Shown piece after piece: positions 1 through 64,000 of a stretch of 64,000 bases of DNA. The stretch comes from Natranaeroarchaeum aerophilus (GTDB lineage: Archaea; Halobacteriota; Halobacteria; Halobacteriales; Natronoarchaeaceae): positions 1-64,000 of the forward strand of contig NZ_JAKRVY010000007.1 of the NCBI RefSeq assembly GCF_023638055.1, written 5' to 3'. A model generated the notes under the pieces. The model did no database searches and was not told where the DNA came from. It saw only the letters and a program-made list of their open reading frames with translations. Position 1 is the first letter of the stretch, and every line of letters starts with the position of its first letter. Both the position numbers and the translations under genes were made by a program.

Positions 1-23
1 AAACGGAGCGTCACCCACCCAAA

Positions 24-488
24 TTAAGCTACGTATGGCGATTCACCAGAGCCAATCTCTCCAATTCGTTCCGGAAGCCGTTTTCGTACCTGTCGGCGTT
101 CGTCTGCTGGAACCTCAAGTTTCCGTTTGTGGAGTTCATCAACTGTTTCCTTGGCGGATGTTCGTCTGACCGATAATGGGAAAGTTTCACCATTGGGCTC
201 ACTTTCGCGCGCCCCGGCCACCTCAGTCCTTAATGTTTCATCAGACCCAATATTTGATAGTAGTTGAGATTGGGCCTCTCGCGCCGCCATAACGTTGTTA
301 TACCATTCTTGAGGGACAGTTCTGGTTGTCGTCGGCTCACCTCGGCGAGCGCCAGTAACAATCTCAACGGTGTCATCAGTACTGGCACTAACCGTTGAGA
401 GAGGCATCGTCGCGAAACCAGCTCCGCCAACTGTTTTTAAAATAGCTCGACGTGACTTATGGCCATTACCGTTAGATACCATATACAT
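24..488 (-). CDS. Tat-exported hypothetical protein
   Basis: A 154-residue protein that I do not recognise. The N-terminus has a twin-arginine signal: SRRAILK followed by a short hydrophobic stretch ending near Val-Ser-Ala, so export through the Tat pathway is expected, as for many haloarchaeal secreted proteins. The mature part is charged, with several Arg/Glu-rich helices and no Cys or obvious catalytic motif. Two in-frame ATGs (488 and 482) are possible starts and do not alter the signal peptide. It stands alone, separated by a decayed gene from egsA. The function cannot be stated from sequence. Confidence 0.6.
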   Translation of the reverse strand: MYMVSNGNGHKSRRAILKTVGGAGFATMPLSTVSASTDDTVEIVTGARRGEPTTTRTVPQEWYNNVMAAREAQSQLLSNIGSDETLRTEVAGARESEPNGETFPLSVRRTSAKETVDELHKRKLEVPADERRQVRKRLPERIGEIGSGESPYVA

Positions 489-554
489 TCGGTTAGATGC
501 CTACATTATAAGAATTTCGACTGCTGAAAATAGATATTAAAAAAGAATATTTGT

Positions 555-874
555 GTTCGCAAAAATACCTCTGCTGCTTGATCGCCCAGTCCCCCTAGAT
601 CTACTGAGAGTGAGTCGCGAACGGTCTCAGGCTGGCCGATACCGTGCTCGTAGGCGTCCACAAGCGTGTGTTCACCCTTGTCCTCGGCGTCCAGTTGCTC
701 GGCAATCTAGTAGTTCATCGACCGCTGAATATCAGCCGAGGCGAACTCGGCTTTGTCGGTGAGCACGCTGTCCATCTCCTCGCGGACGTGCCCGCCAGCG
801 TCCGTGTAGTACGGGTGATTCACGACCGCCTGAAAGAACTCGCCGTGAACCCTCGCCACCTGTTCGTGGCGACT
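555..874 (-). pseudogene. Decayed gene remnant with in-frame amber stop
   Basis: Read on the minus strand, one frame gives a protein-like acidic sequence for about 100 codons (beginning SRHEQVARVHGEFFQ). It is broken by a TAG at 707-709 and has no start codon, because it abuts the egsA stop. The flanking residues on both sides of the stop (DIQRSMNY before, IAEQLDAEDKGEH after) have haloarchaeal composition, so one nonsense change in a 3' gene fragment is the simplest reading. The parent family was not recognised. The plus-strand ORFs here look like shadows. Confidence 0.5.
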
Positions 875-881
875 CCATCTC

Positions 882-1940
882 TCAGATCACGTCGGTCTGC
901 CGAGCCACTTCCCGTGCGGCCGTCTCGTCGATGCCGTCGCCGAGGATCGTATACCGATCGCGAATCTCGTGAGCGGTCGTCAGCGCCTCGATCACCTCCT
1001 CGTCGTCGAGGTCGAGTTCCGCGGCAGTCGTCGGCGCATCGATGCTCGCCAGCGCGTTCCGAATCTCACGCCAGAGGCCGTTCTCGCCGCCGTGCAGGTA
1101 GGCGGTCATGATCGAGCCGACCCCGACCTGATGGCCGTGACTCGCGCGGCCGGGCGCGATCCGATCGAGCTGGTGGGAAAAGAGGTGTTCCGCGCCGCTG
1201 GCGGGGCGCGAAGAGCCGGCGATGCTCATGGCGACGCCCGAGGAGACCAGGGCTTTGACGACGATCCACGAGGACTCTTCGAGGCTGGGGCGGATCGAAT
1301 CGGCGTTGCCCACCAGCATCTCGGCGGTCATCTCCGAGAGCGCGGCGGCGTACTGCGAGTAGGGCGCGTTCTTGAGCCGGTAGGCGAGCCGCCAGTCCAT
1401 CACGGCGGTGTAGTTACTGATGATGTCCGCACAGCCGGCGGTCGTCAGCTCCCAGGGGGCGTTTGCCAGAATCTCGGTGTCGGCGACGACCGCCAGCGGC
1501 GGCTCCGCGGCGACGCTGTGGCGCGTCCCCTCCTCGGGCACCGACCCCCGATTGCTGACGATGCCGTCGTGGCTGGCGACGGTCGGCACCGAGACGAACC
1601 CGCGCCCGACGTCGTCGCTGGCCATCTTGGCGATGTCGATGGCTTTCCCGCCGCCCAGGCCGATCAAAAAGCCCGGATCGACATCGCGGGCGCGCTGGAT
1701 CACTCGTTCGATCGCTGCGAAACTGGCTTCCTCAACGACGACGACCGCGGGCTCCTCGTCCCACGAGGCGAACTGGGATTCGATCCGGTCGCCGGCGAGT
1801 TCGTACGGCGTCGGACTGGTGACGATCAGCGGCTGGCCGCGCAGGTGAAGCTCCTCGATGGCCTCTGCGGTCTGGTCGAGGACGCCGTGGCCGACGAGGA
1901 CGTTCCGGGGCAGGCGGATCCACGTCGATTTGTCGAACAT
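882..1940 (-). CDS. egsA: sn-glycerol-1-phosphate dehydrogenase (NAD(P)+)
   Basis: This cytosolic enzyme reduces dihydroxyacetone phosphate to sn-glycerol-1-phosphate, the stereospecific backbone of archaeal ether lipids. The 352-residue length is normal for the family. Seen in the protein are the dinucleotide-binding segment GLGGGKAIDIAK, the following VPTVASHDGIVSNRG stretch, and the metal-ligand region: Asp in CADIISN, His in SGAEHLFSH, and His in ASHGHQVG. Together these match the Zn-dependent G1PDH/glycerol-dehydrogenase-like fold. The ATG at 1940 starts the conserved N-terminus MFDKSTWIRLPRNVLVG. It is a marker of archaeal origin for the window. Confidence is high. Confidence 0.93.
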   Translation of the reverse strand: MFDKSTWIRLPRNVLVGHGVLDQTAEAIEELHLRGQPLIVTSPTPYELAGDRIESQFASWDEEPAVVVVEEASFAAIERVIQRARDVDPGFLIGLGGGKAIDIAKMASDDVGRGFVSVPTVASHDGIVSNRGSVPEEGTRHSVAAEPPLAVVADTEILANAPWELTTAGCADIISNYTAVMDWRLAYRLKNAPYSQYAAALSEMTAEMLVGNADSIRPSLEESSWIVVKALVSSGVAMSIAGSSRPASGAEHLFSHQLDRIAPGRASHGHQVGVGSIMTAYLHGGENGLWREIRNALASIDAPTTAAELDLDDEEVIEALTTAHEIRDRYTILGDGIDETAAREVARQTDVI

Positions 1941-2077
1941 ATCCGAACGCTCTCACGCCAGCGTGAAAGGGGTTTCTCCGGAACCGAACCGTACGATCCC
2001 GGCACACGGGTCGGTCCGCGCTTACTTCGAAAACTGTAGTAATTCGCTTCGAAGAATGAAGTAAAGATAGTGAGGTG

Positions 2078-2230
2078 TTACAGCGTATCGAGCACGGCAA
2101 GCACCCGCTCGGTATCGGCTCTGTCGGGGCCGTTCTCCCTGCCAGTGCGGTCGCTGTCGAGGTGATTCGCGACTGCGCGCCGGTATCCCTCCTCGACGCT
2201 GATCGGGAGCCAGTTTAGAGCGGCGAATTT
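2078..2230 (-). pseudogene. Partial duplicate of the epimerase gene 3' end
   Basis: This segment encodes 50 codons ending in TAA. They are nearly identical in protein to the C-terminus of the NAD-dependent epimerase at 4351-5358, sharing PISVEEGYRRAV and then DHLDSDRTGRENG versus NHLDSDRTGRENG. The DNA similarity covers about 150 bases (2082-2232 against 4354-4504) and then stops abruptly, with no start codon. Differences are concentrated at third codon positions, so it is an older duplication or the relic of a former tandem paralogue, not an assembly echo. Confidence 0.8.
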
Positions 2231-2527
2231 CGACTTGTGGGGTGATCAGACGGGGGGTACGCTACCGGCACCAGTGGTGACGCAAGCTATCGCACCCCTC
2301 CGATCTGGGGTCGATCACTGTTTGACAATTGCGAGTGACAGTGGTGGGAAAACGACCAAGAAAAGCCGACCTCTCACATAATAAATGGGCCTCTTTTATA
2401 TCGGTCTCTCATGACGGCTTCTAGAAATTAGTCACCCACTGGGTCAAAGTATTCACACACATCCACTCACCTTGAGATTCTTCCAGAAGTATTATTATTT
2501 GTTATCGACACTACTATCGATACTAGA

Positions 2528-4045
2528 ATGACAGAGACAATAGTGGATCGTCGAGATATTTTACAGGGAATCGGTGCTGGAGTCGTTGCTACCGCAATCC
2601 CGTCAATGGTCACCGCGTCAACAGGCGCGACCACCGATCCGACTGTATACGTTCTCTCCAAACAGTTTGGAGGAGATACAGCTGAGGGATCGGCAACGCT
2701 CCACGCGCTGGACGCGGTAACCGGGGAGAACGAGTGGACGTACAGTATCAACAGCCGATCCGACTCCGCACCGATCGTCGTGGACGGAACAGTGTACTTC
2801 GGGTCGAAGAAGAACGATGAAGCACCTGCCACCGTCCACGCCGTCGACGCAGTGACAGGCACTGAACTGTGGTCGTTCGACGGGACCACCGGGGGAGTCG
2901 ACTCACCACCGACAATCGCCGACGGGATGGTGTACGTCAGTTGCAGAGGCGGGAGTAGCGACGAACCGGGTGTGTATGCCCTCGACGCTGAGTCCGGGTC
3001 GCTTCAGTGGACGTTCGATGGTAACGATACGTTCGTAGTCGCACCCACGGTGGTCGACGGATCCGTCTATATCGGCGACCGGGATCACAACTTCTACGCG
3101 CTCGATGCGGCGACGGGCGACGTTGAGTGGCAAGTCGAGGACTTAGGTTACGTCCAGACATCGGCGACGGTCGCCGACGGGACCGTGTTCGTAGCGGGCG
3201 GTGGTGGGTTCGACGGCTGGTTGGGTGCACTCGACGCGGAGTCCGGTGAGGTATTGTGGCGCAGCGAGCACACTTGGTCTATCCAGACGGAACCACTCGT
3301 GTACGACGATGTCCTCTACCACGGCACCTCAGCAGGTAGCTTGTTCGCGCTCGACGCGGAGTCCGGTGAGGTGCTGTGGAACTACGGGCAGATGACGAAT
3401 CTCCATGGCGATCCGACGCTGGACGACGACACGATCTACGTCGGGGCCGACGACGGAGACTTCGGGAAAGTGATTGCTATCGACCCCGAAGACGGCACCG
3501 AAAAGTGGGCAGTGGAGACGAGCGGCCGGATCAACGCGTCACCGACTACCGCGGATGGGATCGTCTACATCGGCGTCTACAGTTTCAGAAACGAGGGAAC
3601 GACACGATACTACGCGCTCGACAGTGAGACAGGAGACGAGATCTGGACGGTCGACATGGACTCGGAAAGCAACCTCTCGACCGGCACGTTCGTCGAGAAT
3701 CCCGAGAGCGGATCCAGTGCGGGGTCGCGGGCGAACACCGGAACGCTGGGCCACCATGGCGGGTGGAACGGTCAGATGCTCGGAACCGCCGATGCAGATG
3801 ACGAAGCGGACGGCGGGTCGGGCGAGGAGACGGACGACGAGGCCAACGAACTCGATAGCGAGGAGAGTGATACTGGTGACGACGATGTCGACCAATCCGA
3901 TGCGAACAGGCCGTCAGAAACGCAATCTGACGACGGTTCGCCCGGATTTGGAATCATCGGCGGGCTTGTGAGCGTCGGTACCGCCGGGTACCTGACGTCA
4001 CGGCGAGACACGGGCACGGACGGGCCCTCCAACAAGACCGAATAA
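2528..4045 (+). CDS. Exported PQQ-like beta-propeller protein with PGF-type anchor
   Basis: A 505-residue secreted protein. The N-terminus carries a twin-arginine signal (VDRRDILQGIGAG, then a hydrophobic stretch). The body has about seven repeats of the type LDAxTGxxxWxxxxxxxxxSxPTVxDGxVYxG, the quinoprotein-like outer beta-propeller (PQQ_2-type) repeat. A low-complexity Asp/Glu-rich linker follows, then PGFGIIGGLVSVGTAGYL and a basic tail. This layout matches haloarchaeal substrates of archaeosortase, which are trimmed and lipid-anchored at the surface. True PQQ binding is not shown; many such proteins are structural or BamB-like. The repeated DNA at 3230 and 3349 comes from adjacent propeller blades. 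Confidence 0.8.
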   Translation: MTETIVDRRDILQGIGAGVVATAIPSMVTASTGATTDPTVYVLSKQFGGDTAEGSATLHALDAVTGENEWTYSINSRSDSAPIVVDGTVYFGSKKNDEAPATVHAVDAVTGTELWSFDGTTGGVDSPPTIADGMVYVSCRGGSSDEPGVYALDAESGSLQWTFDGNDTFVVAPTVVDGSVYIGDRDHNFYALDAATGDVEWQVEDLGYVQTSATVADGTVFVAGGGGFDGWLGALDAESGEVLWRSEHTWSIQTEPLVYDDVLYHGTSAGSLFALDAESGEVLWNYGQMTNLHGDPTLDDDTIYVGADDGDFGKVIAIDPEDGTEKWAVETSGRINASPTTADGIVYIGVYSFRNEGTTRYYALDSETGDEIWTVDMDSESNLSTGTFVENPESGSSAGSRANTGTLGHHGGWNGQMLGTADADDEADGGSGEETDDEANELDSEESDTGDDDVDQSDANRPSETQSDDGSPGFGIIGGLVSVGTAGYLTSRRDTGTDGPSNKTE

Positions 4046-4350
4046 CGACGGTAGCAGCACGCAAACAGCGCGTACTCTAGGGTCAGTTCTCCAACGAAAC
4101 TCGAAATCTCACCACGGATCCGCAAGGGATCTCTGGTGTCTTTGTTCGAATTCGGCGACGAGATCTGTCAAATCGCCCTTAGCCGGTTGATTCGACTGTC
4201 CGATTCGGGGATAGCCGAGGCGGATGTGCTGTGAGAAACTCATCCTCGACGCCGTACTCATATGATCCGGCACATACTGTGCCGTTGTTTATCATCAATT
4301 GACGACGTACGCCGAATTCGAGTCTGAACCACTTCAGGGAATCCAGCATC
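4046..4350. other. Intergenic region without a supported gene
   Basis: About 305 bases lie between the stop of the propeller gene and the stop of the epimerase gene, so it is a convergent interval. Short frames here have no protein-like character. I see no tRNA, repeat or clear inverted repeat. It presumably holds the terminators of both genes, but no strong T-tract hairpin was picked out. Confidence 0.4.
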
Positions 4351-5358
4351 TCATAGCGTATCGAGCACGGCAAGCACCCGCTCCGTATCGGCTCTGTCCG
4401 GCCCGTTCTCCCGGCCCGTACGATCGCTGTCGAGGTGGTCCTCGACTGCACGCCGGTACCCCTCTTCCACGCTGATCGGATCCCAGCCCAGAGCGGCGAG
4501 TTTCGCCGTTGAGAGGACGTGCGGATAGGATCGGTACAGCGGGAACTCCTCCATCCCGATCCCGGCACTGGCCAGTTCGCGCTCGCCCGCGGTAACGACC
4601 TCGACGTCAGCCTCGTCCACGCCGGCCTCGGCCAGCGTCTCCGAGATCAGCTCGACCGTCTCGCCGAGCGTGAGCATCCGGCGGTCGCCGACGTTGTACG
4701 CCTCGCCCGGCTCGCCCTCCTCGGCGACGACGCGGAGGGCCTCGGCGACCGCCGAGACGGAGACGCGATGCCAGACGTTCGAGCCGTCGCCCGGTACGAG
4801 TACGCGGTCGTGATTGAGCACGCGGTCGATCCAGTAGTCGGTCCGGGCGGTGTAGTCGTGGGGGCCGTAGACGATGCAGGGCCGGACGCTCATCGCGTTG
4901 ACGCCCCGTTCTGCGGCGGCAAACACGGCGCGATCACCTTCGGCCTTTCGCGGGCCGTAGCTCGCAGGGGAGTCGTCGACCGCCTGCTCGTCGGTACACT
5001 CACAGAGCCGGGTTTCGCCCTCCCGCTTTGGAATATCCTCGTCGCCGTAGGCCGAGCCGCTGGAAATATACACGTACGCGTCGACATCGTCGAACACGCG
5101 TGTCGCCGTCCGGACCTCGCGTGGTTTGTACGCCACACAGTCGATCACGACGTCCGGATCGAGCGCCGCGGCCTCCGCGAGATCGGCGTCGTCGGTTCTG
5201 TCGCCCTGCTGGTGGGATACGGCTTCGGTATCGGCAAACGGGTTCTCGTGGGTCCCGCGGTTGAACACCGTCACCTCGTAGTCGTGTGCCAGAAACTCCT
5301 CGACTGTGTGTCGCCCGATAAAACGCGTCCCGCCGATAACGAGTACGTGATCGTCCAT
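4351..5358 (-). CDS. NAD-dependent epimerase/dehydratase (extended SDR)
   Basis: A 335-residue extended short-chain dehydrogenase. It has an N-terminal Rossmann motif GGTRFIGRHTVEEFLA (GxxxxG variant), a VIDCVAY strand, the catalytic-type Ser region YISSGSAYGD, and a downstream SYGPRKAEGDRAV segment supplying Tyr and Lys of the YxxxK motif. This places it among sugar-nucleotide epimerase/dehydratases or related atypical SDRs; the substrate cannot be read from sequence. Start is the ATG before DDHVLVIGG. A truncated copy of its 3' end lies about 2.1 kb downstream on the same strand (2078-2230). Confidence 0.85.
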   Translation of the reverse strand: MDDHVLVIGGTRFIGRHTVEEFLAHDYEVTVFNRGTHENPFADTEAVSHQQGDRTDDADLAEAAALDPDVVIDCVAYKPREVRTATRVFDDVDAYVYISSGSAYGDEDIPKREGETRLCECTDEQAVDDSPASYGPRKAEGDRAVFAAAERGVNAMSVRPCIVYGPHDYTARTDYWIDRVLNHDRVLVPGDGSNVWHRVSVSAVAEALRVVAEEGEPGEAYNVGDRRMLTLGETVELISETLAEAGVDEADVEVVTAGERELASAGIGMEEFPLYRSYPHVLSTAKLAALGWDPISVEEGYRRAVEDHLDSDRTGRENGPDRADTERVLAVLDTL

Positions 5359-5472
5359 GTCTATGGCTTTGACGCGGAAAACAAAACACTGCCGAAGGGC
5401 CGGATGAGATGGACTGGTTGTATATTCAGGCCCTGTTGTTTTAGGTAATGGCGATAAACATTACTACTGCAC

Positions 5473-5535
5473 GGGTTCAGGCGGTCCGAACCCCGCAGGC
5501 TCTGACATGGCCTTAACACGGGGTACGTCCCCGTG
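5473..5535. repeat. Pair of hairpins, possible mobile-element scar
   Basis: Two stable inverted repeats lie between divergent genes. GGGTTC at 5473-5478 pairs with GAACCC at 5488-5493. CACGGGG at 5517-5523 pairs with CCCCGTG at 5529-5535 across a 5-base loop and is followed by GTTTT. They could be a bidirectional terminator, a 5' leader structure, or the palindromic ends of a small IS200/IS605-derived (PATE-like) element. No transposase is present. I favour a small-element scar only weakly. Confidence 0.35.
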
Positions 5536-5593
5536 GTTTTGACGGTGAAATAAACACCAACATTGTTATACATACGGCTGTCATGTTGTTTGT

Positions 5594-6235
5594 ATGATCG
5601 TTGAGTTTTCGTTTGATGTTTCTACGTTACAGGCGGCACTCACGGGGGCGTCGGGGATGAGAGTGGAGATGGACCACATGAGTTCGACCGACACTGTCTC
5701 GCTACGGAAGTTCTTCTGGGCCAGAGGGGGGGACTTCGGGGCGTTCGAGGACGGACTCGACTCCGATCCCACAGTCAGGGAACCGAAACGAGTTATCGAA
5801 ACCGACGACAGCCGATATTACCGGGTGATCTATCAGGATGACCTTCCAGGTGTCGAAGCCTATCATGCGGTCGTCGAACTCGACGGAATGGTGCTCGACG
5901 CGCGTACAGAGGGAGATGGCTGGAACGGGCGGATTCGGTTCCCGGACCGTGGCGCGCTAAACGAGTGGTGTGACCGGTGTGAAGCCGTGGGGCTCACAGT
6001 GGACGTCCACGCGATCTACGATCAGGAACGTCACCCCCCCGACAACTCCTACGGACTCACGTCCGGCCAGCGCGAGGCACTCGTTACCGCGGCCGAGTGT
6101 GGCTACTTCTCGATTCCACGTGAGACGTCGCTGTCCGGTGTCGGCGATGAACTCGGCGTCTCAAGCCAGTCGGCGTCCGAACGGTTGCGTCGGGGGATGG
6201 TGACGCTGATCGAAAATACGCTCGAAGAGCGCTAG
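5594..6235 (+). CDS. Bat-type HTH_10 transcriptional regulator
   Basis: A 213-residue haloarchaeal regulator of the bacterio-opsin-activator-like family. The N-terminal about 150 residues form the BAT-associated sensor-like region. The C-terminus holds the HTH_10 helix-turn-helix: LTSGQREALVTAAECGYF, then IPRETSLSGVGDELGVSSQSASERLRRG, where the typical QREAL and S.QA.SERLRRG signatures are visible. Its stop overlaps the gltB stop by 4 bases (convergent), so no terminator space separates them. The effector and targets are unknown. Confidence 0.85.
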   Translation: MIVEFSFDVSTLQAALTGASGMRVEMDHMSSTDTVSLRKFFWARGGDFGAFEDGLDSDPTVREPKRVIETDDSRYYRVIYQDDLPGVEAYHAVVELDGMVLDARTEGDGWNGRIRFPDRGALNEWCDRCEAVGLTVDVHAIYDQERHPPDNSYGLTSGQREALVTAAECGYFSIPRETSLSGVGDELGVSSQSASERLRRGMVTLIENTLEER

Positions 6236-9200
6236 TCGTCGCTCGACGCCAGCCCACTGGTCGCGGCGCTTGCTTCCGGCGTCGCGCTGGACGGGAGGGT
6301 CTCACGAACGTCGTCGGCACCGTCTTCGAGCACCCGTGCGTATGCGTCGGGCATGATCTTGACGAACGAATCGAGCAGATCGTCCCAGTTTTCGAGTACC
6401 CACTCCGCCTTTTCGCTGTCCGTGTAGGCGGCGTGGTTTTCGATCAGGCGACGGAGCATCGGGATGTCCGCATCCTCCAGTTCAGTCTTGACCGAGACCA
6501 TCCCACGGTTGACCGACTCGGGGAACTCGCCGTCCTCGTCGAGCACGTAGGCGATTCCCCCGGACATGCCAGCCGCAAAGTTCCGGCCGGTGTCGCCGAG
6601 TACGGCAACGACACCGCCGGTCATGTACTCACAGCCGTGGTCGCCGACCCCTTCGACGACGGCTTTGACACCGGAGTTCCGGACCGCGAAGCGTTCGCCA
6701 GCTGTCCCGTTGACGTACAGTTCGCCCTGCGTCGCGCCGTAGAGGGCGACGTTGCCGATCGCGATGTTTTCACTTGGATCGTACCCCGCGTCTGGGGGCG
6801 TCGAGACGACGAGTTTACCACCGGAGAGCCCTTTGCCAACGTAGTCGTTTGCGCTCCCGGTCAATCGCATCGAGACGCCGTCCGCGAGGAAGGCCCCGAA
6901 GCTCTGTCCGGCGGTGCCGTGCAGGTCGATGTCGATCGTATCCTCGGGCAGCCCTTCGCCGCCGTATTCCGTCGAGACGGCGTTCGAGAGCGTCGCGCCG
7001 ACCGCGCGGTCGGCGTTCGAGATCTCGGTTTCGAGAGCGACCGGTTCACCCGTTTCGAGGGCTGGCTCGGCGGCCTCGATCAGGTCGTGATCGAGCTGTT
7101 CGTCGACCTCGTGGGTCTGCTCGCGGGTCTTCCGGCGCTGGTCGCCGTTCGGCTCGACGAGCACCTCCGAGAGATCGACCTTCTTGGCCTTGGGGTGGTC
7201 GACATCCGTGCGCTGGTCGAGCATATCGACGCGGCCGATCATCTCGTCGACGGTCTCGAAGCCGAGTTCGGCCATGATCTCGCGCAGTTCCTGGGCGATA
7301 AACGTCATGTAGTTGATGACGTTCTCGGGTTCTCCCGGGAACCGGTTCCGAAGCTCCTCGCGCTGGGTGGCGACGCCGACCGGACAGGTGTTCTTGTGAC
7401 ACTGCCGGGCCATTACACAGCCCGAGGTGACGAGCGAGGCGGTCCCGAAGATGTACTCCTCGGCACCGAGCAGCGCTGCGACGGCCACGTCACGGCCGGT
7501 CTTCATTCCGCCGTCCGCGCTCACGCGGATTCGGTCCCGGAGGTCAGTCTCGACCAGCATCTGATTGGCTTCGGCGAGGCCGAGCTCCCACGGCAGGCCC
7601 GCGTTCTTGATCGAGGTACGGGGGCTCGCGCCGGTCCCGCCGGAGTGACCCGAGATGTGGACCACGTCGGCGTTGGCCTTGGCGACGCCCGCCGCGATGG
7701 TGCCGATCCCCGCCTCCGAGACGAGTTTGACATTGATGTCGGCGTCCGGACTCGACGCCTTGAGGTCGTGGATCAGCTGTTTGAGATCCTCGATCGAGTA
7801 GATATCGTGCAGCGGCGGCGGCGAGATGAGACCGACGCCGGGGGTCGCATAGCGAACGTGAGCGATCATCTCGTTGACCTTCATGCCGGGGAGGTGACCT
7901 CCCTCGCCGGGTTTCGAGCCCTGCGCCATCTTGATCTGCAGTTCGTCGGCCTCCGAGAGGTAATGTGAGGTAACGCCGAAGCGACCCGAGGCGACCTGTT
8001 TGACGTTGCACTCCTTTTCGGTGCCAAAGCGTTCTGGCGGCTCGCCGCCCTCGCCCGAGTTGCTCTTCCCGCCGAGCCGGTTCATGGCGATCGAGTTGTT
8101 CTCGTGGGCTTCCGGCGAGAGCGAGCCGAGGCTCATCGCCGCCGTCGAGAATCGCTGGACGATCTCGTGGACCGGCTCGACGTTCTCGACGGGGATCGAT
8201 TCGCGTTCGTCGGTCTCGAATTCGATCAGGCCCCGAAGGGTCTGTAAGGTTTCCTGTTGTTCGTTGATCTCGGCGGCGAACTCCCTGTAGCGCTCGTAAT
8301 CGCCCGAGCGGACGGATTGTTGCAGCTTGCCGACCGTATCGGGGTTCCACTGGTGGTGGATCCCGTTCGAGCGGTGCTCGAACTCGCCGTAGCGGTCGAT
8401 TTTGGGCTCCTCGTCCCAGGCGTTTTTGTGTCGGTCGGTCAGATCCAGTTCGATCTCCTCGATGCCGATCCCCTCGGTACGGGCTTCGGTACCCTCGAAG
8501 TACTCGGCGACAAAATCCGAATCGAGCCCGACGGCCTCGAAAATCTGTGCACCCTGGTAGCTTTCGACGGTCGAGATACCCATCTTCGCCATCGTCTTCA
8601 GCAGGCCGTCCTCGACGGCACCGACGTAGGCGTCAACAGCCTCGGCGATATCCGCGCCGTCCTCACCCGCCACGATGTCGTCGATGGTGCGGTAGGCGAG
8701 GTAGGGATCGACCGCGTCCGCGCCGTAGCCGATCAGCGTCGCGAAGTGATGGACCTGCCGCGGCCCGGCGGACTCGACGACGAGTCCGGCGTGGTTGCGC
8801 AGGCCGTTCCGTACGAGGTGGTGATGGACCGCACCGGTCGCCAGCAGTGCCGGGATCGGTACCCGATCGGGACCGGTCGAGCGATCCGAGAGGACGAGGA
8901 TCTCGTTGCCAGCCTCGATCGCGGCTTCGGCCTCCGCCCGGACGTCCTCGACGGCCTCGCGTAGGTCGGTCCCACGCTCGTAGGTGATATCGACGACAGC
9001 CGTCGACAGTCCCTCCCGGTCGCTTTCCTTGATTGCTGCCGTCTCGGCATCGGTGAGGATCGGCGAGTCGACGACCAGTTGTCGTGCGTGTGCAGGCGAC
9101 TCCTCGAGCAGGTTGCGCTGGTGGCCGATCCGGCTTTCGAGGCTCGTGACGAGCTCCTCGCGGATGTAGTCCAGCGGTGGGTTCGTCACCTGCGCGAACA

Positions 9201-10764
9201 GCTGTTTGAAGTAAGAGAAGAGGGGGCGGTTGTAATCCGAGAGGACGGACAGCGGCGTGTCATCGCCCATCGAGCCGACGGGATCTTTGCCGTCTTTCAT
9301 CATCGGCTCGATCATGTTCTCCAGTTCGTCGTGGCTGTAGCCCTGGGTCGCCTGCTGGGATCGCAGCTCCTCGATATCGTTTCGGGGAACCAGATCGTCG
9401 AGGTCGGCGATATCGCCGATGTGGACCTGCTGGTCGTCGACCCATTCGCCGTACTTCTCGTCGGTGAGGTCGTCGAAGACCTCGTCGTCCGGGATGACGC
9501 GACCCTCTGCAGGGTCGGCGAGGAACAGCTGACCAGGCTGGAGTCGCCCACGCTCTTCGATGTTGCCGAAGTCGGGTTCGAGCGCCCCGGCCTCGCTGGC
9601 CATGATCAGCGTATTGTCGGTCGTCACGTCGTACCGGCACGGACGCAGGCCGTTGCGGTCGAGTACTGCGCCGACTCGCTCGCCGTCAGTGGCACAGACC
9701 AGCGCCGGACCGTCCCACGGCTCGACCAGCGAGGCGTGGAAATCGTACCAGTCCTTGCGGCCCTGACTCATGCTCTCGTCGCCGCGCCAGGCCTCGGGCA
9801 CCAGCATCCGGAGCGCGTGGGGGAGATCCCGCCCGTCTTCGAGCAGGAGTTCGAGCGCGTTGTCGACGCTTGCCGTGTCCGACTGTTCGGGATCGTTGAT
9901 GATCGGCTTGAGCGTCTCGATCTCCTCGCCCAGCCGATCACTTTCGAGGTCGGTTTCGCGGGCGCGCATCCAGTTGATGTTGCCCTGAATGGTGTTGAAC
10001 TCGCCGTTGTGGATGATGTTCCGGTAGGGGTGTGCGAGATGCCACGCACCGAGCGTATTCGTAGAGAACCGGGCGTGAACCATCGCAAAGGTCGATTCAA
10101 CGCGTTCGTCGTGCAGATCGGGGAAGTACTCGCCCACCTGATCGCCCTTGAGCAGTCCTTTGTAGACGAGTGTCTGTCGGTCGAGCGAGCAGACGTAAAA
10201 TCGGTCGCTCCCGTCGGGCGATTCCGCTTCGACACGGTTTTCGAGTCGGCGTCGGGCGGCGTAGAGCCTCGAATCGAACGTCTCGTCCGTGATATCGGTC
10301 GACGGGGTGACGAAACACTGCCACGTTGCTGGCTCGGAGTCGAGTGCCGTCTTGCCGATGTCGCTGTTGTCCGTTGGCACGGAGCGCCAGTGGACGACAT
10401 CGAGGTCGTACTCGGCGAGTTCGCTCTCGACGAACGTTTTCAGGGCTGACTGCGCGTCGTCGTCCTTCGGCAAGAAGACCGAACCGACCGCGTACCTGTC
10501 GGGCAGTTCGGCGTCGACGACCTCGGAAAAGAATTTCCGGGGCGTCTGAAGCATCACGCCTGCCCCATCTCCAGTATTCTCTTCAGCACCGGTCGTCCCT
10601 CGATGTTCGAGATTCTCCAGCAGTTCGACGCCGTCAGCGACGACATCGTGTGAATTCCCGTCGTCGAGATCCATGACGACACCTACACCGCAGTTGGACC
10701 GCTCGTCAGTGGGGTCGGCGAGTCCCCGCGAGCGGTCCGTAATCGATTCACGTTGCTCAGACAT
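6232..10764 (-). CDS. gltB: Glutamate synthase, large subunit
   Basis: This 1510-residue glutamate synthase makes two glutamates from glutamine and 2-oxoglutarate. An N-terminal class II glutaminase domain begins after a short propeptide; the nucleophile is the Cys in SNCGVGVV, about residue 24, so the preceding residues should be removed. The central FMN/synthase region contains GGKSNSGEGGEPPER and SGHSGGTGASP, and the 3Fe-4S cysteines lie in CVMARQCHKNTCPVG. The C-terminal beta-helix (GXGXG) domain ends the protein. No small beta subunit lies next to it, so the electron donor (ferredoxin or a distant partner) cannot be assigned. It converges with the HTH_10 gene and overlaps it by 4 bases. 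Confidence 0.95.
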   Translation of the reverse strand: MSEQRESITDRSRGLADPTDERSNCGVGVVMDLDDGNSHDVVADGVELLENLEHRGTTGAEENTGDGAGVMLQTPRKFFSEVVDAELPDRYAVGSVFLPKDDDAQSALKTFVESELAEYDLDVVHWRSVPTDNSDIGKTALDSEPATWQCFVTPSTDITDETFDSRLYAARRRLENRVEAESPDGSDRFYVCSLDRQTLVYKGLLKGDQVGEYFPDLHDERVESTFAMVHARFSTNTLGAWHLAHPYRNIIHNGEFNTIQGNINWMRARETDLESDRLGEEIETLKPIINDPEQSDTASVDNALELLLEDGRDLPHALRMLVPEAWRGDESMSQGRKDWYDFHASLVEPWDGPALVCATDGERVGAVLDRNGLRPCRYDVTTDNTLIMASEAGALEPDFGNIEERGRLQPGQLFLADPAEGRVIPDDEVFDDLTDEKYGEWVDDQQVHIGDIADLDDLVPRNDIEELRSQQATQGYSHDELENMIEPMMKDGKDPVGSMGDDTPLSVLSDYNRPLFSYFKQLFAQVTNPPLDYIREELVTSLESRIGHQRNLLEESPAHARQLVVDSPILTDAETAAIKESDREGLSTAVVDITYERGTDLREAVEDVRAEAEAAIEAGNEILVLSDRSTGPDRVPIPALLATGAVHHHLVRNGLRNHAGLVVESAGPRQVHHFATLIGYGADAVDPYLAYRTIDDIVAGEDGADIAEAVDAYVGAVEDGLLKTMAKMGISTVESYQGAQIFEAVGLDSDFVAEYFEGTEARTEGIGIEEIELDLTDRHKNAWDEEPKIDRYGEFEHRSNGIHHQWNPDTVGKLQQSVRSGDYERYREFAAEINEQQETLQTLRGLIEFETDERESIPVENVEPVHEIVQRFSTAAMSLGSLSPEAHENNSIAMNRLGGKSNSGEGGEPPERFGTEKECNVKQVASGRFGVTSHYLSEADELQIKMAQGSKPGEGGHLPGMKVNEMIAHVRYATPGVGLISPPPLHDIYSIEDLKQLIHDLKASSPDADINVKLVSEAGIGTIAAGVAKANADVVHISGHSGGTGASPRTSIKNAGLPWELGLAEANQMLVETDLRDRIRVSADGGMKTGRDVAVAALLGAEEYIFGTASLVTSGCVMARQCHKNTCPVGVATQREELRNRFPGEPENVINYMTFIAQELREIMAELGFETVDEMIGRVDMLDQRTDVDHPKAKKVDLSEVLVEPNGDQRRKTREQTHEVDEQLDHDLIEAAEPALETGEPVALETEISNADRAVGATLSNAVSTEYGGEGLPEDTIDIDLHGTAGQSFGAFLADGVSMRLTGSANDYVGKGLSGGKLVVSTPPDAGYDPSENIAIGNVALYGATQGELYVNGTAGERFAVRNSGVKAVVEGVGDHGCEYMTGGVVAVLGDTGRNFAAGMSGGIAYVLDEDGEFPESVNRGMVSVKTELEDADIPMLRRLIENHAAYTDSEKAEWVLENWDDLLDSFVKIMPDAYARVLEDGADDVRETLPSSATPEASAATSGLASSDD

Positions 10765-10946
10765 TAGCGGTACTAGTTATCCGCTCCCATAAGACGCTAC
10801 TCCTGAATGACTAATGGTTTTATAATCACATAGAAGGCTATATTAGGTGTTTTATCTACATGGTTAATACCATCCATTGTGAGGGGGCACCATGATACGG
10901 GCGGTGAACCGACGCTCAAAAGAATGACCGAGTCCGCGATGAGGTC

Positions 10947-12206
10947 TCAGATCCCGTCGTCGTCTTCGTCGTCGTCAAAGATCCCGTTGTCGTCGTCTTC
11001 ATCGTCATCACCAACGCCGTTGTCATCATCGTCATCACCAACGCCGTTGTCATCATCGTCGTCACCGATGCCGTTGTCGTCGTCTTCGTCACCGATGCCG
11101 TTGTCGTCCTCTTCGTCATCGATTCCGTTATCGTCCTCTTCGTCACCGATGCCGTTGTCGTCCTCGTCTTCGATGCCGTTGTCGTCCTCCTCGGGCATCT
11201 CCTCGATCTCCGCTTGAGGAGTGAGAGCGTCGATGTTTAGCAACAGGTCAAAGCCTGTATCGGCGTCGTCACCAGTGTCGTTGTCGTTGTTGTCACCGAA
11301 GCCGTTGTCGTCGTCTTCATCGTTGTCGCCGATTCCGTTGTCGTCGTCCTCGTCCTCGAGGTAGCCGACGGCAAACGCCGAGTAGGCGACACCCGCGTCC
11401 AGTGTCACGTCGAAGTCCGCAACCGACTCGTCCTCGCCCGCTTCACGAACTTCGAGGGAGTACTCGCCCGCCTCGACATCGAAGGTCTCGAAGTCGCCAA
11501 ACCCGAGCCCCTCGACGAGGGGGTCATCGTCGGCGACAATGTCGACCTCCGGTGCATCGGGTGAGGCGTGGACCGCGCGAACCCGGCTCTCGTCGTCATT
11601 CAGGTCGTCGATATCGACGTCGAGCACGAGAAGTTCGAGCTCCTGTTCGGCCCCTTCATCAACTTCCCCGACGACCGCGGCGGTTGCGACGCCAGCGGCA
11701 ACGTCGATCTGCTCGTCGATGACGGCCTCTTCATCGACATCGACATCGGTTTCGTCATCGTCCATCCCGACATCGTCGTCTTCCTCGTCGTCCATCCCGA
11801 CATCGTCGTCTTCCTCGTCGTTGTCACTGAAGCCGTTGTCATCCTCGTCCTCGCCGACACCGTTGTCGTCCTCACCGACTCCGTTGTCATTCTCGTCATC
11901 GACACCGTTGTTCTCGACGGGGACGACCTGCACCTGATACTCCCCCTCGAGCAGGACCAGGTAATCGCTGATGTCGCGGAACGCGACGCTTTCGAGAACG
12001 CGAGCGCCGTTTACGTACACATCAACCTCCGGTGCATCGGGTGAGGCATGAACCGTGTTTACCGCAGCGAACATCGGATCATCCTCGTCAAGGTCGTTGT
12101 CCTCGTCGTCCTCATGTTCGTCTGCGAGCGATACGCCGGTCGCCGATAGCAGTGCCGCCGCGCCGGTGCCTGCGAGCACTGTTCGTCGTGTTATGGGTGT
12201 CGACAT
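10947..12206 (-). CDS. Tat-exported DUF4397 protein with acidic DNG repeats
   Basis: A secreted acidic protein of about 419 residues. ATG at 12206 (the in-frame ATG at 12218 adds four residues) gives a twin-arginine signal, TRRTVLAGTGAAALLSA. Two DUF4397 beta-sandwich modules follow, each starting VHASPDAPEVD (about residues 50 and 210). Each is followed by long Asp/Asn/Gly runs of the form DDNGIGD, reaching to the C-terminus. The runs resemble Ca-binding or highly hydrated low-complexity linkers and are encoded by nearly perfect short tandem repeats. No sortase-type anchor is seen. The role is unknown, probably cell-surface or extracellular. Confidence 0.8.
   Translation of the reverse strand: MSTPITRRTVLAGTGAAALLSATGVSLADEHEDDEDNDLDEDDPMFAAVNTVHASPDAPEVDVYVNGARVLESVAFRDISDYLVLLEGEYQVQVVPVENNGVDDENDNGVGEDDNGVGEDEDDNGFSDNDEEDDDVGMDDEEDDDVGMDDDETDVDVDEEAVIDEQIDVAAGVATAAVVGEVDEGAEQELELLVLDVDIDDLNDDESRVRAVHASPDAPEVDIVADDDPLVEGLGFGDFETFDVEAGEYSLEVREAGEDESVADFDVTLDAGVAYSAFAVGYLEDEDDDNGIGDNDEDDDNGFGDNNDNDTGDDADTGFDLLLNIDALTPQAEIEEMPEEDDNGIEDEDDNGIGDEEDDNGIDDEEDDNGIGDEDDDNGIGDDDDDNGVGDDDDDNGVGDDDEDDDNGIFDDDEDDDGI
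10950..11200 (-). repeat. Coding tandem repeats for the DDNGI motif
   Basis: The 3' end of the DUF4397 gene consists of about 15-21 base units encoding (D/E)DDNG(I/V)(G/D/E), repeated a dozen or more times with few changes. A second, shorter block lies at about 11740-11910. Such arrays expand and contract by slippage, so tail length is expected to vary among strains. The units carry the reading frame and have no unique spacers, so this is not a CRISPR array. Confidence 0.8.
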
Positions 12207-12388
12207 GACTGCATCCAAAGGTTTGACCGCGCCGGTAAAGACCGTAATTAGTACTCCTGTGAAGATTTGGTTCGTTCGGGTATTCAGCGGCTACCAACAG
12301 TTGGAGAACAACGGACGGATTCGCTCGCATCCGTACGCGTTAGTGAAAACGTAGTTACCGACTGTAACAGAACAAGCTAATTGCGGCC

Positions 12389-14311
12389 CTAGAGGAACCG
12401 GAACGTTTCGAGGTTCTTTGGGGCGAACGTCCGGATGTTGTGCTCGTGATACAGCGCCGAGGAGAGGTCCTGTGTCGAGGACTCGTCGCCGTGGACACAG
12501 AGCACCTTCTCTGGGCGGGGGTTCATCGTCTTCACGAAGTTCATCAGGCCCTGTCGGTCCGCGTGCCCGGAGAAGCCATCGACCGTCTCGACATCCATCT
12601 TGAGATTGATTTTCGAGGCCCGACCGCTCTCGCCGTCGTTGATGGGCACCTCGTCCCAGCCGCTCTGAAGGCGGCGGCCGAGCGTTCCCTGTGCCTGGTA
12701 GCCGACGAACGTGAGCGTGCTCTCTTCCTCGCTGGCGAGGTGACGAAGCCAGGACATGATCGGGCCGCCGGTAACCATACCGGAGGTCGTGAGGATGATA
12801 CAGGGGCCGCCGTCGGCGATCTCCTGTCGTTCGTCCTCGCCAGCGTCGATGTGGTTGAACTGATCTGCAAGGAACGGGTTCTTGTCCTCGTGGAAGATCC
12901 GATCGCGGAGGTCGTCACGCAGGTACTCGGGGTAGGTTGTATGGATCGCCGTTGCCTCCCAGATCATCCCGTCGAGATGGACCGGCATCTCGGGGATATC
13001 GCCGCTGCGCATCGCCTCTTCGAGGACGAGCATCATCTCCTGGGAGCGCCCGACCGCGAACGCAGGAATCAACACCTTCCCACCGCGGTCGTAGGTGTCG
13101 TTGATGACCTCTTTGAGCCGCTTTTCGGCGTCGTCCTGATCGGTCTGGTAGTCGTTCCGGCCGCCGTAGGTCGACTCCATCACGAGCGTCTCGACGCGCG
13201 GGAAGTCGTTGACCGCGCCGTTGAACAGGCGGGTATCGTCGTAGTGAATGTCACCCGAGAAGGCGACGTTGTAGAGGCCGTCACCGATGTGGAAATGCGT
13301 CACTGCAGAGCCCAGAATGTGGCCCGCGTTGTGCATCGTGAGTTTGACGTCCGGCGCGATATCGGTGACGTCGCCGTACTCAAGCGGGATGGTGTGTTTG
13401 ATCGCCTCTCGGACCTGCTCGGAGTCGTACGGCGGGGCCCGACCTTCTTTGGCGGCGACGTCGAGGTAGTCCAGCTGGAGCAGCCCCATCAGGTCGCGCG
13501 TGGGTTCGGTCGTGTAGATCGGTCCGTCGTAGCCGTACTTGAACAGGATCGGAATGAGCGCGGAGTGGTCCAGGTGGGCGTGTGTAAGCACGACTGCATC
13601 GAGGTTCTGCGCGCCAGCGCCGAGAGCCTCGGGAACCTGCAGATACGGCACTTCGCCCTCCGCACCGGGCTTGTCACCGCAGTCGATGAGAATGCGAGTC
13701 TCGGGCGTGCTCAGAATGAACGCGGCACGACCGACTTCGCGACAGCACCCAAGCGTCGTGATGCGGACGTACTCGTCGTCGGACATCTCCTCGCGGTGGA
13801 TCTGCCGGCCGACGCGTTCGAGGATGTCGCGGCGCTCGTCGCGTTCCTGCTTGAGGAAGTTCCGGACGTTCGAGACCGTCGAGGACTCGATCGGTGGTGT
13901 CCGGACGACCTCGGGCGTCCAGCCGACTTCCTTGGTGATGTCCCGGAGCGTCGAGCCATGGCGGCCGATCACCATCCCTGGTTTCTCGGCCTCGATCACG
14001 ACCTCGCCGGTGTCTTCGTGGAAGTCGAGATCCGTGACGCCAGCCTCGTCGGGGATGACGTTCATCACCTTCTCCCTGGCGTCACGCGGTCGTTCGAGCG
14101 CGTCCGGATCCGGCCGGACGGTAATTCGTTTACGCAGCTTGCTGGCGAGCTGTCGAATCAGGTCGCCCTGGCGCGCGAACTTCTTCGGATCACGCGTATA
14201 GACGACGAGCTCCGGCCCCTCGTATTTGACATCGGAGACCGTGATATCGGCTGGCAGTTCGCTGGTAATCGTTTCGTGTAGGTCGTCGAGTTGTCGATCA
14301 ACGGAACTCAT
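12389..14311 (-). CDS. fttA: FttA/aCPSF1: KH-metallo-beta-lactamase-beta-CASP RNase
   Basis: A 640-residue archaeal CPSF1-type ribonuclease. The order is an N-terminal KH-like region (about 1-65), a second KH domain with GMVIGRHGSTLRDI (about 110-125), a metallo-beta-lactamase core with the Zn motif THAHLDHSA, further ligands in MHNAGHILGSAV and FSGDIHYDD, and a beta-CASP domain with GFSGHADRQGL and the C-terminal CVHGDE. In characterised archaea this protein ends transcription by 3' cleavage and exonucleolysis, acting with RNA polymerase. The length and domain set are complete. The divergent gene at 14.7 kb is unrelated. Confidence 0.95.
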   Translation of the reverse strand: MSSVDRQLDDLHETITSELPADITVSDVKYEGPELVVYTRDPKKFARQGDLIRQLASKLRKRITVRPDPDALERPRDAREKVMNVIPDEAGVTDLDFHEDTGEVVIEAEKPGMVIGRHGSTLRDITKEVGWTPEVVRTPPIESSTVSNVRNFLKQERDERRDILERVGRQIHREEMSDDEYVRITTLGCCREVGRAAFILSTPETRILIDCGDKPGAEGEVPYLQVPEALGAGAQNLDAVVLTHAHLDHSALIPILFKYGYDGPIYTTEPTRDLMGLLQLDYLDVAAKEGRAPPYDSEQVREAIKHTIPLEYGDVTDIAPDVKLTMHNAGHILGSAVTHFHIGDGLYNVAFSGDIHYDDTRLFNGAVNDFPRVETLVMESTYGGRNDYQTDQDDAEKRLKEVINDTYDRGGKVLIPAFAVGRSQEMMLVLEEAMRSGDIPEMPVHLDGMIWEATAIHTTYPEYLRDDLRDRIFHEDKNPFLADQFNHIDAGEDERQEIADGGPCIILTTSGMVTGGPIMSWLRHLASEEESTLTFVGYQAQGTLGRRLQSGWDEVPINDGESGRASKINLKMDVETVDGFSGHADRQGLMNFVKTMNPRPEKVLCVHGDESSTQDLSSALYHEHNIRTFAPKNLETFRFL

Positions 14312-14663
14312 AGTGGAAACGTCATAGTAGCGTGGTTCGTCCCAGTGGACGCCGATCTGGTGGCAAGCGATACCGAGACGTTTTGCAGCGACCGGCTTTG
14401 GGCCGCCCGCGCGAGTGCGCCAGTGACGGGTGGGTACGACGAAACCGGCCCACGCCGTCGGATAGCCACAGGGTATGCATACTGAATGATCGGTGTCTCT
14501 GGGGGATATGCTCCTGGTATGTCGGGCTCCTCTCGCGGACTCCGCAAGAGGATCCAGGAAAAACCCGCTTACCCGGCAGTACTCGTCGCGTCTTATAAAA
14601 ATCTTCGCAATAACAGGGGGTGATCAGGTCTCTATCCGGACGTGACCGGCCATCGGGGACCCG
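14312..14663. other. Divergent promoter interval, no gene supported
   Basis: About 350 bases separate fttA (minus) and the hypothetical gene at 14.7 kb (plus). Long minus-strand frames crossing this area continue antisense through the neighbouring gene and look like shadows. A T/A-rich patch near 14592-14610 (cttataaaaatctt) resembles an archaeal TATA region for a rightward transcript. Nothing else was recognised. Confidence 0.4.
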
Positions 14664-14696
14664 ATGGATAAAGTGGTCCGGACCGAACCGAGTGGC

Positions 14697-15179
14697 ATGC
14701 GATTGACACCGGCGACCGTCGAGCGGGAGTACGAGTGGGTCCGTGCGCGTGACGACATCGTCGTCGACCTCATCAACGACACGCGCGCTGATCTGGGAGA
14801 GATCTTCGAGATGGAGGTCGCTCCAGTCAACACCGAACAGTATCGTCAGGAGGTCGATGACGTCTTCGCCGACGGCGACCTCGCCGTCAACATCGCTGCG
14901 CTCGTTGCCATACTGGGCGACCTCGACGTCCAGGACGATTACCCCGGGTTCGTCGTCGACGAACTGCTCGGGCGGCGACTCGCCGGAATGATCGCGGGGA
15001 ATCAGCCATTCTCTCTGCTCGGCGAGGCCACCTTTCACTACGTGGATATCCACCACCACCCCGAGGACGGCGATGCTGGCAGCGACGACCTCGACGCCGC
15101 GCTCGCAGCGGGCTTTCAGACGCGCCTGCCCGGCTGGGACTGGACGAAATCCGAGAGCCCGTTTGCGGTCGACCGCTGA
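14697..15179 (+). CDS. Conserved haloarchaeal-style hypothetical protein
   Basis: About 160 residues, soluble and acidic, with no signal or membrane segment. The sequence contains a helical first half (ATVEREYEWVRARDDIVVDLIND) and a second half with YPGFVVDELLGRRLAGM and a His-rich VDIHHHPED segment. I do not recognise the family. An upstream in-frame ATG at 14664 would add 11 residues. I prefer the ATG at 14697 because an ATAAA element sits about 27 bases before it, the usual distance for leaderless haloarchaeal transcripts. It converges with the DICT regulator gene. Confidence 0.6.
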   Translation: MRLTPATVEREYEWVRARDDIVVDLINDTRADLGEIFEMEVAPVNTEQYRQEVDDVFADGDLAVNIAALVAILGDLDVQDDYPGFVVDELLGRRLAGMIAGNQPFSLLGEATFHYVDIHHHPEDGDAGSDDLDAALAAGFQTRLPGWDWTKSESPFAVDR

Positions 15180-15194
15180 TCCGCGAGGGAACTA

Positions 15195-16358
15195 TCACTC
15201 CTCGGCAGCCGGGTACGACTCCCGCAAATACGTCGTAAGGCGGTCGACCGTCTCCGCGTCGTAGGTCCAGACGCCGTAGTACTCGTCGGGTTGTCGCTCC
15301 TCGGCGACCAGTGCTGTGGCGGTAGTATCAGTGGCATCCCGATAGACGACGAACCAGAACTCCCCAATCTCCTGATTGTCGATCGCAATCGTGGTTACAC
15401 TGTCGACTGCGGGCGGCGTCCAGTCCGGCCGACCGTAGACGTGGACGTCGAGACCGGGTTTCTCACCCAGCCGCCGGTACAGACGTCGCTGTGTCCGGAA
15501 CACCGACAGCGACTGAAAGCCAGCGTGGATCTCGCCCCGACCGGTTCGCCAGGCCCGGTCTTCGATCTCTCTTGATGTCGCCAGTAGCTGTTTGCGATCG
15601 GTCGTCGCGAACGGTCGATCCCGGAACAGCCCGAGGAACTGTCTGTAGGCCGTCCGGTCGATCTCCTCGTCCCAGGGCGGATCAGTCGGCGGGGCGTTGA
15701 CACTCGTCAGGATGTCCAGCCGACACAGGGCGAGACCGTCATCACGCTCGACGACGGCGAAGCCGGGTGCGAGCGAGGAGGGCAACGGCTCGTACTCGAC
15801 CCGGACGTTTCTGGTGATAAAGCCCGCGAGTGCATCCTCATCCGGCTCCGGACTGAACAATCGAACGGTCGTGCGTGCTCGCTCAACAGCAGTGAGCAGC
15901 TCTTGAAGTGACGAGATGCGTCCGATTGCGTCGGGTTCTGTGTCGAACTGAACCGGACGGTCGTCAGCCGTCTCAGGGTGCTGCTGGCTGCGCTCGCGGG
16001 CCCGTGTCTCGTCGATGAGATCGAGTATCGCTGTTGGAATCGATCCAGCACCCACCCGGTGAGTGTCGGTGTCGTACTCCACGAGGCCAGCGCTGTCCAG
16101 ATGCGGCAGGTGAACGTGATGGAGTTCGGTCCGTAACCGACGGTACCCGGCGGCGGTCGCGACCTGTTTTCCCCGCTCGCGCATCGACACGCCCGCAACG
16201 ACGAGTGCCAACCGGTCGAGTCCAACCGCCCCGGTCGCCGACAGATACCGCACCACGATCTGGCGAGTTGGGTGTGTTATAGACTGGATGGCTGCCTCGT
16301 CAACCCCATCTGACCCCGGGACGTCCTGATCGCTGCAGCGGTCATGCTCGCCCCCCAT
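15195..16358 (-). CDS. Winged-helix regulator with DICT sensory domain
   Basis: A 387-residue regulator. The N-terminal half contains a haloarchaeal winged helix: ITHPTRQIVVRYL, then RRLRTELHHVHLPHLDSAGLVEYD, typical of DNA-binding wHTH domains with a His-rich recognition region. The C-terminal about 200 residues match the DICT-type sensory domain, with LLTAVERARTTVRLFSPEP near its start and FRTQRRLYRRLGEKPGLDVHVYG in the middle. DICT domains are found in light- and signal-responsive haloarchaeal regulators. It is divergent from proS; the roughly 120-base gap should hold both promoters. Confidence 0.75.
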   Translation of the reverse strand: MGGEHDRCSDQDVPGSDGVDEAAIQSITHPTRQIVVRYLSATGAVGLDRLALVVAGVSMRERGKQVATAAGYRRLRTELHHVHLPHLDSAGLVEYDTDTHRVGAGSIPTAILDLIDETRARERSQQHPETADDRPVQFDTEPDAIGRISSLQELLTAVERARTTVRLFSPEPDEDALAGFITRNVRVEYEPLPSSLAPGFAVVERDDGLALCRLDILTSVNAPPTDPPWDEEIDRTAYRQFLGLFRDRPFATTDRKQLLATSREIEDRAWRTGRGEIHAGFQSLSVFRTQRRLYRRLGEKPGLDVHVYGRPDWTPPAVDSVTTIAIDNQEIGEFWFVVYRDATDTTATALVAEERQPDEYYGVWTYDAETVDRLTTYLRESYPAAEE

Positions 16359-16480
16359 ACTTCACTATTTATTATGCAGAATACTGACTCTTTCGGTGCT
16401 CATGACCGAGCGCGGCGACGCGTTCTCAATCCCCGCGTGGATCGGTTCGTCTATTACCCCGGGCGGACACACACCCTACA

Positions 16481-17932
16481 ATGAGCGAGCAAGAACTCGG
16501 TATCACCGAGAGCAAGGAGTACGCGACCGGCGACTGGTACGCCGAAGTCGTCCAGAAGGCGAAACTCGCGGATTATGCACCCATGGGCGGATTTATCGTT
16601 ACGCGCCCGCGTGGCTACGCCCTCTGGGAAGCGCTACAGGACCACCTCGACGGCTGGTTCAAGGAGACCGGCGTGACCAACGCCTACTTCCCGATGTTTA
16701 TCCCCGAGAGCTTCCTCGAACGGGAGAAAGACATCGTCGAAGGCTTCGACCCCGAAGTCGCGTGGGTCACCCACGGCGGGCACGACGAACTCGAAGAGCG
16801 CCTCGCGGTGCGACCCACCAGCGAGAGCATTATTGCGCCCTTCATGGCCGAATGGACCCGCAGCCATCGCGACCTGCCGCTGCGCCTGAACCAGTGGTGT
16901 AGCGTCGTCCGGTGGGAGGCGACGGAAACGAAGCCATTCTTCCGCACCAAGGAGTTCCTCTGGCAGGAGGGCCACACCGCCCACGAGGACGAAGACGAAG
17001 CCTGGGACGAGACGATGCTCCGGCTCGATCAGTACGAGCAGCTGTTCGAGGACGTTCTCGCAATCCCGGTCATGCGCGGCCGCAAGCCCGAACACGACAA
17101 GTTCCCCGGCGCACACACCACGACGACGGTCGAGGCGCTGATGCCCGACGGCAAGTCGGTCCAGAGTGCCACGAGTCACTATCTCGGCACCAGCTTTGCC
17201 GAGGCGTTCGATCTCACCTACACCGACGAGAACGAGGACGAGCAGGTCGCCCACACCACCTCGTGGGGACTGTCCTGGCGCTCGCTGGGCGCGTTGATCA
17301 TGACCCACAGCGACGATCAGGGCCTCGTCCTCCCGCCGACCATCGCACCCACGCAGGTCGCCATCGTCCCCATCTGGCAGGAGGACACGAAAGACGAAGT
17401 TCTGGAGTATGCCGAGGAGATAACCGACGAGCTGGAGGAGGCTGGCATCTCCGTCGAACTGGACGACCGGGACGAGCGCAACCCCGGCTTCAAGTTCAAC
17501 GAGCACGAGCTAAACGGCGTCCCGGTCCGCTTCGAGATCGGCCCCCACGAGGTCGACGACGAGGAGATCACGATTGTCCACCGTCCCGACGGCGAATCGA
17601 TCGTCGAGGATCGCGAGGACATCGCCGAGACGGCCGAGGAACACTTCGACGACGTCTACGAGAAGCTCTACGACGCGGCCGAGGAGAATCTAGAAGAGAA
17701 CGTCCGCGAGGCCGAGAGCCCGCCCGAGATTCTCGGGACCATCGGCAAGCACGGCGGCTACGTCGAGTGTGGCTGGTGTGGAGACGAGGCCTGCGAGACC
17801 GTGATCAAAGACGAGATCGCGGCCGAGATCGTCATGTGCCCGCTCGACCGTGACGAGGAACCGGTCCATGACGAGTGTGCGATCTGCGACGACGAGGCCG
17901 AGGAGACGGCCTACTTCGCGCGGACGTACTGA
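16481..17932 (+). CDS. proS: Prolyl-tRNA synthetase (archaeal/eukaryal type)
   Basis: This enzyme charges tRNA-Pro with proline. The 483-residue protein has class II motif 2-like VRWEATETKPFFRTKEFLWQEGHTAH and motif 3 TTSWGLSWRSLGALIMTHSDDQGL. An anticodon-binding domain follows, and a C-terminal zinc module with CGWCGDEAC, CPLD and CAICDD ends in Tyr (ETAYFARTY), as in archaeal ProRS. The start MSEQELGITESKEYATGDWY fits the family. It lacks the long insertion domain of bacterial ProRS. It converges on the DUF1028 gene with a 20-base gap. Confidence 0.96.
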   Translation: MSEQELGITESKEYATGDWYAEVVQKAKLADYAPMGGFIVTRPRGYALWEALQDHLDGWFKETGVTNAYFPMFIPESFLEREKDIVEGFDPEVAWVTHGGHDELEERLAVRPTSESIIAPFMAEWTRSHRDLPLRLNQWCSVVRWEATETKPFFRTKEFLWQEGHTAHEDEDEAWDETMLRLDQYEQLFEDVLAIPVMRGRKPEHDKFPGAHTTTTVEALMPDGKSVQSATSHYLGTSFAEAFDLTYTDENEDEQVAHTTSWGLSWRSLGALIMTHSDDQGLVLPPTIAPTQVAIVPIWQEDTKDEVLEYAEEITDELEEAGISVELDDRDERNPGFKFNEHELNGVPVRFEIGPHEVDDEEITIVHRPDGESIVEDREDIAETAEEHFDDVYEKLYDAAEENLEENVREAESPPEILGTIGKHGGYVECGWCGDEACETVIKDEIAAEIVMCPLDRDEEPVHDECAICDDEAEETAYFARTY

Positions 17933-17952
17933 GTCCCCGAGTCTACGGCCGA

Positions 17953-18693
17953 TCACTCGTCGGCGTCCAGATCGTCCTCCGCGTACGCATCGGCGTATAG
18001 CTCGACGGCGTCCTGATACCCTTCCCGGGCCAGTTCGTAGGTCTCCCGCAGATCGGCGATCGGCGTCTCGGTCGCGTCGACCCGCAGGTCGTCGTAGTAC
18101 GGCTCCATCTCCGCGTCCTCGGTGCGTGCGACGATCAGTGCGGCGCTCTGAATCGGCAGCTCCTCGCGCTTGTCCCCGCCCTCGGCGTGGCCCGCCGCCA
18201 GCGCGTCGAGCAGGCGCTCGGCCAGCGGTGCCGGGCCGTCGTCGTCGAGCGGATCGACCGACTCCTCGTGAGCGACTTCCTCGTACGTCTCGGCCACGCT
18301 GTCGACGACCTCTGGGCCGGTTAGCAGGTTCCCAGCGACGGTGTAGTCCCCGCCATCGTGATGGCCGAACCAGCCTTTGCACTCCTCGCCGGAGAACGTA
18401 AATGAACCGTCCGCGTCGACGCCGTGGAGCTGACGCTGGGCGCGGCCATCGTCGGCGTTTAGCAATGCTTCGAGTGCGTCCTCGATCGCCAGCCCCTCGT
18501 CGAGATAGCGCACGCCGTCCCGGCCGAGGTCCACGTTCACGAGGCTCTGGGTCGCCACCGCACCGTTCTCGCTGGCGAACGGACAGAGCGTTCCGACGGC
18601 GGGAAGTCTGGTTGTCACAGCAACGCCAAACCGGGTCTGGTCGTCGCCCTCGTCGTCGGTGTACTCCTCACGCACACAGATACTGAACGTCAT
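17953..18693 (-). CDS. DUF1028 family protein (Ntn-hydrolase-like)
   Basis: A 246-residue protein of the DUF1028 family. The start MTFSICVREE and the blocks FGVAVTTRLPAVGTLCPF, GAVATQSLVNVDLG and GDYTVAGNLLTGPEVV are the family hallmarks. In other organisms the family has an Ntn-hydrolase-type fold and is suggested to act as an amidohydrolase; the substrate is not established. Here the gene is a little longer than usual because of acidic insertions. No operon partner is evident. Confidence 0.85.
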   Translation of the reverse strand: MTFSICVREEYTDDEGDDQTRFGVAVTTRLPAVGTLCPFASENGAVATQSLVNVDLGRDGVRYLDEGLAIEDALEALLNADDGRAQRQLHGVDADGSFTFSGEECKGWFGHHDGGDYTVAGNLLTGPEVVDSVAETYEEVAHEESVDPLDDDGPAPLAERLLDALAAGHAEGGDKREELPIQSAALIVARTEDAEMEPYYDDLRVDATETPIADLRETYELAREGYQDAVELYADAYAEDDLDADE

Positions 18694-18794
18694 ACACGAC
18701 TCTGGGGAGTCCGGTGCGAAAAAACCATTCCCGCTTTTTCCGGCGATTGCGTCTGACGTAAGAACTATACTTGTTCCCCCGGAGATGTAGTGAT

Positions 18795-19157
18795 ATGGGA
18801 CTGATGAGTTCGATTCTCGGCGACCGAAATTCCCGGAGTGCCGAGGACTACGTTGAACTGAACCTCGACGAGTTCGAGTCCGTCACGAGCGACGCCGCGA
18901 TGCAGGTACATATCGCGGAGATCGGCGGCCAGAAAGACGTCATCGATATCAAGGACGCCGTCTACGATGGCGACCTCGTAATCGCCGATATTACTCGCCT
19001 GCGCACGCAGGACAGCACGGTCGAACACGTCGTCGACGAACTGCGACAGGTCGCCGAGGAAGTCGACGGCGACATCGTCCAGAAAGGCGACGATCAGCTG
19101 ATCGTCACGCCGACGGGGATCAAGATTAGCCGGACGAAACTCGGCGACAGTACCTGA
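18795..19157 (+). CDS. sepF: SepF cell-division protein
   Basis: A 120-residue SepF homologue. The N-terminal membrane-targeting amphipathic stretch MGLMSSILGD is followed by a linker and the DUF552/SepF core: VHIAEIGGQKDVIDIKDAVYDGDLVIADITRL, then the helix VEHVVDELRQVAEEVDGDIVQKGDDQLIVTP. In Haloferax SepF anchors FtsZ2-based division to the membrane and is essential. I choose the ATG at 18795 because an upstream in-frame alternative start adds residues that break the amphipathic helix. It converges with the NifU-like gene, with only 3 bases between stops. Confidence 0.9.
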   Translation: MGLMSSILGDRNSRSAEDYVELNLDEFESVTSDAAMQVHIAEIGGQKDVIDIKDAVYDGDLVIADITRLRTQDSTVEHVVDELRQVAEEVDGDIVQKGDDQLIVTPTGIKISRTKLGDST

Positions 19158-19160
19158 AAG

Positions 19161-19526
19161 CTACCAGCGGCCGTCCTTGAAATCGCCACGTCCGCCCTCG
19201 GTCCGATCGATGCCCATGATGCTTTCTTTCTGATCGATACCGAAGGCTTCGCCGGAGTCGGGGACGCGGACGGTAACCTCCTCGATCTCGGGATATTTCT
19301 TCAGGAGCTCTGCTTCGATGTTGCCGGAGGTGATGTCGGCGACGTCACAGCCCGCACAGCCACCGCCGAGTTCGATGACTACTTCGCCGGAGTCGGGATC
19401 TGCCTTCCGGACGTTGCTGGTGCCGCCGTGCATCTTGATGATCGGCATCTGCTTTACCAGCCAGGTCTCGATCTCCTCGGCCAGGCTCTCGGCGTCGCCC
19501 GCCTCTTCGGACGCGTCGGTACTCAT
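19161..19526 (-). CDS. NifU C-terminal-like Fe-S scaffold protein
   Basis: A 121-residue protein with the NifU/NfuA-type domain: IIKMHGGTSNVRKAD, then VVIELGGGCAGCDVADITSGNIEAEL, where the CAGC pair binds a bridging Fe-S cluster. It is expected to assemble or deliver Fe-S clusters. The ATG at 19526 gives a start (MSTDASEEAGDAESL) consistent with the family; a much longer in-frame extension to 19781 overlaps the next gene and is rejected. The C-terminus GIDQKESIMGIDRTEGGRGD is a haloarchaeal extension. Confidence 0.9.
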   Translation of the reverse strand: MSTDASEEAGDAESLAEEIETWLVKQMPIIKMHGGTSNVRKADPDSGEVVIELGGGCAGCDVADITSGNIEAELLKKYPEIEEVTVRVPDSGEAFGIDQKESIMGIDRTEGGRGDFKDGRW

Positions 19527-19593
19527 TACCACACAGTAGGACGCGGAACATGGAAAGAGTTCGGGTTTCGGCTGTCCAGCGCCGTAACGTCCA

Positions 19594-21072
19594 TCATTTA
19601 CGATGTTGGTTTCCCCGATCGTTCTGCTTTGCGTATCGCCACGCGCCGAGACCCACACCGAGTGCGCCGACGCCGACGCCAAAGCCCGGCACCGCGTTGT
19701 CATCAGCCTCCGCCGGGCTGGCTCCATTCTCATCCGTACCGTCGCTTGCTCCGGAATCGTCAGTGTCAGAATCCTCGTCATCTGCCCCGTTCCCGCTCGT
19801 GTCGTCCGGCTGGTCAGTCAGTGATGGCGGCGATACCTGCTCGCCTGCCTCGTCGGGGAACGTGTAGAGCGCGCCAGTCGGCGCGAGCTCGAACCCACGG
19901 TCGCTTTCGGCACTGCTACCGACGAAGAACTCGCCGGGGATTCCGGACTGTGCAGTCCAGAACACCGCCTCATCGGGCTCGCGCCACCACACCAGCTCTT
20001 CGGGATTCTCGGGGTCTTCCACGTCGTGAATCTTGACGCCGCCGAAGTACCACGAAGAGTAGAGCCGCCCGTCGACGATATCGAAGTTGTGCGCGGTCGT
20101 GAACTGGCCTTCCTGTGTGTTGTCATAGGACTCCGGGGCTTCGATATGGGACAGATGTTCCGGGTCGGTCGGGTCCTCGACATCCCAGAGGTCGATCCCG
20201 CCGGGACCGCCCACGAGGTCTCCATCGCCGTCTTCAGTCTCCCATGCTTCCTTGCCGACGCCAAGTAGAGTGCCGGTCTCGTCGACCTGTGCGTAGTGGG
20301 CGTTCCCCGGCGGCGCGAACGGCTCCCAGAGGGCTCGTCCGTCGTCCATCGCTTCGAGTTCTTCGCGCGTATAGTCGCCGAAGTGGTTGACGTACTCCGG
20401 GTTCGCCGGATCACGCACGTTGAGGACCCAGAGTCCGGCGTCCCAGTAGGAGAGATATGCGAGGTCATCTTGCACGTAGACGTCGTGGATCGGATAGAGA
20501 CGCTGGTTGACTCCACTCCAGTCTTCCTCCGGATGATCGAGCAGGGACCATCGAGTAAGTTCGCTTAGCTCGTCGTCTGCCGTGTCGACAATCGCGAGTG
20601 GATGTCCATCGTCGCCGTGCTGTGTGAGATAGACGATACCGTCCTCGAAGAATGTGTTGTGGACCGGATAGCCCGGTTCGTACAGATCGATGCCGACCGG
20701 GTCGGCAGGGTCGCTCACGTCGTAAAGCATCACCGTCGGCGTCGAGAACGTCGGGTTAGCCGGTCCGGCGACGACGAGCCGGTCTCCGTCCGGCCAGAGA
20801 TCCCAGATCCCGGTGATCGGGCCATCGGCCGGAATGCCACGTTCTTCGGCAAGCACCTCCGGCTCCGCTGGATCGGAGAGGTCAACGGTGACGAAGCCGT
20901 CGGTCGCTGCGACGTAGGCAACCTCACCGTCGACGACCGCGGCGTCTTTTGCGCCCGGGATCTCAACGCTTCCGAGCGGTTCGTAGCCGTCGTCGTCCTG
21001 TGCGGCGACACGTCCAACAGCTGTTCCGGCGAGGATACCCGCACCGGCACGGAGGAGGGTTCGGCGGCGCAT
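19594..21072 (-). CDS. Exported LVIVD-repeat propeller protein with PGF-type anchor
   Basis: A 492-residue surface protein. The Tat signal is MRRRTLLRAGAGILAGTAVG. The body has repeated units of the form V.LYDVSDPADPVGIDLYEPGYPVHN and LWVLNVRDPANPEYVNHF, the LVIVD propeller repeat. After an Asp/Ser-rich linker the C-terminus has PGFGVGVGALGVGLGAWRY plus a basic tail, consistent with archaeosortase-type processing and lipid anchoring. It shares architecture with the propeller protein at 2.5 kb but not the repeat family. The molecular role is unknown. Confidence 0.8.
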   Translation of the reverse strand: MRRRTLLRAGAGILAGTAVGRVAAQDDDGYEPLGSVEIPGAKDAAVVDGEVAYVAATDGFVTVDLSDPAEPEVLAEERGIPADGPITGIWDLWPDGDRLVVAGPANPTFSTPTVMLYDVSDPADPVGIDLYEPGYPVHNTFFEDGIVYLTQHGDDGHPLAIVDTADDELSELTRWSLLDHPEEDWSGVNQRLYPIHDVYVQDDLAYLSYWDAGLWVLNVRDPANPEYVNHFGDYTREELEAMDDGRALWEPFAPPGNAHYAQVDETGTLLGVGKEAWETEDGDGDLVGGPGGIDLWDVEDPTDPEHLSHIEAPESYDNTQEGQFTTAHNFDIVDGRLYSSWYFGGVKIHDVEDPENPEELVWWREPDEAVFWTAQSGIPGEFFVGSSAESDRGFELAPTGALYTFPDEAGEQVSPPSLTDQPDDTSGNGADDEDSDTDDSGASDGTDENGASPAEADDNAVPGFGVGVGALGVGLGAWRYAKQNDRGNQHRK

Positions 21073-21109
21073 ACGTCCTGTCGGTACGAGAGAAAAATAA
21101 ACTCCCCGG

Positions 21110-22081
21110 TCAGTGCAGCTTCGCTCGGTCGCCGGTGCCGCGGGTCATCGCGCTTGCGAGTGCGCCCTTGACGACGACATCGTCGCCGAGCGTGGTCAAC
21201 TGGACGTCCGGGACGTTCGTGAACACCATCTCCGAGAGCTCCTCTTTGAGCGGCCCCAGGACGAGCTCCTCGTTGTTGAGCGCGACCGCGCCGCCGACGT
21301 AGATAACGAGCGGTGCGTACGCGTGAATAATGTTCGCTACCCCCATCGCGTTCCAGTGGCCGACCTGCTCGATGACGTGATCGGCAAGCGGGTCCTTCCC
21401 CGCAAGTTCGAACACGTCCGCGGCGGAGAACTCGGGATCCTCGACCGGCAGCGCCGTCTCGACTGGATCCTCCTGATGGATCCACCTCGTGTACCGGGGG
21501 ATGTTGTTGCCCGAACAGTACGCCTCCCAGTGGCCATCCTTGCCACAGCCACAGGTGAGCTGTCCCTGAGGATCGACGACCATGTGACCGACCTCGCCAG
21601 CGTTACCGTCCCAGCCCGAAAGCACGCTTCCGTCGACACAGATACCTGCACCGATACCACTGGAGATCGTCAGATAGGCCATGTCGTCGGGGTTACGATC
21701 GCTGTAGAACCGCTCGCCGATCACGCCGGCATTCGTATCGTTGTGGAGATACACTTCGTCGCTTTCGATCAGGTTCATGATCGGTCCAGTCAGCGGGATC
21801 CGGTCGATGGTATCCGGAAGGTTCGCCGGATCGATCACCGCCCCCTCGGCGAGATCGAGCGGACCGATCGAACCGATACCGGCGGTAGTAATCTGATCCG
21901 GATCGATGTTTGCGTTCGCACAGGCCTCCCGGAGAACGCCGAGTACAGCCTCGGTGACGGCGATCCCGGTCGGGCCGCGCGGCGTCCCCTGCTCGTGTGA
22001 GCCGACGATGGTCCCGTCGCCGTCAGCGACGACTGCCCGGACGTTGGTTGCGCCCAGGTCGACGCCCGCGTAGTACACCAT
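21110..22081 (-). CDS. ROK-family sugar kinase (glucokinase-like)
   Basis: A 323-residue ROK kinase that probably phosphorylates glucose or a related hexose with ATP. It has N-terminal phosphate loop GVDLGATNVRAVVAD, catalytic Asp in LHNDTNAGVIGE, and ISSGIGAGICVDG. The ROK signature region GNAGEVGHMVVDPQGQ is followed by the zinc-binding CGCGKDGHWEAYCSG. The ATP-binding C-terminal segment has VYVGGAVALNN. All catalytic elements are present. Whether it is specific for glucose or N-acetyl sugars cannot be read from the sequence. Confidence 0.9.
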   Translation of the reverse strand: MVYYAGVDLGATNVRAVVADGDGTIVGSHEQGTPRGPTGIAVTEAVLGVLREACANANIDPDQITTAGIGSIGPLDLAEGAVIDPANLPDTIDRIPLTGPIMNLIESDEVYLHNDTNAGVIGERFYSDRNPDDMAYLTISSGIGAGICVDGSVLSGWDGNAGEVGHMVVDPQGQLTCGCGKDGHWEAYCSGNNIPRYTRWIHQEDPVETALPVEDPEFSAADVFELAGKDPLADHVIEQVGHWNAMGVANIIHAYAPLVIYVGGAVALNNEELVLGPLKEELSEMVFTNVPDVQLTTLGDDVVVKGALASAMTRGTGDRAKLH

Positions 22082-22157
22082 GTATCAGCAAAAGGAGTGC
22101 GGTCGTACTTAATAACTGAGTTTCCGGCGCGCTGTGGTCATTGTCGACACGACCGGG

Positions 22158-22610
22158 TTACTGCTCGCGAACGAACGTGACCGGGCATGGCGAGTTGAGC
22201 ATGACGTGCTGGGCCGTGCTGCCGAACACTGCTTTGCCGGTCGGCGAGCGTTTGCGACCGCCGACGATCACGCGGTCCGCCTCCGTCTCCGTCGCGAGGT
22301 CGACGATCGTCTCGCCGTGAGCGCCCACTGCACCGCGGATTTCGTAGTCGATATCGTGCTCGCCTAGCACCTCACGCAGCGAGCGAATCGTCGCGTGACG
22401 CTGCGCGGTGTCGTCCGGGGATACCTGTGAGAGCTCGGTGTCGAACTCGAGCTGGTCGAGCACGTCCTGATACTCCTCGTCGGTGAAGACGTGAGCGAGG
22501 TAGACTGTTGCATCGGCTGGCTTGGATACTTCGACGGCTGCTTCGGCAATCTCCTCGGCGCGGTCCGCATCACCGGGACCAACTGCGACGAGAACTGACT
22601 TGAGAGTCAT
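22158..22610 (-). CDS. Universal stress protein (UspA family)
   Basis: A 150-residue single UspA domain: MTLKSVLVAVGPGD at the start, a central EIRGAVGAHGETIVDLATETEADRVIVGGRKRSPTGKAVFGSTAQHVMLNSPCPVTFV. The G-x2-G-x9-G(S/T) nucleotide-binding signature appears here as GGRKRSPTGKAVFGST, consistent with ATP binding. Such proteins are numerous in haloarchaea and stress-induced; the specific role is unknown. It is upstream of, and on the same strand as, the ROK gene with a 76-base gap. Confidence 0.88.
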   Translation of the reverse strand: MTLKSVLVAVGPGDADRAEEIAEAAVEVSKPADATVYLAHVFTDEEYQDVLDQLEFDTELSQVSPDDTAQRHATIRSLREVLGEHDIDYEIRGAVGAHGETIVDLATETEADRVIVGGRKRSPTGKAVFGSTAQHVMLNSPCPVTFVREQ

Positions 22611-22706
22611 ATAACCTCGTTTATTCGCATCCGTGTTAAGTATACTGCCAAACCGCTACGGCGGTGAACGACTACCTTCTTTGCCGCTGGAGTCCCTGTA
22701 GCGACC

Positions 22707-23447
22707 ATGATCGACCCGGATCTCGACGGACAGACCGTACTGGTGACTGGAAGCGCACGCGGCGTCGGACGTGAACTACTGCTGGCGACCGCAGAACGCG
22801 GCGCGCGGACGGCGGTCCACTACAATACGAGTGCGGGTGCCGCCGCTGAAGTAGCCGACCGTGCCGCCGAACGGGGGGCGACCGACACCACCGTGGTGCA
22901 GGCAGACGTGACCGATCCCGAATCGGTGGACCAACTGTTCGAGACCGTCGAGTCCGACCTCGGCAGCGTCGACGTGCTGGTCAACAACGTCGGCGCGTTC
23001 GCACCAGTCCACTGGTCCGAGATGGAGTTTGAGACCTGGCAGGACATCTTCGCCACCAACGTCCACGCAACCTATCTCTGCTCGCGGCGCGCGCTCCCGG
23101 CGATGCGCGAGAACTCCTACGGTCGGATCGTCAACGTCGGCTACGCCTCCAGCGAGAAGGGACTGATCAATCCCAAGAACGCGCCGTACTTCATGGCCAA
23201 AGCGGGCGTGCTGATGTTCACCCGGATGCTCGCGGCTGACACCGCCGACGACGGGATCACGGTCAACGCAATCTCGCCGTACGTCGTCGAGAACTCCGAC
23301 GAGTTCCCCGCAGCACTGCCCCGCGGGCGTCCCGCCGGGTTCGAGGACATGGCTCAGGCGATGTTCTTTTTCCTCGATGAGGACAGCGACTACATCAGCG
23401 GCGAGAACGTCGAAGTCGATGGGGGGTGGTTGCCCGAGGACGTGTGA
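22707..23447 (+). CDS. Short-chain dehydrogenase/reductase
   Basis: A 246-residue classical SDR. It has the cofactor motif VTGSARGVGRELL (TGxxxGxG), NNVGAF (NNAG variant), and the catalytic region NVGYASSEKGLINPKNAPYFMAKAG, in which Ser and YxxxK (YFMAK) are visible. The C-terminus SGENVEVDGGWLPEDV is typical of FabG-like reductases. The residues after the first beta strand suggest NADP(H) preference, but the substrate is unassigned. It is single and divergent from the UspA gene. Confidence 0.87.
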   Translation: MIDPDLDGQTVLVTGSARGVGRELLLATAERGARTAVHYNTSAGAAAEVADRAAERGATDTTVVQADVTDPESVDQLFETVESDLGSVDVLVNNVGAFAPVHWSEMEFETWQDIFATNVHATYLCSRRALPAMRENSYGRIVNVGYASSEKGLINPKNAPYFMAKAGVLMFTRMLAADTADDGITVNAISPYVVENSDEFPAALPRGRPAGFEDMAQAMFFFLDEDSDYISGENVEVDGGWLPEDV

Positions 23448-23932
23448 TGGACTGGGAAAATAGTCGCTCCGGCCACCCTACCCTTCCCCGAACTCGCGTG
23501 GCACTGACACGCGCTCGCGGCCCGGCGGTTGCGGTGGCGCGCGCTGGCTGGCGCTCGTCGCCAGCCAACACTGTGCGAGGGACGGTGCCGTAGGCACCGA
23601 GGCTGGGGAGGGTGAGGCTGTGTGGGTGGATCGAAAGGGGCCGGATCGCTCGACGAGCGAGGCGACGCAAGCACGGGACGCAGTCCCGCGCACAGCGAGC
23701 CACAGCCGTCGAGCGATTCGGGGGCTTTCATGATGGAGTTCTCCAGACGGTTTCTAGTGCCTGAGAGCGATTCGGGGGCTTCCGTGGTGTAGTCACACTG
23801 GCCTGATTGGCTTTGTTGAACTCCTCACGTGATGATAGGTTTTGCGCGTCGCGCTGCATACAGAGGATGGATGCAGCAAACCGATACTGGTGGTTTCAAG
23901 CGGTTCAGCTGAAGCAGCAGATCAGTAAACGT
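23448..23932. other. Gene-free interval with a 17-bp direct repeat
   Basis: About 485 bases without a convincing gene; the GC-rich minus-strand frames are low complexity. Two copies of GAGCGATTCGGGGGCTT lie at 23711-23727 and 23765-23781. Further right, around 23813, GGCTTTGTTGAACTCC resembles the end sequence of some haloarchaeal insertion sequences, followed by a more AT-rich stretch. This suggests a decayed IS or MITE footprint; no transposase fragment was recognised. Confidence 0.4.
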
Positions 23933-24337
23933 TCAAACAGCCCACCTTCGCGTCAAGACCCCTGATGAACGAATATCAAATGTCAGATTGTCGCTCTCAT
24001 CCTCGTCTCCCGGATAGTAGTAGAAGTGATCTTGTTCTGTTAGAGTGGTATTGTTCTCATAGAGGCTGTACTCTATAAGATACCGCTGTTGTTCGGCAAC
24101 GTCTTCGCTGATACTGTGCTCGTCTGGTTCAACATCGATCCGCCCTGAGAACACTCGGGCTTCGCTTCTGGAGAGATCGCCATCTGTTCGTGAAAAAGCC
24201 ATTTCGATTGTGTAGGAACTCTCGGACTGATTAAAAACGGCCACGGAGAGCATTGGGGAATCAGAGAACAGTCCTGTACATCCAGCAAGCCCCGAGCAGA
24301 GAGGAATCGTGCCCAAAACAAAAGAGCGCCGTTTCAT
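23933..24337 (-). CDS. Small Tat lipoprotein, unknown function
   Basis: A 134-residue lipoprotein. The N-terminus MKRRSFVLGTIPLCSGLAGC combines a twin-arginine signal with a lipobox ending at Cys20, as is common in haloarchaea. The mature domain looks like a small all-beta (immunoglobulin-like) fold: LSVAVFNQSESSYTIEMAF, then DVEPDEHSISEDV. Codon use is less GC-biased than in its neighbours, hinting at acquisition. No partner gene is adjacent. Confidence 0.7.
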   Translation of the reverse strand: MKRRSFVLGTIPLCSGLAGCTGLFSDSPMLSVAVFNQSESSYTIEMAFSRTDGDLSRSEARVFSGRIDVEPDEHSISEDVAEQQRYLIEYSLYENNTTLTEQDHFYYYPGDEDESDNLTFDIRSSGVLTRRWAV

Positions 24338-24645
24338 ACAATGAGTATATATTCAATTAACAAGTGTTTTTGGGAGCAATTCATACACCAACTTGTACTC
24401 AATGATCAGGATGCTTGTTGGTGGGGTTCTGATCTATACAGCATTCGCGCCCTGTATTCAGCACACAGTTCTTATCGAAGCTGAAGGGTTTTAAAAGACC
24501 CCTCGGTTTCTATGTATGAGAGGGCTGCCACAGAGGAGAACCCGGAATCCGGGGAGTAGGGTCCATGAGCTGCCCTGGCCACATCGATGCGAGTCCGGAG
24601 CGCCGTGCCGATACGACTATCAGGCCAACACCCATACGCTCGGGC
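24338..24645. other. Divergent promoter region upstream of the RNB gene
   Basis: About 308 bases between the lipoprotein and the RNase gene. A TATA-like TTTTAAAA at about 24489-24496 sits within GGGTTTTAAAAGACCC. If it is used, the RNase messenger would carry a leader of roughly 130 bases before the preferred ATG at 24646. The left part is AT-rich with no gene. An upstream ATG at 24565 is in frame but encodes an unconserved Arg-rich extension. Confidence 0.35.
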
Positions 24646-25956
24646 ATGACCAGCGAGTCGCAGGCCGAGGCCGGAACGGCCGAGGGACAGGGTCCCGTCG
24701 AGATCGACGAGGAGATGGCCCGCCATCTGGAGAACAAACGGGAAGAGCTGTTCGAGAAGCTCGAAATCCGCGATGGCTTCTCCGAAGAGATCCTCGAAGA
24801 GGCCAGAGCGCGGACCGAAAACATCGAGCAACAGATCGCCGACGAGGTCGACGAGCGCGAGGACCTGCGGGACATGACGACGTGGACGATCGACCCGATC
24901 GACGCCCAGGACTTCGACGACGCGGTCTCGATCGAGGAACGCGACGACGAGTACGTCCTCTGGGTCCACATCGCCGACGTGACCCATTACGTGAACCCCG
25001 ATACGAAGATGTGGGAGGAGGCTGTCGAGCGCGGGAACACGGTCTATCTCCCGGCGTACACCATCCACATGTTGCCACCGGTGCTCGCCGAGACGGTCTG
25101 CTCGCTCGTGCCGAACGAGGACCGCCTTGCCCACACCGTCGAGATGCATCTGGACAAGGAGAACCTGTCCTACGAGTCGATCGATATCTACAAATCGGTC
25201 ATCGAGAGCGACGCCCGCCTGACCTACGGCGAGGCCGAGACGATGCTCGACGAACCTGAAACGGCGGACGACCTGCTCGAGGACCCCGAGGTCGATCTCG
25301 CGGAAAAGTGCGAGATGGTCTGGGAGGTCGCCGACCGGATGCACGAACAGCGCAAGGAGGACGGCTCGCTTGTCCTGAATCCCGCACGGGATCGCGCCCA
25401 CACCATCATCGAGGAGTGCATGCTAAAAGCGAACAAGGCCGTCACCCACCAGCTGATGTGGGATCGGGGCGTCGAGGCGATGTACCGGGTCCACCCACAG
25501 CCCAGCCCCGACGAGTGGGACAAGGCCCTCCAGGAAATTCAGGAACTCGACGGCGTCTCGATCCCCGCTGGTTCGTGGGAGGATCCGCGAAAAGCCGTCA
25601 ACGCCACGCTAGAGGAAGCGCCGGGTCGGCAACTCGACAAGATCCAGTGGGCCGTGATGAAGGTGATGCCCCGTGCGAAGTACATGAACGACCCCTTCGG
25701 CGGCCACCACGCACTGAACTTCGAGATCTACGGCCACTTCACCAGCCCGATCCGCCGACTCAGCGACCTGATCAACCACTGGATCGTCTACACGAACGAC
25801 GTGCCGGAGGATCTCGCCGCGCTCTGTGACCACGCCTCGGATCAGCAGCAAGACGCCGAGCAGTGCGAGCGCGAGTACAAGGACTTCCTGCAAGAGGTCG
25901 GCCTCGACCCCGCCGCGGTGAACAATCGCGGGATCGAAGTCGTCGACGAGGAGTAA
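24646..25956 (+). CDS. rnr: RNase R/RNase II-like exoribonuclease (RNB domain)
   Basis: A 436-residue RNB-domain protein, expected to be a 3'-5' exoribonuclease. The catalytic block WTIDPIDAQDFDDAVSIEE supplies the clustered Asp residues that bind Mg. Later conserved blocks are YVLWVHIADVTHYV, NTVYLPAYTIHMLPPVLAETVCSL, and the C-terminal HHALNFEIYGHFTSPIRRLSDLINHW. It lacks cold-shock and S1 domains, so it is the short form found in haloarchaea. The start at 24646 matches the acidic N-terminus of such proteins. Confidence 0.9.
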   Translation: MTSESQAEAGTAEGQGPVEIDEEMARHLENKREELFEKLEIRDGFSEEILEEARARTENIEQQIADEVDEREDLRDMTTWTIDPIDAQDFDDAVSIEERDDEYVLWVHIADVTHYVNPDTKMWEEAVERGNTVYLPAYTIHMLPPVLAETVCSLVPNEDRLAHTVEMHLDKENLSYESIDIYKSVIESDARLTYGEAETMLDEPETADDLLEDPEVDLAEKCEMVWEVADRMHEQRKEDGSLVLNPARDRAHTIIEECMLKANKAVTHQLMWDRGVEAMYRVHPQPSPDEWDKALQEIQELDGVSIPAGSWEDPRKAVNATLEEAPGRQLDKIQWAVMKVMPRAKYMNDPFGGHHALNFEIYGHFTSPIRRLSDLINHWIVYTNDVPEDLAALCDHASDQQQDAEQCEREYKDFLQEVGLDPAAVNNRGIEVVDEE

Positions 25957-25999
25957 TCAGACGGAGACGACATTCGGCAACACACGACGATACGGTACG

Positions 26000-27460
26000 T
26001 CACACCTGTGACACTGATCCCGGTTCACTGTGTTGATCAAGCAGATACATCGTCGAGAGAAGTCCGACTGATGGCTGTCCGTGTTTTTCTATCTCCGCAG
26101 CGAACGTCCGGAGGACTTCGTCAGCGACTTCGGGAGTAATTGATTGCGAGGGATCCAGAAGCGGGGATTTCACGTCAAGATCGTATGCAGTGAGCTTCGT
26201 ATATTCTCCCGATTCGTCACGCCACTCGGCTTCCGCATCGACGAGTGCGATTCCAACGGCGTCCGGTTTCCCGAGCCTCTCCATCCGTCGAATCGTTCCC
26301 AGATAGATCAACTGTTGAACATGAGATTCACCAATATCCATCTCCTCAGAGATTTCATTGTAAAAGAACCCCGCTATCGTTGGTTCATCCTCGTTTTTGA
26401 TGTTTGGCGTTATCGTGGCAGATCCGCTCACCGGGAGCGACAGCGAGAACTGGTCAACCGCGACTGACTCACTCCGGCGAGCTAAAAAGACCGTCCCGTT
26501 AGTCGTAATAACCAGACAGGCGATCCCGAGATGATCAGAAAGTGGCGATTTGGCCAGTTGTTTGAGGTTCCCCGTGTTATCGAACAAAAGTGGGATGGTC
26601 AACTCGCGTAACGTTTTTCCGCTCTGCAAGGTGATCTCGGGACAAAAGTTCGTGACAAAACTTCGATAATAGGAAGTCTTTTCACCGTGGAATACTCCGT
26701 CTGAGATGCGGTCGAGACGGAACAGTAACCCACTGAAGTGGCCTTCTTGCTGGAATGTCTGTTGGAGGTCGTCGAGCTCAGGCTCGATCATTGCGTTTAT
26801 ATCGGGGCGGAAGTCATAATACCGATTCTCCATCTTCAGATCAAGATCAGTAACATCGGCTACCCGGATGTCTTCGACGGCAGCGGGAATGACTGTTGGG
26901 TGATCGATTCCGTTCGTCCAGACCTTGAGGTCTGAAACATCGATGAAGGGCTCTGTTCGATCATACGTAGACAGTATCTCGTCGGTGTCGCCGATACGTC
27001 GCCGTTCTTCGTATTTGAGAAACTGAACGAGATACGTCGCTGAAACGAAAGCCACGACGATAGTCAACAGTACAGTGAGCAGGTTTTCCGCACCGACAAT
27101 AACGCGTTCCCCTGGTGGAGCCAATGGAATGTGTAACACGATAACGATCCAAGCAAGGAGTAATGCTGCTAGAAACCGGTGGGACGCCACCAAAATTGCA
27201 AGAGAGGATACGTATTCGTTTGTTAACCGCCATCCACGAGTGTTGAAAAGCTTGTTTTGCCACTTCCTCGATCGGTCCGACTGTGGGAGCTTGGCAAGAA
27301 TATACAAAAGCGGAAGTGCCGCGACGATGAGAAGCACTGCAGTCAGCCATTCGTTTCCGGTTGCAACCCCTCTGAACAGACTGATATCAACGTGATCGGA
27401 CAGATTAACCCATGAACGGATTAGGAGGGAAAGATCGCCAATCGGTTCTTGAGAACGCAT
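26000..27460 (-). CDS. Membrane protein with C-terminal Nudix-like domain
   Basis: A 486-residue protein. Three to four membrane segments lie in the first about 165 residues: LTAVLLIVAALPLLYILA, FLAALLLAWIVIVLHIPLA and LLTVLLTIVVAFVSATYLV. The soluble C-terminal half contains LGIACLVITTNGTVFLARRS and YNEISEEMDIGESHVQQLIYLGTIRRMERLGKPDAVGIALVDAE. The NEISEEMDI segment aligns with the Nudix-box core REUxEExGU, keeping all three Glu. This is a membrane-tethered, possibly active Nudix-like domain; the family was not recognised. It stands alone with normal GC. Confidence 0.6.
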   Translation of the reverse strand: MRSQEPIGDLSLLIRSWVNLSDHVDISLFRGVATGNEWLTAVLLIVAALPLLYILAKLPQSDRSRKWQNKLFNTRGWRLTNEYVSSLAILVASHRFLAALLLAWIVIVLHIPLAPPGERVIVGAENLLTVLLTIVVAFVSATYLVQFLKYEERRRIGDTDEILSTYDRTEPFIDVSDLKVWTNGIDHPTVIPAAVEDIRVADVTDLDLKMENRYYDFRPDINAMIEPELDDLQQTFQQEGHFSGLLFRLDRISDGVFHGEKTSYYRSFVTNFCPEITLQSGKTLRELTIPLLFDNTGNLKQLAKSPLSDHLGIACLVITTNGTVFLARRSESVAVDQFSLSLPVSGSATITPNIKNEDEPTIAGFFYNEISEEMDIGESHVQQLIYLGTIRRMERLGKPDAVGIALVDAEAEWRDESGEYTKLTAYDLDVKSPLLDPSQSITPEVADEVLRTFAAEIEKHGQPSVGLLSTMYLLDQHSEPGSVSQV

Positions 27461-27704
27461 AGATGGGTTAACATCTCTTATCCCCGATAATATAAAAGGT
27501 CGCGCATCCTTTCTGATGGTTCAGAAACTCGACAAGATCGGTGCAAAGTGCCTGGGGGTCAAGTCGTTTGAGAATCTGCTATTCTCGTGATCACGAAAAA
27601 CAAGGTTTGCGGACGACCCCGTGGTATTCGCCTTGCGATTCTGTAAACTACCCTACTGCCTTGGCGCATACGCACCTCGGTGCTTAGGGATAGATATCAG
27701 CTAA

Positions 27705-28442
27705 CTATGCATCGCCCAGCCACGCATCCGTAATCCGCAGATGCCCTCGCGTCCCTTCCCACTCCGTCTCGTACTCCAGTTCGATCGGTCGCTCCATATG
27801 CGGCCCATCAGTAACGAGTGTCTCGAACTCGCCTCCCTCACCCAGAATGTGGACGCCGTACTCGTCGTGGAGCGTTTCGAGTTCGTCCAGCGCGTCGGCG
27901 TCGAGTCGCCGTCCGAGCCACGATTCGTCGAGGCCAGCCGCGGCGACCTGCACGATCCGGATCTCGAATCCGGCCGCGAGCATCTCGTCGGCGAGCGTGC
28001 GCGGGTCCCGCTGCCAGAGCGGGGCGAAGAGTTCGATATCCAGCCGGTTGGCCATCGCCTCGATGCGGCTGGTCTGGAACTCGCTTTCGACCGCACCCGC
28101 GGTGACGCCCGCAATACCGCCATCCAGTTCGGCGTCCAGTTCGGCCAGCGCGGCCTCCAGCGGTTCGACCTCCCGGTCGCCCTGCTCGCCCGAATCCTCG
28201 GCCCCACCGGCATCGAAATCCTCGGGGTGGACGTCCACGAGCGGGATCCCGACGCTCTTGGCGGCAAGCGTCGCCAGGTCGGTCGCCGGAACGTGATACA
28301 TATACGAGTCGCCCTCGGGGTGGACGGTCAGCAGTCGTCCGACCGGCAGATCACGTTCGAGCGCCCGGTATAGCGCCCACGAAGAGTCCTTGCCGCCGGA
28401 GTAGAGGCTCACCCAGTGCCCGTCAGTAGCGTTGTCAGCCAT
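27705..28442 (-). CDS. Dph6-like PP-loop ATP pyrophosphatase
   Basis: A 245-residue member of the PP-loop family related to diphthine-ammonia ligase, which completes diphthamide on aEF2. The PP-loop VSLYSGGKDSSWALYRAL is at the N-terminus. Later blocks include GIAGVTAGAVESEFQTSRIEAMANRLDIELFAPLWQRDP and GVHILGEGGEFETLVTDGPHM, both typical of the family. The target assignment is from family knowledge; related proteins with other substrates exist. An in-frame ATG at 28448 would add two residues. It lies 42 bases downstream of the DUF373 gene on the same strand. Confidence 0.85.
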   Translation of the reverse strand: MADNATDGHWVSLYSGGKDSSWALYRALERDLPVGRLLTVHPEGDSYMYHVPATDLATLAAKSVGIPLVDVHPEDFDAGGAEDSGEQGDREVEPLEAALAELDAELDGGIAGVTAGAVESEFQTSRIEAMANRLDIELFAPLWQRDPRTLADEMLAAGFEIRIVQVAAAGLDESWLGRRLDADALDELETLHDEYGVHILGEGGEFETLVTDGPHMERPIELEYETEWEGTRGHLRITDAWLGDA

Positions 28443-28484
28443 ACGCATACTTTCCGACCGGACGGCAAAGGCCCGTCGAAGAGA

Positions 28485-29636
28485 TCACACATCTGTCTCC
28501 GCGACCTCCGGCTCCTCGACGCTCGCCCCGGAGAAGTACATCGCGACGCGAACGCCGAGGACGCTGATCAACACGCCCAGCAGGACGAACACACCGAGGC
28601 GGTTTCCGACGCCCAGCTTGAACCCTTCGACTGAAACGACCCCCAGCGAGACATCGGGAACATCGAGCGAACTGATCTGCCCACCACGTTCGAGGAAGTA
28701 CGCCGAGAAGCCACGGACGATCAAGCCGATTCCGACCACGACAAACGGCAGATTGAGAAACGAGGGGCGGAGCTGTTCGTCCTGAATAATCTCGTCGAGC
28801 AATCGCCCGGTACTGGCAGCCAGTGCGGCCATCGCCAGCCACGGAACGCTCGCGTAGGCGAACATCATCGACTGGATGAATGCACTTTCGGGATCGGAAA
28901 GATCCGAGACGCCGAGCGCACCGGCGAACACGCCGACAAGTGTCAGTCCTGCGGCGACGACGTAGGTGACGACGGAGACCTGACCGGAGTACAGCGAATC
29001 TCTCGCCTGTCGCGCGAGTCTGGTAAGATATTCGTCGACGCCAAACCCCTTGTACAGCAGGAACGATCCGATCACGGCCGTAATCGTCGCCAGCGCGATC
29101 GCGGTTCCGGCCCAGATCGAGAGCGCCGGGAAGACGATCAGTGCGATCCCGATCGGCACCAGCGTCGTCTGTCGGAGCTCTTCGTCGGCCAGGAACTGCT
29201 TGAGCAGGTAGTACGTCGACTCGATATCTCTGGCCTGGCGGACGACGACGCGATCGACGGAATCGACGCGGAGACGGCTCTCGACGACCGGGACGAGCCG
29301 CTCGTCTTCGGCACTGTCGATGACGACGATCGCCGAGTCGACGTCGTACTCGTCGATCAGGTCGTCGAGCTGGTGTGCAACCGCACGATCGGCGCTCACC
29401 ATCGAATCGCTCGCTCCCGAGACGACAGCGACGACGGCGTCGTCGTCACCGTCGCGTAGCTCCCGGGCGACCCGCAGCGACTCCAGCAGACTGTTGACCG
29501 AGGAGTCCTCCGGATCTGCAAGCCCCATGTCGATCACGAGCGACTGGACGGCTTCCCAGCCTGCGACCGGCGTCGAGAGGCCAGTCTTGCGTCCGACATC
29601 GTCAGTCCGGTCCACACAGACGACCAGCGTTGTCAC
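28485..29636 (-). CDS. DUF373 multi-spanning membrane protein
   Basis: A 383-residue archaeal DUF373 protein. A soluble N-terminal domain (MTTLVVCVDRTDDVGRKTG, then VAVVSGASDSMVSADRAVAHQLDDLI) is followed by about seven membrane helices from residue 165. The family is archaeal and uncharacterised; the N-terminal part resembles a nucleotide- or redox-type Rossmann domain but lacks an assigned ligand. It precedes the Dph6-like gene in a probable two-gene unit. The stop of sppA's neighbour lies 46 bases away on the same strand. Confidence 0.88.
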   Translation of the reverse strand: MTTLVVCVDRTDDVGRKTGLSTPVAGWEAVQSLVIDMGLADPEDSSVNSLLESLRVARELRDGDDDAVVAVVSGASDSMVSADRAVAHQLDDLIDEYDVDSAIVVIDSAEDERLVPVVESRLRVDSVDRVVVRQARDIESTYYLLKQFLADEELRQTTLVPIGIALIVFPALSIWAGTAIALATITAVIGSFLLYKGFGVDEYLTRLARQARDSLYSGQVSVVTYVVAAGLTLVGVFAGALGVSDLSDPESAFIQSMMFAYASVPWLAMAALAASTGRLLDEIIQDEQLRPSFLNLPFVVVGIGLIVRGFSAYFLERGGQISSLDVPDVSLGVVSVEGFKLGVGNRLGVFVLLGVLISVLGVRVAMYFSGASVEEPEVAETDV

Positions 29637-29682
29637 TGTGTTTGCATCGTTCCCCGGGCGATATAAAAACTCCTACGACAGT

Positions 29683-30696
29683 TCAACGGAACCGGATGTC
29701 GATTTCACCATCGTTGCCCAGCACGCTTGCGATCCCCGCACCGAACGAGTACGCAATCGAGGCCGCGCCGCCCCGGAGTTTTGCCTGCAGTCCACGCTCG
29801 GGCTCGAACTCCCTGACGTCGACCGCGTCGCTCTCGATCCGCTCGACGAGCGCGTCCTGAACGTCCTCGCCCGTCCCGAGTTGATCGACCAGTCCGAGCT
29901 CGATGGCGTCCTCGCCGAGATAGATCCGGGCCTCGGTGTCTCTGATCGTCTTCTCCTCGAGCTCTCGCCCCGCGGCGACGCGCTCGACGAAGTTGCCGTA
30001 CAGATCGTCGATGAGGCTCTGGAGATACTCGCGTTCGTCCTCTTCGAGCTCCTTGAGCGGGATCCCGGCGTCCTTGTACTCGCCCGCCGCGAGCCGCTCG
30101 TAGGAGATTCCGATCTTGTCAGCCAGTTCACTGGCGTTCACTCGGGAGCCGATCACGCCGATACTCCCGACGATGCTCATGTCTCGGGCCCACAGTTCGT
30201 CACAGCCGCTGGCGATCCAGTAGCCGCCGCTCGCGCAGGTGTCCTGTGCGTACGCGAGCGTCGGGCCGTCGAACTCCTCGGCGGCGAGCCGGATGTCGTC
30301 GCTCGGAACGACTTCGCCGCCCGGTGTGTTCAGCCGTACCATCAGCGCTTCGACGTTGTCGTCCGCGTCAGCCCGTTCGATCTGCTCGACGATGTCGTCG
30401 GCGGGTGTCGAGCCGGGCTGGGTAGGCAGCGGCCCGCCGCCACCGTCGCGCGTGATTGGCCCCTCGACAGCGACCTCGGCAACGTTGTAACCCGGGAAGA
30501 GCGATTCGACGGCGTTGCCCGCGAGTTTGACACCCACGCCCACAACGAGCAGTGCGAGCACGATTCCGAGGAGCTCAGCCGTTGACTCGGGTATCTCGAC
30601 GAACAGTCCGTAGCCAATCACGGCGGCGATTGCCGCGCCGAGCAGTACGATCCCGATCTGTGCCAGCCCCCGAAGCGGGTTATCCACTGGCGACAC
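29683..30696 (-). CDS. sppA: Signal peptide peptidase SppA (S49 serine protease)
   Basis: A 337-residue membrane-bound S49 protease that degrades cleaved signal peptides or membrane fragments. Two N-terminal hydrophobic helices (about residues 10-60) precede the protease domain. The catalytic Ser lies in DTCASGGYWIASG and the general-base Lys in AAGEYKDAGIPL; MSIVGSIGVIGSRVN lies between them as in other archaeal SppA. The length fits the short archaeal form. It is transcribed in the same direction as the DUF373 gene. Confidence 0.9.
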   Translation of the reverse strand: MSPVDNPLRGLAQIGIVLLGAAIAAVIGYGLFVEIPESTAELLGIVLALLVVGVGVKLAGNAVESLFPGYNVAEVAVEGPITRDGGGGPLPTQPGSTPADDIVEQIERADADDNVEALMVRLNTPGGEVVPSDDIRLAAEEFDGPTLAYAQDTCASGGYWIASGCDELWARDMSIVGSIGVIGSRVNASELADKIGISYERLAAGEYKDAGIPLKELEEDEREYLQSLIDDLYGNFVERVAAGRELEEKTIRDTEARIYLGEDAIELGLVDQLGTGEDVQDALVERIESDAVDVREFEPERGLQAKLRGGAASIAYSFGAGIASVLGNDGEIDIRFR

Positions 30697-30740
30697 CTCC
30701 TGTCATACACCGGTGTAGGTGGGCGGGTGGTGATAAAACC

Positions 30741-31127
30741 TCAATACTCGGCCGTCTCGAATCCCATTCGTTCGAAATCATCGACGTTTCGTGTGAGAAC
30801 GGGTTCGCCTTCAATCTCGGCGGTCGCACCAATTGCAGCGTCACCCTTGTTCTTTTTGAGCGTTGACGCATCGCCTTCACCGATCCGAACACCTGCCCGT
30901 AACGCAATGGTGTCGTCCATCGGAACGATCGGATGGGGTTCGAGAATCGCCCTGACCGCCCGTCGTTCGTCTGCTGAGAGTTCGGCACCGATCCCGATCC
31001 CCAGTTCGAGAACGGCCATTGCCGGGATCTTGATCGGTTCCTTCCGGGCTTCGAGCTCTTCGAGCTTTTCGTGGGCTCCCCCATCGTTTTTCATCAGGTC
31101 AATCAGAAACGAGGTGTCCGCGATCAT
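30741..31127 (-). CDS. vapC: VapC-type PIN-domain toxin
   Basis: A 128-residue PIN-domain ribonuclease. The acidic active-site residues are visible: Asp4 in MIADTSFLIDLM, Glu in IPAMAVLELGIG, Asp in KNKGDAAIGA, and Asp in LTRNVDDFERM. It should cleave RNA when freed from VapB. Its ATG overlaps the antitoxin stop by four bases, so translation is coupled. It resembles type II toxin-antitoxin modules common in haloarchaeal chromosomes. Confidence 0.9.
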   Translation of the reverse strand: MIADTSFLIDLMKNDGGAHEKLEELEARKEPIKIPAMAVLELGIGIGAELSADERRAVRAILEPHPIVPMDDTIALRAGVRIGEGDASTLKKNKGDAAIGATAEIEGEPVLTRNVDDFERMGFETAEY

Positions 31128-31363
31128 CGATTGTCGAACTCGTCGAGGATGTCGTTCACTTCGTCCGCATCAGCGGCGTCTGCCTCCACGATTGCCGCTT
31201 CTACGCGCTCGACACGCTCTTCGTCAACGACGCCACCGAGTTCTCCGAGCGATGGCGTTCGAGTTAACCGATCAATCGCCTCCGAAAACGTCTCATCCGG
31301 TTGTTTCTGCCGTTTGATCCGTTCGTACGTGTCCTCATCGAGTCGAACCGAACGAGTCCCCAT
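31124..31363 (-). CDS. vapB: VapB-type antitoxin
   Basis: A 79-residue antitoxin. The N-terminus TRSVRLDEDTYERIKRQKQPDETFSEAIDRL has the ribbon-helix-helix-like pattern of archaeal VapB antitoxins (often DUF217-like). The acidic C-terminus would wrap the PIN toxin. Upstream, TATACGTCGTATA at 31371-31383 is an inverted repeat sitting at the expected promoter, a good candidate for the autoregulatory operator. The toxin follows with a 4-base overlap. Confidence 0.85.
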   Translation of the reverse strand: MGTRSVRLDEDTYERIKRQKQPDETFSEAIDRLTRTPSLGELGGVVDEERVERVEAAIVEADAADADEVNDILDEFDNR

Positions 31364-31370
31364 ACTGTAT

Positions 31371-31383
31371 ACGTCGTATACAG
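31371..31383 (-). promoter_or_regulatory. Palindromic promoter/operator of vapBC
   Basis: TATACGTCGTATA, an inverted repeat of TATACG around a central base, sits 8-20 bases upstream of the vapB start and contains TATA-like half sites. Toxin-antitoxin complexes of this type usually bind palindromes over their own promoter, so it is the likely autoregulatory operator. Confidence 0.5.
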
Positions 31384-31459
31384 ACAGTATTCAGTCTTTC
31401 TCCGGCGAGCGCTGTCGCTATCCGTCGGTGAAAACGCAGGGAGAATCAGCAGATACCGA

Positions 31460-32356
31460 TTACAGCCGACCAGCCTTCTGCAGCTTCATCAGGTCCTCGG
31501 TTTCGAGGGTCTCGCCCTCTTTGAACCGCTCGTAGATCTCTTCTGCTTCCTGCTCGACTTCCTCTTTTTCTTTCTCGCGCTCGGTCTTGCGCTCTTCTTC
31601 TTCCTCTTTGTCGAGTTCGCGCAGGCGCTTCTGGACGCGGACGAAGTCCTCGTGGTGCTGGTCGGCGGCCTCCTGGGCCTCGACGAACAGCTCGTGCATC
31701 TCGTCGGCGTCGTCGCGGATGTCGTCGGCCTCGCGATAGGCCTCGATCATCTGGTTGTGGTGTTCCTGGGCCTTGTCGGCGAGCTCGGTGACCTTCTGGT
31801 GGTGCTGGGAGGCTTCCGATCGGACTTCTTCGGCCTCTTCGACGAGGTCGTCGAGCTCCTCGTTCTGGTTGAGCTTGTCCTTTCGCTCGTTGTACTCTTC
31901 GCGTTTGGCCTCGATCTTCTCGATCAGCTCGCGCTCGTCTTCCGTGCTGAGGACCTCGGTCTGCTGTTTGAATTCGAGCTCCTCGATCTCCTCTTCGAGC
32001 TCTTCGAGATCCTTGCCTTCGTCGAGCTCCATGTCCGACTTCATCTCCTCGACTTTGTCGAACAGCTCGTTTGCATCGGCGTTGAGCTCGTTGCGGCTCT
32101 CCTTGTGCTCCTGAACCTGCTCGTTGAGCTCGTCGCGTTTCTCGCGGTGTTCCTGTGCCTCGTCGACCTTCTCGCGTGTCTTCGCGTTGAGATCGTCGCG
32201 TTTCGAGGCGCGGTCGGATGCAAGCTGGTTCAGCTCGTTTCGTCGGTCGCGTAGCTGACCGGCGATTTTGATGAGCTGTCCTTTAGAATTGTTTTCGAGC
32301 TGTTCTTCGGTTAGTTCGACGTTGTCGGCTTCGTCGAGTTCTTGTGCGTCTACCAT
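31460..32356 (-). CDS. Conserved haloarchaeal long coiled-coil protein
   Basis: About 298 residues, almost wholly coiled coil. Heptad-like Glu/Lys/Leu patterns run from residue 15 to near the end, for example LIKIAGQLRDRRNELNQLA, DLEELEEEIEELEFKQQ and VQKRLRELDKEEEEERK. The conserved C-terminal tail is EETLETEDLMKLQK-like (GETLETEDLMKLQKAGRL). This family is widespread and conserved in haloarchaea; the function is unknown, perhaps an SMC-like or cytoskeletal scaffold. The ATG at 32356 (MVDAQELDEADNVEL) is preferred; in-frame upstream starts at 32380 and 32413 add an unconserved segment. Confidence 0.8.
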   Translation of the reverse strand: MVDAQELDEADNVELTEEQLENNSKGQLIKIAGQLRDRRNELNQLASDRASKRDDLNAKTREKVDEAQEHREKRDELNEQVQEHKESRNELNADANELFDKVEEMKSDMELDEGKDLEELEEEIEELEFKQQTEVLSTEDERELIEKIEAKREEYNERKDKLNQNEELDDLVEEAEEVRSEASQHHQKVTELADKAQEHHNQMIEAYREADDIRDDADEMHELFVEAQEAADQHHEDFVRVQKRLRELDKEEEEERKTEREKEKEEVEQEAEEIYERFKEGETLETEDLMKLQKAGRL

Positions 32357-32660
32357 GTGTTGTTCAAACCTCTGTGCCATACCCGCACCGGTGGATAGTG
32401 ATCGCTCGGACAAACTGTGACGGGTCGGTGATAAGCAGTTCCTGTCATGTTGGTCTGCGAGCGATACTACCCGAACGCCGGTGACGTTCTGGTATCTACC
32501 ACTACTGTGGCTTTCAATTTAAAAGTATCGGTGATTATCAGGGTGAAAATAGCTAGCACGGGGCCTGAGATGCCGTGTTAGGGCTTACCAAGACATCCGA
32601 GTTGTATATAAATGATCATCGGTGTCTGGAGCGATACATCGCCCCAGCGATCGCTATAGT
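32357..32660. other. Intergenic stretch, promoter of the coiled-coil gene
   Basis: About 304 bases between two minus-strand genes. An AT-rich block around 32514-32540 (caatttaaaagtatcg) resembles a TATA/BRE region, but it is about 160 bases from the coiled-coil start, implying a leader or a different promoter. No gene, repeat or RNA was recognised. Confidence 0.35.
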
Positions 32661-34559
32661 TCAGGGGAGTCGGTACCGGTTCCGAACTGTTTGTCCGTCA
32701 GTTGATAGCTCCAGAACCAGCTTTTCAGCATGGTCGTCGACCTTCGCGCCGCCAACAGACACGCGTGAAAGCGGCTCAGCATCGACATCAACTACCCCTG
32801 AACGAGTACCGGACTCCCATTCGAGGGTGCCCGAAACGCGCTCGTGTGTGTCGTTGATCACGGTCATTCCGACCGCACCCGGCGTCAGCGGATCGGTAAC
32901 GACAGCCTGAACGGGTTCGTATGCCGCCGCGATCGGATCGAAGCTCTGTTTCTCGATACCGTTTGCATCGATGACACCCATCCCGCCACCCGGTCGGACA
33001 TCCTGAAGAGTGAACGCGGCAAGCACGTCGGCCCGCTCCAGTCGGAGCCGTTCAGCAACGTGCTTGAGGATCCGTCCTTGCTCGTGCTGGGTGCCGACCG
33101 GCGTATCGTCGAGGTGATCGAAGGCGGGATGAGTCCCCGGTGCACCCTCCCCACCCTCGGTCAACGAACCGGCTCCGAACTCCGTGACGACGTCGGCAAG
33201 TCCCGAATATTGCTGGGTAAGCCACTCGACGTCCGCTGCGGTACCGTACTCCCAGCCGGGGTACAGATGTGATGCGTCGGGATCGGTCCCCGGGGATCCC
33301 ATGACAGGGAAGACCGGCCGATCGGTCTCGATGCCGTCCGCAAGGGCATCGGCAGCGGTACGGTCGAACGCCGTTCTCCAGGCACGCCAGCGCAGACGCA
33401 TCCGCGCGAGACGGCCCGACCCGAGCGGGGTCTCGAACGGCGATCTGGGGTCGTCGTGGACGCCGTACGCCGCAACGCTCGGGCGTGATTCACACCGATC
33501 GACGAGCGCGGCGCTGATTTCGATTCCCCTATCGGGGTCGTACTCGACCGGGCCGGTCAGTGGGAGGTCCTGCCACACCAGCAGCCCTGCCTCGTCACAG
33601 GCGTCGTAGAACGCCGATGGGGGAACGTGCGCGTGTGCCCGGAGAAGATTCGCGTTCGCTTCTACCGCGCGATCGATCGTCTCCTCGGGCTCCGTTCCTG
33701 GCAGAACGTTGAACCCGCGGGCCGGTATCGGTCGGCCGTTAACGACTAGCCCATCGTCGCCGTAGCTGATCGTACTGAACCCCGTTGTTGCGATCTTCTC
33801 TTGATCGCCCAGTTTGGCGTGGACGGCGTACCGGTGCTGGGACCCGAACCCCCGCGGCCACCACAGCCGAGGGTCTCTGACCTCGATTCGGCGCTCGACG
33901 ACGACGCGCTCTCCGGCCGCAGCTTCGACGCGGGCGCGTTCCATCGCGCCTCCGCCGCGAAATCCCTTCGGCCGAATCGAGAGTGTCACCCGGTCGTCGA
34001 CTGATTCGGCGGCGTCGACGGTGATCGCGGCGTGGATGGCACCACCGTCGCCTTCCAGTTCGGGTGTCACCGACAGATCGGTAATCGTGACGGAACCGTG
34101 TGGCTCCACAGAGGCACCCCACCAGATCCCCGGCACGCGACGCTCGGCGGGGAGCACGTCCGTCTCGTAGATCCCGCCGAACGCGTCAGTCGGACGGCGA
34201 CACTCGACGAGGAGTTCGTTCTCCGGTTCCGGATCGAACGTGGTCCGCCACGGCGTGAAGTACGACTCGTGCGTGCCGAGGAAGGTGCCGTTGAGCCAGA
34301 TCCGCGCATGGCCGTACAGACCGGCGAGTTCAAGCGTAGCACGAGTTTCCTCGTCGCCGCAGGGATCGGCAAAGTCCGTCCTGTACGCCACCACGTCCGC
34401 CCCGGCCAGCGCTGTGGGACTGCCCGGAACCGTCACCGGCTGTGGGCTCTCCATGGTCGGTGGCTCCTGCTCGTCGTTCGGTTCAACCGCGGCACCCAGC
34501 CACTGACCCAGCATTGTTATCAGCCAGTGTCCGGCACTGAAATAGGTCTTGCCCTCCAT
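32661..34559 (-). CDS. Divergent GH2-like protein (beta-mannosidase type)
   Basis: A 632-residue protein with glycoside hydrolase family 2 layout: an N-terminal sugar-binding jelly roll (LAGLYGHARIWLNGTFLGTHES), an immunoglobulin-like domain, then a TIM barrel (NLLRAHAHVPPSAFYDACDEAGLLVWQDLPL). The nucleophile-type motif is present as VVTEFGAGS. At the acid/base position the usual Asn-Glu is replaced (AAYGVHDDPRS), so normal retaining hydrolysis is doubtful. The start at 34559 (MEGKTYFSAGHWLITMLG) is chosen; the longer frame begins with non-homologous Ser/Arg-rich sequence. It could be an inactive or altered-specificity paralogue. Confidence 0.75.
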   Translation of the reverse strand: MEGKTYFSAGHWLITMLGQWLGAAVEPNDEQEPPTMESPQPVTVPGSPTALAGADVVAYRTDFADPCGDEETRATLELAGLYGHARIWLNGTFLGTHESYFTPWRTTFDPEPENELLVECRRPTDAFGGIYETDVLPAERRVPGIWWGASVEPHGSVTITDLSVTPELEGDGGAIHAAITVDAAESVDDRVTLSIRPKGFRGGGAMERARVEAAAGERVVVERRIEVRDPRLWWPRGFGSQHRYAVHAKLGDQEKIATTGFSTISYGDDGLVVNGRPIPARGFNVLPGTEPEETIDRAVEANANLLRAHAHVPPSAFYDACDEAGLLVWQDLPLTGPVEYDPDRGIEISAALVDRCESRPSVAAYGVHDDPRSPFETPLGSGRLARMRLRWRAWRTAFDRTAADALADGIETDRPVFPVMGSPGTDPDASHLYPGWEYGTAADVEWLTQQYSGLADVVTEFGAGSLTEGGEGAPGTHPAFDHLDDTPVGTQHEQGRILKHVAERLRLERADVLAAFTLQDVRPGGGMGVIDANGIEKQSFDPIAAAYEPVQAVVTDPLTPGAVGMTVINDTHERVSGTLEWESGTRSGVVDVDAEPLSRVSVGGAKVDDHAEKLVLELSTDGQTVRNRYRLP

Positions 34560-34632
34560 CCGGCGGGCTTCACTTTCACTTTCACTCCGGGGACGGCACA
34601 GTTTAACTACCATCGAGTGAGCAGTTCGTGAT

Positions 34633-34791
34633 ATGCTCGAACAGCTAACCTGTGCGTGCGAGGCCGACGGCTGTGACACCGCACTCGGCGAGGAGCACCT
34701 GATGCTCTCGATGCGGACCGATGCCGGAACACGACGTGCGTATGAATGCGACTGCGGCGCGGTGACGGTTACCGTCGTCCAGGAAAAATAA
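34633..34791 (+). CDS. 52-residue zinc-finger microprotein
   Basis: A small gene running from an ATG to a TAA with haloarchaeal codon use. The 52-residue product has two cysteine clusters, LTCACEADGCD near the N-terminus and YECDCGAV near the C-terminus, arranged like a rubredoxin-type zinc knuckle. Haloarchaea encode many zinc-finger microproteins with regulatory roles, but this one is not assigned. It lies just upstream of, and in line with, the DUF371 gene (34 bases), suggesting cotranscription. Confidence 0.65.
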   Translation: MLEQLTCACEADGCDTALGEEHLMLSMRTDAGTRRAYECDCGAVTVTVVQEK

Positions 34792-34825
34792 ACGCCCTGA
34801 AGACCCTCCTCGGGCTACCGTGGGT

Positions 34826-35239
34826 ATGGAAGAACGAATCTCCGCACACGGTCACGAACACGTCAGCGCGGACCACGCCAGCACGTTCGAAGTAACCACC
34901 GACGACTTTCTCACGCCTGCGGGCGACTGTATTCTCGCAATCGAGGCGGACCGAGCGCCTGCTGATTTTGCCCCGAAGTTCGTCGATGCCTGCCAGGACG
35001 CCGACGCGACGATTACGGCGATGGTCGAGGTCGACGGGATGAGCCAATCAGTCACCGGTAGCGGCCATCCCGATCTCTCCTTCCAGAGCGAGCGTAGCGC
35101 CGTCATCCGCGCGAGCGATCACGTCGACGAGCGGACAGTGACAGTGAACGCCGATCACGGAGCGATCGGTATCGACGACGAACTCGTCGACGCGCTCGCT
35201 GCGGGCGCGGAACTAACGCTGACGCTCGCCGTCGAATAG
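34826..35239 (+). CDS. DUF371 family protein
   Basis: A 137-residue archaeal DUF371 protein. Typical blocks are ISAHGHEHVSADHASTFEVTT, then GDCILAIEADRAPADFAPKF and GSGHPDLSFQSERSAVIRASDHVDERTV. The family is conserved in Archaea with no known biochemical role. The ATG at 34826 is preferred to the GTG six bases upstream. It follows the zinc-finger microprotein gene on the same strand. Confidence 0.88.
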   Translation: MEERISAHGHEHVSADHASTFEVTTDDFLTPAGDCILAIEADRAPADFAPKFVDACQDADATITAMVEVDGMSQSVTGSGHPDLSFQSERSAVIRASDHVDERTVTVNADHGAIGIDDELVDALAAGAELTLTLAVE

Positions 35240-35409
35240 GTCCTACGGACTGACCGGACGACGACTACAGGTTTATGTCCGATTGGGCGGCCACAGCCGC
35301 CATGCTCCAGTAGAGCGCCGCGACGCCGGGCGAGGCGGGTGTGTGACGACCCGCGTCGCGGAACAAGTGTCACCTGTTCGCAATCCAGCAGCGTCCCTAT
35401 CGAGAGCAG

Positions 35410-36177
35410 CTACAGCCCGGTCGGCTCGTCGATGAACGTCGTTTCCAGTCCCCATTCCTCGGCGAGCGATTGCAGGTTCCGGACGCCGAACGTCTCCGTT
35501 GCGTAGTGGCCCGCGAGTACCAGATTGATCCCGAGTTCGCGGGCGAGGTGGTAGGCATGCTGCTTGCCCTCGCCAGTCACCAGCACGTCGGCACCGGTGT
35601 CCGCGGCGTCTTCGAGCCAGTCGACGCCGCTACCGGTGACGATTGCCACGTCCTCTACCTCCTCCGGGCCAAACGCGAACGTCTGGACATCACGGCCCCC
35701 GGTGTCGAGCGATGCGTTCAGCGTCTCGGCGACGTCCTCGACAGGTAGCGGTTCGCTCCGTCGGCCACGCTGGCCAATGTACTCCCCACCGATCGTTCCG
35801 AACGGCTCACGATCGGTCAGCTGCAGCAGATCAGCGATCCCCGCAGCGTTGCCCAGCTCCTGGTGGCCGTCGAGCGGGAGATGCGACACGTATAGCGCAA
35901 TGTCGTTCTCGATCAGCGCTTCGATCCGGTCATAGTCAGGGCCGGTGACGTGGTCGATCCCCCCGAAAACGACGCCATGGTGGGTCACCAGTACGTCCGC
36001 TCCTGCATCGGCGGCGCGCTCGATCGTCGCGACGCCCGCATCGACCGCGACGGCAACGTGCTCGACCGTCGCTTCCTCGGGGCCGACCTGCAAGCCGTTC
36101 GCACTCGCGTCGACGTCGGCGTACGCATCGGTATCGAGACGTTCGTCGTATCGCTCGACGAGTTCGGAGAGTTGCAT
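35410..36177 (-). CDS. Nif3-like dinuclear metal-centre protein
   Basis: A 255-residue Nif3/DUF34 family protein. The metal-binding region DVLVTHHGVVFGGID (paired His) and the later VLAGHYATETFGVRNL motif are visible, together with MQLSELVERYDERLDTD at the start. The family forms hexameric rings with a two-metal centre and is annotated as GTP cyclohydrolase 1 type 2, although the true reaction is unsettled. It lies upstream of nothing obvious; agmatinase follows on the same strand after a 42-base gap. Confidence 0.88.
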   Translation of the reverse strand: MQLSELVERYDERLDTDAYADVDASANGLQVGPEEATVEHVAVAVDAGVATIERAADAGADVLVTHHGVVFGGIDHVTGPDYDRIEALIENDIALYVSHLPLDGHQELGNAAGIADLLQLTDREPFGTIGGEYIGQRGRRSEPLPVEDVAETLNASLDTGGRDVQTFAFGPEEVEDVAIVTGSGVDWLEDAADTGADVLVTGEGKQHAYHLARELGINLVLAGHYATETFGVRNLQSLAEEWGLETTFIDEPTGL

Positions 36178-36219
36178 GACTATCAGTTGGAGAAGCGGGA
36201 GAAAGGGCGTTGTGGTCTT

Positions 36220-37026
36220 CTACTGGGTCGCGTGGGCGAACACGAACTCCCGGAGGAGCTTCGCACCGAGCGTCGCCGCCTGTCCGTCGTCGCGGTCGTT
36301 CACCTCGACGACGTCGAAGCCGACGGAGTGCGGGGCAATGGTACGAACCACATCGCGCATCTCACGGCTGGTCACGCCAAAGGGCTCCAGCGTTCCAGTC
36401 CCCGGCGCGTACGCCGGATCGGCGGCGTCGATGTCGACGCTCAGATAGACGTCCTCGCGGGCGAGCGACTCTGGGGGTATCCAGCCGTCGACGTCCTCAG
36501 GCGGGACGATGGTCACGTCGTCCTCCCTGGCCCGCTGCCATTCGTCTTCGCTTCCTGTTCTCGCGCCAAGGATAATCGCCTCATCGGCGACATCAAGGGC
36601 GTGCTGGGCGACCGTCGAGTGGCTCAATTCGTTACCGTCGTAGGCCTCTCGCAGATCGAGATGGGCGTCCAGACAGACGAACACGTCCGGATCGAGTGCT
36701 CGTATCGCCGCGATCGTGACCGTGTGTTCGCCCCCGAGGAGGAGCGGGACGGCGTCGTCCCACTCGACATCGGTCACGACGCCTTCGAGGTAGTCGAGGT
36801 ACTCTGCCGCGTTGTCCCAGGCGTGGACGTCCCCGTGGTCGTGGACGTCGAGCGAAGAAAAGTGAGCGTCGGTGTGAGGATCGTAGTCGTCGAAGGTCCG
36901 GGCGAACTGCCGGAGCCGGTCCGGACCGAATCGGGTGCCGGGCTGGAACGTCGTGGAGACGTCAAGCGGTGCGCCGACGATGACGTAGTCAGCGGCCTCT
37001 CGCTCGGCCACGGCACCGGGGAACAT
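36220..37026 (-). CDS. speB: Agmatinase/ureohydrolase, probably for aIF5A modification
   Basis: A 268-residue ureohydrolase with the binuclear Mn site: GGEHTVT (first His), CLDAHLDLREAYD (Asp-x-His-x-Asp) and LSVDIDAADPAYAPGTG (Asp-x-Asp). The family hydrolyses agmatine to putrescine and urea. The gene begins one base after the aIF5A stop. In haloarchaea, agmatine-based intermediates and this class of enzyme are implicated in making (deoxy)hypusine on aIF5A, so the pairing is functional as well as positional. Confidence 0.9.
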   Translation of the reverse strand: MFPGAVAEREAADYVIVGAPLDVSTTFQPGTRFGPDRLRQFARTFDDYDPHTDAHFSSLDVHDHGDVHAWDNAAEYLDYLEGVVTDVEWDDAVPLLLGGEHTVTIAAIRALDPDVFVCLDAHLDLREAYDGNELSHSTVAQHALDVADEAIILGARTGSEDEWQRAREDDVTIVPPEDVDGWIPPESLAREDVYLSVDIDAADPAYAPGTGTLEPFGVTSREMRDVVRTIAPHSVGFDVVEVNDRDDGQAATLGAKLLREFVFAHATQ

Positions 37027-37410
37027 CTACGACTCGATGATCTTGCGCTGGCTTTCCATCTCGAGATACTCGATCTCGTCGTCCGGTGAGAGGCTGACAT
37101 CGCCGGGCGTCTTGATCGTGATCGTCTCGTAGGTTTCCAGATCCATGACCTGTGCGACGTCCGCGCTCTCGACGCTGACGACCTGTCCCTGCTTCCGGTT
37201 GATGATCGGGACCCAGATCTTCGCATCGACCGGTTGAGAGAGGCTGCGCTTCTGGCCGTCGAAGACACCTTTGCCCTCGATTCGGGCCTTTGCACTGCCG
37301 TGTTTGCCCGGCTTGGCCGTGCTGTAGGCGGTGATCTTGCACGGTTCGTCGTCCATCATCAGGTAGTTACCTTCCTGCAGATCGCGGACTTCTTTCTGCG
37401 TTTTCGCCAT
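37027..37410 (-). CDS. eif5A: Translation factor aIF5A
   Basis: A 127-residue archaeal IF5A. The hypusination loop with the modified lysine is seen in [16 protein letters not shown]. An SH3-like N-terminal domain and an OB-fold C-terminal domain ([14 protein letters not shown] end) are complete. It helps the ribosome through difficult peptide bonds and termination. Start ATG at 37410 gives [19 protein letters not shown]. It is first in a two-gene unit with speB. Confidence 0.96.
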
Positions 37411-38079
37411 ACCGGCGGATTAACAACCGAACGGTATAAACGGTTTGGAAACGCGGAGCGACGCGTTTCGGAGCGTTCTACCTGATATTTCGGGACGATG
37501 ACAGGGTCGCCGCTGCCGGGGCGCTGAAGGCCCTTGACTCCGTACGGACGGTCGATGACCGACGACCCCGAGCCAGCGGAGAATATAAGCGGTGGGGCCG
37601 CGGGTGGCGGCCAGCCCTCGACGTTCGCGCCGAGTGAGGCAGCAACCCGCGCCGAACGCGTGGTCGACCGACTGGGGGAACGGTACTGGCAGAAAGCCTA
37701 CGGTGGCCGCGATGGCTTCGAGTGTCTCGTGCGGACGATCCTCAGCCAGAACACGAGCGACAAAGCAAGCCAGCCCGCTCACGACGCGCTGATGGAGCGA
37801 TACGCCGCTACCGGGGCTGACCTCGCGAAGACGCTTGCGACGGCCGAGCGGGCGGAACTCGCCGAAACGATCAGCGGGGCGGGGCTGTACAACCAGAAAT
37901 CGCGCGTGATTCAGGACGTCGCCGAACTCGTCGTCGAGGAGTACGGCTCGGCGGACGCCTTCGACGCGTTCGTCCGGGAGGAGCCTCCCAGCGAGGTACG
38001 CGAGGTGCTACTGGAGATGCGTGGCGTCGGCCCGAAGACGGCCGATTGTGTGCTCCTTTTCGCGGGTGGGCGTGGCGGC

Positions 38080-38087
38080 GTCTTTCC
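38080..38087. other. attL core GTCTTTCC
   Basis: Left copy of the 8-bp crossover core. It encodes Val-Phe and the first two bases of a Pro codon in nth. The same 8 bp recurs at 62063-62070 in the same codon phase, where nth resumes. Sequence left of this copy is nth; sequence right of it is not. Confidence 0.88.
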
Positions 38088-38102
38088 ATCTGAGACGCCA
38101 TA

Positions 38103-38116
38103 TGTATGGTGTCACG
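38103..38116. repeat. Left arm-type direct repeat TGTATGGTGTCACG
   Basis: This 14-base sequence recurs at 62031-62044 with one change (TGTATGGTATCACG), in the same orientation. It lies 15 bases inside the left core; its partner lies 18 bases before the right core. In the excised circle the two would flank the core, as recombinase or Xis arm sites do. Confidence 0.6.
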
Positions 38117-38230
38117 ATGATAGCAAAGACGATTATAAAATCAAAAATAATTGAAGCTGTTGGTAAGTCAATATCAAATCGGGTATTTTATCTGTAGCAA
38201 TCCTGTCTAATAATCCGGCGTGATGCCGCT

Positions 38231-38470
38231 ATGCACGATAAAACCACCCGCGAGCGACAGCTGAAGTCCGAGATTCGGGCCGTAAAAGAAGCACTTGTTG
38301 TGGTCAAAGAAGACAATTCGCATCAGTATCCTCAGATGGTTGCTCAGGCGGAGCACATCCTTGCCCAGCATGATTCTGAGCATCTGATACAGGCAACAGA
38401 AGAAGCTCTAGAAGCGCACTTAGAGCGGCTTGAACGAGACCTTCAGCACGTTCGCGAGGGGTGGGATTGA
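38231..38470 (+). CDS. Small coiled-coil protein
   Basis: A 79-residue, wholly helical protein with no recognised family. Helices such as RERQLKSEIRAVKEALVVVKE and EEALEAHLERLERDLQHVREG indicate a coiled coil. It is the first gene at the left end of the element, and its stop lies one base before the start of the next membrane-protein gene, so the two form a unit. Function unknown. Confidence 0.6.
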   Translation: MHDKTTRERQLKSEIRAVKEALVVVKEDNSHQYPQMVAQAEHILAQHDSEHLIQATEEALEAHLERLERDLQHVREGWD

Positions 38471-38471
38471 G

Positions 38472-38867
38472 ATGGTGGACTTGTTGGATGTAACACTTGC
38501 TTTTGCATACGCTCCGACGTTTCTTTTTGGGTGGTATTTATCGCGTGAAACGAGTACATGGAACGCGATTATAACGAGTCTTATCTGGTTCCCGTTAATC
38601 TATCTCGGATTTTTCCGTATAACGTACGTCCTCATATCACTACCATTTATTGATGCGCTCGGATTCCTATACTTGCTCTCATACCCAGCAGCAGGCTTCG
38701 TATGGCTAATATTCGGAGCAGTTATTGGTAAAAAGTGGACGCCGATACTTATGGGTGCGTTTGGAACTCACTTGGGGCTCATATTTTGGATAATGTTTCC
38801 TCTGTGGCTATGTATGATGGGAGGCGCGATAATCGGCTTATTTACTTACAAAGAACAGCTCCCGTGA
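38472..38867 (+). CDS. Small integral membrane protein
   Basis: About 131 residues with four predicted membrane helices: TLAFAYAPTFLFGWYL, IITSLIWFPLIYLGFF, DALGFLYLLSYPAAGFVWLIFG, and GLIFWIMFPLWLCMMGGAIIGL. I prefer the ATG at 38472, because a longer start at 38430 would overlap the upstream gene by 41 bases. AT-rich codon use marks it as element DNA. The family is not recognised. Small membrane proteins next to defence cargo sometimes act as effectors, but nothing here proves that. Confidence 0.65.
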   Translation: MVDLLDVTLAFAYAPTFLFGWYLSRETSTWNAIITSLIWFPLIYLGFFRITYVLISLPFIDALGFLYLLSYPAAGFVWLIFGAVIGKKWTPILMGAFGTHLGLIFWIMFPLWLCMMGGAIIGLFTYKEQLP

Positions 38868-38995
38868 TGAGGAGCCTGAATGATAGGTTAGAGTTCGCAA
38901 ACAAACAAAGGTTGCAGTCGATGCACAGCTTGGCGTGATTACTGGGTCGTATAATTACTATATTGAGAAGGGTGGAAAAGTGTCGCCGGTCAAGT

Positions 38996-39919
38996 TTATT
39001 TATTGTTGATAGCAGCCATGATATTTCCTGTACGTTCTTCCATCTCTATCTCCTCACTTGATTCCATTATTTTATTGTATGCTACTAACATTTGATACCA
39101 GTAATTTTTAGTTCCTTTATGACATTCATCTGAGACTTCATTAGCTACGAATCCATACATGTCTGCTATTATTCTACTAGCTGTCTCTGGTTCAAGAGTA
39201 TATCCACCATCAGTAAGCGGTACATCTACGTCTTCCTTCATCCATTCACACGGAGACGAAATTCTAATTAAATGCTTCTTTGAAAAACCGAATTTTTTTG
39301 TATCCACCTCTGTTCGACTTTTAGCCATATCTGTCGTGTGTTTATCAATAGCATCTTTCAAAGATGGTATCTCAACTAATTCCTCGAAAACGGCGTTACA
39401 TTTTGTATATGAACTGGATTTAGCATATCCTATATCATCAGTCAGAATATCCAGTATGTCATCACGTTTTATCACGTCGGTCTCGTGTGTGTGCATCAAA
39501 ACGCTATATACTACGTCTGGTACATCTATTCCTGAAGTACCTTTGATGCAACTGAGGTCGTATTCATCTGGATTTATCGGTTCATCACCGGCTTTTTCTT
39601 GGAGTTCTGGATGTTCTTCACGCACATTACTCGTTTCTGAATTTTCATTTTCTGTATTCTCACCAGAATAAAGAGAAAATCCGTCTTTTCCTGAAACAGT
39701 CACGTTATGAATATCCTCTATCATCTGCATTAATTTACCACCCTCTTCTTCCGATACTGTATCTATTAGGTCATCTACGACCTGTCCTTGTTTATACGAA
39801 GAACCATACCATGATTCGGCGAGATTTTCTAACTGTTCGGCCTTTTCCTCGCTAATTCGAACGGTTTTTGGTACGCTACCTTGAGATTCTGTTTTATTTA
39901 CCTTATTTTGGTTTGTCAT
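38996..39919 (-). CDS. Unknown protein with RHH-like N-terminus, AT-rich gene
   Basis: A 307-residue protein of unknown family. Residues about 15-60 (VPKTVRISEEKAEQLENLAE, then YKQGQVVDDLIDTV) look like a ribbon-helix-helix DNA-binding domain. A low-complexity Asn/Glu/Ser segment follows, then a C-terminal domain. The gene is far richer in A and T than the core genes and uses rare AT-ending codons, pointing to a viral or plasmid origin. The ATG at 39919 is preferred to an upstream TTG. Replication-associated or regulatory roles are both possible. Confidence 0.6.
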   Translation of the reverse strand: MTNQNKVNKTESQGSVPKTVRISEEKAEQLENLAESWYGSSYKQGQVVDDLIDTVSEEEGGKLMQMIEDIHNVTVSGKDGFSLYSGENTENENSETSNVREEHPELQEKAGDEPINPDEYDLSCIKGTSGIDVPDVVYSVLMHTHETDVIKRDDILDILTDDIGYAKSSSYTKCNAVFEELVEIPSLKDAIDKHTTDMAKSRTEVDTKKFGFSKKHLIRISSPCEWMKEDVDVPLTDGGYTLEPETASRIIADMYGFVANEVSDECHKGTKNYWYQMLVAYNKIMESSEEIEMEERTGNIMAAINNK

Positions 39920-40313
39920 ACGCAATGTTATAACTATTTCAAAGAGTTATATATTTAATGCCGATTTAAAATTAATTGTGTCATAATAGTTTTATTTTAT
40001 TTTATATTAACATTAAATTTTTTATTAAATACTATAATAATAAAATATATTTGTATATTATTGTTTTTCTTATTGCTGTTAACATCAAACGGGTAGATAG
40101 AGACGTGCTAAGACTATATTAGAAATCACCCTCCGTTAAAATAAATAGCGCTACTCAGTTTACAGTGGATTTTCTTTTTATTCTAATTTCGTCCATAATC
40201 TCGGGTAAATCAAGACTTCTCCAAACGACAACTACTGCTACGTTTACCAAGCGTGATAACCGCTTAGAGCTATACCACTCCGTGTAACTCTCCTGGTGGC
40301 TCCCAGACAGTCC
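39920..40313. other. Very AT-rich gap in the element
   Basis: About 390 bases, with 39950-40080 composed largely of A and T (runs such as TTTTATTTTATATTAACATT). No protein-like frame was found. It sits upstream of the AT-rich unknown gene and downstream of the lipoprotein gene. It may be a promoter region, a remnant, or an origin-like unwinding element; no clear iterated repeats were picked out by eye. Confidence 0.4.
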
Positions 40314-42023
40314 TCACATATAGTACGTGATGTCGTTGGACGGGTCATCGTAGTCCCAATCCTCGTGGATATACCCCAGCTCGAACGGAGCGGAAGTCTC
40401 GATGTAGATGTATTTGCCATCATCCGCATCAATCTCCAGCGGCTCACAGCTCAACGGCGGCTTCTCGTAGAGGTCGTCCTCAACAATGCCATCGATTCCG
40501 AAATCATCGAAGTGGACAGCAGAGGTGACGTGGCCCGAATTGTCATTGGCATTGTATCGGCTGACATTTGGAATCGACGCAGCGTGCATAGTACAGTTGA
40601 ATGGCTCCTGCTCAAGCAACGCATTGCCAAGCACTGTGAAGTCCTTACAGTCACCGTATCCTCGTGCCAGCGTTTCTACAGGGTGTGCAGTCCCTGGTGC
40701 AAGGTAATTCCTATCCGGGCCGTCACCAATCTCCCACGTGTGATTCATGTACTGGATGAAATCAGCAACGAATCGCACTTGAGAGGGCGTGTCCGTCGCA
40801 CCGTATCCCTCACAGACATCACCGATTTGTCTCGCTACGTCCTGTACGATGTCGTGGTTGAGCACTTCATCTGCATTGATGAGGTCGTAGACATCTCGGG
40901 AATCGTTCCCACCAGTCTTGTGTGCCTCAGCCGTTGCTCTCGCTTCGTCTAACGTCTCGGTATCGAACTCGTACGAGACAGCCCAGACATTCTGCAGTTT
41001 CGTATCCATGTACCCATCTGGAGTCGTTGGAACGAATTCTGTACCATGGGGCGAGTAGCTTCGCGTGTTATTGGCTCTGTTACCCTTCTCTGCGAGTTCT
41101 TTGTTCACGTCGCTGAAGCGCCCGTAATGGGAGAGACGGGACATCCGACCCGTGATTGTGCCTCCACTCGAATCGACTTCCGTACGGTACGCATCCTCCA
41201 TTTCGTAGTTGTCCCAAGTCGCCGTCGCATTATACCCGCTGCCGAAATCATGATGGATGTATTCATCCGTGCCGACCCGAACCATCTGCGGGGTCTGCGT
41301 AATGACTTCACCACTTCGAGGGGAATGTGTCTTGTCGTCATCCCAGGTGAACGTGAACACGAACGGCTCATACAGGGGTGGCTCCCACTCTAGGTCGAAT
41401 TCCCAGATAGCCGAATCTCCATCTTCCCGTACAGTCTCATGTGCCCGGCTACCCTCTGTAGTTGTTGCAGGGTGTTCTGGGTCACTCGGTTTCTTGTCAT
41501 CCCCATACTCCATTCCAAATACGTTTTTCGGGAAGGTTTTGCTGGCGATGAGATTATCTGGCTCGAACCTATCCATCACGTAGCGCAGATTGTATCCCCC
41601 AGAACTACCAACCCACGTATCCGTCTCCTCTTCGTAACTTGCACCAGCTGCTTCTACACCTGCGAACTCCCATTCTCCGCTTTTCTCCGGTCCAACAGGC
41701 GTACAATGGACGTTAATATCGTAGTCTGCAACAGGGTTTACGCTCGCCTGTAGATAGACGGTGAGCATATCATCCGTTACATCCCGCACGTCAACGACGT
41801 ATAGATTGTGCCCCTTCACACGCTTTCCATCTTCAATCGGAATCCGGTTTTGGTTGTGGATATATTCTTCATTATCGAAATTCGTGGGAATTCTTTCTTC
41901 GCTCTCTTTTGTGTCGTTTTCTTCTTCTTCTCCTTCCACATCCTCTTCGAGAATGCCCATACAGCCAGCCAGTCCAGCTGCCGTTCCAGAGCCGAGCAGA
42001 CCGAGCAGGTTTCGTCTTTCCAT
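40314..42023 (-). CDS. Tat lipoprotein with transglutaminase-like domain
   Basis: A 569-residue surface lipoprotein. The signal MERRNLLGLLGSGTAAGLAGC has twin arginines and a lipobox, followed by an acidic linker. A beta-rich middle region precedes a C-terminal transglutaminase-like fold: the catalytic Cys in YGDCKDFTVLGNALL (about residue 459) and the His in SGHVTSAVHFDD about 39 residues later. Such domains act as proteases, crosslinkers or peptide-binding modules. An in-frame ATG at 42032 adds three residues. Two glycines and an Asp after Cys are as in the superfamily; the third triad residue was not fixed. Confidence 0.75.
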   Translation of the reverse strand: MERRNLLGLLGSGTAAGLAGCMGILEEDVEGEEEENDTKESEERIPTNFDNEEYIHNQNRIPIEDGKRVKGHNLYVVDVRDVTDDMLTVYLQASVNPVADYDINVHCTPVGPEKSGEWEFAGVEAAGASYEEETDTWVGSSGGYNLRYVMDRFEPDNLIASKTFPKNVFGMEYGDDKKPSDPEHPATTTEGSRAHETVREDGDSAIWEFDLEWEPPLYEPFVFTFTWDDDKTHSPRSGEVITQTPQMVRVGTDEYIHHDFGSGYNATATWDNYEMEDAYRTEVDSSGGTITGRMSRLSHYGRFSDVNKELAEKGNRANNTRSYSPHGTEFVPTTPDGYMDTKLQNVWAVSYEFDTETLDEARATAEAHKTGGNDSRDVYDLINADEVLNHDIVQDVARQIGDVCEGYGATDTPSQVRFVADFIQYMNHTWEIGDGPDRNYLAPGTAHPVETLARGYGDCKDFTVLGNALLEQEPFNCTMHAASIPNVSRYNANDNSGHVTSAVHFDDFGIDGIVEDDLYEKPPLSCEPLEIDADDGKYIYIETSAPFELGYIHEDWDYDDPSNDITYYM

Positions 42024-42172
42024 ACGTAGCATATACTGTCAGCTATCAATAAAGTATTGGATTTTATATTAACTCAGTATGGATTTACAAATACCACGCG
42101 CCTATGGGGGTCATCGGCTCTTGGACTTATCTTGGGTAACATATATGGGGCTTATTTAATTTATATAAGATA

Positions 42173-42757
42173 ATGAAATATAGTAATGTAGAAATAGACT
42201 GGATTTCACAATGGATTTTGAGTCATATCTGTGATTCAGATGGTTTTGAATCAACAAGTAGTATCGTAGCTGCACTAACAGTGTATGATGGTGTGACAGA
42301 GAACAAGGTCCGCCGCAGGCTCCGCCAGCTTCGCGGCGAAGGATTAGTAGTGTGTGAGACCGAGCACCGCGAGAACGTTGCTGACGCTAATTTGTACCAG
42401 ATGAATCCCAATGCTCTTGATGATTTAGATGGTCTCTCGTCACCACCTGATAGCTCTGATGGCGTTGGTGAGTTAGAGAGCAAAGTCCAAGAGCTACAAG
42501 TCGAAAACAACCGGCTTGAATCCGATGTACGTGAACTGCAATCACAACTGCAGTTGCTTCAGGACCATTTTAACAGCCGTGGAAGCGAGAGAATTGGTAG
42601 AATTGAAGAGAATCAAGACTATTTGATGGAGCACGCCGAGGTATCTGAGCTGCACCTTTTAGCAGCAGTGGAAATATTTAACGAACACAGTATCGATTTC
42701 GATGCATATCTTGATGAAGTGCGTGAGCAGTCTGACGTAGGGCCAAAAGAAGCCTAA
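42173..42757 (+). CDS. Winged-helix protein with coiled-coil tail
   Basis: A 194-residue protein divergent from the lipoprotein gene. Residues about 1-75 form a winged helix: ILSHICDSDGFESTSSIVAAL, then NKVRRRLRQLRGEGLVVCETE. A linker is followed by a coiled coil, ELESKVQELQVENNRLESDV and RELQSQLQLLQDHF, suggesting a dimeric regulator. TATA-like ATATATG at 42141-42147 lies about 28 bases before the ATG, so the transcript is probably leaderless. The target may be the lipoprotein promoter next door. Confidence 0.65.
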   Translation: MKYSNVEIDWISQWILSHICDSDGFESTSSIVAALTVYDGVTENKVRRRLRQLRGEGLVVCETEHRENVADANLYQMNPNALDDLDGLSSPPDSSDGVGELESKVQELQVENNRLESDVRELQSQLQLLQDHFNSRGSERIGRIEENQDYLMEHAEVSELHLLAAVEIFNEHSIDFDAYLDEVREQSDVGPKEA

Positions 42758-42791
42758 TAGGAGAACTATTCTTTTTTGTTGATTGGCTTTT

Positions 42792-43508
42792 TTATTCACT
42801 GTCTACCGATATAGCGGTGTGTCTGCTTCCACACGAACACGCATACCCGTCGTCGTCTTGTTCCAATAATATAAGATTATGTGAAATCTCACCCCCATTT
42901 GGACAGCGATAGTAGAGTTTTTTCAGAATCCAACCATGACCCAACTGACCGTGTGGGTCACTGCCATCAACCTCGTTGTAGTGGTTCGCACAGAGCTTCC
43001 ACTCTTGATGTGGATGGCCACGTTGGCTTGCTATTGTTCGAGCAGCAAGCTGATTGCAGCTCTCAGCTTGGCAGATGGGATAAATTGGAAGTATGTCCTG
43101 TCCAGAGTTAGTTTGGTCCGTTACCCCATTAACTGTATTCGAGACCCTCTCCAAACACTTGTCACAAAGGTCAACGGTCTCGTTGCCGCTCAAACCCACG
43201 TAATTACCTACTGGTGTCCCTGTTTGGATGGTCGAGTTTGTTTCTCTATTGGAGCTACACCAGTTACACCTGTCTTCACCGAGCAAATCGAAATCAAGGT
43301 CTGCATATTTGTAGTACGGACCAGCGTCATCAACGATGGTTACTACGCCTAAATGTTCAAGCGCGTGGAGTCTCTCACGTGCTTCTTTGTTGCTGATTCC
43401 AACAAAATCGGCAAGAGTCTTTGCTGTGAATTTCTCGCCGAAGTGGAATAACGCAACCGCCATCCGCTCACCAGGTGTCAGTTGTCGGTGGTAGTCGTGT
43501 TTAAACAT
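42792..43508 (-). CDS. Winged-helix/zinc-cluster protein
   Basis: A 238-residue protein. A winged helix at the N-terminus (AVALFHFGEKFTAKTLADFV, then NKEARERLHALEHLGVVTIV) is followed by Cys pairs in RCNWCSSN, DLCDKCLE, RCPNG and CSCGSRH, consistent with one or two zinc sites. It is the last of three overlapping genes; its ATG at 43508 lies inside the 31-codon gene's 3' end. Upstream in-frame codons to 43544 belong to that gene's region in another frame. The function is unknown; a DNA- or RNA-binding regulator is likely. Confidence 0.6.
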   Translation of the reverse strand: MFKHDYHRQLTPGERMAVALFHFGEKFTAKTLADFVGISNKEARERLHALEHLGVVTIVDDAGPYYKYADLDFDLLGEDRCNWCSSNRETNSTIQTGTPVGNYVGLSGNETVDLCDKCLERVSNTVNGVTDQTNSGQDILPIYPICQAESCNQLAARTIASQRGHPHQEWKLCANHYNEVDGSDPHGQLGHGWILKKLYYRCPNGGEISHNLILLEQDDDGYACSCGSRHTAISVDSE

Positions 43509-43596
43509 GTGCCTCCCCCCTGAGCATCTCTTTGAGTTCGGCATCGCCGTTGAGCTCTAACTCGACGGTGCCGCCCAGACAGTCGGTTGTACTCAT
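43501..43596 (-). CDS. 31-residue protein gene overlapping both neighbours
   Basis: A very short frame (MSTTDCLGGTVELELNGDAE...) lies exactly between two genes. Its ATG overlaps the upstream stop as ATGA, and its TAA overlaps the start of the next gene by 8 bases (ATGTTTAA). Such tight linkage is the pattern of translational coupling, which argues for real translation. The sequence has a beta-strand pair and a short helix and one Cys. It may be a structural microprotein or mainly a coupling device. Confidence 0.5.
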   Translation of the reverse strand: MSTTDCLGGTVELELNGDAELKEMLRGEAHV

Positions 43597-44636
43597 CGCA
43601 TTTCACCCTCGGGCATATTGACGACAGAGCGTGGGCACCCATCATCGACGTATTCTTTTAGATTCGAAACTCCTCCATCAACCGACACTGCCTCCAAACC
43701 GATGATGTCATCATCCGCATAGACAGGGACACGCTGGAAGAAATTCGGACCATCTATACAACAGAACTCCCAGTTGAGGTCTAACTGTGTCCCCTCGACG
43801 GTGATTGTCTCGTATTTGGCCACGACCTCGTAAGCAGTCGCATCAGGTATCCAAACGCTCAGCGAGAGTTCGTCTTTGCCACTAAGCTCTGTTTCTACAG
43901 CAATTGCAACGGCACCAGCCTCGACAAGTACCTCAACAAGCCTATCTGGAGTCACCGATTCAGAAGGCAACGGAGTCGGGTCTTCGTCGTTCTGGACGAA
44001 CTCGGTTACCTGCCGAACTCCGTCCTCAACAGTGACCTCTTTCGGTCCATACGACATCCCCTCAGCGTACAGTGGGACTCGGCGATAGAGGTGAGTCTCT
44101 CCGGCCAATATACTGCCCAATCGAATTGGGAATGGTCTCCCATCAATTTCAACCGCGTCGAGCTCGCGTAGCGAATCGGCCACGCTAGCCTCATCACCAC
44201 CAACAGGCACGTGGTAAGTTACTCCGAAGAGCCCACGAGCAAGATGGTCTTCTGAAATCGCTGCAAATACAGCATCAGTATCCTCGATTGCTTCTGTAAA
44301 TTTCCTCACAGAAACAACATTATTCTCGGACAAGCAGACTGTCTCTCCTTCCTCCTGAGACTCGCAGAATTCAACGAGTCGGTCAATTGCGGTTTCGCTG
44401 TCTGGAACAGTACAATAGAAATCGAGAACTGATACATCCTCTTGCTCTTTCGACTGACACTCAATGTACCCAGTGACAACTAACGAACCGTCATGCTGTG
44501 ATTCGACATACGCACATACGGGACTGTCTTTTGCTTTTGCGCACAGACGAGTGGACCTCTTTTCAACAGTCCATTTGTCTGCGAGTTGATTTCGGGCCAT
44601 TTCTACTACATCGCTTTTGTTCTTGTCTTCTATCAT
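43593..44636 (-). CDS. Unknown protein with an internal duplication
   Basis: A 347-residue protein, not recognised. Two similar segments are visible: HLYRRVPLYAEGMSYGPKEV and FFQRVPVYADDDIIGLEAV, each followed by VEDGVRQVTEFV or VDGGVSNLKEYV. This indicates duplication of a module of about 120-130 residues. No signal peptide or membrane helix is seen. The ATG at 44636 is chosen because a TATA box lies 27 bases upstream of it; the TTG at 44660 falls inside the TATA box. It starts the three-gene operon. Confidence 0.6.
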   Translation of the reverse strand: MIEDKNKSDVVEMARNQLADKWTVEKRSTRLCAKAKDSPVCAYVESQHDGSLVVTGYIECQSKEQEDVSVLDFYCTVPDSETAIDRLVEFCESQEEGETVCLSENNVVSVRKFTEAIEDTDAVFAAISEDHLARGLFGVTYHVPVGGDEASVADSLRELDAVEIDGRPFPIRLGSILAGETHLYRRVPLYAEGMSYGPKEVTVEDGVRQVTEFVQNDEDPTPLPSESVTPDRLVEVLVEAGAVAIAVETELSGKDELSLSVWIPDATAYEVVAKYETITVEGTQLDLNWEFCCIDGPNFFQRVPVYADDDIIGLEAVSVDGGVSNLKEYVDDGCPRSVVNMPEGEMR

Positions 44637-44659
44637 CAAATCAGCCTTAGGATTTAACA

Positions 44660-44666
44660 AATATAT
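44660..44666 (-). promoter_or_regulatory. TATA box of the three-gene operon
   Basis: TATATAT on the minus strand is centred about 27 bases upstream of the ATG at 44636, the distance expected for a leaderless haloarchaeal messenger. It decides the start codon of the first operon gene against the TTG at 44660. Confidence 0.55.
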
Positions 44667-44990
44667 AGTTTTTGTTTTTATTTTATTAATTTAATAGGGA
44701 GTGACAGATTATTTATTCTCCTGTTGAACAAGGACCATCTCCTCTGCGAGGTGGCTCAGAGTGTCATAGAACAATAACCACCTGCTGTCAGTACTATTCA
44801 TCCTTACGCATACCTACGTAGAATTTGACCCCTTTGAGAGGTTTTGAGAGGATATTACCATCGTGTATAATATTTGTACGAGGAGAAGAGACTCTGGAGC
44901 CAACAATATGCGAGACAACAACTCTGCGTTCGACCTAATTTGAGGGATTAGGAACTAACCCCAACTCGACCAAAGAGAACAACCGATTCT
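44667..44990. other. AT-rich gap before the serine recombinase gene
   Basis: About 320 bases between the operon promoter and the recombinase stop. A pronounced T-rich stretch lies at 44668-44700. Short frames here are not protein-like. It contains GAGGTTTTGAGAGG-like short repeats but no clear att site or RNA. Confidence 0.35.
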
Positions 44991-45701
44991 TTACTTATTT
45001 GCGGAAAGGGCAATATCAGGCATCTCGATATTATGTTTCTTTGCGAGTTTGCGGTACCAGTCTTGTCGGTCAATGATGTCGTACACTGTCCCTCTACTGA
45101 TTCCTGTTTTATCAACGATGTTCGTTTTTGGCGCATCTGCATCGTTGAGGGCAAGCACCATTAGTGCATCCTCAAATCCGTCCCCTGGGACAAGATGATG
45201 TCCATTATTGTCGTGCTCTGTTCCATACCGGGGCCGGCCTTGGTGGTAGCCGTTCTCAACCCGCTCGTTAATTTTCTTCTTGGCCTGCTGGATTTCGCGG
45301 CGTTTGGCTACATCGTCCATATAATTACGAATCATCTCGATGAGCCATGACTCGTCGTCTTCTAGCTCAACACACTCGCCGTCTTTGGTCGTCCAGAGTT
45401 CGACACCCCACTCGTCTAGGTCGTAGTAGAGCATTGACCGCTCACGCTTATCACGGGAGAGTCGGTCACGGTCCCGGACGACCACGGCGTCTACGTCTTC
45501 ATCTTTGAGTGTTGCCTGCATCTCAAGATACTCAGGACGGTCTGCGTCAAACCCAGAAGAACGTTGACCGTCGTCATAGATGCGGAGCAGGTCGAACCCC
45601 TGGCCGTCGGTGAGCTGGCGAATTTCTCTTTGTTGGTCAGAAATGCTAGTGTCGCTGGTCTGGGACAGCCGACTGTATCCGACCGCGGTTTTTTTACTCA
45701 T
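44991..45701 (-). CDS. Small serine recombinase (resolvase/invertase family)
   Basis: A 236-residue serine recombinase. The N-terminal catalytic domain has GYSRLSQTSDTSISDQQREI (Arg and the active Ser within the usual YxRxS segment), then VVVRDRDRLSRDKRERSMLYY, the conserved DRLSR motif. A linker helix and a C-terminal helix-turn-helix follow (APKTNIVDKTGISRGTVYDII). It may resolve dimers, invert a segment, or belong to a second mobile unit within the element. The ATG at 45701 overlaps the upstream small gene's end, so translation is coupled. Confidence 0.85.
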   Translation of the reverse strand: MSKKTAVGYSRLSQTSDTSISDQQREIRQLTDGQGFDLLRIYDDGQRSSGFDADRPEYLEMQATLKDEDVDAVVVRDRDRLSRDKRERSMLYYDLDEWGVELWTTKDGECVELEDDESWLIEMIRNYMDDVAKRREIQQAKKKINERVENGYHQGRPRYGTEHDNNGHHLVPGDGFEDALMVLALNDADAPKTNIVDKTGISRGTVYDIIDRQDWYRKLAKKHNIEMPDIALSANK

Positions 45702-45855
45702 TGTTATCAGCTCGCTCGGTGACACGTAGTTTGAGTGTATTTTGTGATTCTACCTCCCACTCAGCATCGGCTCCCTTGAGGTTCATTGCGTCAGCAAGAT
45801 TTTTGTTAATTGTTACCACGTATTGTCCGTTGGATTTCTGTTGAATTTTGACCAT
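45694..45855 (-). CDS. 53-residue AbrB/MazE-like small protein
   Basis: A 53-residue protein that overlaps the serine recombinase start by eight bases (ATGAGTAA). The sequence VKIQQKSNGQYVVTINKNLA, then MNLKGADAEWEVESQNTLKL, has the swapped-hairpin AbrB/MazE/SpoVT pattern, in which two such chains form a DNA-binding dimer. It is expected to regulate the recombinase unit and its own promoter. The alternative is a solitary antitoxin, but no toxin partner is adjacent. Confidence 0.65.
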   Translation of the reverse strand: MVKIQQKSNGQYVVTINKNLADAMNLKGADAEWEVESQNTLKLRVTERADNNE

Positions 45856-45872
45856 ATCTCTAAGTCACTTCC

Positions 45873-45892
45873 TACCGTTAATTATACCGTTA
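45873..45892 (-). promoter_or_regulatory. Promoter with two direct repeats TAACGGTA
   Basis: On the minus strand TAACGGTA-TAAT-TAACGGTA places two identical 8-bp repeats 12 bp apart, around a TATA-like TATAAT centred about 28 bases before the ATG at 45855. A protein binding both repeats would cover the TATA box on one DNA face. The AbrB-like product is the obvious candidate repressor. Confidence 0.55.
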
Positions 45893-46198
45893 AAGCTACT
45901 TGTAAACCGGGGGTGTCGAGATATAGAGGTTTCTAACACACTTCGTGGTGATGTCGGAGCTTTTCTTTGTGTCGTTTCCATCTGCCAGAACTGCAGTCCA
46001 AAAAATAGAGCTCAGACGCATATAGGTCTATTTTTAATTCTTCCAAATCATCAAGCAGTATCCGATGAGTATTGCGACCGACATCATACACATAGTGAGG
46101 CCGTCAATAAGCTCAACAAAGTTTTCTTCAGTTCGGAGGTCAGAGTGTCAAAAATAACTTGCCACACATTGATATGACCTGAGTGTATTACCCAGCGT
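45893..46198. other. Gap upstream of the methyltransferase gene
   Basis: About 305 bases. The plus-strand frame 45848-46177 crosses the operator and small gene and has no protein-like pattern, so it is rejected. No strong TATA element is visible just before the ATG at 46199; GATATG around 46171 is the nearest weak match. Confidence 0.35.
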
Positions 46199-49100
46199 AT
46201 GACTCTTCAGCAGATTTCCGCATCTGATATTACGAGCTGGGACTCTTTACAGGACATTGCAGCCACATTCGAGAAACGCGGGCTCAAGTTGAGACCAAAC
46301 CTTGGAGAAGACCATCAACTCGTCCTCCAACTCTCTGACGAGGAATTCGTCGTTCTCGTCGAGGCCGGACCAGGCGAATCTGCGACCGATTTCAAACCTG
46401 AAAACCGCACACGGCACACAAACCTCGTCGCGACGAACGATTTCGAGGACTTCACTTTCCTGACGCGCGTGCGCAGTTGGGAAGGCCAGCAGCACGGTCG
46501 TATCAAGCACCAGAAACTCTCCTTTAGCAAGAAACAGTTCCAGTCCGGGAGTGGCGAGAAGAACACCATCTTACAGAAACTGAACTCCATCGAGTACGGC
46601 TCGTCGGCAGCCATCTACGACACACTCTACGACACCCGGAAGGTCGTCAAAGAGTTCTACCAACAATTCGAGAGCCTGCGCACCAACCTTGTGCAGGAGG
46701 TTTCAGGTATCCCTGACAACCGGGGCGATGCAAAGCAACGGTACGTGCAGATTATTCTCGACCGGATGATTTTCCTCTACTTCATTCAAGAGAAGCGGCT
46801 GCTCGACCGAAACCCTGACTACCTCCATGAAGAGCCCGCGAAAGTCGTGGATGAGGGCGACGACCGCTACGAGGAGTTTTACGAGCCGCTGTTCTTCGAT
46901 TACCTCGCGGAGGATAAACAGAACCCGGACTTCGGTAAACTCCCGTACCTAAACGGTGGTTTGTTCGCGAAGAACCCCGTCGAAGAGGAGTTTGAAGACG
47001 CAAAACTGGGCAACACCGCCGAGAAGACGAACGAACTGTTCGACGATATTCTGGACTTCCTTTCCGACTGGAACTGGAATGTTGACGAACGGCTCGACAT
47101 CGTTGACCCGAAAAACCTCTCCCCAGCGATTCTCGGTCACATCTTCGAGCAGACGGTCAACCAGAAGGAGATGGGCGCATACTACACGCCAGAGGAGATT
47201 ACCGGCTTCATGGCTCGCCGGACGATTCACCCATACCTCCTCGACGAACTCAACGAGGTTGTTGGCGCGACCTACGAGGAAATCGACGACGTATTTGGCT
47301 TCCCAGAGACAGGTGCGAGTGCTGATACGGCGGCCATCGCTGACGGGGGGATGGTCACCCAGCAGGCCGCGACGGAGAACGTAGAGACTGGTCACGTCGA
47401 GACGCTGTACCACGACATCCTAAAAGAGGCGCAGATTCTTGACCCCGCTGTCGGGAGTGGCGCGTTCCTTCTGGCGGGACAGGAAATTCTGCTTGACCTC
47501 TATATGCAATGCATCGAGTTCTTCCAGCAACTCGAAGCCGAGGGGAAAGGCTGGGAACTGGAGTCACGAACACGGGATGAGTTGGAGACCATCGCGTCGG
47601 GGGGAGGGAACGCATCGCTGTTTGCGAAGCGGACTATCATCCTGAATAACCTATATGGGGTGGACATCGACGAAGGTGCGGTCGAAATATGTAAACTCCG
47701 GCTGTGGCTCTCGATGGTTGCGGACATTGAGGATGAGCCCGGCGAGGTTGAACCGCTCCCCAACATTGATTTCAATATCCGACAGGGCAACTCACTCATC
47801 GGATTCACAGATGTCCAAGAGATTGCTACTGATAAAGGAGATGCTTCCCTCTCGAACTTTGGTGGCGGTGTTGGTGAAAGTGTTCAGGAGATGTATGAGG
47901 AGGTAATTACAGCGGTTAAACGCCATAAAAATGCAGATACATCACAAGAAGCTACAAATGCAAGGAGATTGGCCGAAACGCGAATTGACGAGTATAGTGA
48001 TTCCCTAGATGAAAAAATCCTCCAAAGGTTCGAAGATGCAGGTGTAGATGATGTTTCGCTCACGGAAATTAGAGAACATTCACCATTTCATTGGGTCCTT
48101 GAGTTCGCTTCGGTCTATGCAGATGGAGGATTTGATGTTATCGTCGGAAACCCCCCGTGGGACAAGGTGAAGGTGACAAGAGATGATTACTTCATAAAAT
48201 ATGACCCCGGTTTCCGAAGTCTACCAACTAAACTAAAGGACGACCGTCAAGAGGAACTGCTAGAAAAGGATGAGATTGCAGAGGGATGGGAGGAGTACAA
48301 ACATCAAGCCGACCGTTTGGGGACCTATTACCGAAGCCAGTTTTCAAAACAGACTGCTCAAGTTAGTGGGCGTACTGTCGCGGGTGACACAGACTTGGCA
48401 CCTCTGTTCCTAGAGAGGAGTGAAGAAATAGTCGATGACGGCTCATATGTTTCGTTAATCGTCCCGAACATCGTTTTCACAGGCGGGTCATATAAGAATT
48501 TGAGACGGAATCTGCTCAAAAAGAATACGCTTGATTCACTCTTCACCTTTGAAAACCGAGGTATCTTCCAACATGTAGATACTCGATACACCTTCACTAT
48601 ATCCACATTCACAGTAGGGAGCAAAACTCAGTCACTTCTCTGTTCCTTCAAACGTGGCGACCTCTCAGTACTCAGGACGCCGGAAGCTAGTGGAATATCG
48701 ACACCTGCCAAAGTCCTACTCAAGTTTTCACCCGAATCGGGGATGTTTCCTAAGATTCGCTCTAGTGAACATGTTGATATTCTCCAAAAAATCACCCAGC
48801 ATTCTTCGCTAGAACAAGCGTGGACTGTGAACACATACAGAGAACTTGACCAGACAAATGACTCTGACAGATTCTTTAATGAAGACGGGGAGAACAGGTA
48901 TCGCTTATATGGGGGCCGGAATATTTTCCAGTTCTCTTACTCGCCGCCATACGCGCAAGAAGTAGATTACTATGGTATTCCTGAAGATGAGGCTCCTGAA
49001 AAGAGTGCTAAAACACGAATTAGACAGAAGAATACGAGAGCGCTAAAGAATGCAATCTATGAGCATATTGATGCACCTTCCTCCAAATCGAAGAAAAAAG

Positions 49101-49792
49101 CCGTCAACGAATATCTAGACGGAATAAGAGGTGAAGGTCTGAGTGAGAGTGACGTATTATTAGACTGTACTGAATACCGTCTTGCCTATCGTGATATTGC
49201 GCGACCAACGGATGAACGTACGACAATTGCTGCAGTCCTACCGAAAGGAGTTGCAACCTATACAAACCTGACCACAATTCGGCCGTATTCTATCGAACCC
49301 GATAAAGCATCTATGTCGGAGGTACCTCTGCATGGTGTGTATAAGAAGAAGTACTCCAATTGGGAATTATTTGCACTTCTAGGTCTCCTCAACAGTCTTC
49401 CGTTTGATTTCTTAATCGGTGAGAAGACAGATAAGCGAATTGCTACATACAGTATTCTTGAGTCACAAGTTCCGAAATTAGACCATGGGGGCGAATGGTT
49501 CGAATATATTGCCTATAGAGCGGCCCGACTGAATTGTTACGGGGATGAGTTTAGGGAAATGAGGGAGAGGCTAGGTGATATTGAACCCGCGACAGACAAG
49601 AAAGAGCGGAGTAGAATACAGGCCGAAATTGACGCTGCTGCTCTCCATGTATATGGCTTGGACTATGATGATGCAAAGTTCATTCTGGAGGACTTCCATC
49701 GGGTACAAAACCCGCGTGTAATGACCGACGCATACTTCGAGACTGTTGAGGAGAAGTACTTAGAGTTATCAGACCAGCATTCAATCCAGTAA
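46199..49792 (+). CDS. PglX/Eco57I-type adenine-specific DNA methyltransferase
   Basis: A 1197-residue protein whose centre is an N6-adenine methyltransferase. SAM motif I is ILDPAVGSGAFLL (Asp415 region). The catalytic motif IV is NPPW at about residues 651-654, in DVIVGNPPWDKVKV. Before motif I is the MGAYYTPEEITGFMARRTI block typical of PglX and Eco57I-like enzymes. The C-terminal about 500 residues hold target-recognition and coiled regions. No PD-(D/E)XK nuclease motif was seen in the N-terminal 300 residues, so cleavage would need a partner. Its 3' end overlaps the TBP-like gene by 12 bases on the other strand. Confidence 0.88.
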   Translation: MTLQQISASDITSWDSLQDIAATFEKRGLKLRPNLGEDHQLVLQLSDEEFVVLVEAGPGESATDFKPENRTRHTNLVATNDFEDFTFLTRVRSWEGQQHGRIKHQKLSFSKKQFQSGSGEKNTILQKLNSIEYGSSAAIYDTLYDTRKVVKEFYQQFESLRTNLVQEVSGIPDNRGDAKQRYVQIILDRMIFLYFIQEKRLLDRNPDYLHEEPAKVVDEGDDRYEEFYEPLFFDYLAEDKQNPDFGKLPYLNGGLFAKNPVEEEFEDAKLGNTAEKTNELFDDILDFLSDWNWNVDERLDIVDPKNLSPAILGHIFEQTVNQKEMGAYYTPEEITGFMARRTIHPYLLDELNEVVGATYEEIDDVFGFPETGASADTAAIADGGMVTQQAATENVETGHVETLYHDILKEAQILDPAVGSGAFLLAGQEILLDLYMQCIEFFQQLEAEGKGWELESRTRDELETIASGGGNASLFAKRTIILNNLYGVDIDEGAVEICKLRLWLSMVADIEDEPGEVEPLPNIDFNIRQGNSLIGFTDVQEIATDKGDASLSNFGGGVGESVQEMYEEVITAVKRHKNADTSQEATNARRLAETRIDEYSDSLDEKILQRFEDAGVDDVSLTEIREHSPFHWVLEFASVYADGGFDVIVGNPPWDKVKVTRDDYFIKYDPGFRSLPTKLKDDRQEELLEKDEIAEGWEEYKHQADRLGTYYRSQFSKQTAQVSGRTVAGDTDLAPLFLERSEEIVDDGSYVSLIVPNIVFTGGSYKNLRRNLLKKNTLDSLFTFENRGIFQHVDTRYTFTISTFTVGSKTQSLLCSFKRGDLSVLRTPEASGISTPAKVLLKFSPESGMFPKIRSSEHVDILQKITQHSSLEQAWTVNTYRELDQTNDSDRFFNEDGENRYRLYGGRNIFQFSYSPPYAQEVDYYGIPEDEAPEKSAKTRIRQKNTRALKNAIYEHIDAPSSKSKKKAVNEYLDGIRGEGLSESDVLLDCTEYRLAYRDIARPTDERTTIAAVLPKGVATYTNLTTIRPYSIEPDKASMSEVPLHGVYKKKYSNWELFALLGLLNSLPFDFLIGEKTDKRIATYSILESQVPKLDHGGEWFEYIAYRAARLNCYGDEFREMRERLGDIEPATDKKERSRIQAEIDAAALHVYGLDYDDAKFILEDFHRVQNPRVMTDAYFETVEEKYLELSDQHSIQ

Positions 49793-50326
49793 TTGTCTGA
49801 GTTCCTCATTAAACGACTCAAGTGCTTTCTTTGCATCAAGGGGGTCTGGATTTCCAGTGTAAATGTAGGAGCCAGTTCGGTAGAGGGTGAAAAGACCGCG
49901 ATATTCCTTCTTACGGTAATTTAGTCCCGGACTCAGGGTTGGGTCATACTCTACGTCTTCGTGAAGGTCCAATGCGACCGCCTCTAGGTTAACCTCCTGA
50001 CCAATATTCCCATTATATACTAAATTTCGCACGTCAGGCTCTTCTATAACGACCTTCAGACCTAGATGCTCTTCTAATATATCTACTAATTCATTATACG
50101 CTTCCTTAATCTGGTCAACATTTTCCCCTCCAGTAAGATGGTATGTTCCAGTCCGAAACAGCATAACTGTTACCGAAGTATCAGGTAGTTCAAAATGTAG
50201 TCCCGGGGCTTCCTCTGGCTCGTATGATGGAGAGAGGTACTTCATATCCTCAAATGCGTTGTGTAAATCGACCTCAATACCGAGGTCGCCTCCAGCAACT
50301 ACGTTCACTAGGGTATAGTTGACCAT
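49781..50326 (-). CDS. Divergent TATA-binding-protein paralogue
   Basis: A 181-residue protein with two TBP repeats: VNVVAGGDLGIEVDLHNAF to YHLTGGENVDQIKEAY, and VRNLVYNGNIGQEVNLEAVALDL to YIYTGNPDPLDAKKAL. The conserved Asn residues (N8, N101), PGL and RTG motifs are retained. Of the four Phe that kink TATA DNA, only F57 remains; the others are A40, S132 and Y149. Binding to canonical TATA boxes is therefore likely altered. It lies 48 bases after the helicase gene on the same strand. The ATG at 50326 is chosen over a GTG at 50344. An element-specific transcription factor or a DNA-recognition subunit are the main options. Confidence 0.8.
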   Translation of the reverse strand: MVNYTLVNVVAGGDLGIEVDLHNAFEDMKYLSPSYEPEEAPGLHFELPDTSVTVMLFRTGTYHLTGGENVDQIKEAYNELVDILEEHLGLKVVIEEPDVRNLVYNGNIGQEVNLEAVALDLHEDVEYDPTLSPGLNYRKKEYRGLFTLYRTGSYIYTGNPDPLDAKKALESFNEELRQLLD

Positions 50327-50374
50327 ACTGAAGACAGACAGCACATAGCAAAAAGAGCCCCGGCATACTTGTGT

Positions 50375-53300
50375 CTATGTGCCAACAATACCCCAACAGA
50401 CTAACTGTGCTTGGACATCACTCTCCCGGACGAGTGTATCCTGATATTCAGTAGATGCCTCAATATTCTCTTCCAGAAATGATTCGAGTGTTTTGAGGAA
50501 TTCGGCAGGCGGCCAATCTGGGAACAAGTCGTACTCATCGTGGTGACGGAAGGTATCGCGAAGAATTCGGTCTTCGTCGGTATTCGCAAGTTTGAACTCA
50601 CCAAGCCGACTGTGGAGGTCGTCGGTCCACTCATCAATCGTGTCGTGGTCTTCATGCGAGCAGGGGTCGTCCCCAAAGTTAGGCTGGAGGTAGTGAGCGA
50701 GGAAGTCCAGAATCGTCTCTTGTTCCTTCGAGAACGAATCGCCCTGCTTGAACGCTCCCTCAACCTGCCCTTCACGTATCGCTTCAAGCCGGTCGTTAAG
50801 CACTTCCTCAATCTCCTTTCGGTTCGCCAGTACATTGTCGATGTTCCCCAAGACCGGCTCACCCTTGACAGATGGGCTGATTGAAAGCGTCTGGATAGAC
50901 CGCTCTTTCACGTCGTCACCAAACGGCTTGTAGTAGAATGCCCGACGTACGCGCCCGAGTGGAGCGTTCTCCTCCTCACTGTTGAACCAGAGATGTGCTA
51001 GCCCGAATACACCTGGACGCGGCCCCTTGTCATGGTTGATGGTATTCGTAAAGAGCAATTCCCGCTCGTCCGGTGAGTCGTTGAAGAATTCCTCTGCATA
51101 CTCGAAGTCGTCAGCTGTGAGCCCGTACTCTTCATTCAACTCCTGCTTTAGCAGGAATCGGTCGTACGCCGCCTCTTCGTTGCTTCCAGCATTTCGGAGG
51201 AGCGGGTTCTTGCTCGTATCGTCGAGTTCGTTTACGTCCTCGACTTCACGCGACCGGCGCAATGAGTCCTCAATTTCATCGACTTCCAGTTCTCCGATGG
51301 TCTTCTGGGTATCGACGCCCGCTTTTTCCAGAATCTGGTCCTCGTTCGGGTCAAGGATGTTATTCTCCTTGCCGACGATGAGTGCGATGTCATTGATTTT
51401 CGCCTGCAACCGTTTCAGCAACTTGATGGCCGCCTCAATGTCGCCGTCAGGATAGAAGTTGTGGACATGTTTCTCCGCCGTACTCCCGATGCGGTCGATA
51501 CGACCGACGCGCTGGACGATGCGCATCGGGTTCCACGGGAGGTCGTAGTTAACCACGACATGAACATCCTGCAAGTTCACCCCTTCGCTCAGCGTGTCAG
51601 TCGCGACGACGTACTGGAGTTCGGTTTCATCTGATTCTGCGAGCGTACTTTGGTATCCAGATGCCTGCGGCGCGAATCGCTGGATAATATCCTGCTTGTT
51701 CTCGTCGCCGCCCTTCACGACCGCACTGTTTGCCGCCGTCAGCGGAGAGTTAGGGTTGTCTCGGAGCGTCCGATAGACGTAATCGGCGGTCCCTCGGTAC
51801 TGCGTGAAAATGAGGACCTTTTGGTCGTGGTTCTGGAGAACCTCTGCGAGCCGGTCGATTTTCGGGTCGCGGAATTCCCGGAGTGAGAAGATTGCCTCGT
51901 AGAAGTCACGCGTCGCAGCATCGATTTCCGCCAGGTCACTCCTCGGGTACAGGACAGGGTTCATTTCCTCCTCAGAGACCTCAGGGAGCGTACCAGCATT
52001 GTGGTTGTGAAGCCATTGTCGCACCGTGACTGCATGGTCGCTTACGTCTCCAGCATCGCGGGCCACATCTCCGATGAATTGCGTGAGGAAGTATGCGAGT
52101 AACGTCAGGTCCTCACGGATGTAGTTTTTCACCTCACCAATTGTCGCGTCTGCCAGTTCATTCTCTACCTTTCCCTCACCTCCGTCGGCACGAACTGAGG
52201 TCGAGTCGAAGCCGAACTCTTCAAGCGTCTGTTCGAGGTCTTCGGCAGCGTCCTCTCCCTCAACGAAGTCGTCGATGGTTACAGCGGCCTCACCATTCTG
52301 TACGCTACGCAGGAGGTCGATGTCCTCGTCTTCGGGCAGGTCTTCTAGAAAGCCAAGAAGCCGACGCTCGCTCTGGTGTAGGGTCTCGATGGACTGGACA
52401 AACGCGTACGTCGACGATTCCAGTCGCTTGAGTAGGTTCAATTTGTATAACGCTTTCAGAGTCCCCCCAGCCTGCGGATTCTTCACTGTGATGTGCGGGA
52501 GATGAAGTGCGTCCATCACATCGGGAAGCATCCGATAGATGGGCTGGTAGGCGGGCGGCAGAGAGTACTGTTCCTTGTGAAGTTTTGGTGGCTTGAAACT
52601 CATCTCGAAATCTTCGTCAGCCTGAATCTGTTCCTTGACGTGCTTGCGCGTTCGCAGAACCATCACCTCGTTGAGGATGTTCGAGATTTCATTCGAGTGG
52701 CGCTGCAACTGCTCAGTGATTTGCTGTTGCTTCTGTTCTGACACTTCCTCCTTCCCGGCGGCAATACGTTTTCTGACTTCTGCGAGTTCGATGTACTCGT
52801 CGAACGCGTCAAAGTCGAGTGAGGCCTTGTTACGGAGTTCCTCCGGGCTCGTGAATAGGCTGATAAGATTCTTCAGGTCAGTAGCACTATTGTTGAGGGG
52901 CGTCGCGGTCAGCATTATCATCGTTTTCCCGCGTAATTGGCGGAGATTTGCGTGCCGCCGCGTTCCCTTGTAGTCGTCATCGTGAGTTGGGTTCGGACGC
53001 CACTTCCCAAAGTTGCGGAAGCGATGGGCCTCGTCAATGAGAAGTACGTCGAATTGGTCACGGAGTTTCTGAACCTCCTCGTAGCCGAGGTTCTGGAACT
53101 TGCTAATGCTCATCACATCGAGATGTTTCCCGTCCATCTCCAGTCCGAAATAAGGATTCCCATCCTCGTCAGTACCGTCTTGAAGCAAATCTTCCCACTG
53201 GTCGGTCAAGTTCGCAGGGACAATGAGTAGACAGCGGTCACCGTGCTGCCGATAGTCATAGAGCAATTCGCCGCCAATAAATGACTTCCCGAGGCCAACA

Positions 53301-54187
53301 GAATCGGAAATAATGCAGCCATCGTACTGGGAGAGTTTCTCGCGTGCGCTCTCGTAGCCGAGTTTCTGGAAGTAGTAGAGCGGGCTGTCCCGAGCACTGA
53401 CGTTACCGTTGAGTTCGTCATACGCGAGGAGCTTGTAGAGTTCGAAGGGTTCGAGATACGTCCCGAGTTCCTCTTCAGTGGTACTATCTGACTCCTTTTC
53501 TTTCTCCTGTTTTTCCTTCCATTCTTTGTACTGGTCGCTATTCTCAATAATGTGAAGGATTTCTTCACTGAATACCTCAGCGTTCGCCCACTGGTTGTCA
53601 TACCAGTCCTCAAAGGCTTGCGTTTGATAACGGTCTTGGCTGGTGAGATTAAGTTCAATATTGTTTCGGTGACCGCTAGCCGAGAAGTTCGAAGAGCCGA
53701 CGATAGTGGCACAGGCACGTTTATCTACCTCGCCATCAGAAGCCGGTTCCTCTCCGTCGTCAAGCGGGGCACGGAACGCAGCCCCCTTCGCGTGGAAGTA
53801 ACCGTTTTCCGGGCTTCGAACACGGACCTCAACGATTCCCTCCGCGACAAACTCTCGAAGCCGATTGAGTCGTCCGAGTTGCGCATTGTTTAGACTCTTG
53901 ATGTCATCCTTCAATTCCTGTTTGAAGGCTTCTCGAAGATTCTGCCCCTCCTCAATTTCATCGGCAGTCTGTTGATTGGTCTGACGACCCATGAGAATGC
54001 GAAGCGGTGCATGACTGAGTTCGTCGGGCTCGGCCAGATTACCCAAGTCCTCCTTGTAGAGGTCGAAGCCGGAGAGATAGAAGTAGCCAGTCGCGATTCG
54101 TGCCTCTTCGATTTGCGGAATGATTTTTTTGTAGACTTCTTCGAGATTTTTATCCGTGTTATCGACAAGTGGGGGAACGGAGAGCAT
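50375..54187 (-). CDS. PLD-nuclease/SNF2-family helicase fusion
   Basis: A 1270-residue two-part enzyme. The N-terminal about 210 residues resemble a phospholipase D nuclease: HAK at residues 132-134 and VGSSNFSASG around 164-171, one HKD-type set, so dimerisation would complete the site. An SF2 helicase of SNF2/RapA type follows: Walker A SDSVGLGKSF (294-303), DEAH 385-388, TATP 427-430, and motifs V-VI in SEGVNLQDVHVVVNYDL and QRVGRIDRIG (about 870-897). The C-terminus is charged and long. Related PLD-helicases occur near methyltransferases in defence islands. A TATA-like ATTTAA is centred 25 bases upstream. Confidence 0.87.
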   Translation of the reverse strand: MLSVPPLVDNTDKNLEEVYKKIIPQIEEARIATGYFYLSGFDLYKEDLGNLAEPDELSHAPLRILMGRQTNQQTADEIEEGQNLREAFKQELKDDIKSLNNAQLGRLNRLREFVAEGIVEVRVRSPENGYFHAKGAAFRAPLDDGEEPASDGEVDKRACATIVGSSNFSASGHRNNIELNLTSQDRYQTQAFEDWYDNQWANAEVFSEEILHIIENSDQYKEWKEKQEKEKESDSTTEEELGTYLEPFELYKLLAYDELNGNVSARDSPLYYFQKLGYESAREKLSQYDGCIISDSVGLGKSFIGGELLYDYRQHGDRCLLIVPANLTDQWEDLLQDGTDEDGNPYFGLEMDGKHLDVMSISKFQNLGYEEVQKLRDQFDVLLIDEAHRFRNFGKWRPNPTHDDDYKGTRRHANLRQLRGKTMIMLTATPLNNSATDLKNLISLFTSPEELRNKASLDFDAFDEYIELAEVRKRIAAGKEEVSEQKQQQITEQLQRHSNEISNILNEVMVLRTRKHVKEQIQADEDFEMSFKPPKLHKEQYSLPPAYQPIYRMLPDVMDALHLPHITVKNPQAGGTLKALYKLNLLKRLESSTYAFVQSIETLHQSERRLLGFLEDLPEDEDIDLLRSVQNGEAAVTIDDFVEGEDAAEDLEQTLEEFGFDSTSVRADGGEGKVENELADATIGEVKNYIREDLTLLAYFLTQFIGDVARDAGDVSDHAVTVRQWLHNHNAGTLPEVSEEEMNPVLYPRSDLAEIDAATRDFYEAIFSLREFRDPKIDRLAEVLQNHDQKVLIFTQYRGTADYVYRTLRDNPNSPLTAANSAVVKGGDENKQDIIQRFAPQASGYQSTLAESDETELQYVVATDTLSEGVNLQDVHVVVNYDLPWNPMRIVQRVGRIDRIGSTAEKHVHNFYPDGDIEAAIKLLKRLQAKINDIALIVGKENNILDPNEDQILEKAGVDTQKTIGELEVDEIEDSLRRSREVEDVNELDDTSKNPLLRNAGSNEEAAYDRFLLKQELNEEYGLTADDFEYAEEFFNDSPDERELLFTNTINHDKGPRPGVFGLAHLWFNSEEENAPLGRVRRAFYYKPFGDDVKERSIQTLSISPSVKGEPVLGNIDNVLANRKEIEEVLNDRLEAIREGQVEGAFKQGDSFSKEQETILDFLAHYLQPNFGDDPCSHEDHDTIDEWTDDLHSRLGEFKLANTDEDRILRDTFRHHDEYDLFPDWPPAEFLKTLESFLEENIEASTEYQDTLVRESDVQAQLVCWGIVGT

Positions 54188-54300
54188 TCTGGATACTGGG
54201 AATTCTCATTAAATCAACTTAGTCTTTCGCAGCAGTATCTGTGGATTCACGATTGAACTAAACTCGTCATAGGTATGGTACTCAAACAAGGAAGATACTG

Positions 54301-54516
54301 ATGGGTAGATTTGCTGAGGGTTACCGTGTACGTGTGGACGTTCCCGATAAAACCTACCCAGACTACGAAAGATTTCATGGCCGATGCAGAGAGGTTATTG
54401 AAGTACTGGAAGATGCTGCCAGCGACTTGACTGGAGACGAACGTAATGATGTACTCTACCGCGTGAAATTCGATGATGAAACAGTGATAATCGGGAAACG
54501 GCTGGGAAGATGCTGA
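54301..54516 (+). CDS. Small SH3/KOW-like protein
   Basis: A 71-residue protein with sequence EGYRVRVDVPDKTYPDYERF, then HGRCREVIEVLEDAASD and VLYRVKFDDETVI. The pattern of short strands with conserved Gly resembles small KOW/SH3-barrel proteins common in haloarchaeal genomes; no function is known. It is divergent from the helicase, so the roughly 110-base gap probably carries both promoters. Association with the defence module is positional only. Confidence 0.6.
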   Translation: MGRFAEGYRVRVDVPDKTYPDYERFHGRCREVIEVLEDAASDLTGDERNDVLYRVKFDDETVIIGKRLGRC

Positions 54517-54605
54517 TGACGTACGATGAGGTGGCTGGTCTTGACCATTACAAGTACATGGAGACGGGTGTGGTGTACCTCTCATTACACACTGTGGGTG
54601 AGTAG
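54510..54605 (+). CDS. Possible 31-residue microprotein
   Basis: A very short frame (MLMTYDEVAGLDHYKYMETG...) starts inside the end of the SH3-like gene and ends at TAG 54603-54605. The overlapping start suggests coupling, but the length is too short for a confident call. It may be only a read-through artefact. Confidence 0.25.
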   Translation: MLMTYDEVAGLDHYKYMETGVVYLSLHTVGE

Positions 54606-54861
54606 AGAACGTTTCTTTACCTAGTGTTACATCGTAGCGTGGCTTTCTCTCGTTCTTGCGTGTGGCTCGTCCGTGTGAGCGAGACCGAATTTCTTGACGA
54701 AACTCTCCCGGAATAGACTATTTGACGACCGGCGTCGGAGGAAGCTCATCCAAGAAGCACTCGACGAATACTACGGCTGAGATGGAGTCTTGGCATTTTC
54801 CATGTGGTTATTTAATGGTTGAGTGATGAATTTTTAGAACGAATGGAGGTGAGCCTCAATA
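54606..54861. other. Gap with a possible gene tail remnant
   Basis: About 255 bases. The only protein-like stretch is a short frame ending at TGA about 54780, encoding RLFDDRRRRKLIQEALDEYYG, which looks like the C-terminal tail of a lost gene and lacks a start. The rest is not recognised. It precedes the two-gene nuclease unit. Confidence 0.3.
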
Positions 54862-55950
54862 ATGCGTTCCGATATGGACTTTCTGAATGTCGGTGATAGA
54901 GAGTTCGATACTCTCGAAGAGGTCACCTTCCACATCCGCCAGAACGTAAATGTCACTAACTTCGATGGCGACTTGAGCGTTATCGGCTCGGTTTGTGACT
55001 TCGACTCCACAGATGAATTCGTCCACTCGCTGGAGTCACACTTTTCCTTGGAACGGCAGAACGGCAATCTTCTGTTATTGAACGCCAAGGAATTCGATGT
55101 TCCCTACTATGTCTTCCTTAGCAACGAGTTCCCAATTTTCTTCACCACTGGACGAAAGACTCGCGACTTTCCAGAGACGATTAACGCTTATTTTAAGGGC
55201 GAGCAAAATATCGGTCGGCTTTGGATTAGCAAGCGTGAGATGGAGAATCTCCGTCAACGCGTCGTAAACAAACACCCTGACGTTATCATCCCGTATTTCA
55301 CCGCGACCCGGAGCCGCCATTCTGAGGTAGAGGCGAACCGCCGCCCGCGTTTTGAACGGACCTTCCAGTACTACGCGAAAGACGGCTTGGATACATTCAA
55401 CGAGCTAAAATACGAGTATGGGGTGTTGCCGACGAATATCAAATTCCAGAAAACGAATGAGTTCAAGTTCCGGGTGACGACTCGGGGAGTATTCACCATA
55501 AACAACGGGGGGCTCGAACAAGTTCTAACAGTTATCGAGGATTCTATCGAGCGTCTGCGTGAGGTCAAGAAGGCCATCGACACCTCCGGGTTCTCTACTC
55601 GAACAAATAAGTACACACAGAGTGGCGGGATGGCTCAGAGTCGTCCGTGGGCTGTCGAACTCAGCCACGAGCTTACAGACGAAGACGTGCAACAATTTGA
55701 GGGGGAAGTATTGCAAGAGGATTGGGAATTTGACCTATCCGAGTTGGATGTCCGAGCCGGTGACGACCGCTATCACTTTAGTGCGGAACTTATTGATGAA
55801 CGGACGTTGGGGAAGACAATTCTCCGTTCGAACGAGAACTCCATTCGAATCTATCCTCGTGAGGATACAGGTATTGACCAGTCAATTCGAGTTTTTGAAT
55901 TCATCAACGACCAAATCGACCCCAAATCGATAGCTAGAAAGGTTGCATGA
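54862..55950 (+). CDS. Unknown protein paired with a nuclease gene
   Basis: A 362-residue cytosolic protein not recognised as any family. It contains aromatic-rich strands such as NAKEFDVPYYVFLSNEFPIFF, and a central basic-aromatic segment EANRRPRFERTFQYYAKDG. No catalytic motif is obvious. Its TGA overlaps the start of the next gene as ATGA, so the two are translated together, in the style of a sensor plus effector nuclease pair. A second ATG at 54874 is possible. Confidence 0.6.
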   Translation: MRSDMDFLNVGDREFDTLEEVTFHIRQNVNVTNFDGDLSVIGSVCDFDSTDEFVHSLESHFSLERQNGNLLLLNAKEFDVPYYVFLSNEFPIFFTTGRKTRDFPETINAYFKGEQNIGRLWISKREMENLRQRVVNKHPDVIIPYFTATRSRHSEVEANRRPRFERTFQYYAKDGLDTFNELKYEYGVLPTNIKFQKTNEFKFRVTTRGVFTINNGGLEQVLTVIEDSIERLREVKKAIDTSGFSTRTNKYTQSGGMAQSRPWAVELSHELTDEDVQQFEGEVLQEDWEFDLSELDVRAGDDRYHFSAELIDERTLGKTILRSNENSIRIYPREDTGIDQSIRVFEFINDQIDPKSIARKVA

Positions 55951-57119
55951 CAAGGCGATGGGCCGACGATAAGGTCGAGAGCATTCGGTCCGACCTACCG
56001 CCAGACGACCTTACCCGATTCAACACGCTGTACGAGGACGCACTGGATAGTACATCGGAGGAGGAAGTCCGTGACGACCTGGAAACGGGCTACCAAGAGT
56101 CAGAAGACCATCTTGAACTCGTCACAGCTGTTGCATCAGGATTCCACCAGACCCCAATAGCCGATGGGTATTCAAGCGGGTACGAGTTCGCCATTACCGA
56201 ACCGCTGGAGGAACTCAATCATACTGAAGACGAAGAGGTCACGAACGGTGATGTACTCCTCGTCCGCGAGACTGAAGACAACGATGACGACGAGATATAC
56301 CTCTGTATCGTCGAGTGTAAGGCCGGGAGCGAGGCAAGTGGACGCTGGATTTCAAAGCTCCAAGGTATCCGTGACGTAATGGATACAGAAGAGTACAGGC
56401 AGAGGCTCAAATCCCAAATTGGATTCGAGGATACGGAGATTAAATACACCCAGTGTGTCCTTCTCGGGATGATAATCCCCATTCACTCGATGAACTACGA
56501 GAAGCTGTCGGAGGATATGGACCTCCCTGACGACTTCGCGTTTTGGGGGTACGATGGCCGCGAACAGGGGATGGTCCACGTTGAAGGCGAAGTTCGTGAT
56601 AAGCCTCTTGCAGGCGTAATCAAGGACTCCATCGATGCGGGGAAAGTAGAGAACCCGCTCGAATTCACGTACGGCGACCATCCTCTCACCCAAATGAAGG
56701 TGCTTACTGAAGACATTATTAAAGAAAAGAAGCAGGAAGGGGACGAACATCCGTTTGAGTTCGAGCGGAGTGAATTCCGTGAACGCTTTGATAGGCACCT
56801 AGAGGTCGGATTCTCTGGAGACCGGCGCGAAAAACTCGTGGATGAACGTGTGGAACGCATTCTCGATGTCGGACTGAAAATCGATATATTCGTGGATAAC
56901 GACCTGAATTCGGAACGTGATTACCGAATTTACTTCAGGGGGAGTAAATACCACGTCGCGAAATCCTCGGCCGAACAAAAGTACTTTGACGAGATGTCGG
57001 TGGAGCGAAAGAAGGAGCGCGCGTTGGAGCAGGCTTGCGAGGAGTTCACGCGCGAGCAAACTCGGTTGGATGATGACTGGAGGACTTTCGACGGTCAAAT
57101 ATACGGAACCAGCGAGTAG
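55947..57119 (+). CDS. Candidate PD-(D/E)XK nuclease
   Basis: A 390-residue protein. A restriction-nuclease-like core is seen at about residues 78-130: GYEFAITEPL, then GDVLLV (Asp102) and IVECKAGSEASGRW (Glu123, Lys125). The spacing of D and E-x-K fits the PD-(D/E)XK superfamily, here with many acidic residues between. The C-terminal part is helical and charged. It overlaps the upstream gene by four bases. It could be the effector of the pair; the family itself was not recognised. Confidence 0.6.
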   Translation: MTRRWADDKVESIRSDLPPDDLTRFNTLYEDALDSTSEEEVRDDLETGYQESEDHLELVTAVASGFHQTPIADGYSSGYEFAITEPLEELNHTEDEEVTNGDVLLVRETEDNDDDEIYLCIVECKAGSEASGRWISKLQGIRDVMDTEEYRQRLKSQIGFEDTEIKYTQCVLLGMIIPIHSMNYEKLSEDMDLPDDFAFWGYDGREQGMVHVEGEVRDKPLAGVIKDSIDAGKVENPLEFTYGDHPLTQMKVLTEDIIKEKKQEGDEHPFEFERSEFRERFDRHLEVGFSGDRREKLVDERVERILDVGLKIDIFVDNDLNSERDYRIYFRGSKYHVAKSSAEQKYFDEMSVERKKERALEQACEEFTREQTRLDDDWRTFDGQIYGTSE

Positions 57120-57389
57120 CGGTTGCACTTTACCCGAACTCTCTCGCCGTCAATTAGAATCCAGTGTTTGAGGTTTCGGATGGCAGCGTCCACGTTCTCT
57201 GGGCTGTAAGAGTGGATTCGAACAGGCTGTCAAGACAGAGGCGGCCGTCGGAGGAGTTGCACCACCTGCGGTCGGGTTTCGTTGCCGTTGTGTACGACTG
57301 GCTCGTAGATTTCAATATACGTGTGTCCATTATTCTATATCTGCAAAGGTATGTCGGAGAATCGGTCCTTCGACGACAGCAGAATTGTG

Positions 57390-58523
57390 CTACTTTTGAA
57401 TCTGTAGCTGTATCAGGGTGACCCATTTGATACTCTCAGACGCCATTTCTGGGTCTACCAGTGCTGTTACTGAGCCTTGATGGTGGTCCGCCAGCCCAAC
57501 TGTGGGCTCGCCTGTCTCAGCGTTACAGAGTAATTTGAGACGACACATCCCGGTATCGACCTTCCAAACTGTAACCCAGTTGCCGGACTGACGATTTGAC
57601 GTTCTAGTCGCCCAATCTCGCCTCTGTTCTGCATTCCATTCTGACAGGATGTTAGCCAGCCGTTTCAAGTCCTGTGACCTCCTTCTCAGGTTTGGGTCAT
57701 CTTCGTACTCAATAACAGAGCCGTTACGTATTTTCCTCAAGAGGACTCGAAGGCGACCCATTCCATCGACTGCTAACCCTATCTCGCTCCTTGTTCGGCC
57801 GCTATCGTAGAGTGGGGCACTGAATATAGTCTGTTCTCCCCCCTTGCCTGAATAGGTGTTGTACAGGCTTATTGCCCAGAGTGTTGAATGCTGGGGCGTA
57901 AACAACTCATCTGGGAACGGGATAGTTCGCTTTACTGATGGGTGGTGGGGTAGTCGTAGCCACTTGATGATGTTGTGATACCCGGACCACTCGTCTGGAG
58001 GCGGTATCTGCGCCGCCCACCACTTCGAGAGGTCACCAGCTCCGAGGTTAACGTTGTGGTCGTCGAAATGCGTAGAATTGAGCCATAGAACACTGTACTC
58101 GTTCGAGCGAAACGTCGCTTGGACGGCTTCTTTATCCTTCGTATGGTGTTTATATTGGACCTCAATTGCAATCCCGTCTCCGAGTGATTCATGATGATGG
58201 TCGAACTCGACCAGAACGTCTGTACGCCGGTCTCCAATTGGAGTTTCAATCGAGACGGTCGAATTGGAGAACGTCGCCTCGGCTTTTGAGGCGGCGATAG
58301 ATTTCAGTCGTTTGTGTTCCGCTGATTCACCGCTACCTGTTCCTGAACAACCGCCTGGTGGTTGCGTCGGATGTATAAAATGGCGAGCCACAAATGACCC
58401 TTTTCGACGGTGAGACTCCCGAATTGCGAGTTGGTTTCCGCATCCAGGGCACTCTGGAGAATCACTATTATTTGCTTCGTGTGGAGTACAGAGTTCCCCG
58501 TCGATTCGCGCGGTGAACGGCAT
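57390..58523 (-). CDS. CoiA-like zinc-finger nuclease
   Basis: A 377-residue protein related to competence protein CoiA. A zinc-binding N-terminus has CPGCGNQLAIRESHRRKG (C25, C28) and ARHFIHP (H48, H51), then a basic linker. The nuclease-like domain has RRTDVLVEF (Asp102), and IAIEVQYKHH (Glu121, Gln123), the E-x-Q variant typical of the family, followed by SVLWLNS. In bacteria CoiA acts in competence; in genomic islands such proteins are candidate defence nucleases. It lies downstream of the winged-helix gene with a 23-base gap. Confidence 0.7.
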   Translation of the reverse strand: MPFTARIDGELCTPHEANNSDSPECPGCGNQLAIRESHRRKGSFVARHFIHPTQPPGGCSGTGSGESAEHKRLKSIAASKAEATFSNSTVSIETPIGDRRTDVLVEFDHHHESLGDGIAIEVQYKHHTKDKEAVQATFRSNEYSVLWLNSTHFDDHNVNLGAGDLSKWWAAQIPPPDEWSGYHNIIKWLRLPHHPSVKRTIPFPDELFTPQHSTLWAISLYNTYSGKGGEQTIFSAPLYDSGRTRSEIGLAVDGMGRLRVLLRKIRNGSVIEYEDDPNLRRRSQDLKRLANILSEWNAEQRRDWATRTSNRQSGNWVTVWKVDTGMCRLKLLCNAETGEPTVGLADHHQGSVTALVDPEMASESIKWVTLIQLQIQK

Positions 58524-58546
58524 ATGTTGATGGACTCCTGAGCGGA

Positions 58547-59188
58547 CTATTTGCTTGTGTTCAATACGTCTGAGTAATCCATACCCCAGAGAGGGTCTCG
58601 GGACATCTGTCGGAGGATGTGTCTCAACGAGGGCACAATCGTCTCCAGCTGCGGGTCAGGGATGTGGGGGATGAGTTCGGTAAAATCGTGGTCCATTCTC
58701 CCAGTGAGATGCGCCCGATAGAAAGTGAGGCCTTCCCATACGGCGTCGTGTCCGTATTCGTCGAGGAAGTCCGCTACATCGTCATTGACGTATGCTTGTC
58801 CCACTAACCCAATCAGCGGAGGATTGACGATTGCGTCATCCTCGTTCATTTCGTCGACAATTTTGCCTTCAGCCTCAAGAAAACCGGCTCTATACCCTTT
58901 TGATTGGGAGTTTGAGGCTATTTCTACTGCGCCAATGTCGACGAGTTCCTCGATGTCGTTGTACAGTGTCGACTGCGGGACCTCTAGGTATTCTTCTAAT
59001 TTGGGGACGCTTAGCCCATCCCCGAGAAACGGATTGTCGCCCTCTTCGACGATGTTCCCCTCTACGTAGAGGGTGTACCAGATATGAGCAAGTCGGGGTT
59101 GATTAAGAAGTTGGCCGATAGCGGCTAACTCGTCCGCAGTCGTCCCAAGTGTATCCAACTTCTCATCACCTATATCATACATACTCAT
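58547..59188 (-). CDS. Winged-helix transcriptional regulator
   Basis: A 213-residue regulator upstream of the CoiA-like gene. The winged helix is seen at about residues 25-90: IGQLLNQPRLAHIWYTLYVEG, then LSVPKLEEYLEVPQSTLYNDIEELVDIGAVEI. The C-terminal part contains AHLTGRMDHDFTELIPHIP and is helical. It probably controls the two-gene unit. Related haloarchaeal island regulators exist; the ligand is unknown. Confidence 0.7.
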   Translation of the reverse strand: MSMYDIGDEKLDTLGTTADELAAIGQLLNQPRLAHIWYTLYVEGNIVEEGDNPFLGDGLSVPKLEEYLEVPQSTLYNDIEELVDIGAVEIASNSQSKGYRAGFLEAEGKIVDEMNEDDAIVNPPLIGLVGQAYVNDDVADFLDEYGHDAVWEGLTFYRAHLTGRMDHDFTELIPHIPDPQLETIVPSLRHILRQMSRDPLWGMDYSDVLNTSK

Positions 59189-59232
59189 CAGTTTCCATAG
59201 AACATAAAAAGTCTCTTCGGTTAAATTAGTAC

Positions 59233-59370
59233 TTAAATGTGTTTATTCCTCTGACTCTCTAAGTTCCACGATACGTAGCTCGCTACCCATTCGAGAGCGA
59301 AGAACATTACAAGGCCAAGGATTACAGCAGAGAAATAACAAGTGATGGAGACTTCAGACTCAGCACGCAT
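59233..59370 (-). CDS. Possible single-pass membrane microprotein
   Basis: A 45-residue frame (from MRAESEVSITCYF) with one hydrophobic helix of about 20 residues, CYFSAVILGLVMFFALEWVA. A longer frame to 59466 has a non-protein-like N-terminal part. There is no homology evidence. It is listed because its position and clean helix are plausible for an element microprotein. Confidence 0.3.
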   Translation of the reverse strand: MRAESEVSITCYFSAVILGLVMFFALEWVASYVSWNLESQRNKHI

Positions 59371-59482
59371 GGTATTGATTCTGGTTCGAATGGTGAATAT
59401 GCATCGATAGATTGACGTTATACGATAGAAATCTTTGAGTGGTGCGTTGAAGCCTCGGACACTCACGCACCATTTTCAGTAC

Positions 59483-59776
59483 TTACTCCGTAGGTTCTTC
59501 ACGTAGATGTCTCAAGAATTGCAAAAGCTCCTCGATTCGCCCTTCATCCTCGTCATCCACGGCTAACAGACCTTCGTCTCTTGCCCGTACGAATAGATAA
59601 CTCACTGTCCGCTCCCACTCCATCAGATTACGAGCTACAGTGTCCCTGTCGTGGAGATACACGAAAAACTCAGCATCGCAATCATGGCACTCTAGGAGCT
59701 GTCCGTCACTGACTACACCATCATCACTCAACGGAGTCGTCTCACCGCACTCTCGACATTCGAATTCAGTCATCAT
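59483..59776 (-). CDS. Small zinc-ribbon protein
   Basis: A 97-residue protein. The N-terminus holds a two-pair zinc ribbon, FECRECGETTPL and LECHDCDAEFFV, and the rest is a helical domain with conserved acidic residues (RARDEGLLAVDDEDEGRIEELLQF). A regulator or adaptor is plausible. It overlaps the next upstream gene by 11 bases, so the three small genes at 59.5-60.2 kb form a unit. Confidence 0.6.
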   Translation of the reverse strand: MMTEFECRECGETTPLSDDGVVSDGQLLECHDCDAEFFVYLHDRDTVARNLMEWERTVSYLFVRARDEGLLAVDDEDEGRIEELLQFLRHLREEPTE

Positions 59777-59999
59777 TCATGACCACGCGATAGTGCTCGT
59801 CCAAATCTTGTTGTGACCAAATTTCAAACGATTCAGGAACCTTTGATAATCCGATAGCGTACTGAAACTCCTGTGAATCCAAATCTAAGAACCGTCGCTT
59901 GATGACTCTCTGACGTGGATTATCTTCGGTCCAGCCGTCATCCATTATTGTGATTAGTCGGTCGTCAAGCTCATACTCGGGTTCTCTATCGAGATTCAT
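59766..59999 (-). CDS. Small acidic protein of unknown function
   Basis: A 77-residue protein with sequence YELDDRLITIMDDGWTED, then RRFLDLDSQEFQYAIGL. No family was recognised. It is middle in a tight unit of three small genes, six bases or less from its upstream partner's stop and overlapping the downstream zinc-ribbon gene. Cargo of the element; function unknown. Confidence 0.5.
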   Translation of the reverse strand: MNLDREPEYELDDRLITIMDDGWTEDNPRQRVIKRRFLDLDSQEFQYAIGLSKVPESFEIWSQQDLDEHYRVVMNDD

Positions 60000-60004
60000 T
60001 CATC

Positions 60005-60190
60005 TCACTCTCTCCTGTAACTGTCTACTTGGCGCTCAACCTGCTCATGGAACTCATCATCATCAAGACCGCCAAAATCGTCGCTCACGTGGTCCAGCAT
60101 CTCCTTCCATTCACTGATTTCTTTGAGACAATACTCTCTCGGCGTCATGCCTGCCTTACGCGCGTTACGCTCGACCTCATCTTGTGACAT
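60005..60190 (-). CDS. Small helical protein, first of a three-gene unit
   Basis: A 61-residue all-helical protein: SQDEVERNARKAGMTPREYCL, then EISEWKEMLDHVSDDFGGLD. The RKAGMTPREY segment resembles a short helix-turn-helix-like or RHH-adjacent motif but is too short to assign. The ATG at 60190 is preferred; longer ATG starts exist at 60196 and 60202. It heads the small-gene unit downstream of the integrase region. Confidence 0.45.
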   Translation of the reverse strand: MSQDEVERNARKAGMTPREYCLKEISEWKEMLDHVSDDFGGLDDDEFHEQVERQVDSYRRE

Positions 60191-60476
60191 GAACATGACC
60201 ATATCGACAAGAAACGCAGCAATTAGCTCTTTGGTCTCATTTTCATTAAATGGACTCGAAAATATAGCGTCATACCCTACCTTTTGCGTCTATATTTAAC
60301 GGACAGTATAGGGTATCCCCATACCAGAACTGGGAAGAGTAGCTCCTTATCGCGCGTCTGTGGGTGCAGTTATGTATTCTATCTATAACGCCAAATGAAT
60401 TTATGTACTGACTATTCACTACGTGATTGAATCAGAATCGCAAGAAAGCAGTTCGGTTATGTTAGTAAGAACAACG

Positions 60477-61619
60477 CTATTCTGTCGGGTCGTACGTATA
60501 ATCAGGGTGGCAACGGTCGAACGCATCCCTGAGTTCAATATCCCTGAATCGCAAATAATATTTAGTCGATTCTAGACTCTCGTGCCCCATTACTCGTCGC
60601 AATCGTTCGATGTCCATCGGTGGTGTTCCTGTTCGTTCCACTCCTCGAACAGAGTGAACGGCAAATGAATGACGTAATGTTTTAGCTGTGATACGATTAT
60701 TAACTGTATCATCAGCTCGTTGAATCCCGTCCTCTTGGATTCCAGCATTCTCAGCAGCTAATTTGACTATTTTATTTACTTGTCGAGCTTGTATTGAGGG
60801 CGTATTATATCCGACTATCAGATTATCAGACTCTGAGGCATGCGAATATGCATCTCGGCCACCTTTGTCGAGCCACTCCCTCATATGGGTTCGCATGGAA
60901 CGTGAATAATAGACTGGTCTAAGATATAGTTCGTGGTCTGGGTCATCTATCTTCCTCGTACGAATTCTAACAAGGCGGTTTTCAGGTTCATGGTTAATTA
61001 GTTTCGCATTCGCTAATTCATGGGGTCTACAACCGAAATTCCAAAGGCAGCGGATTACCATCTCATTTTTGAAATTTTTTGCCCCATCAATTAATTTTTC
61101 AATGAGTTCCAATTTAATCCAGTTAACATCGTTACGATGCAATTGTTTTCGGGCCTCACTGCCAGCATCCAGCCACTGGAGAAGATAGTCGTCCTCGAAC
61201 TTTTTATTATTTGCATCGATATATCCGATGCCATCTGTATCATATTTCCGCGTGTCAATGTGATACCGATTTAAATACGTGCGGACATCGTAGAATCGAC
61301 CTTGTATTGTTGAATGTGCTAACCCTGCATCTGTTTCCAGCCACTGCGAAAATTTCCGTAATACTTCGTGGCCGCAGTTTTCAGGTGTGTTTAAGTACGG
61401 GTATAATCCATCCAACCATGTCTCGAAATTTTTGATGACATCCTCATCAGCCACCCCCATGTAATCGATTAAGAACTGGTCAAACTGCTCTAAAGCTATC
61501 CGCTTCCGTTTGATATTACCGTCACTTCTTCGACTTTGCAAGTCTCTGAGCCAGTTTTCACCGCGAGGGAAGTTTAGCTCTGTCTCCAGTTCATATATGC
61601 GTCCTGAAACATTACTCAT
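60477..61619 (-). CDS. int: Tyrosine recombinase (integrase) of the element
   Basis: A 380-residue XerC/D-like integrase. The N-terminal SAM-like domain holds RRSDGNIKRKRIALEQFDQFL. Catalytic motifs are GCRPHELANAK (Arg I), TAKTLRHSFAVHS (Arg II; Lys where His is usual), MGHESLESTKYYLRF (His, and the nucleophile Tyr at the second Y of KYY). The Lys substitution in the box II His position is seen in some archaeal integrases. It starts inside the RHH gene stop (ATGA overlap). It is the enzyme expected to integrate and excise the element at nth. Confidence 0.88.
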   Translation of the reverse strand: MSNVSGRIYELETELNFPRGENWLRDLQSRRSDGNIKRKRIALEQFDQFLIDYMGVADEDVIKNFETWLDGLYPYLNTPENCGHEVLRKFSQWLETDAGLAHSTIQGRFYDVRTYLNRYHIDTRKYDTDGIGYIDANNKKFEDDYLLQWLDAGSEARKQLHRNDVNWIKLELIEKLIDGAKNFKNEMVIRCLWNFGCRPHELANAKLINHEPENRLVRIRTRKIDDPDHELYLRPVYYSRSMRTHMREWLDKGGRDAYSHASESDNLIVGYNTPSIQARQVNKIVKLAAENAGIQEDGIQRADDTVNNRITAKTLRHSFAVHSVRGVERTGTPPMDIERLRRVMGHESLESTKYYLRFRDIELRDAFDRCHPDYTYDPTE

Positions 61620-61999
61620 AGGTCATCACTCTGTGGGCTCGGAATATCTTCAATGGAATCCACATCTCCGAAGATTCGTTTGATTTCTGAAGCAACAGCG
61701 TGCTCGACTTCAGCTGCTATAATATCTATATCAGTTTCTTCTAACTGGTCGATTTTGACCGAATCAAGCTTCGACTCCGTACGTTTGTCGCGCTCTTCCA
61801 TCGTATCTAATCTATTCAGGATACGTTGTCCTTCTGCCTGAGTTTGAGAGAAATAAAAATACCGAACAGCGTTACGAATTAGTGCTCCGCGAGATTCAAA
61901 ACCGAGTTCATCAGTATATTCATCCCATTTATCTCGCTTATCTTCATCCACCCAGACAGTGATTTGTACGCGTTCATTTTCATCATCTGCATCAGTCAT
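61616..61999 (-). CDS. RHH regulator, possible excision factor
   Basis: A 127-residue protein: ribbon-helix-helix at the N-terminus (VQITVWVDEDKRDKWDEYTD, then FESRGALIRNAVRYFY), then a helical C-terminus. Its stop overlaps the integrase ATG (ATGA). The 14-bp direct repeat at 62031-62044 lies just upstream of its TATA box, so it may bind there, repress itself and act at the att arms as a Xis-like factor. The ATG at 61999 is preferred over a GTG at 62014. Confidence 0.7.
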   Translation of the reverse strand: MTDADDENERVQITVWVDEDKRDKWDEYTDELGFESRGALIRNAVRYFYFSQTQAEGQRILNRLDTMEERDKRTESKLDSVKIDQLEETDIDIIAAEVEHAVASEIKRIFGDVDSIEDIPSPQSDDL

Positions 62000-62022
62000 A
62001 CTTCCTGAATTCACCAGCTGTC

Positions 62023-62029
62023 TTTAAAA
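62023..62029 (-). promoter_or_regulatory. TATA box of the RHH-integrase operon
   Basis: TTTTAAA on the minus strand is centred about 27 bases upstream of the ATG at 61999, giving a leaderless transcript. It abuts the 62031-62044 arm-type repeat, so promoter and recombination site overlap. Confidence 0.55.
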
Positions 62030-62030
62030 T

Positions 62031-62044
62031 TGTATGGTATCACG
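62031..62044. repeat. Right arm-type direct repeat TGTATGGTATCACG
   Basis: Partner of the repeat at 38103-38116, with one mismatch in 14 bases. It lies 18 bases inside the right core and directly upstream of the operon TATA box, in keeping with a regulatory and recombination site in one. Confidence 0.6.
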
Positions 62045-62062
62045 CTACCACCATCTATCAAA

Positions 62063-62070
62063 GTCTTTCC
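62063..62070. other. attR core GTCTTTCC
   Basis: Right copy of the crossover core. nth coding sequence resumes here in frame (Val-Phe-Pro, then Val-Asp-Thr-His). Confidence 0.88.
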
Positions 62071-62347
62071 CGTCGACACGCACGTCCACAGGATCTACCG
62101 GCGCATGGGAATCGCACCCGCCGACGCTGACCACGAAGCGGTCCGAACGGTACTGGAACGTGACGTCCCGGCGGACAAATGCGGGTTCGGCCACACTGCG
62201 ACGATCCAGTTCGGCCGGGAGTTTTGTTCCGCACGCAAGCCCGCCTGTCTTGACGACCCCGAGGCCTGCCCGATGGCTGATCTCTGTGAGCAGGTCGGCG
62301 TCTACCCCGAAAGTGGCGAAGTCGTCGATCCGGTCGACGCGCAGTGA
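62063..62347 (+). pseudogene. nth: Endonuclease III, 3' fragment
   Basis: The 94 codons that complete nth, starting VFPVDTHVHRIYRRMG with the catalytic Asp and ending with the Fe-S cluster (FCSARKPACLDDP, then EACPMADLC). There is no good start codon; a TTG at 62030 opens the frame with element codons. Alone it lacks the helix-hairpin-helix and catalytic lysine. With the fragment at 37555-38087 it forms a seamless full-length endonuclease III. Confidence 0.92.
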
Positions 62348-62597
62348 TCGGCACTGGACCCACGGCACGGGATGGCGACCGCTGGATCGGTGATCCTCCG
62401 CGGCCGGTTGAGCGTTTGTTGGCACGGTGGGCAATCTCTACCAGTATTCGTGCTAACTACGCTCTCTGCTCTCCTGACGCATAACTACAGTCGTCGAAGT
62501 GTATCACTTCGAAAGTTGAAGTATAGCCGGAAACAGCCCTGATCATCAGTGAACTCCGAAACCGGTTTATCGCTTGCTAACTGGGTAGTCAGTCGGG

Positions 62598-63224
62598 ATG
62601 AGCGACACGTCAGACGAGTCAGAGGCCGCGTCGGATTCGCGTGATGAGATCATGGATGCGACGTATCGCGCGCTCTGCGAGCACGGCCACGCCGACCTCA
62701 CGATGCAACATATCGCCGACGAGGCGGGAAAGAGCACGGCACTGTTGCATTACCACTTCGACACGAAAGAGGAGCTACTTGCGGCGTTTATCGACCACCT
62801 GATTACCGAGTTCGAATCGACGGTCGCACCCGACGAGAACGACTCTGCCACCGAACGGCTTCGGGAGTTTCTGGATCTCTGGGTCCTAGAGCCCGAAGAG
62901 GATGACCGCACAGCGCTTCATCTCGCCCTACTCGAACTGCGCTCACGCGGCCCGTTCAACGAAACCTACCGCGAAGAGCTCGCCCGAAGCGACGAAGTAC
63001 TGCGGAGGATCGTCGTCGAAATCATCCGAGATGGGATCGAACAGGGCGTCTTTCGGGACGTCGAACCGGAGGGAACTGCGCGGCTGATCGTCGCCACGCT
63101 CGACGGTGCGCGGACACGCCAGATAACGCTCGACGATCCGGCGTACTCCCAGCGGGTCCGCAAACAGTTAGAGGACCAGCTCGTCGAGGGGTTGCTCGTC
63201 AGCGACGATGCAACCCGTCGATAG
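62598..63224 (+). CDS. TetR-family transcriptional regulator
   Basis: A 208-residue TetR-type repressor. The N-terminal HTH is SRDEIMDATYRALCEHGHADLTMQHIADEAGKSTALLHYHFDTKEELL, with the typical HIA..AG.S...LYYHF-like signature. The C-terminal ligand domain has LRSRGPFNETYREELARSD and a later RLIVATLDGARTRQITLDD. In haloarchaea such genes often sit beside transporters, but the neighbours here do not reveal the ligand. Confidence 0.88.
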   Translation: MSDTSDESEAASDSRDEIMDATYRALCEHGHADLTMQHIADEAGKSTALLHYHFDTKEELLAAFIDHLITEFESTVAPDENDSATERLREFLDLWVLEPEEDDRTALHLALLELRSRGPFNETYREELARSDEVLRRIVVEIIRDGIEQGVFRDVEPEGTARLIVATLDGARTRQITLDDPAYSQRVRKQLEDQLVEGLLVSDDATRR

Positions 63225-63442
63225 AACGTGCGAAAGCGGGCGGACGGCCATCGGAGGCCAGTCACACACCGGAAGCCAGCCATCCCCCCGCTCCGCCCGG
63301 TGAAGTGGAACACCGGATGACGACCGTGCGTGCTGAAAGCACGCGTCCGAACGTCGCTCACAGACACACTAAACGGCTTCCCCTATACTGACTATATGTA
63401 TCATTTTGGGATTTAACACTGGCTGGATGGCCACTTCTGAAC

Positions 63443-63871
63443 TCACTCTCCTGCGAGCAGCGTCGATACTCGTGCGTTTTCCTTGAGGTAGATTCCCGCT
63501 CCACCGACCGACAGCGGCACCAATGAGAGCGACTCGACGTGCAGCGTCGGATGCAATGCGCCGCGGGCCCGGAGTTCGTCCCGAATCTGCAAAACTGCAC
63601 GTTCGTCAATATCCAGACGCTCGTTGTACTCGATCAGATACTGCCCGGCGTCGAGATGCCACCACTGATACTCGTCATCGTCGTTGCGCCAGGTCCGGTC
63701 GTGGGCGACGAGTTCGGCCGCCTCTAGCTCGCCCCCGCCGAAATCGACCCGTCCCGGTGCTTCGATCTCGTACACCTCGGTGACAGTCAGATCGACCCTG
63801 TCATCGTGTTGCTGTGTCGGTTGATGCACGATTCCGTCCATCGCGTCGAGGAGTTCGCTAACAGTGGGCAT
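63443..63871 (-). CDS. Conserved haloarchaeal protein, possibly dUTPase-like fold
   Basis: A 142-residue protein: LDAMDGIVHQPTQQ at the start, GRVDFGGGELEAAELV and WWHLDAGQYLIEYNERLDID in the middle, and GAGIYLKENARVSTLL at the end. The strands and the closing Gly-rich Tyr motif recall the dUTPase/dCTP deaminase superfamily, but catalytic residues were not identified. Enzymatic activity is therefore open. It is divergent from the truncated gene at the window edge. Confidence 0.6.
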   Translation of the reverse strand: MPTVSELLDAMDGIVHQPTQQHDDRVDLTVTEVYEIEAPGRVDFGGGELEAAELVAHDRTWRNDDDEYQWWHLDAGQYLIEYNERLDIDERAVLQIRDELRARGALHPTLHVESLSLVPLSVGGAGIYLKENARVSTLLAGE

Positions 63872-63955
63872 CGGCAGTGATGTCGACGCGCCGGTGCAAA
63901 AAGTCCCGGTACTGACGATATCAACGTTTACATAGCTTCCTTCTGTGCTCGCCGT

Positions 63956-64000
63956 ATGGACGTTCGAACCGCCTTCTTCGCCCTCCTGGTCGCTGTCCTC
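63956..64000 (+). CDS. Start of a truncated exported or membrane protein
   Basis: Only the first 15 codons are inside the window: MDVRTAFFALLVAVL. The hydrophobic stretch suggests a signal peptide or first membrane helix. The window ends before any domain can be seen. Confidence 0.45.
   Translation, partial: MDVRTAFFALLVAVL

What the first reader, a model, noticed from the sequence alone, without database searches (positions are those of the whole stretch)
49781..54187. A TBP paralogue that has lost its DNA-kinking phenylalanines, beside a PLD-helicase and a methyltransferase
The 181-residue protein has two TBP repeats with conserved Asn, PGL and RTG positions. At the four intercalating Phe sites it has A40, F57, S132 and Y149. 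TBP bends TATA DNA by inserting those four Phe, so the present protein may hold DNA without sharp kinking, or read modified DNA. It sits 48 bases behind a 1270-residue PLD/SNF2 helicase on the same strand. To my knowledge this combination is not part of the described DISARM, BREX or type I/ISP systems. A general transcription factor recruited into a defence module would be new.
Basis: partly seen in the sequence, partly recalled or inferred. Interest (0 to 1): 0.85.

Follow-up and report, generated by a model that had tools for sequence, protein, structure and literature searches.

The report
TBP paralogue in a restriction-modification module
This gene makes a divergent copy of the TATA-binding protein, normally a basic part of the archaeal transcription machinery, wedged between a nuclease-helicase and a DNA methyltransferase; across salt-loving archaea such divergent copies turn out to sit beside DNA methyltransferases of many unrelated anti-virus systems, which suggests they are dedicated switches for those systems.

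Summary
The 181-residue protein is a TBP (PF00352 E=1.6e-32; AF2 pLDDT 95.9, TM up to 0.9 to solved TBPs). The four intercalating-Phe sites read A, F, S, Y. It lies 48 bp behind a PLD-SNF2 helicase and overlaps the 3' end of an Eco57I-type methyltransferase (MTase). The helicase+MTase pair is a widespread haloarchaeal restriction-modification (RM)-like module (70 distinct loci). Only six have an adjacent TBP, from four TBP lineages. The larger finding is general. In a survey of haloarchaeal TBPs, 75 of 85 with altered Phe sites had a DNA MTase within 5.5 kb, against 0 of 10 canonical TBPs. Hosts include type I RM, BREX, Druantia-like, DISARM-like and type IIG-like systems, RM cassettes of two haloviruses, and a Halobacterium NRC-1 TBP matching the published description of TbpC. 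Phe loss in TbpC-like proteins was published in 2014; I found no report of the RM link. Best reading: portable cis-encoded transcription factors controlling RM expression, analogous to bacterial C proteins. Most keep the TFB-contact glutamates and C-lobe Phe pair. The window protein has lost both and may act as a repressor or competitor. It is under purifying selection. The association is well supported; the mechanism is inferred.

The parts
49781..50326 (-). TBP paralogue, 181 aa from ATG 50326 (187 aa from GTG 50344); Phe sites A40, F57, S132, Y149; TFB-contact stirrup DPTL instead of EPEQ
   Evidence: AF2 pLDDT 95.9, PDB fold match TM up to 0.9 to TBPs
50375..54187 (-). PLD-nuclease + SNF2 helicase, 1270 aa; single HxK...GSSN PLD motif, Walker A GLGKS, DEAH box and QRVGRIDR motif readable in the sequence
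   Evidence: PADLOC best match C3a139 'HKD+Snf2' E=2.2e-83
46199..49792 (+). Adenine DNA methyltransferase, Eco57I/type IIG-like, 1197 aa, motifs DPAVGSGAF and NPPW; convergent with helicase and TBP
49781..49792 (.). 12-bp overlap of the convergent 3' ends of TBP and MTase
   Evidence: coordinates; TBP and MTase ends also meet in the orthologous locus L069
54218..54223 (-). ACTAAG element upstream of the helicase start (-36); at -37 to -33 in 37 of 65 helicase upstream regions, with or without a cis TBP
46169..46174 (+). TTGATA element 30 bp upstream of the MTase start; TT[GC]ATA at this position in 25 of 52 MTase upstream regions

Best explanation
The window holds an RM-like module: an MTase that marks self DNA and a PLD-SNF2 helicase that probably translocates on and cuts unmarked DNA. 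It carries a cis-encoded TBP-family regulator. The TBP is one of many divergent haloarchaeal TBPs that travel with DNA methyltransferases of unrelated RM/BREX-type systems. They most likely act as dedicated promoter factors that set the expression of the host module, a TBP-based counterpart of bacterial C proteins. Most change the N-lobe intercalation pair, often Phe to Tyr, but keep the C-lobe Phe pair and the glutamates that contact TFB, so they should still recruit TFB and RNA polymerase at altered promoter sequences. The window protein has additionally lost the C-lobe Phe pair and the TFB glutamates, so I infer it restrains rather than activates transcription, by occupying promoter DNA or competing with canonical TBP. 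Shown: fold, residues, gene order, recurrence, purifying selection. Inferred: DNA targets, direction of regulation, restriction activity.
For: 75 of 85 distinct non-canonical TBPs have a DNA MTase within 5.5 kb, against 0 of 10 canonical FFFF TBPs (Fisher p=1.8e-8). Background is only a few Eco57I/N6_Mtase loci per genome. Partners are unrelated: type I HsdM-HsdS-HsdR (L218, L198), BREX PglX/PglZ/BrxC (L121; L240; L241), DruE + MTase (L122), MTase + BrxHII-like helicase (L119, L126, L128), the PLD-SNF2 module, halovirus RM genes. Unrelated partners point to a general job such as regulation, not a subunit of one enzyme. Of 79 distinct cases, 47 are in operon-like spacing (21 overlap the upstream gene) and 15 have a divergent neighbour within 200 bp, 7 of those an MTase. 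C-lobe FF is kept in 77/85 and the TFB-contact EPE in 81/85, the contacts described in PMC7221094. Window TBP: dN/dS 0.18 (NG86) to 0.27 (YN00) between two families.
Against: No expression or binding data. Only 6 of 70 helicase-MTase loci have an adjacent TBP, and the conserved promoter elements are present without one, so the module does not need a cis TBP. The window protein fails both TFB-contact positions (DPTL), so it cannot simply be grouped with the TFB-binding majority. The published NRC-1 tbpC deletion had no apparent phenotype (PMC2121645), and PMC4230888 considers TbpC possibly non-functional.
Confidence: 0.6

Rival explanations
1. The TBP is a working subunit or cofactor of the restriction/methylation machinery: a DNA-binding saddle that recognises or presents DNA, perhaps methylated DNA, to the helicase or MTase, with no role in transcription.
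For: Three of four Phe and the TFB-contact glutamates are changed in the window protein. TBP-like domains bind nucleic acid in RnlA toxins and RNase HIII (PMC7221094, PMC3710099).
Against: TBPs accompany many unrelated enzymes, and most close relatives of this helicase-MTase module lack an adjacent TBP. 81/85 divergent TBPs keep the TFB-contact EPE, unexpected for a pure enzyme subunit.
Confidence: 0.15
2. Decaying or hitch-hiking TBP copy: TBPs duplicate onto mobile islands where RM genes are common; the Phe losses reflect relaxed selection.
For: TBPs are common on haloarchaeal plasmids; a serine resolvase and a tyrosine integrase flank this region. PMC4230888 raises loss of function for TbpC.
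Against: dN/dS 0.18-0.27 between two families; intact ORF and high-confidence fold; frequent start/stop overlap with RM genes; plasmid-borne FFFF TBPs show no MTase.
Confidence: 0.15
3. The TBP is a self-sufficiency factor for mobile modules: it lets a transferred RM operon or virus cassette be transcribed in any new host, with no regulatory feedback.
For: Two halovirus RM cassettes carry their own TBP; the helicase-MTase module is often plasmid-borne and occurs across haloarchaeal families.
Against: Most helicase-MTase copies move without a TBP; the window TBP has lost the TFB-contact residues needed for simple activation.
Confidence: 0.1

Closest known systems
Haloarchaeal TbpC-like TBPs (PMC4230888; tbpC of Halobacterium NRC-1)
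   Same: Divergent TBP paralogues that have lost intercalating Phe residues. The NRC-1 TBP with the YYFF pattern lies in an MTase-MTase-helicase-TBP operon on pNRC100; I take it to be TbpC from the published description.
   Different: TbpC-like proteins mostly lose only the N-lobe pair; the window TBP is altered in both lobes and has lost the TFB-contact glutamates. The paper does not mention a link to RM genes.
Bacterial RM controller (C) proteins (from general knowledge)
   Same: Small DNA-binding protein encoded with, or divergently from, RM genes of many unrelated types; proposed to time restriction against methylation.
   Different: C proteins are helix-turn-helix proteins; this is the TBP saddle fold. 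Analogy only, not homology.
Type-2 'BREX-related' (BR) systems (PMC12839542)
   Same: N-terminal HKD/PLD nuclease fused to a Swi2/Snf2 helicase plus an N6-adenine MTase.
   Different: Those systems have a DUF499 ATPase and DUF3780; neither was found in the neighbours scanned. The paper has no occurrence of 'TBP' or 'TATA'.
TOTE and TALON conflict systems (PMC12458937)
   Same: Prokaryotic conflict operons that include a TBP gene.
   Different: The paper describes them with a TPR-CSD protein and, for TALON, a YprA-like helicase and NERD nuclease, largely in Chloroflexota; none of these was found among the window neighbours scanned.
CglI/NgoAVII-type ATP-dependent restriction (PMC5737866, abstract; PLD details from general knowledge)
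   Same: Restriction endonuclease working with a helicase-like ATPase.
   Different: There the endonuclease and the ATPase are separate proteins; here the PLD domain and the helicase are fused.

Membership tests
TATA-binding protein family (PF00352) | two TBP repeats | tested here: met
   two stretches, E=1.6e-32, 111.6 bits vs cut-off 22.9
TATA-binding protein family (PF00352) | saddle fold | tested here: met
   AF2 pLDDT 95.9; TM 0.81-0.90 to archaeal and eukaryotic TBPs
Canonical general-transcription TBP | four intercalating Phe | tested here: not met
   A/F/S/Y
Canonical general-transcription TBP | C-lobe glutamates contacting TFB (EPE motif) | tested here: not met
   DPTL in window, DPSL in orthologue L069; EPE kept in 81 of 85 non-canonical TBPs; role of the residues from PMC7221094
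Canonical general-transcription TBP | TATA binding and bending | not testable with these tools
   needs EMSA/FRET
TbpC-like group (PMC4230888) | N-lobe Phe pair lost, C-lobe pair kept | tested here: not met
   both lobes altered
TbpC-like group (PMC4230888) | clusters with TbpC-type (YYFF) TBPs in a tree | tested here: not met
   own long-branch pair with the G135 orthologue (100/100); deep placement open
DISARM | DrmA, DrmB and DrmC beside a DrmD helicase and an MTase | tested here: inconclusive
   the helicase has only partial DrmD-type matches; no DrmA/B/C model was hit by the other neighbours scanned, but not every window ORF was scanned
BREX | PglZ and BrxC with PglX | tested here: not met
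   no PglZ or BrxC among the neighbours scanned
Type-2 BREX-related (BR) systems | HKD-Snf2 helicase plus N6-MTase | tested here: met
Type-2 BREX-related (BR) systems | DUF499 ATPase and DUF3780 | tested here: inconclusive
   no Pfam hit in the neighbours scanned; the whole genome was not scanned for DUF499
Type ISP | nuclease, helicase and MTase in one polypeptide | tested here: not met
   two convergent genes
TOTE/TALON | TPR-CSD/OB protein with TBP and effector | tested here: not met
   no such domain in the neighbours scanned
RM control (C) proteins | regulates transcription of its RM genes | not testable with these tools
   no expression data; analogy only

The most novel reading that the evidence does not exclude
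A whole set of haloarchaeal TBPs has left general transcription to become the dedicated switch of RM, BREX and other methyltransferase-based defence systems, including ones carried by viruses. The altered intercalation residues may let the TBP sense whether adenines in its target promoter are methylated by the partner MTase, which would couple restriction to completion of self-methylation.
Probability: 0.25. Interest if true: 0.92.

Novelty: new variant of a known kind. Interest (0 to 1): 0.8.

Why it matters
Why haloarchaea carry several TBPs is a long-standing question, and TbpC has been described as possibly non-functional. Finding that divergent TBPs are recurrent genes of RM/defence operons gives them a concrete candidate job. 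It also suggests that archaea solved the RM timing problem with a general transcription factor instead of a helix-turn-helix protein. It is testable in Halobacterium NRC-1, where a tbpC deletion strain has been published.

Tried and rejected
A close-homologue scan of genome contigs with the window TBP found nothing; the genome search found one orthologue. A broader origin was tested with a phylum-wide search: at E<=1e-36 only Halobacteria matched. One clade of module-specific TBPs: rejected, the module-adjacent TBPs fall in four lineages. A promoter element specific to loci with a cis TBP: rejected, the ACTAAG and TT[GC]ATA elements also occur in loci without one. Pseudogene decay: disfavoured by dN/dS. 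A first structure-prediction alignment held sequences the tool does not accept; I left them out and used a smaller alignment.

Full report
What is there. The TBP gene (49781-50326, minus strand, 181 aa; GTG alternative at 50344) lies 48 bp downstream of a 1270-aa PLD-SNF2 helicase (50375-54187, minus) and overlaps by 12 bp the end of a convergent 1197-aa Eco57I-type methyltransferase (46199-49792, plus). Pfam finds only TBP in the small protein, with two stretches. AF2 gives a confident saddle (pLDDT 95.9) that matches solved TBPs at TM 0.81-0.90. The MTase and helicase carry readable catalytic motifs and match RM/defence models. A serine resolvase (44991-45725) and a tyrosine integrase (60477-61619) suggest a mobile region.

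The host module. The helicase is found at E<=1e-60 in 45 of 394 haloarchaeal genomes and on 20 plasmid records. I compared 70 distinct helicase loci (regions). In most the helicase is convergent with the same MTase, so this is a stable two-gene RM-like unit. A TBP lies next to the unit in six: the window and its orthologue L069 (G135, TBP 86% identical, same slot), L072, L098, L086 and L117. The slots differ: after the helicase, after the MTase, before the MTase, and divergent from the helicase. These TBPs fall in four lineages. With an assumed chance expectation of about 0.28 adjacent TBPs (five TBPs per 3,700 genes, three slots per locus), six has Poisson p=5e-7 and four independent events p=2e-4. 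That estimate ignores clustering of accessory genes, so treat it as rough.

The wider pattern. Flanks of the nearest divergent TBPs contained methyltransferase systems: BREX with PglX, PglZ and BrxC (L121), DruE plus an MTase (L122), an MTase plus BrxHII/DrmD-like helicase with two TBPs (L126 in the same genome; L128; L119), and single MTases of several classes (L118, L120, L123, L124). I therefore took the hits of one divergent TBP (L128) in 344 haloarchaeal genomes, chosen by TBP sequence and not by neighbours, plus earlier loci and some annotated plasmid and virus loci, and read about 6 kb on each side. After removing identical TBP cores, 75 of 85 with altered Phe sites have an MTase within 5.5 kb (39 within 200 bp), against 0 of 10 with FFFF (Fisher p=1.8e-8). 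Several of the exceptions are at contig ends or beside other defence genes, and HJTV-2 has an annotated N4-cytosine MTase that my motif missed. A sample of 59 genomes shows only a few Eco57I/N6_Mtase loci per genome, so adjacency by chance should be a few percent at most.

Named examples. Halobacterium NRC-1 pNRC100 carries MTase-MTase-helicase-TBP with a 4-bp overlap before the TBP; that TBP is YYFF, which fits the published description of TbpC. Halobaculum carries BrxC-PglX-TBP-PglZ, Halanaeroarchaeum a TBP divergent from a BREX-5 PglX, Halorientalis litorea 'TATA-box-binding protein C' beside a DUF1156 protein and DUF499. Both kinds of halovirus TBP in the phage collection sit with RM genes: HRTV-9 after a type IIG enzyme, HJTV-2 near an N4-cytosine MTase and Eco29kI. 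Type I examples are HsdM-HsdS-HsdR-TBP (L218) and a TBP divergent from an HsdR-HsdM locus (L198).

How it probably works. Of the 85 altered TBPs, 77 keep the C-lobe Phe pair and 81 keep the EPE residues, while only 5 keep the N-lobe Phe pair. The C-lobe glutamates contact TFB (PMC7221094). So the typical member should still recruit TFB while reading an altered DNA half-site. Of 79 distinct cases, 47 have operon-like spacing, 21 overlap the gene before them, and 15 are divergent within 200 bp. The partners are unrelated enzymes. Together this favours a general regulatory role, like bacterial C proteins, over a subunit role. The window TBP is one of only three in the sample altered in both lobes, and it reads DPTL where EPEQ is usual, so a repressor or competitor role is more likely than activation. 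This last step is inference. The gene is under purifying selection relative to its orthologue: dN/dS 0.18 (NG86) or 0.27 (YN00), against 0.05-0.13 for the neighbouring genes.

What is known. Phe loss in TbpC-like haloarchaeal TBPs, and the presumption that loss of both pairs abolishes transcription-factor function, are published (PMC4230888); that paper holds no mention of methylases, methyltransferases or restriction. TBP genes occur in bacterial TALON and TOTE systems (PMC12458937). PLD-Snf2 helicases with MTases are described as type-2 BREX-related systems, with DUF499 and DUF3780 (PMC12839542). In the held library I found no report linking haloarchaeal TBPs to RM systems; subscription papers are not covered.

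Limits. The broad sample was recruited mainly with one YYFF query, so the proportion of YYFF is biased. Gene calls were made by a simple composition rule and MTases by homology to eight seeds or by a motif. The canonical control is small (10 distinct). No expression, binding or phenotype data exist for the window gene, and it has a single close orthologue. The Poisson estimate rests on assumed rates.

Noticed in passing
L073, L074, L075, L076, L092, L154: Many plasmid copies of the helicase-MTase module carry a second, inverted MTase gene lacking about 430 N-terminal residues, in either orientation, with a site-specific integrase annotated next to it in L154 and L162; this looks like an invertible specificity cassette.
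   Followed up: partly
L242 6010-6549; L243 5977-6591: The halovirus TBPs found (HRTV-9, HJTV-2) sit next to virus-encoded RM genes.
   Followed up: partly
L177 16988-17533 (pNRC100 111987-112532): Halobacterium NRC-1 has a YYFF TBP, probably TbpC, as last gene of an MTase-MTase-helicase-TBP cluster with a 4-bp overlap.
   Followed up: partly
L119, L128, L126: MTase-TBP-helicase-TBP operons with two TBPs; in L119 and L128 one has an altered C-lobe (FFSP) and the other an altered N-lobe (YYFF), as if complementary. L126 is in the window's own genome.
   Followed up: no
window 54862-57119 +: Pair of genes without Pfam or PADLOC match (362 and 390 aa) divergent from the helicase; relatives lie near the helicase in L090 (44% and 30%) and L103. 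Possible accessory genes.
   Followed up: no
window 57390-58523 -: 377-aa protein with no Pfam match; relatives occur near the helicase-MTase module in L072, L075, L079, L097 and beside the two-TBP operon in L126.
   Followed up: no
window 54218-54223 and 46169-46174: ACTAAG at about -36 of the helicase (37 of 65 upstream regions) and TT[GC]ATA at about -30 of the MTase (25 of 52) are conserved promoter-like elements, present with or without a cis TBP.
   Followed up: partly
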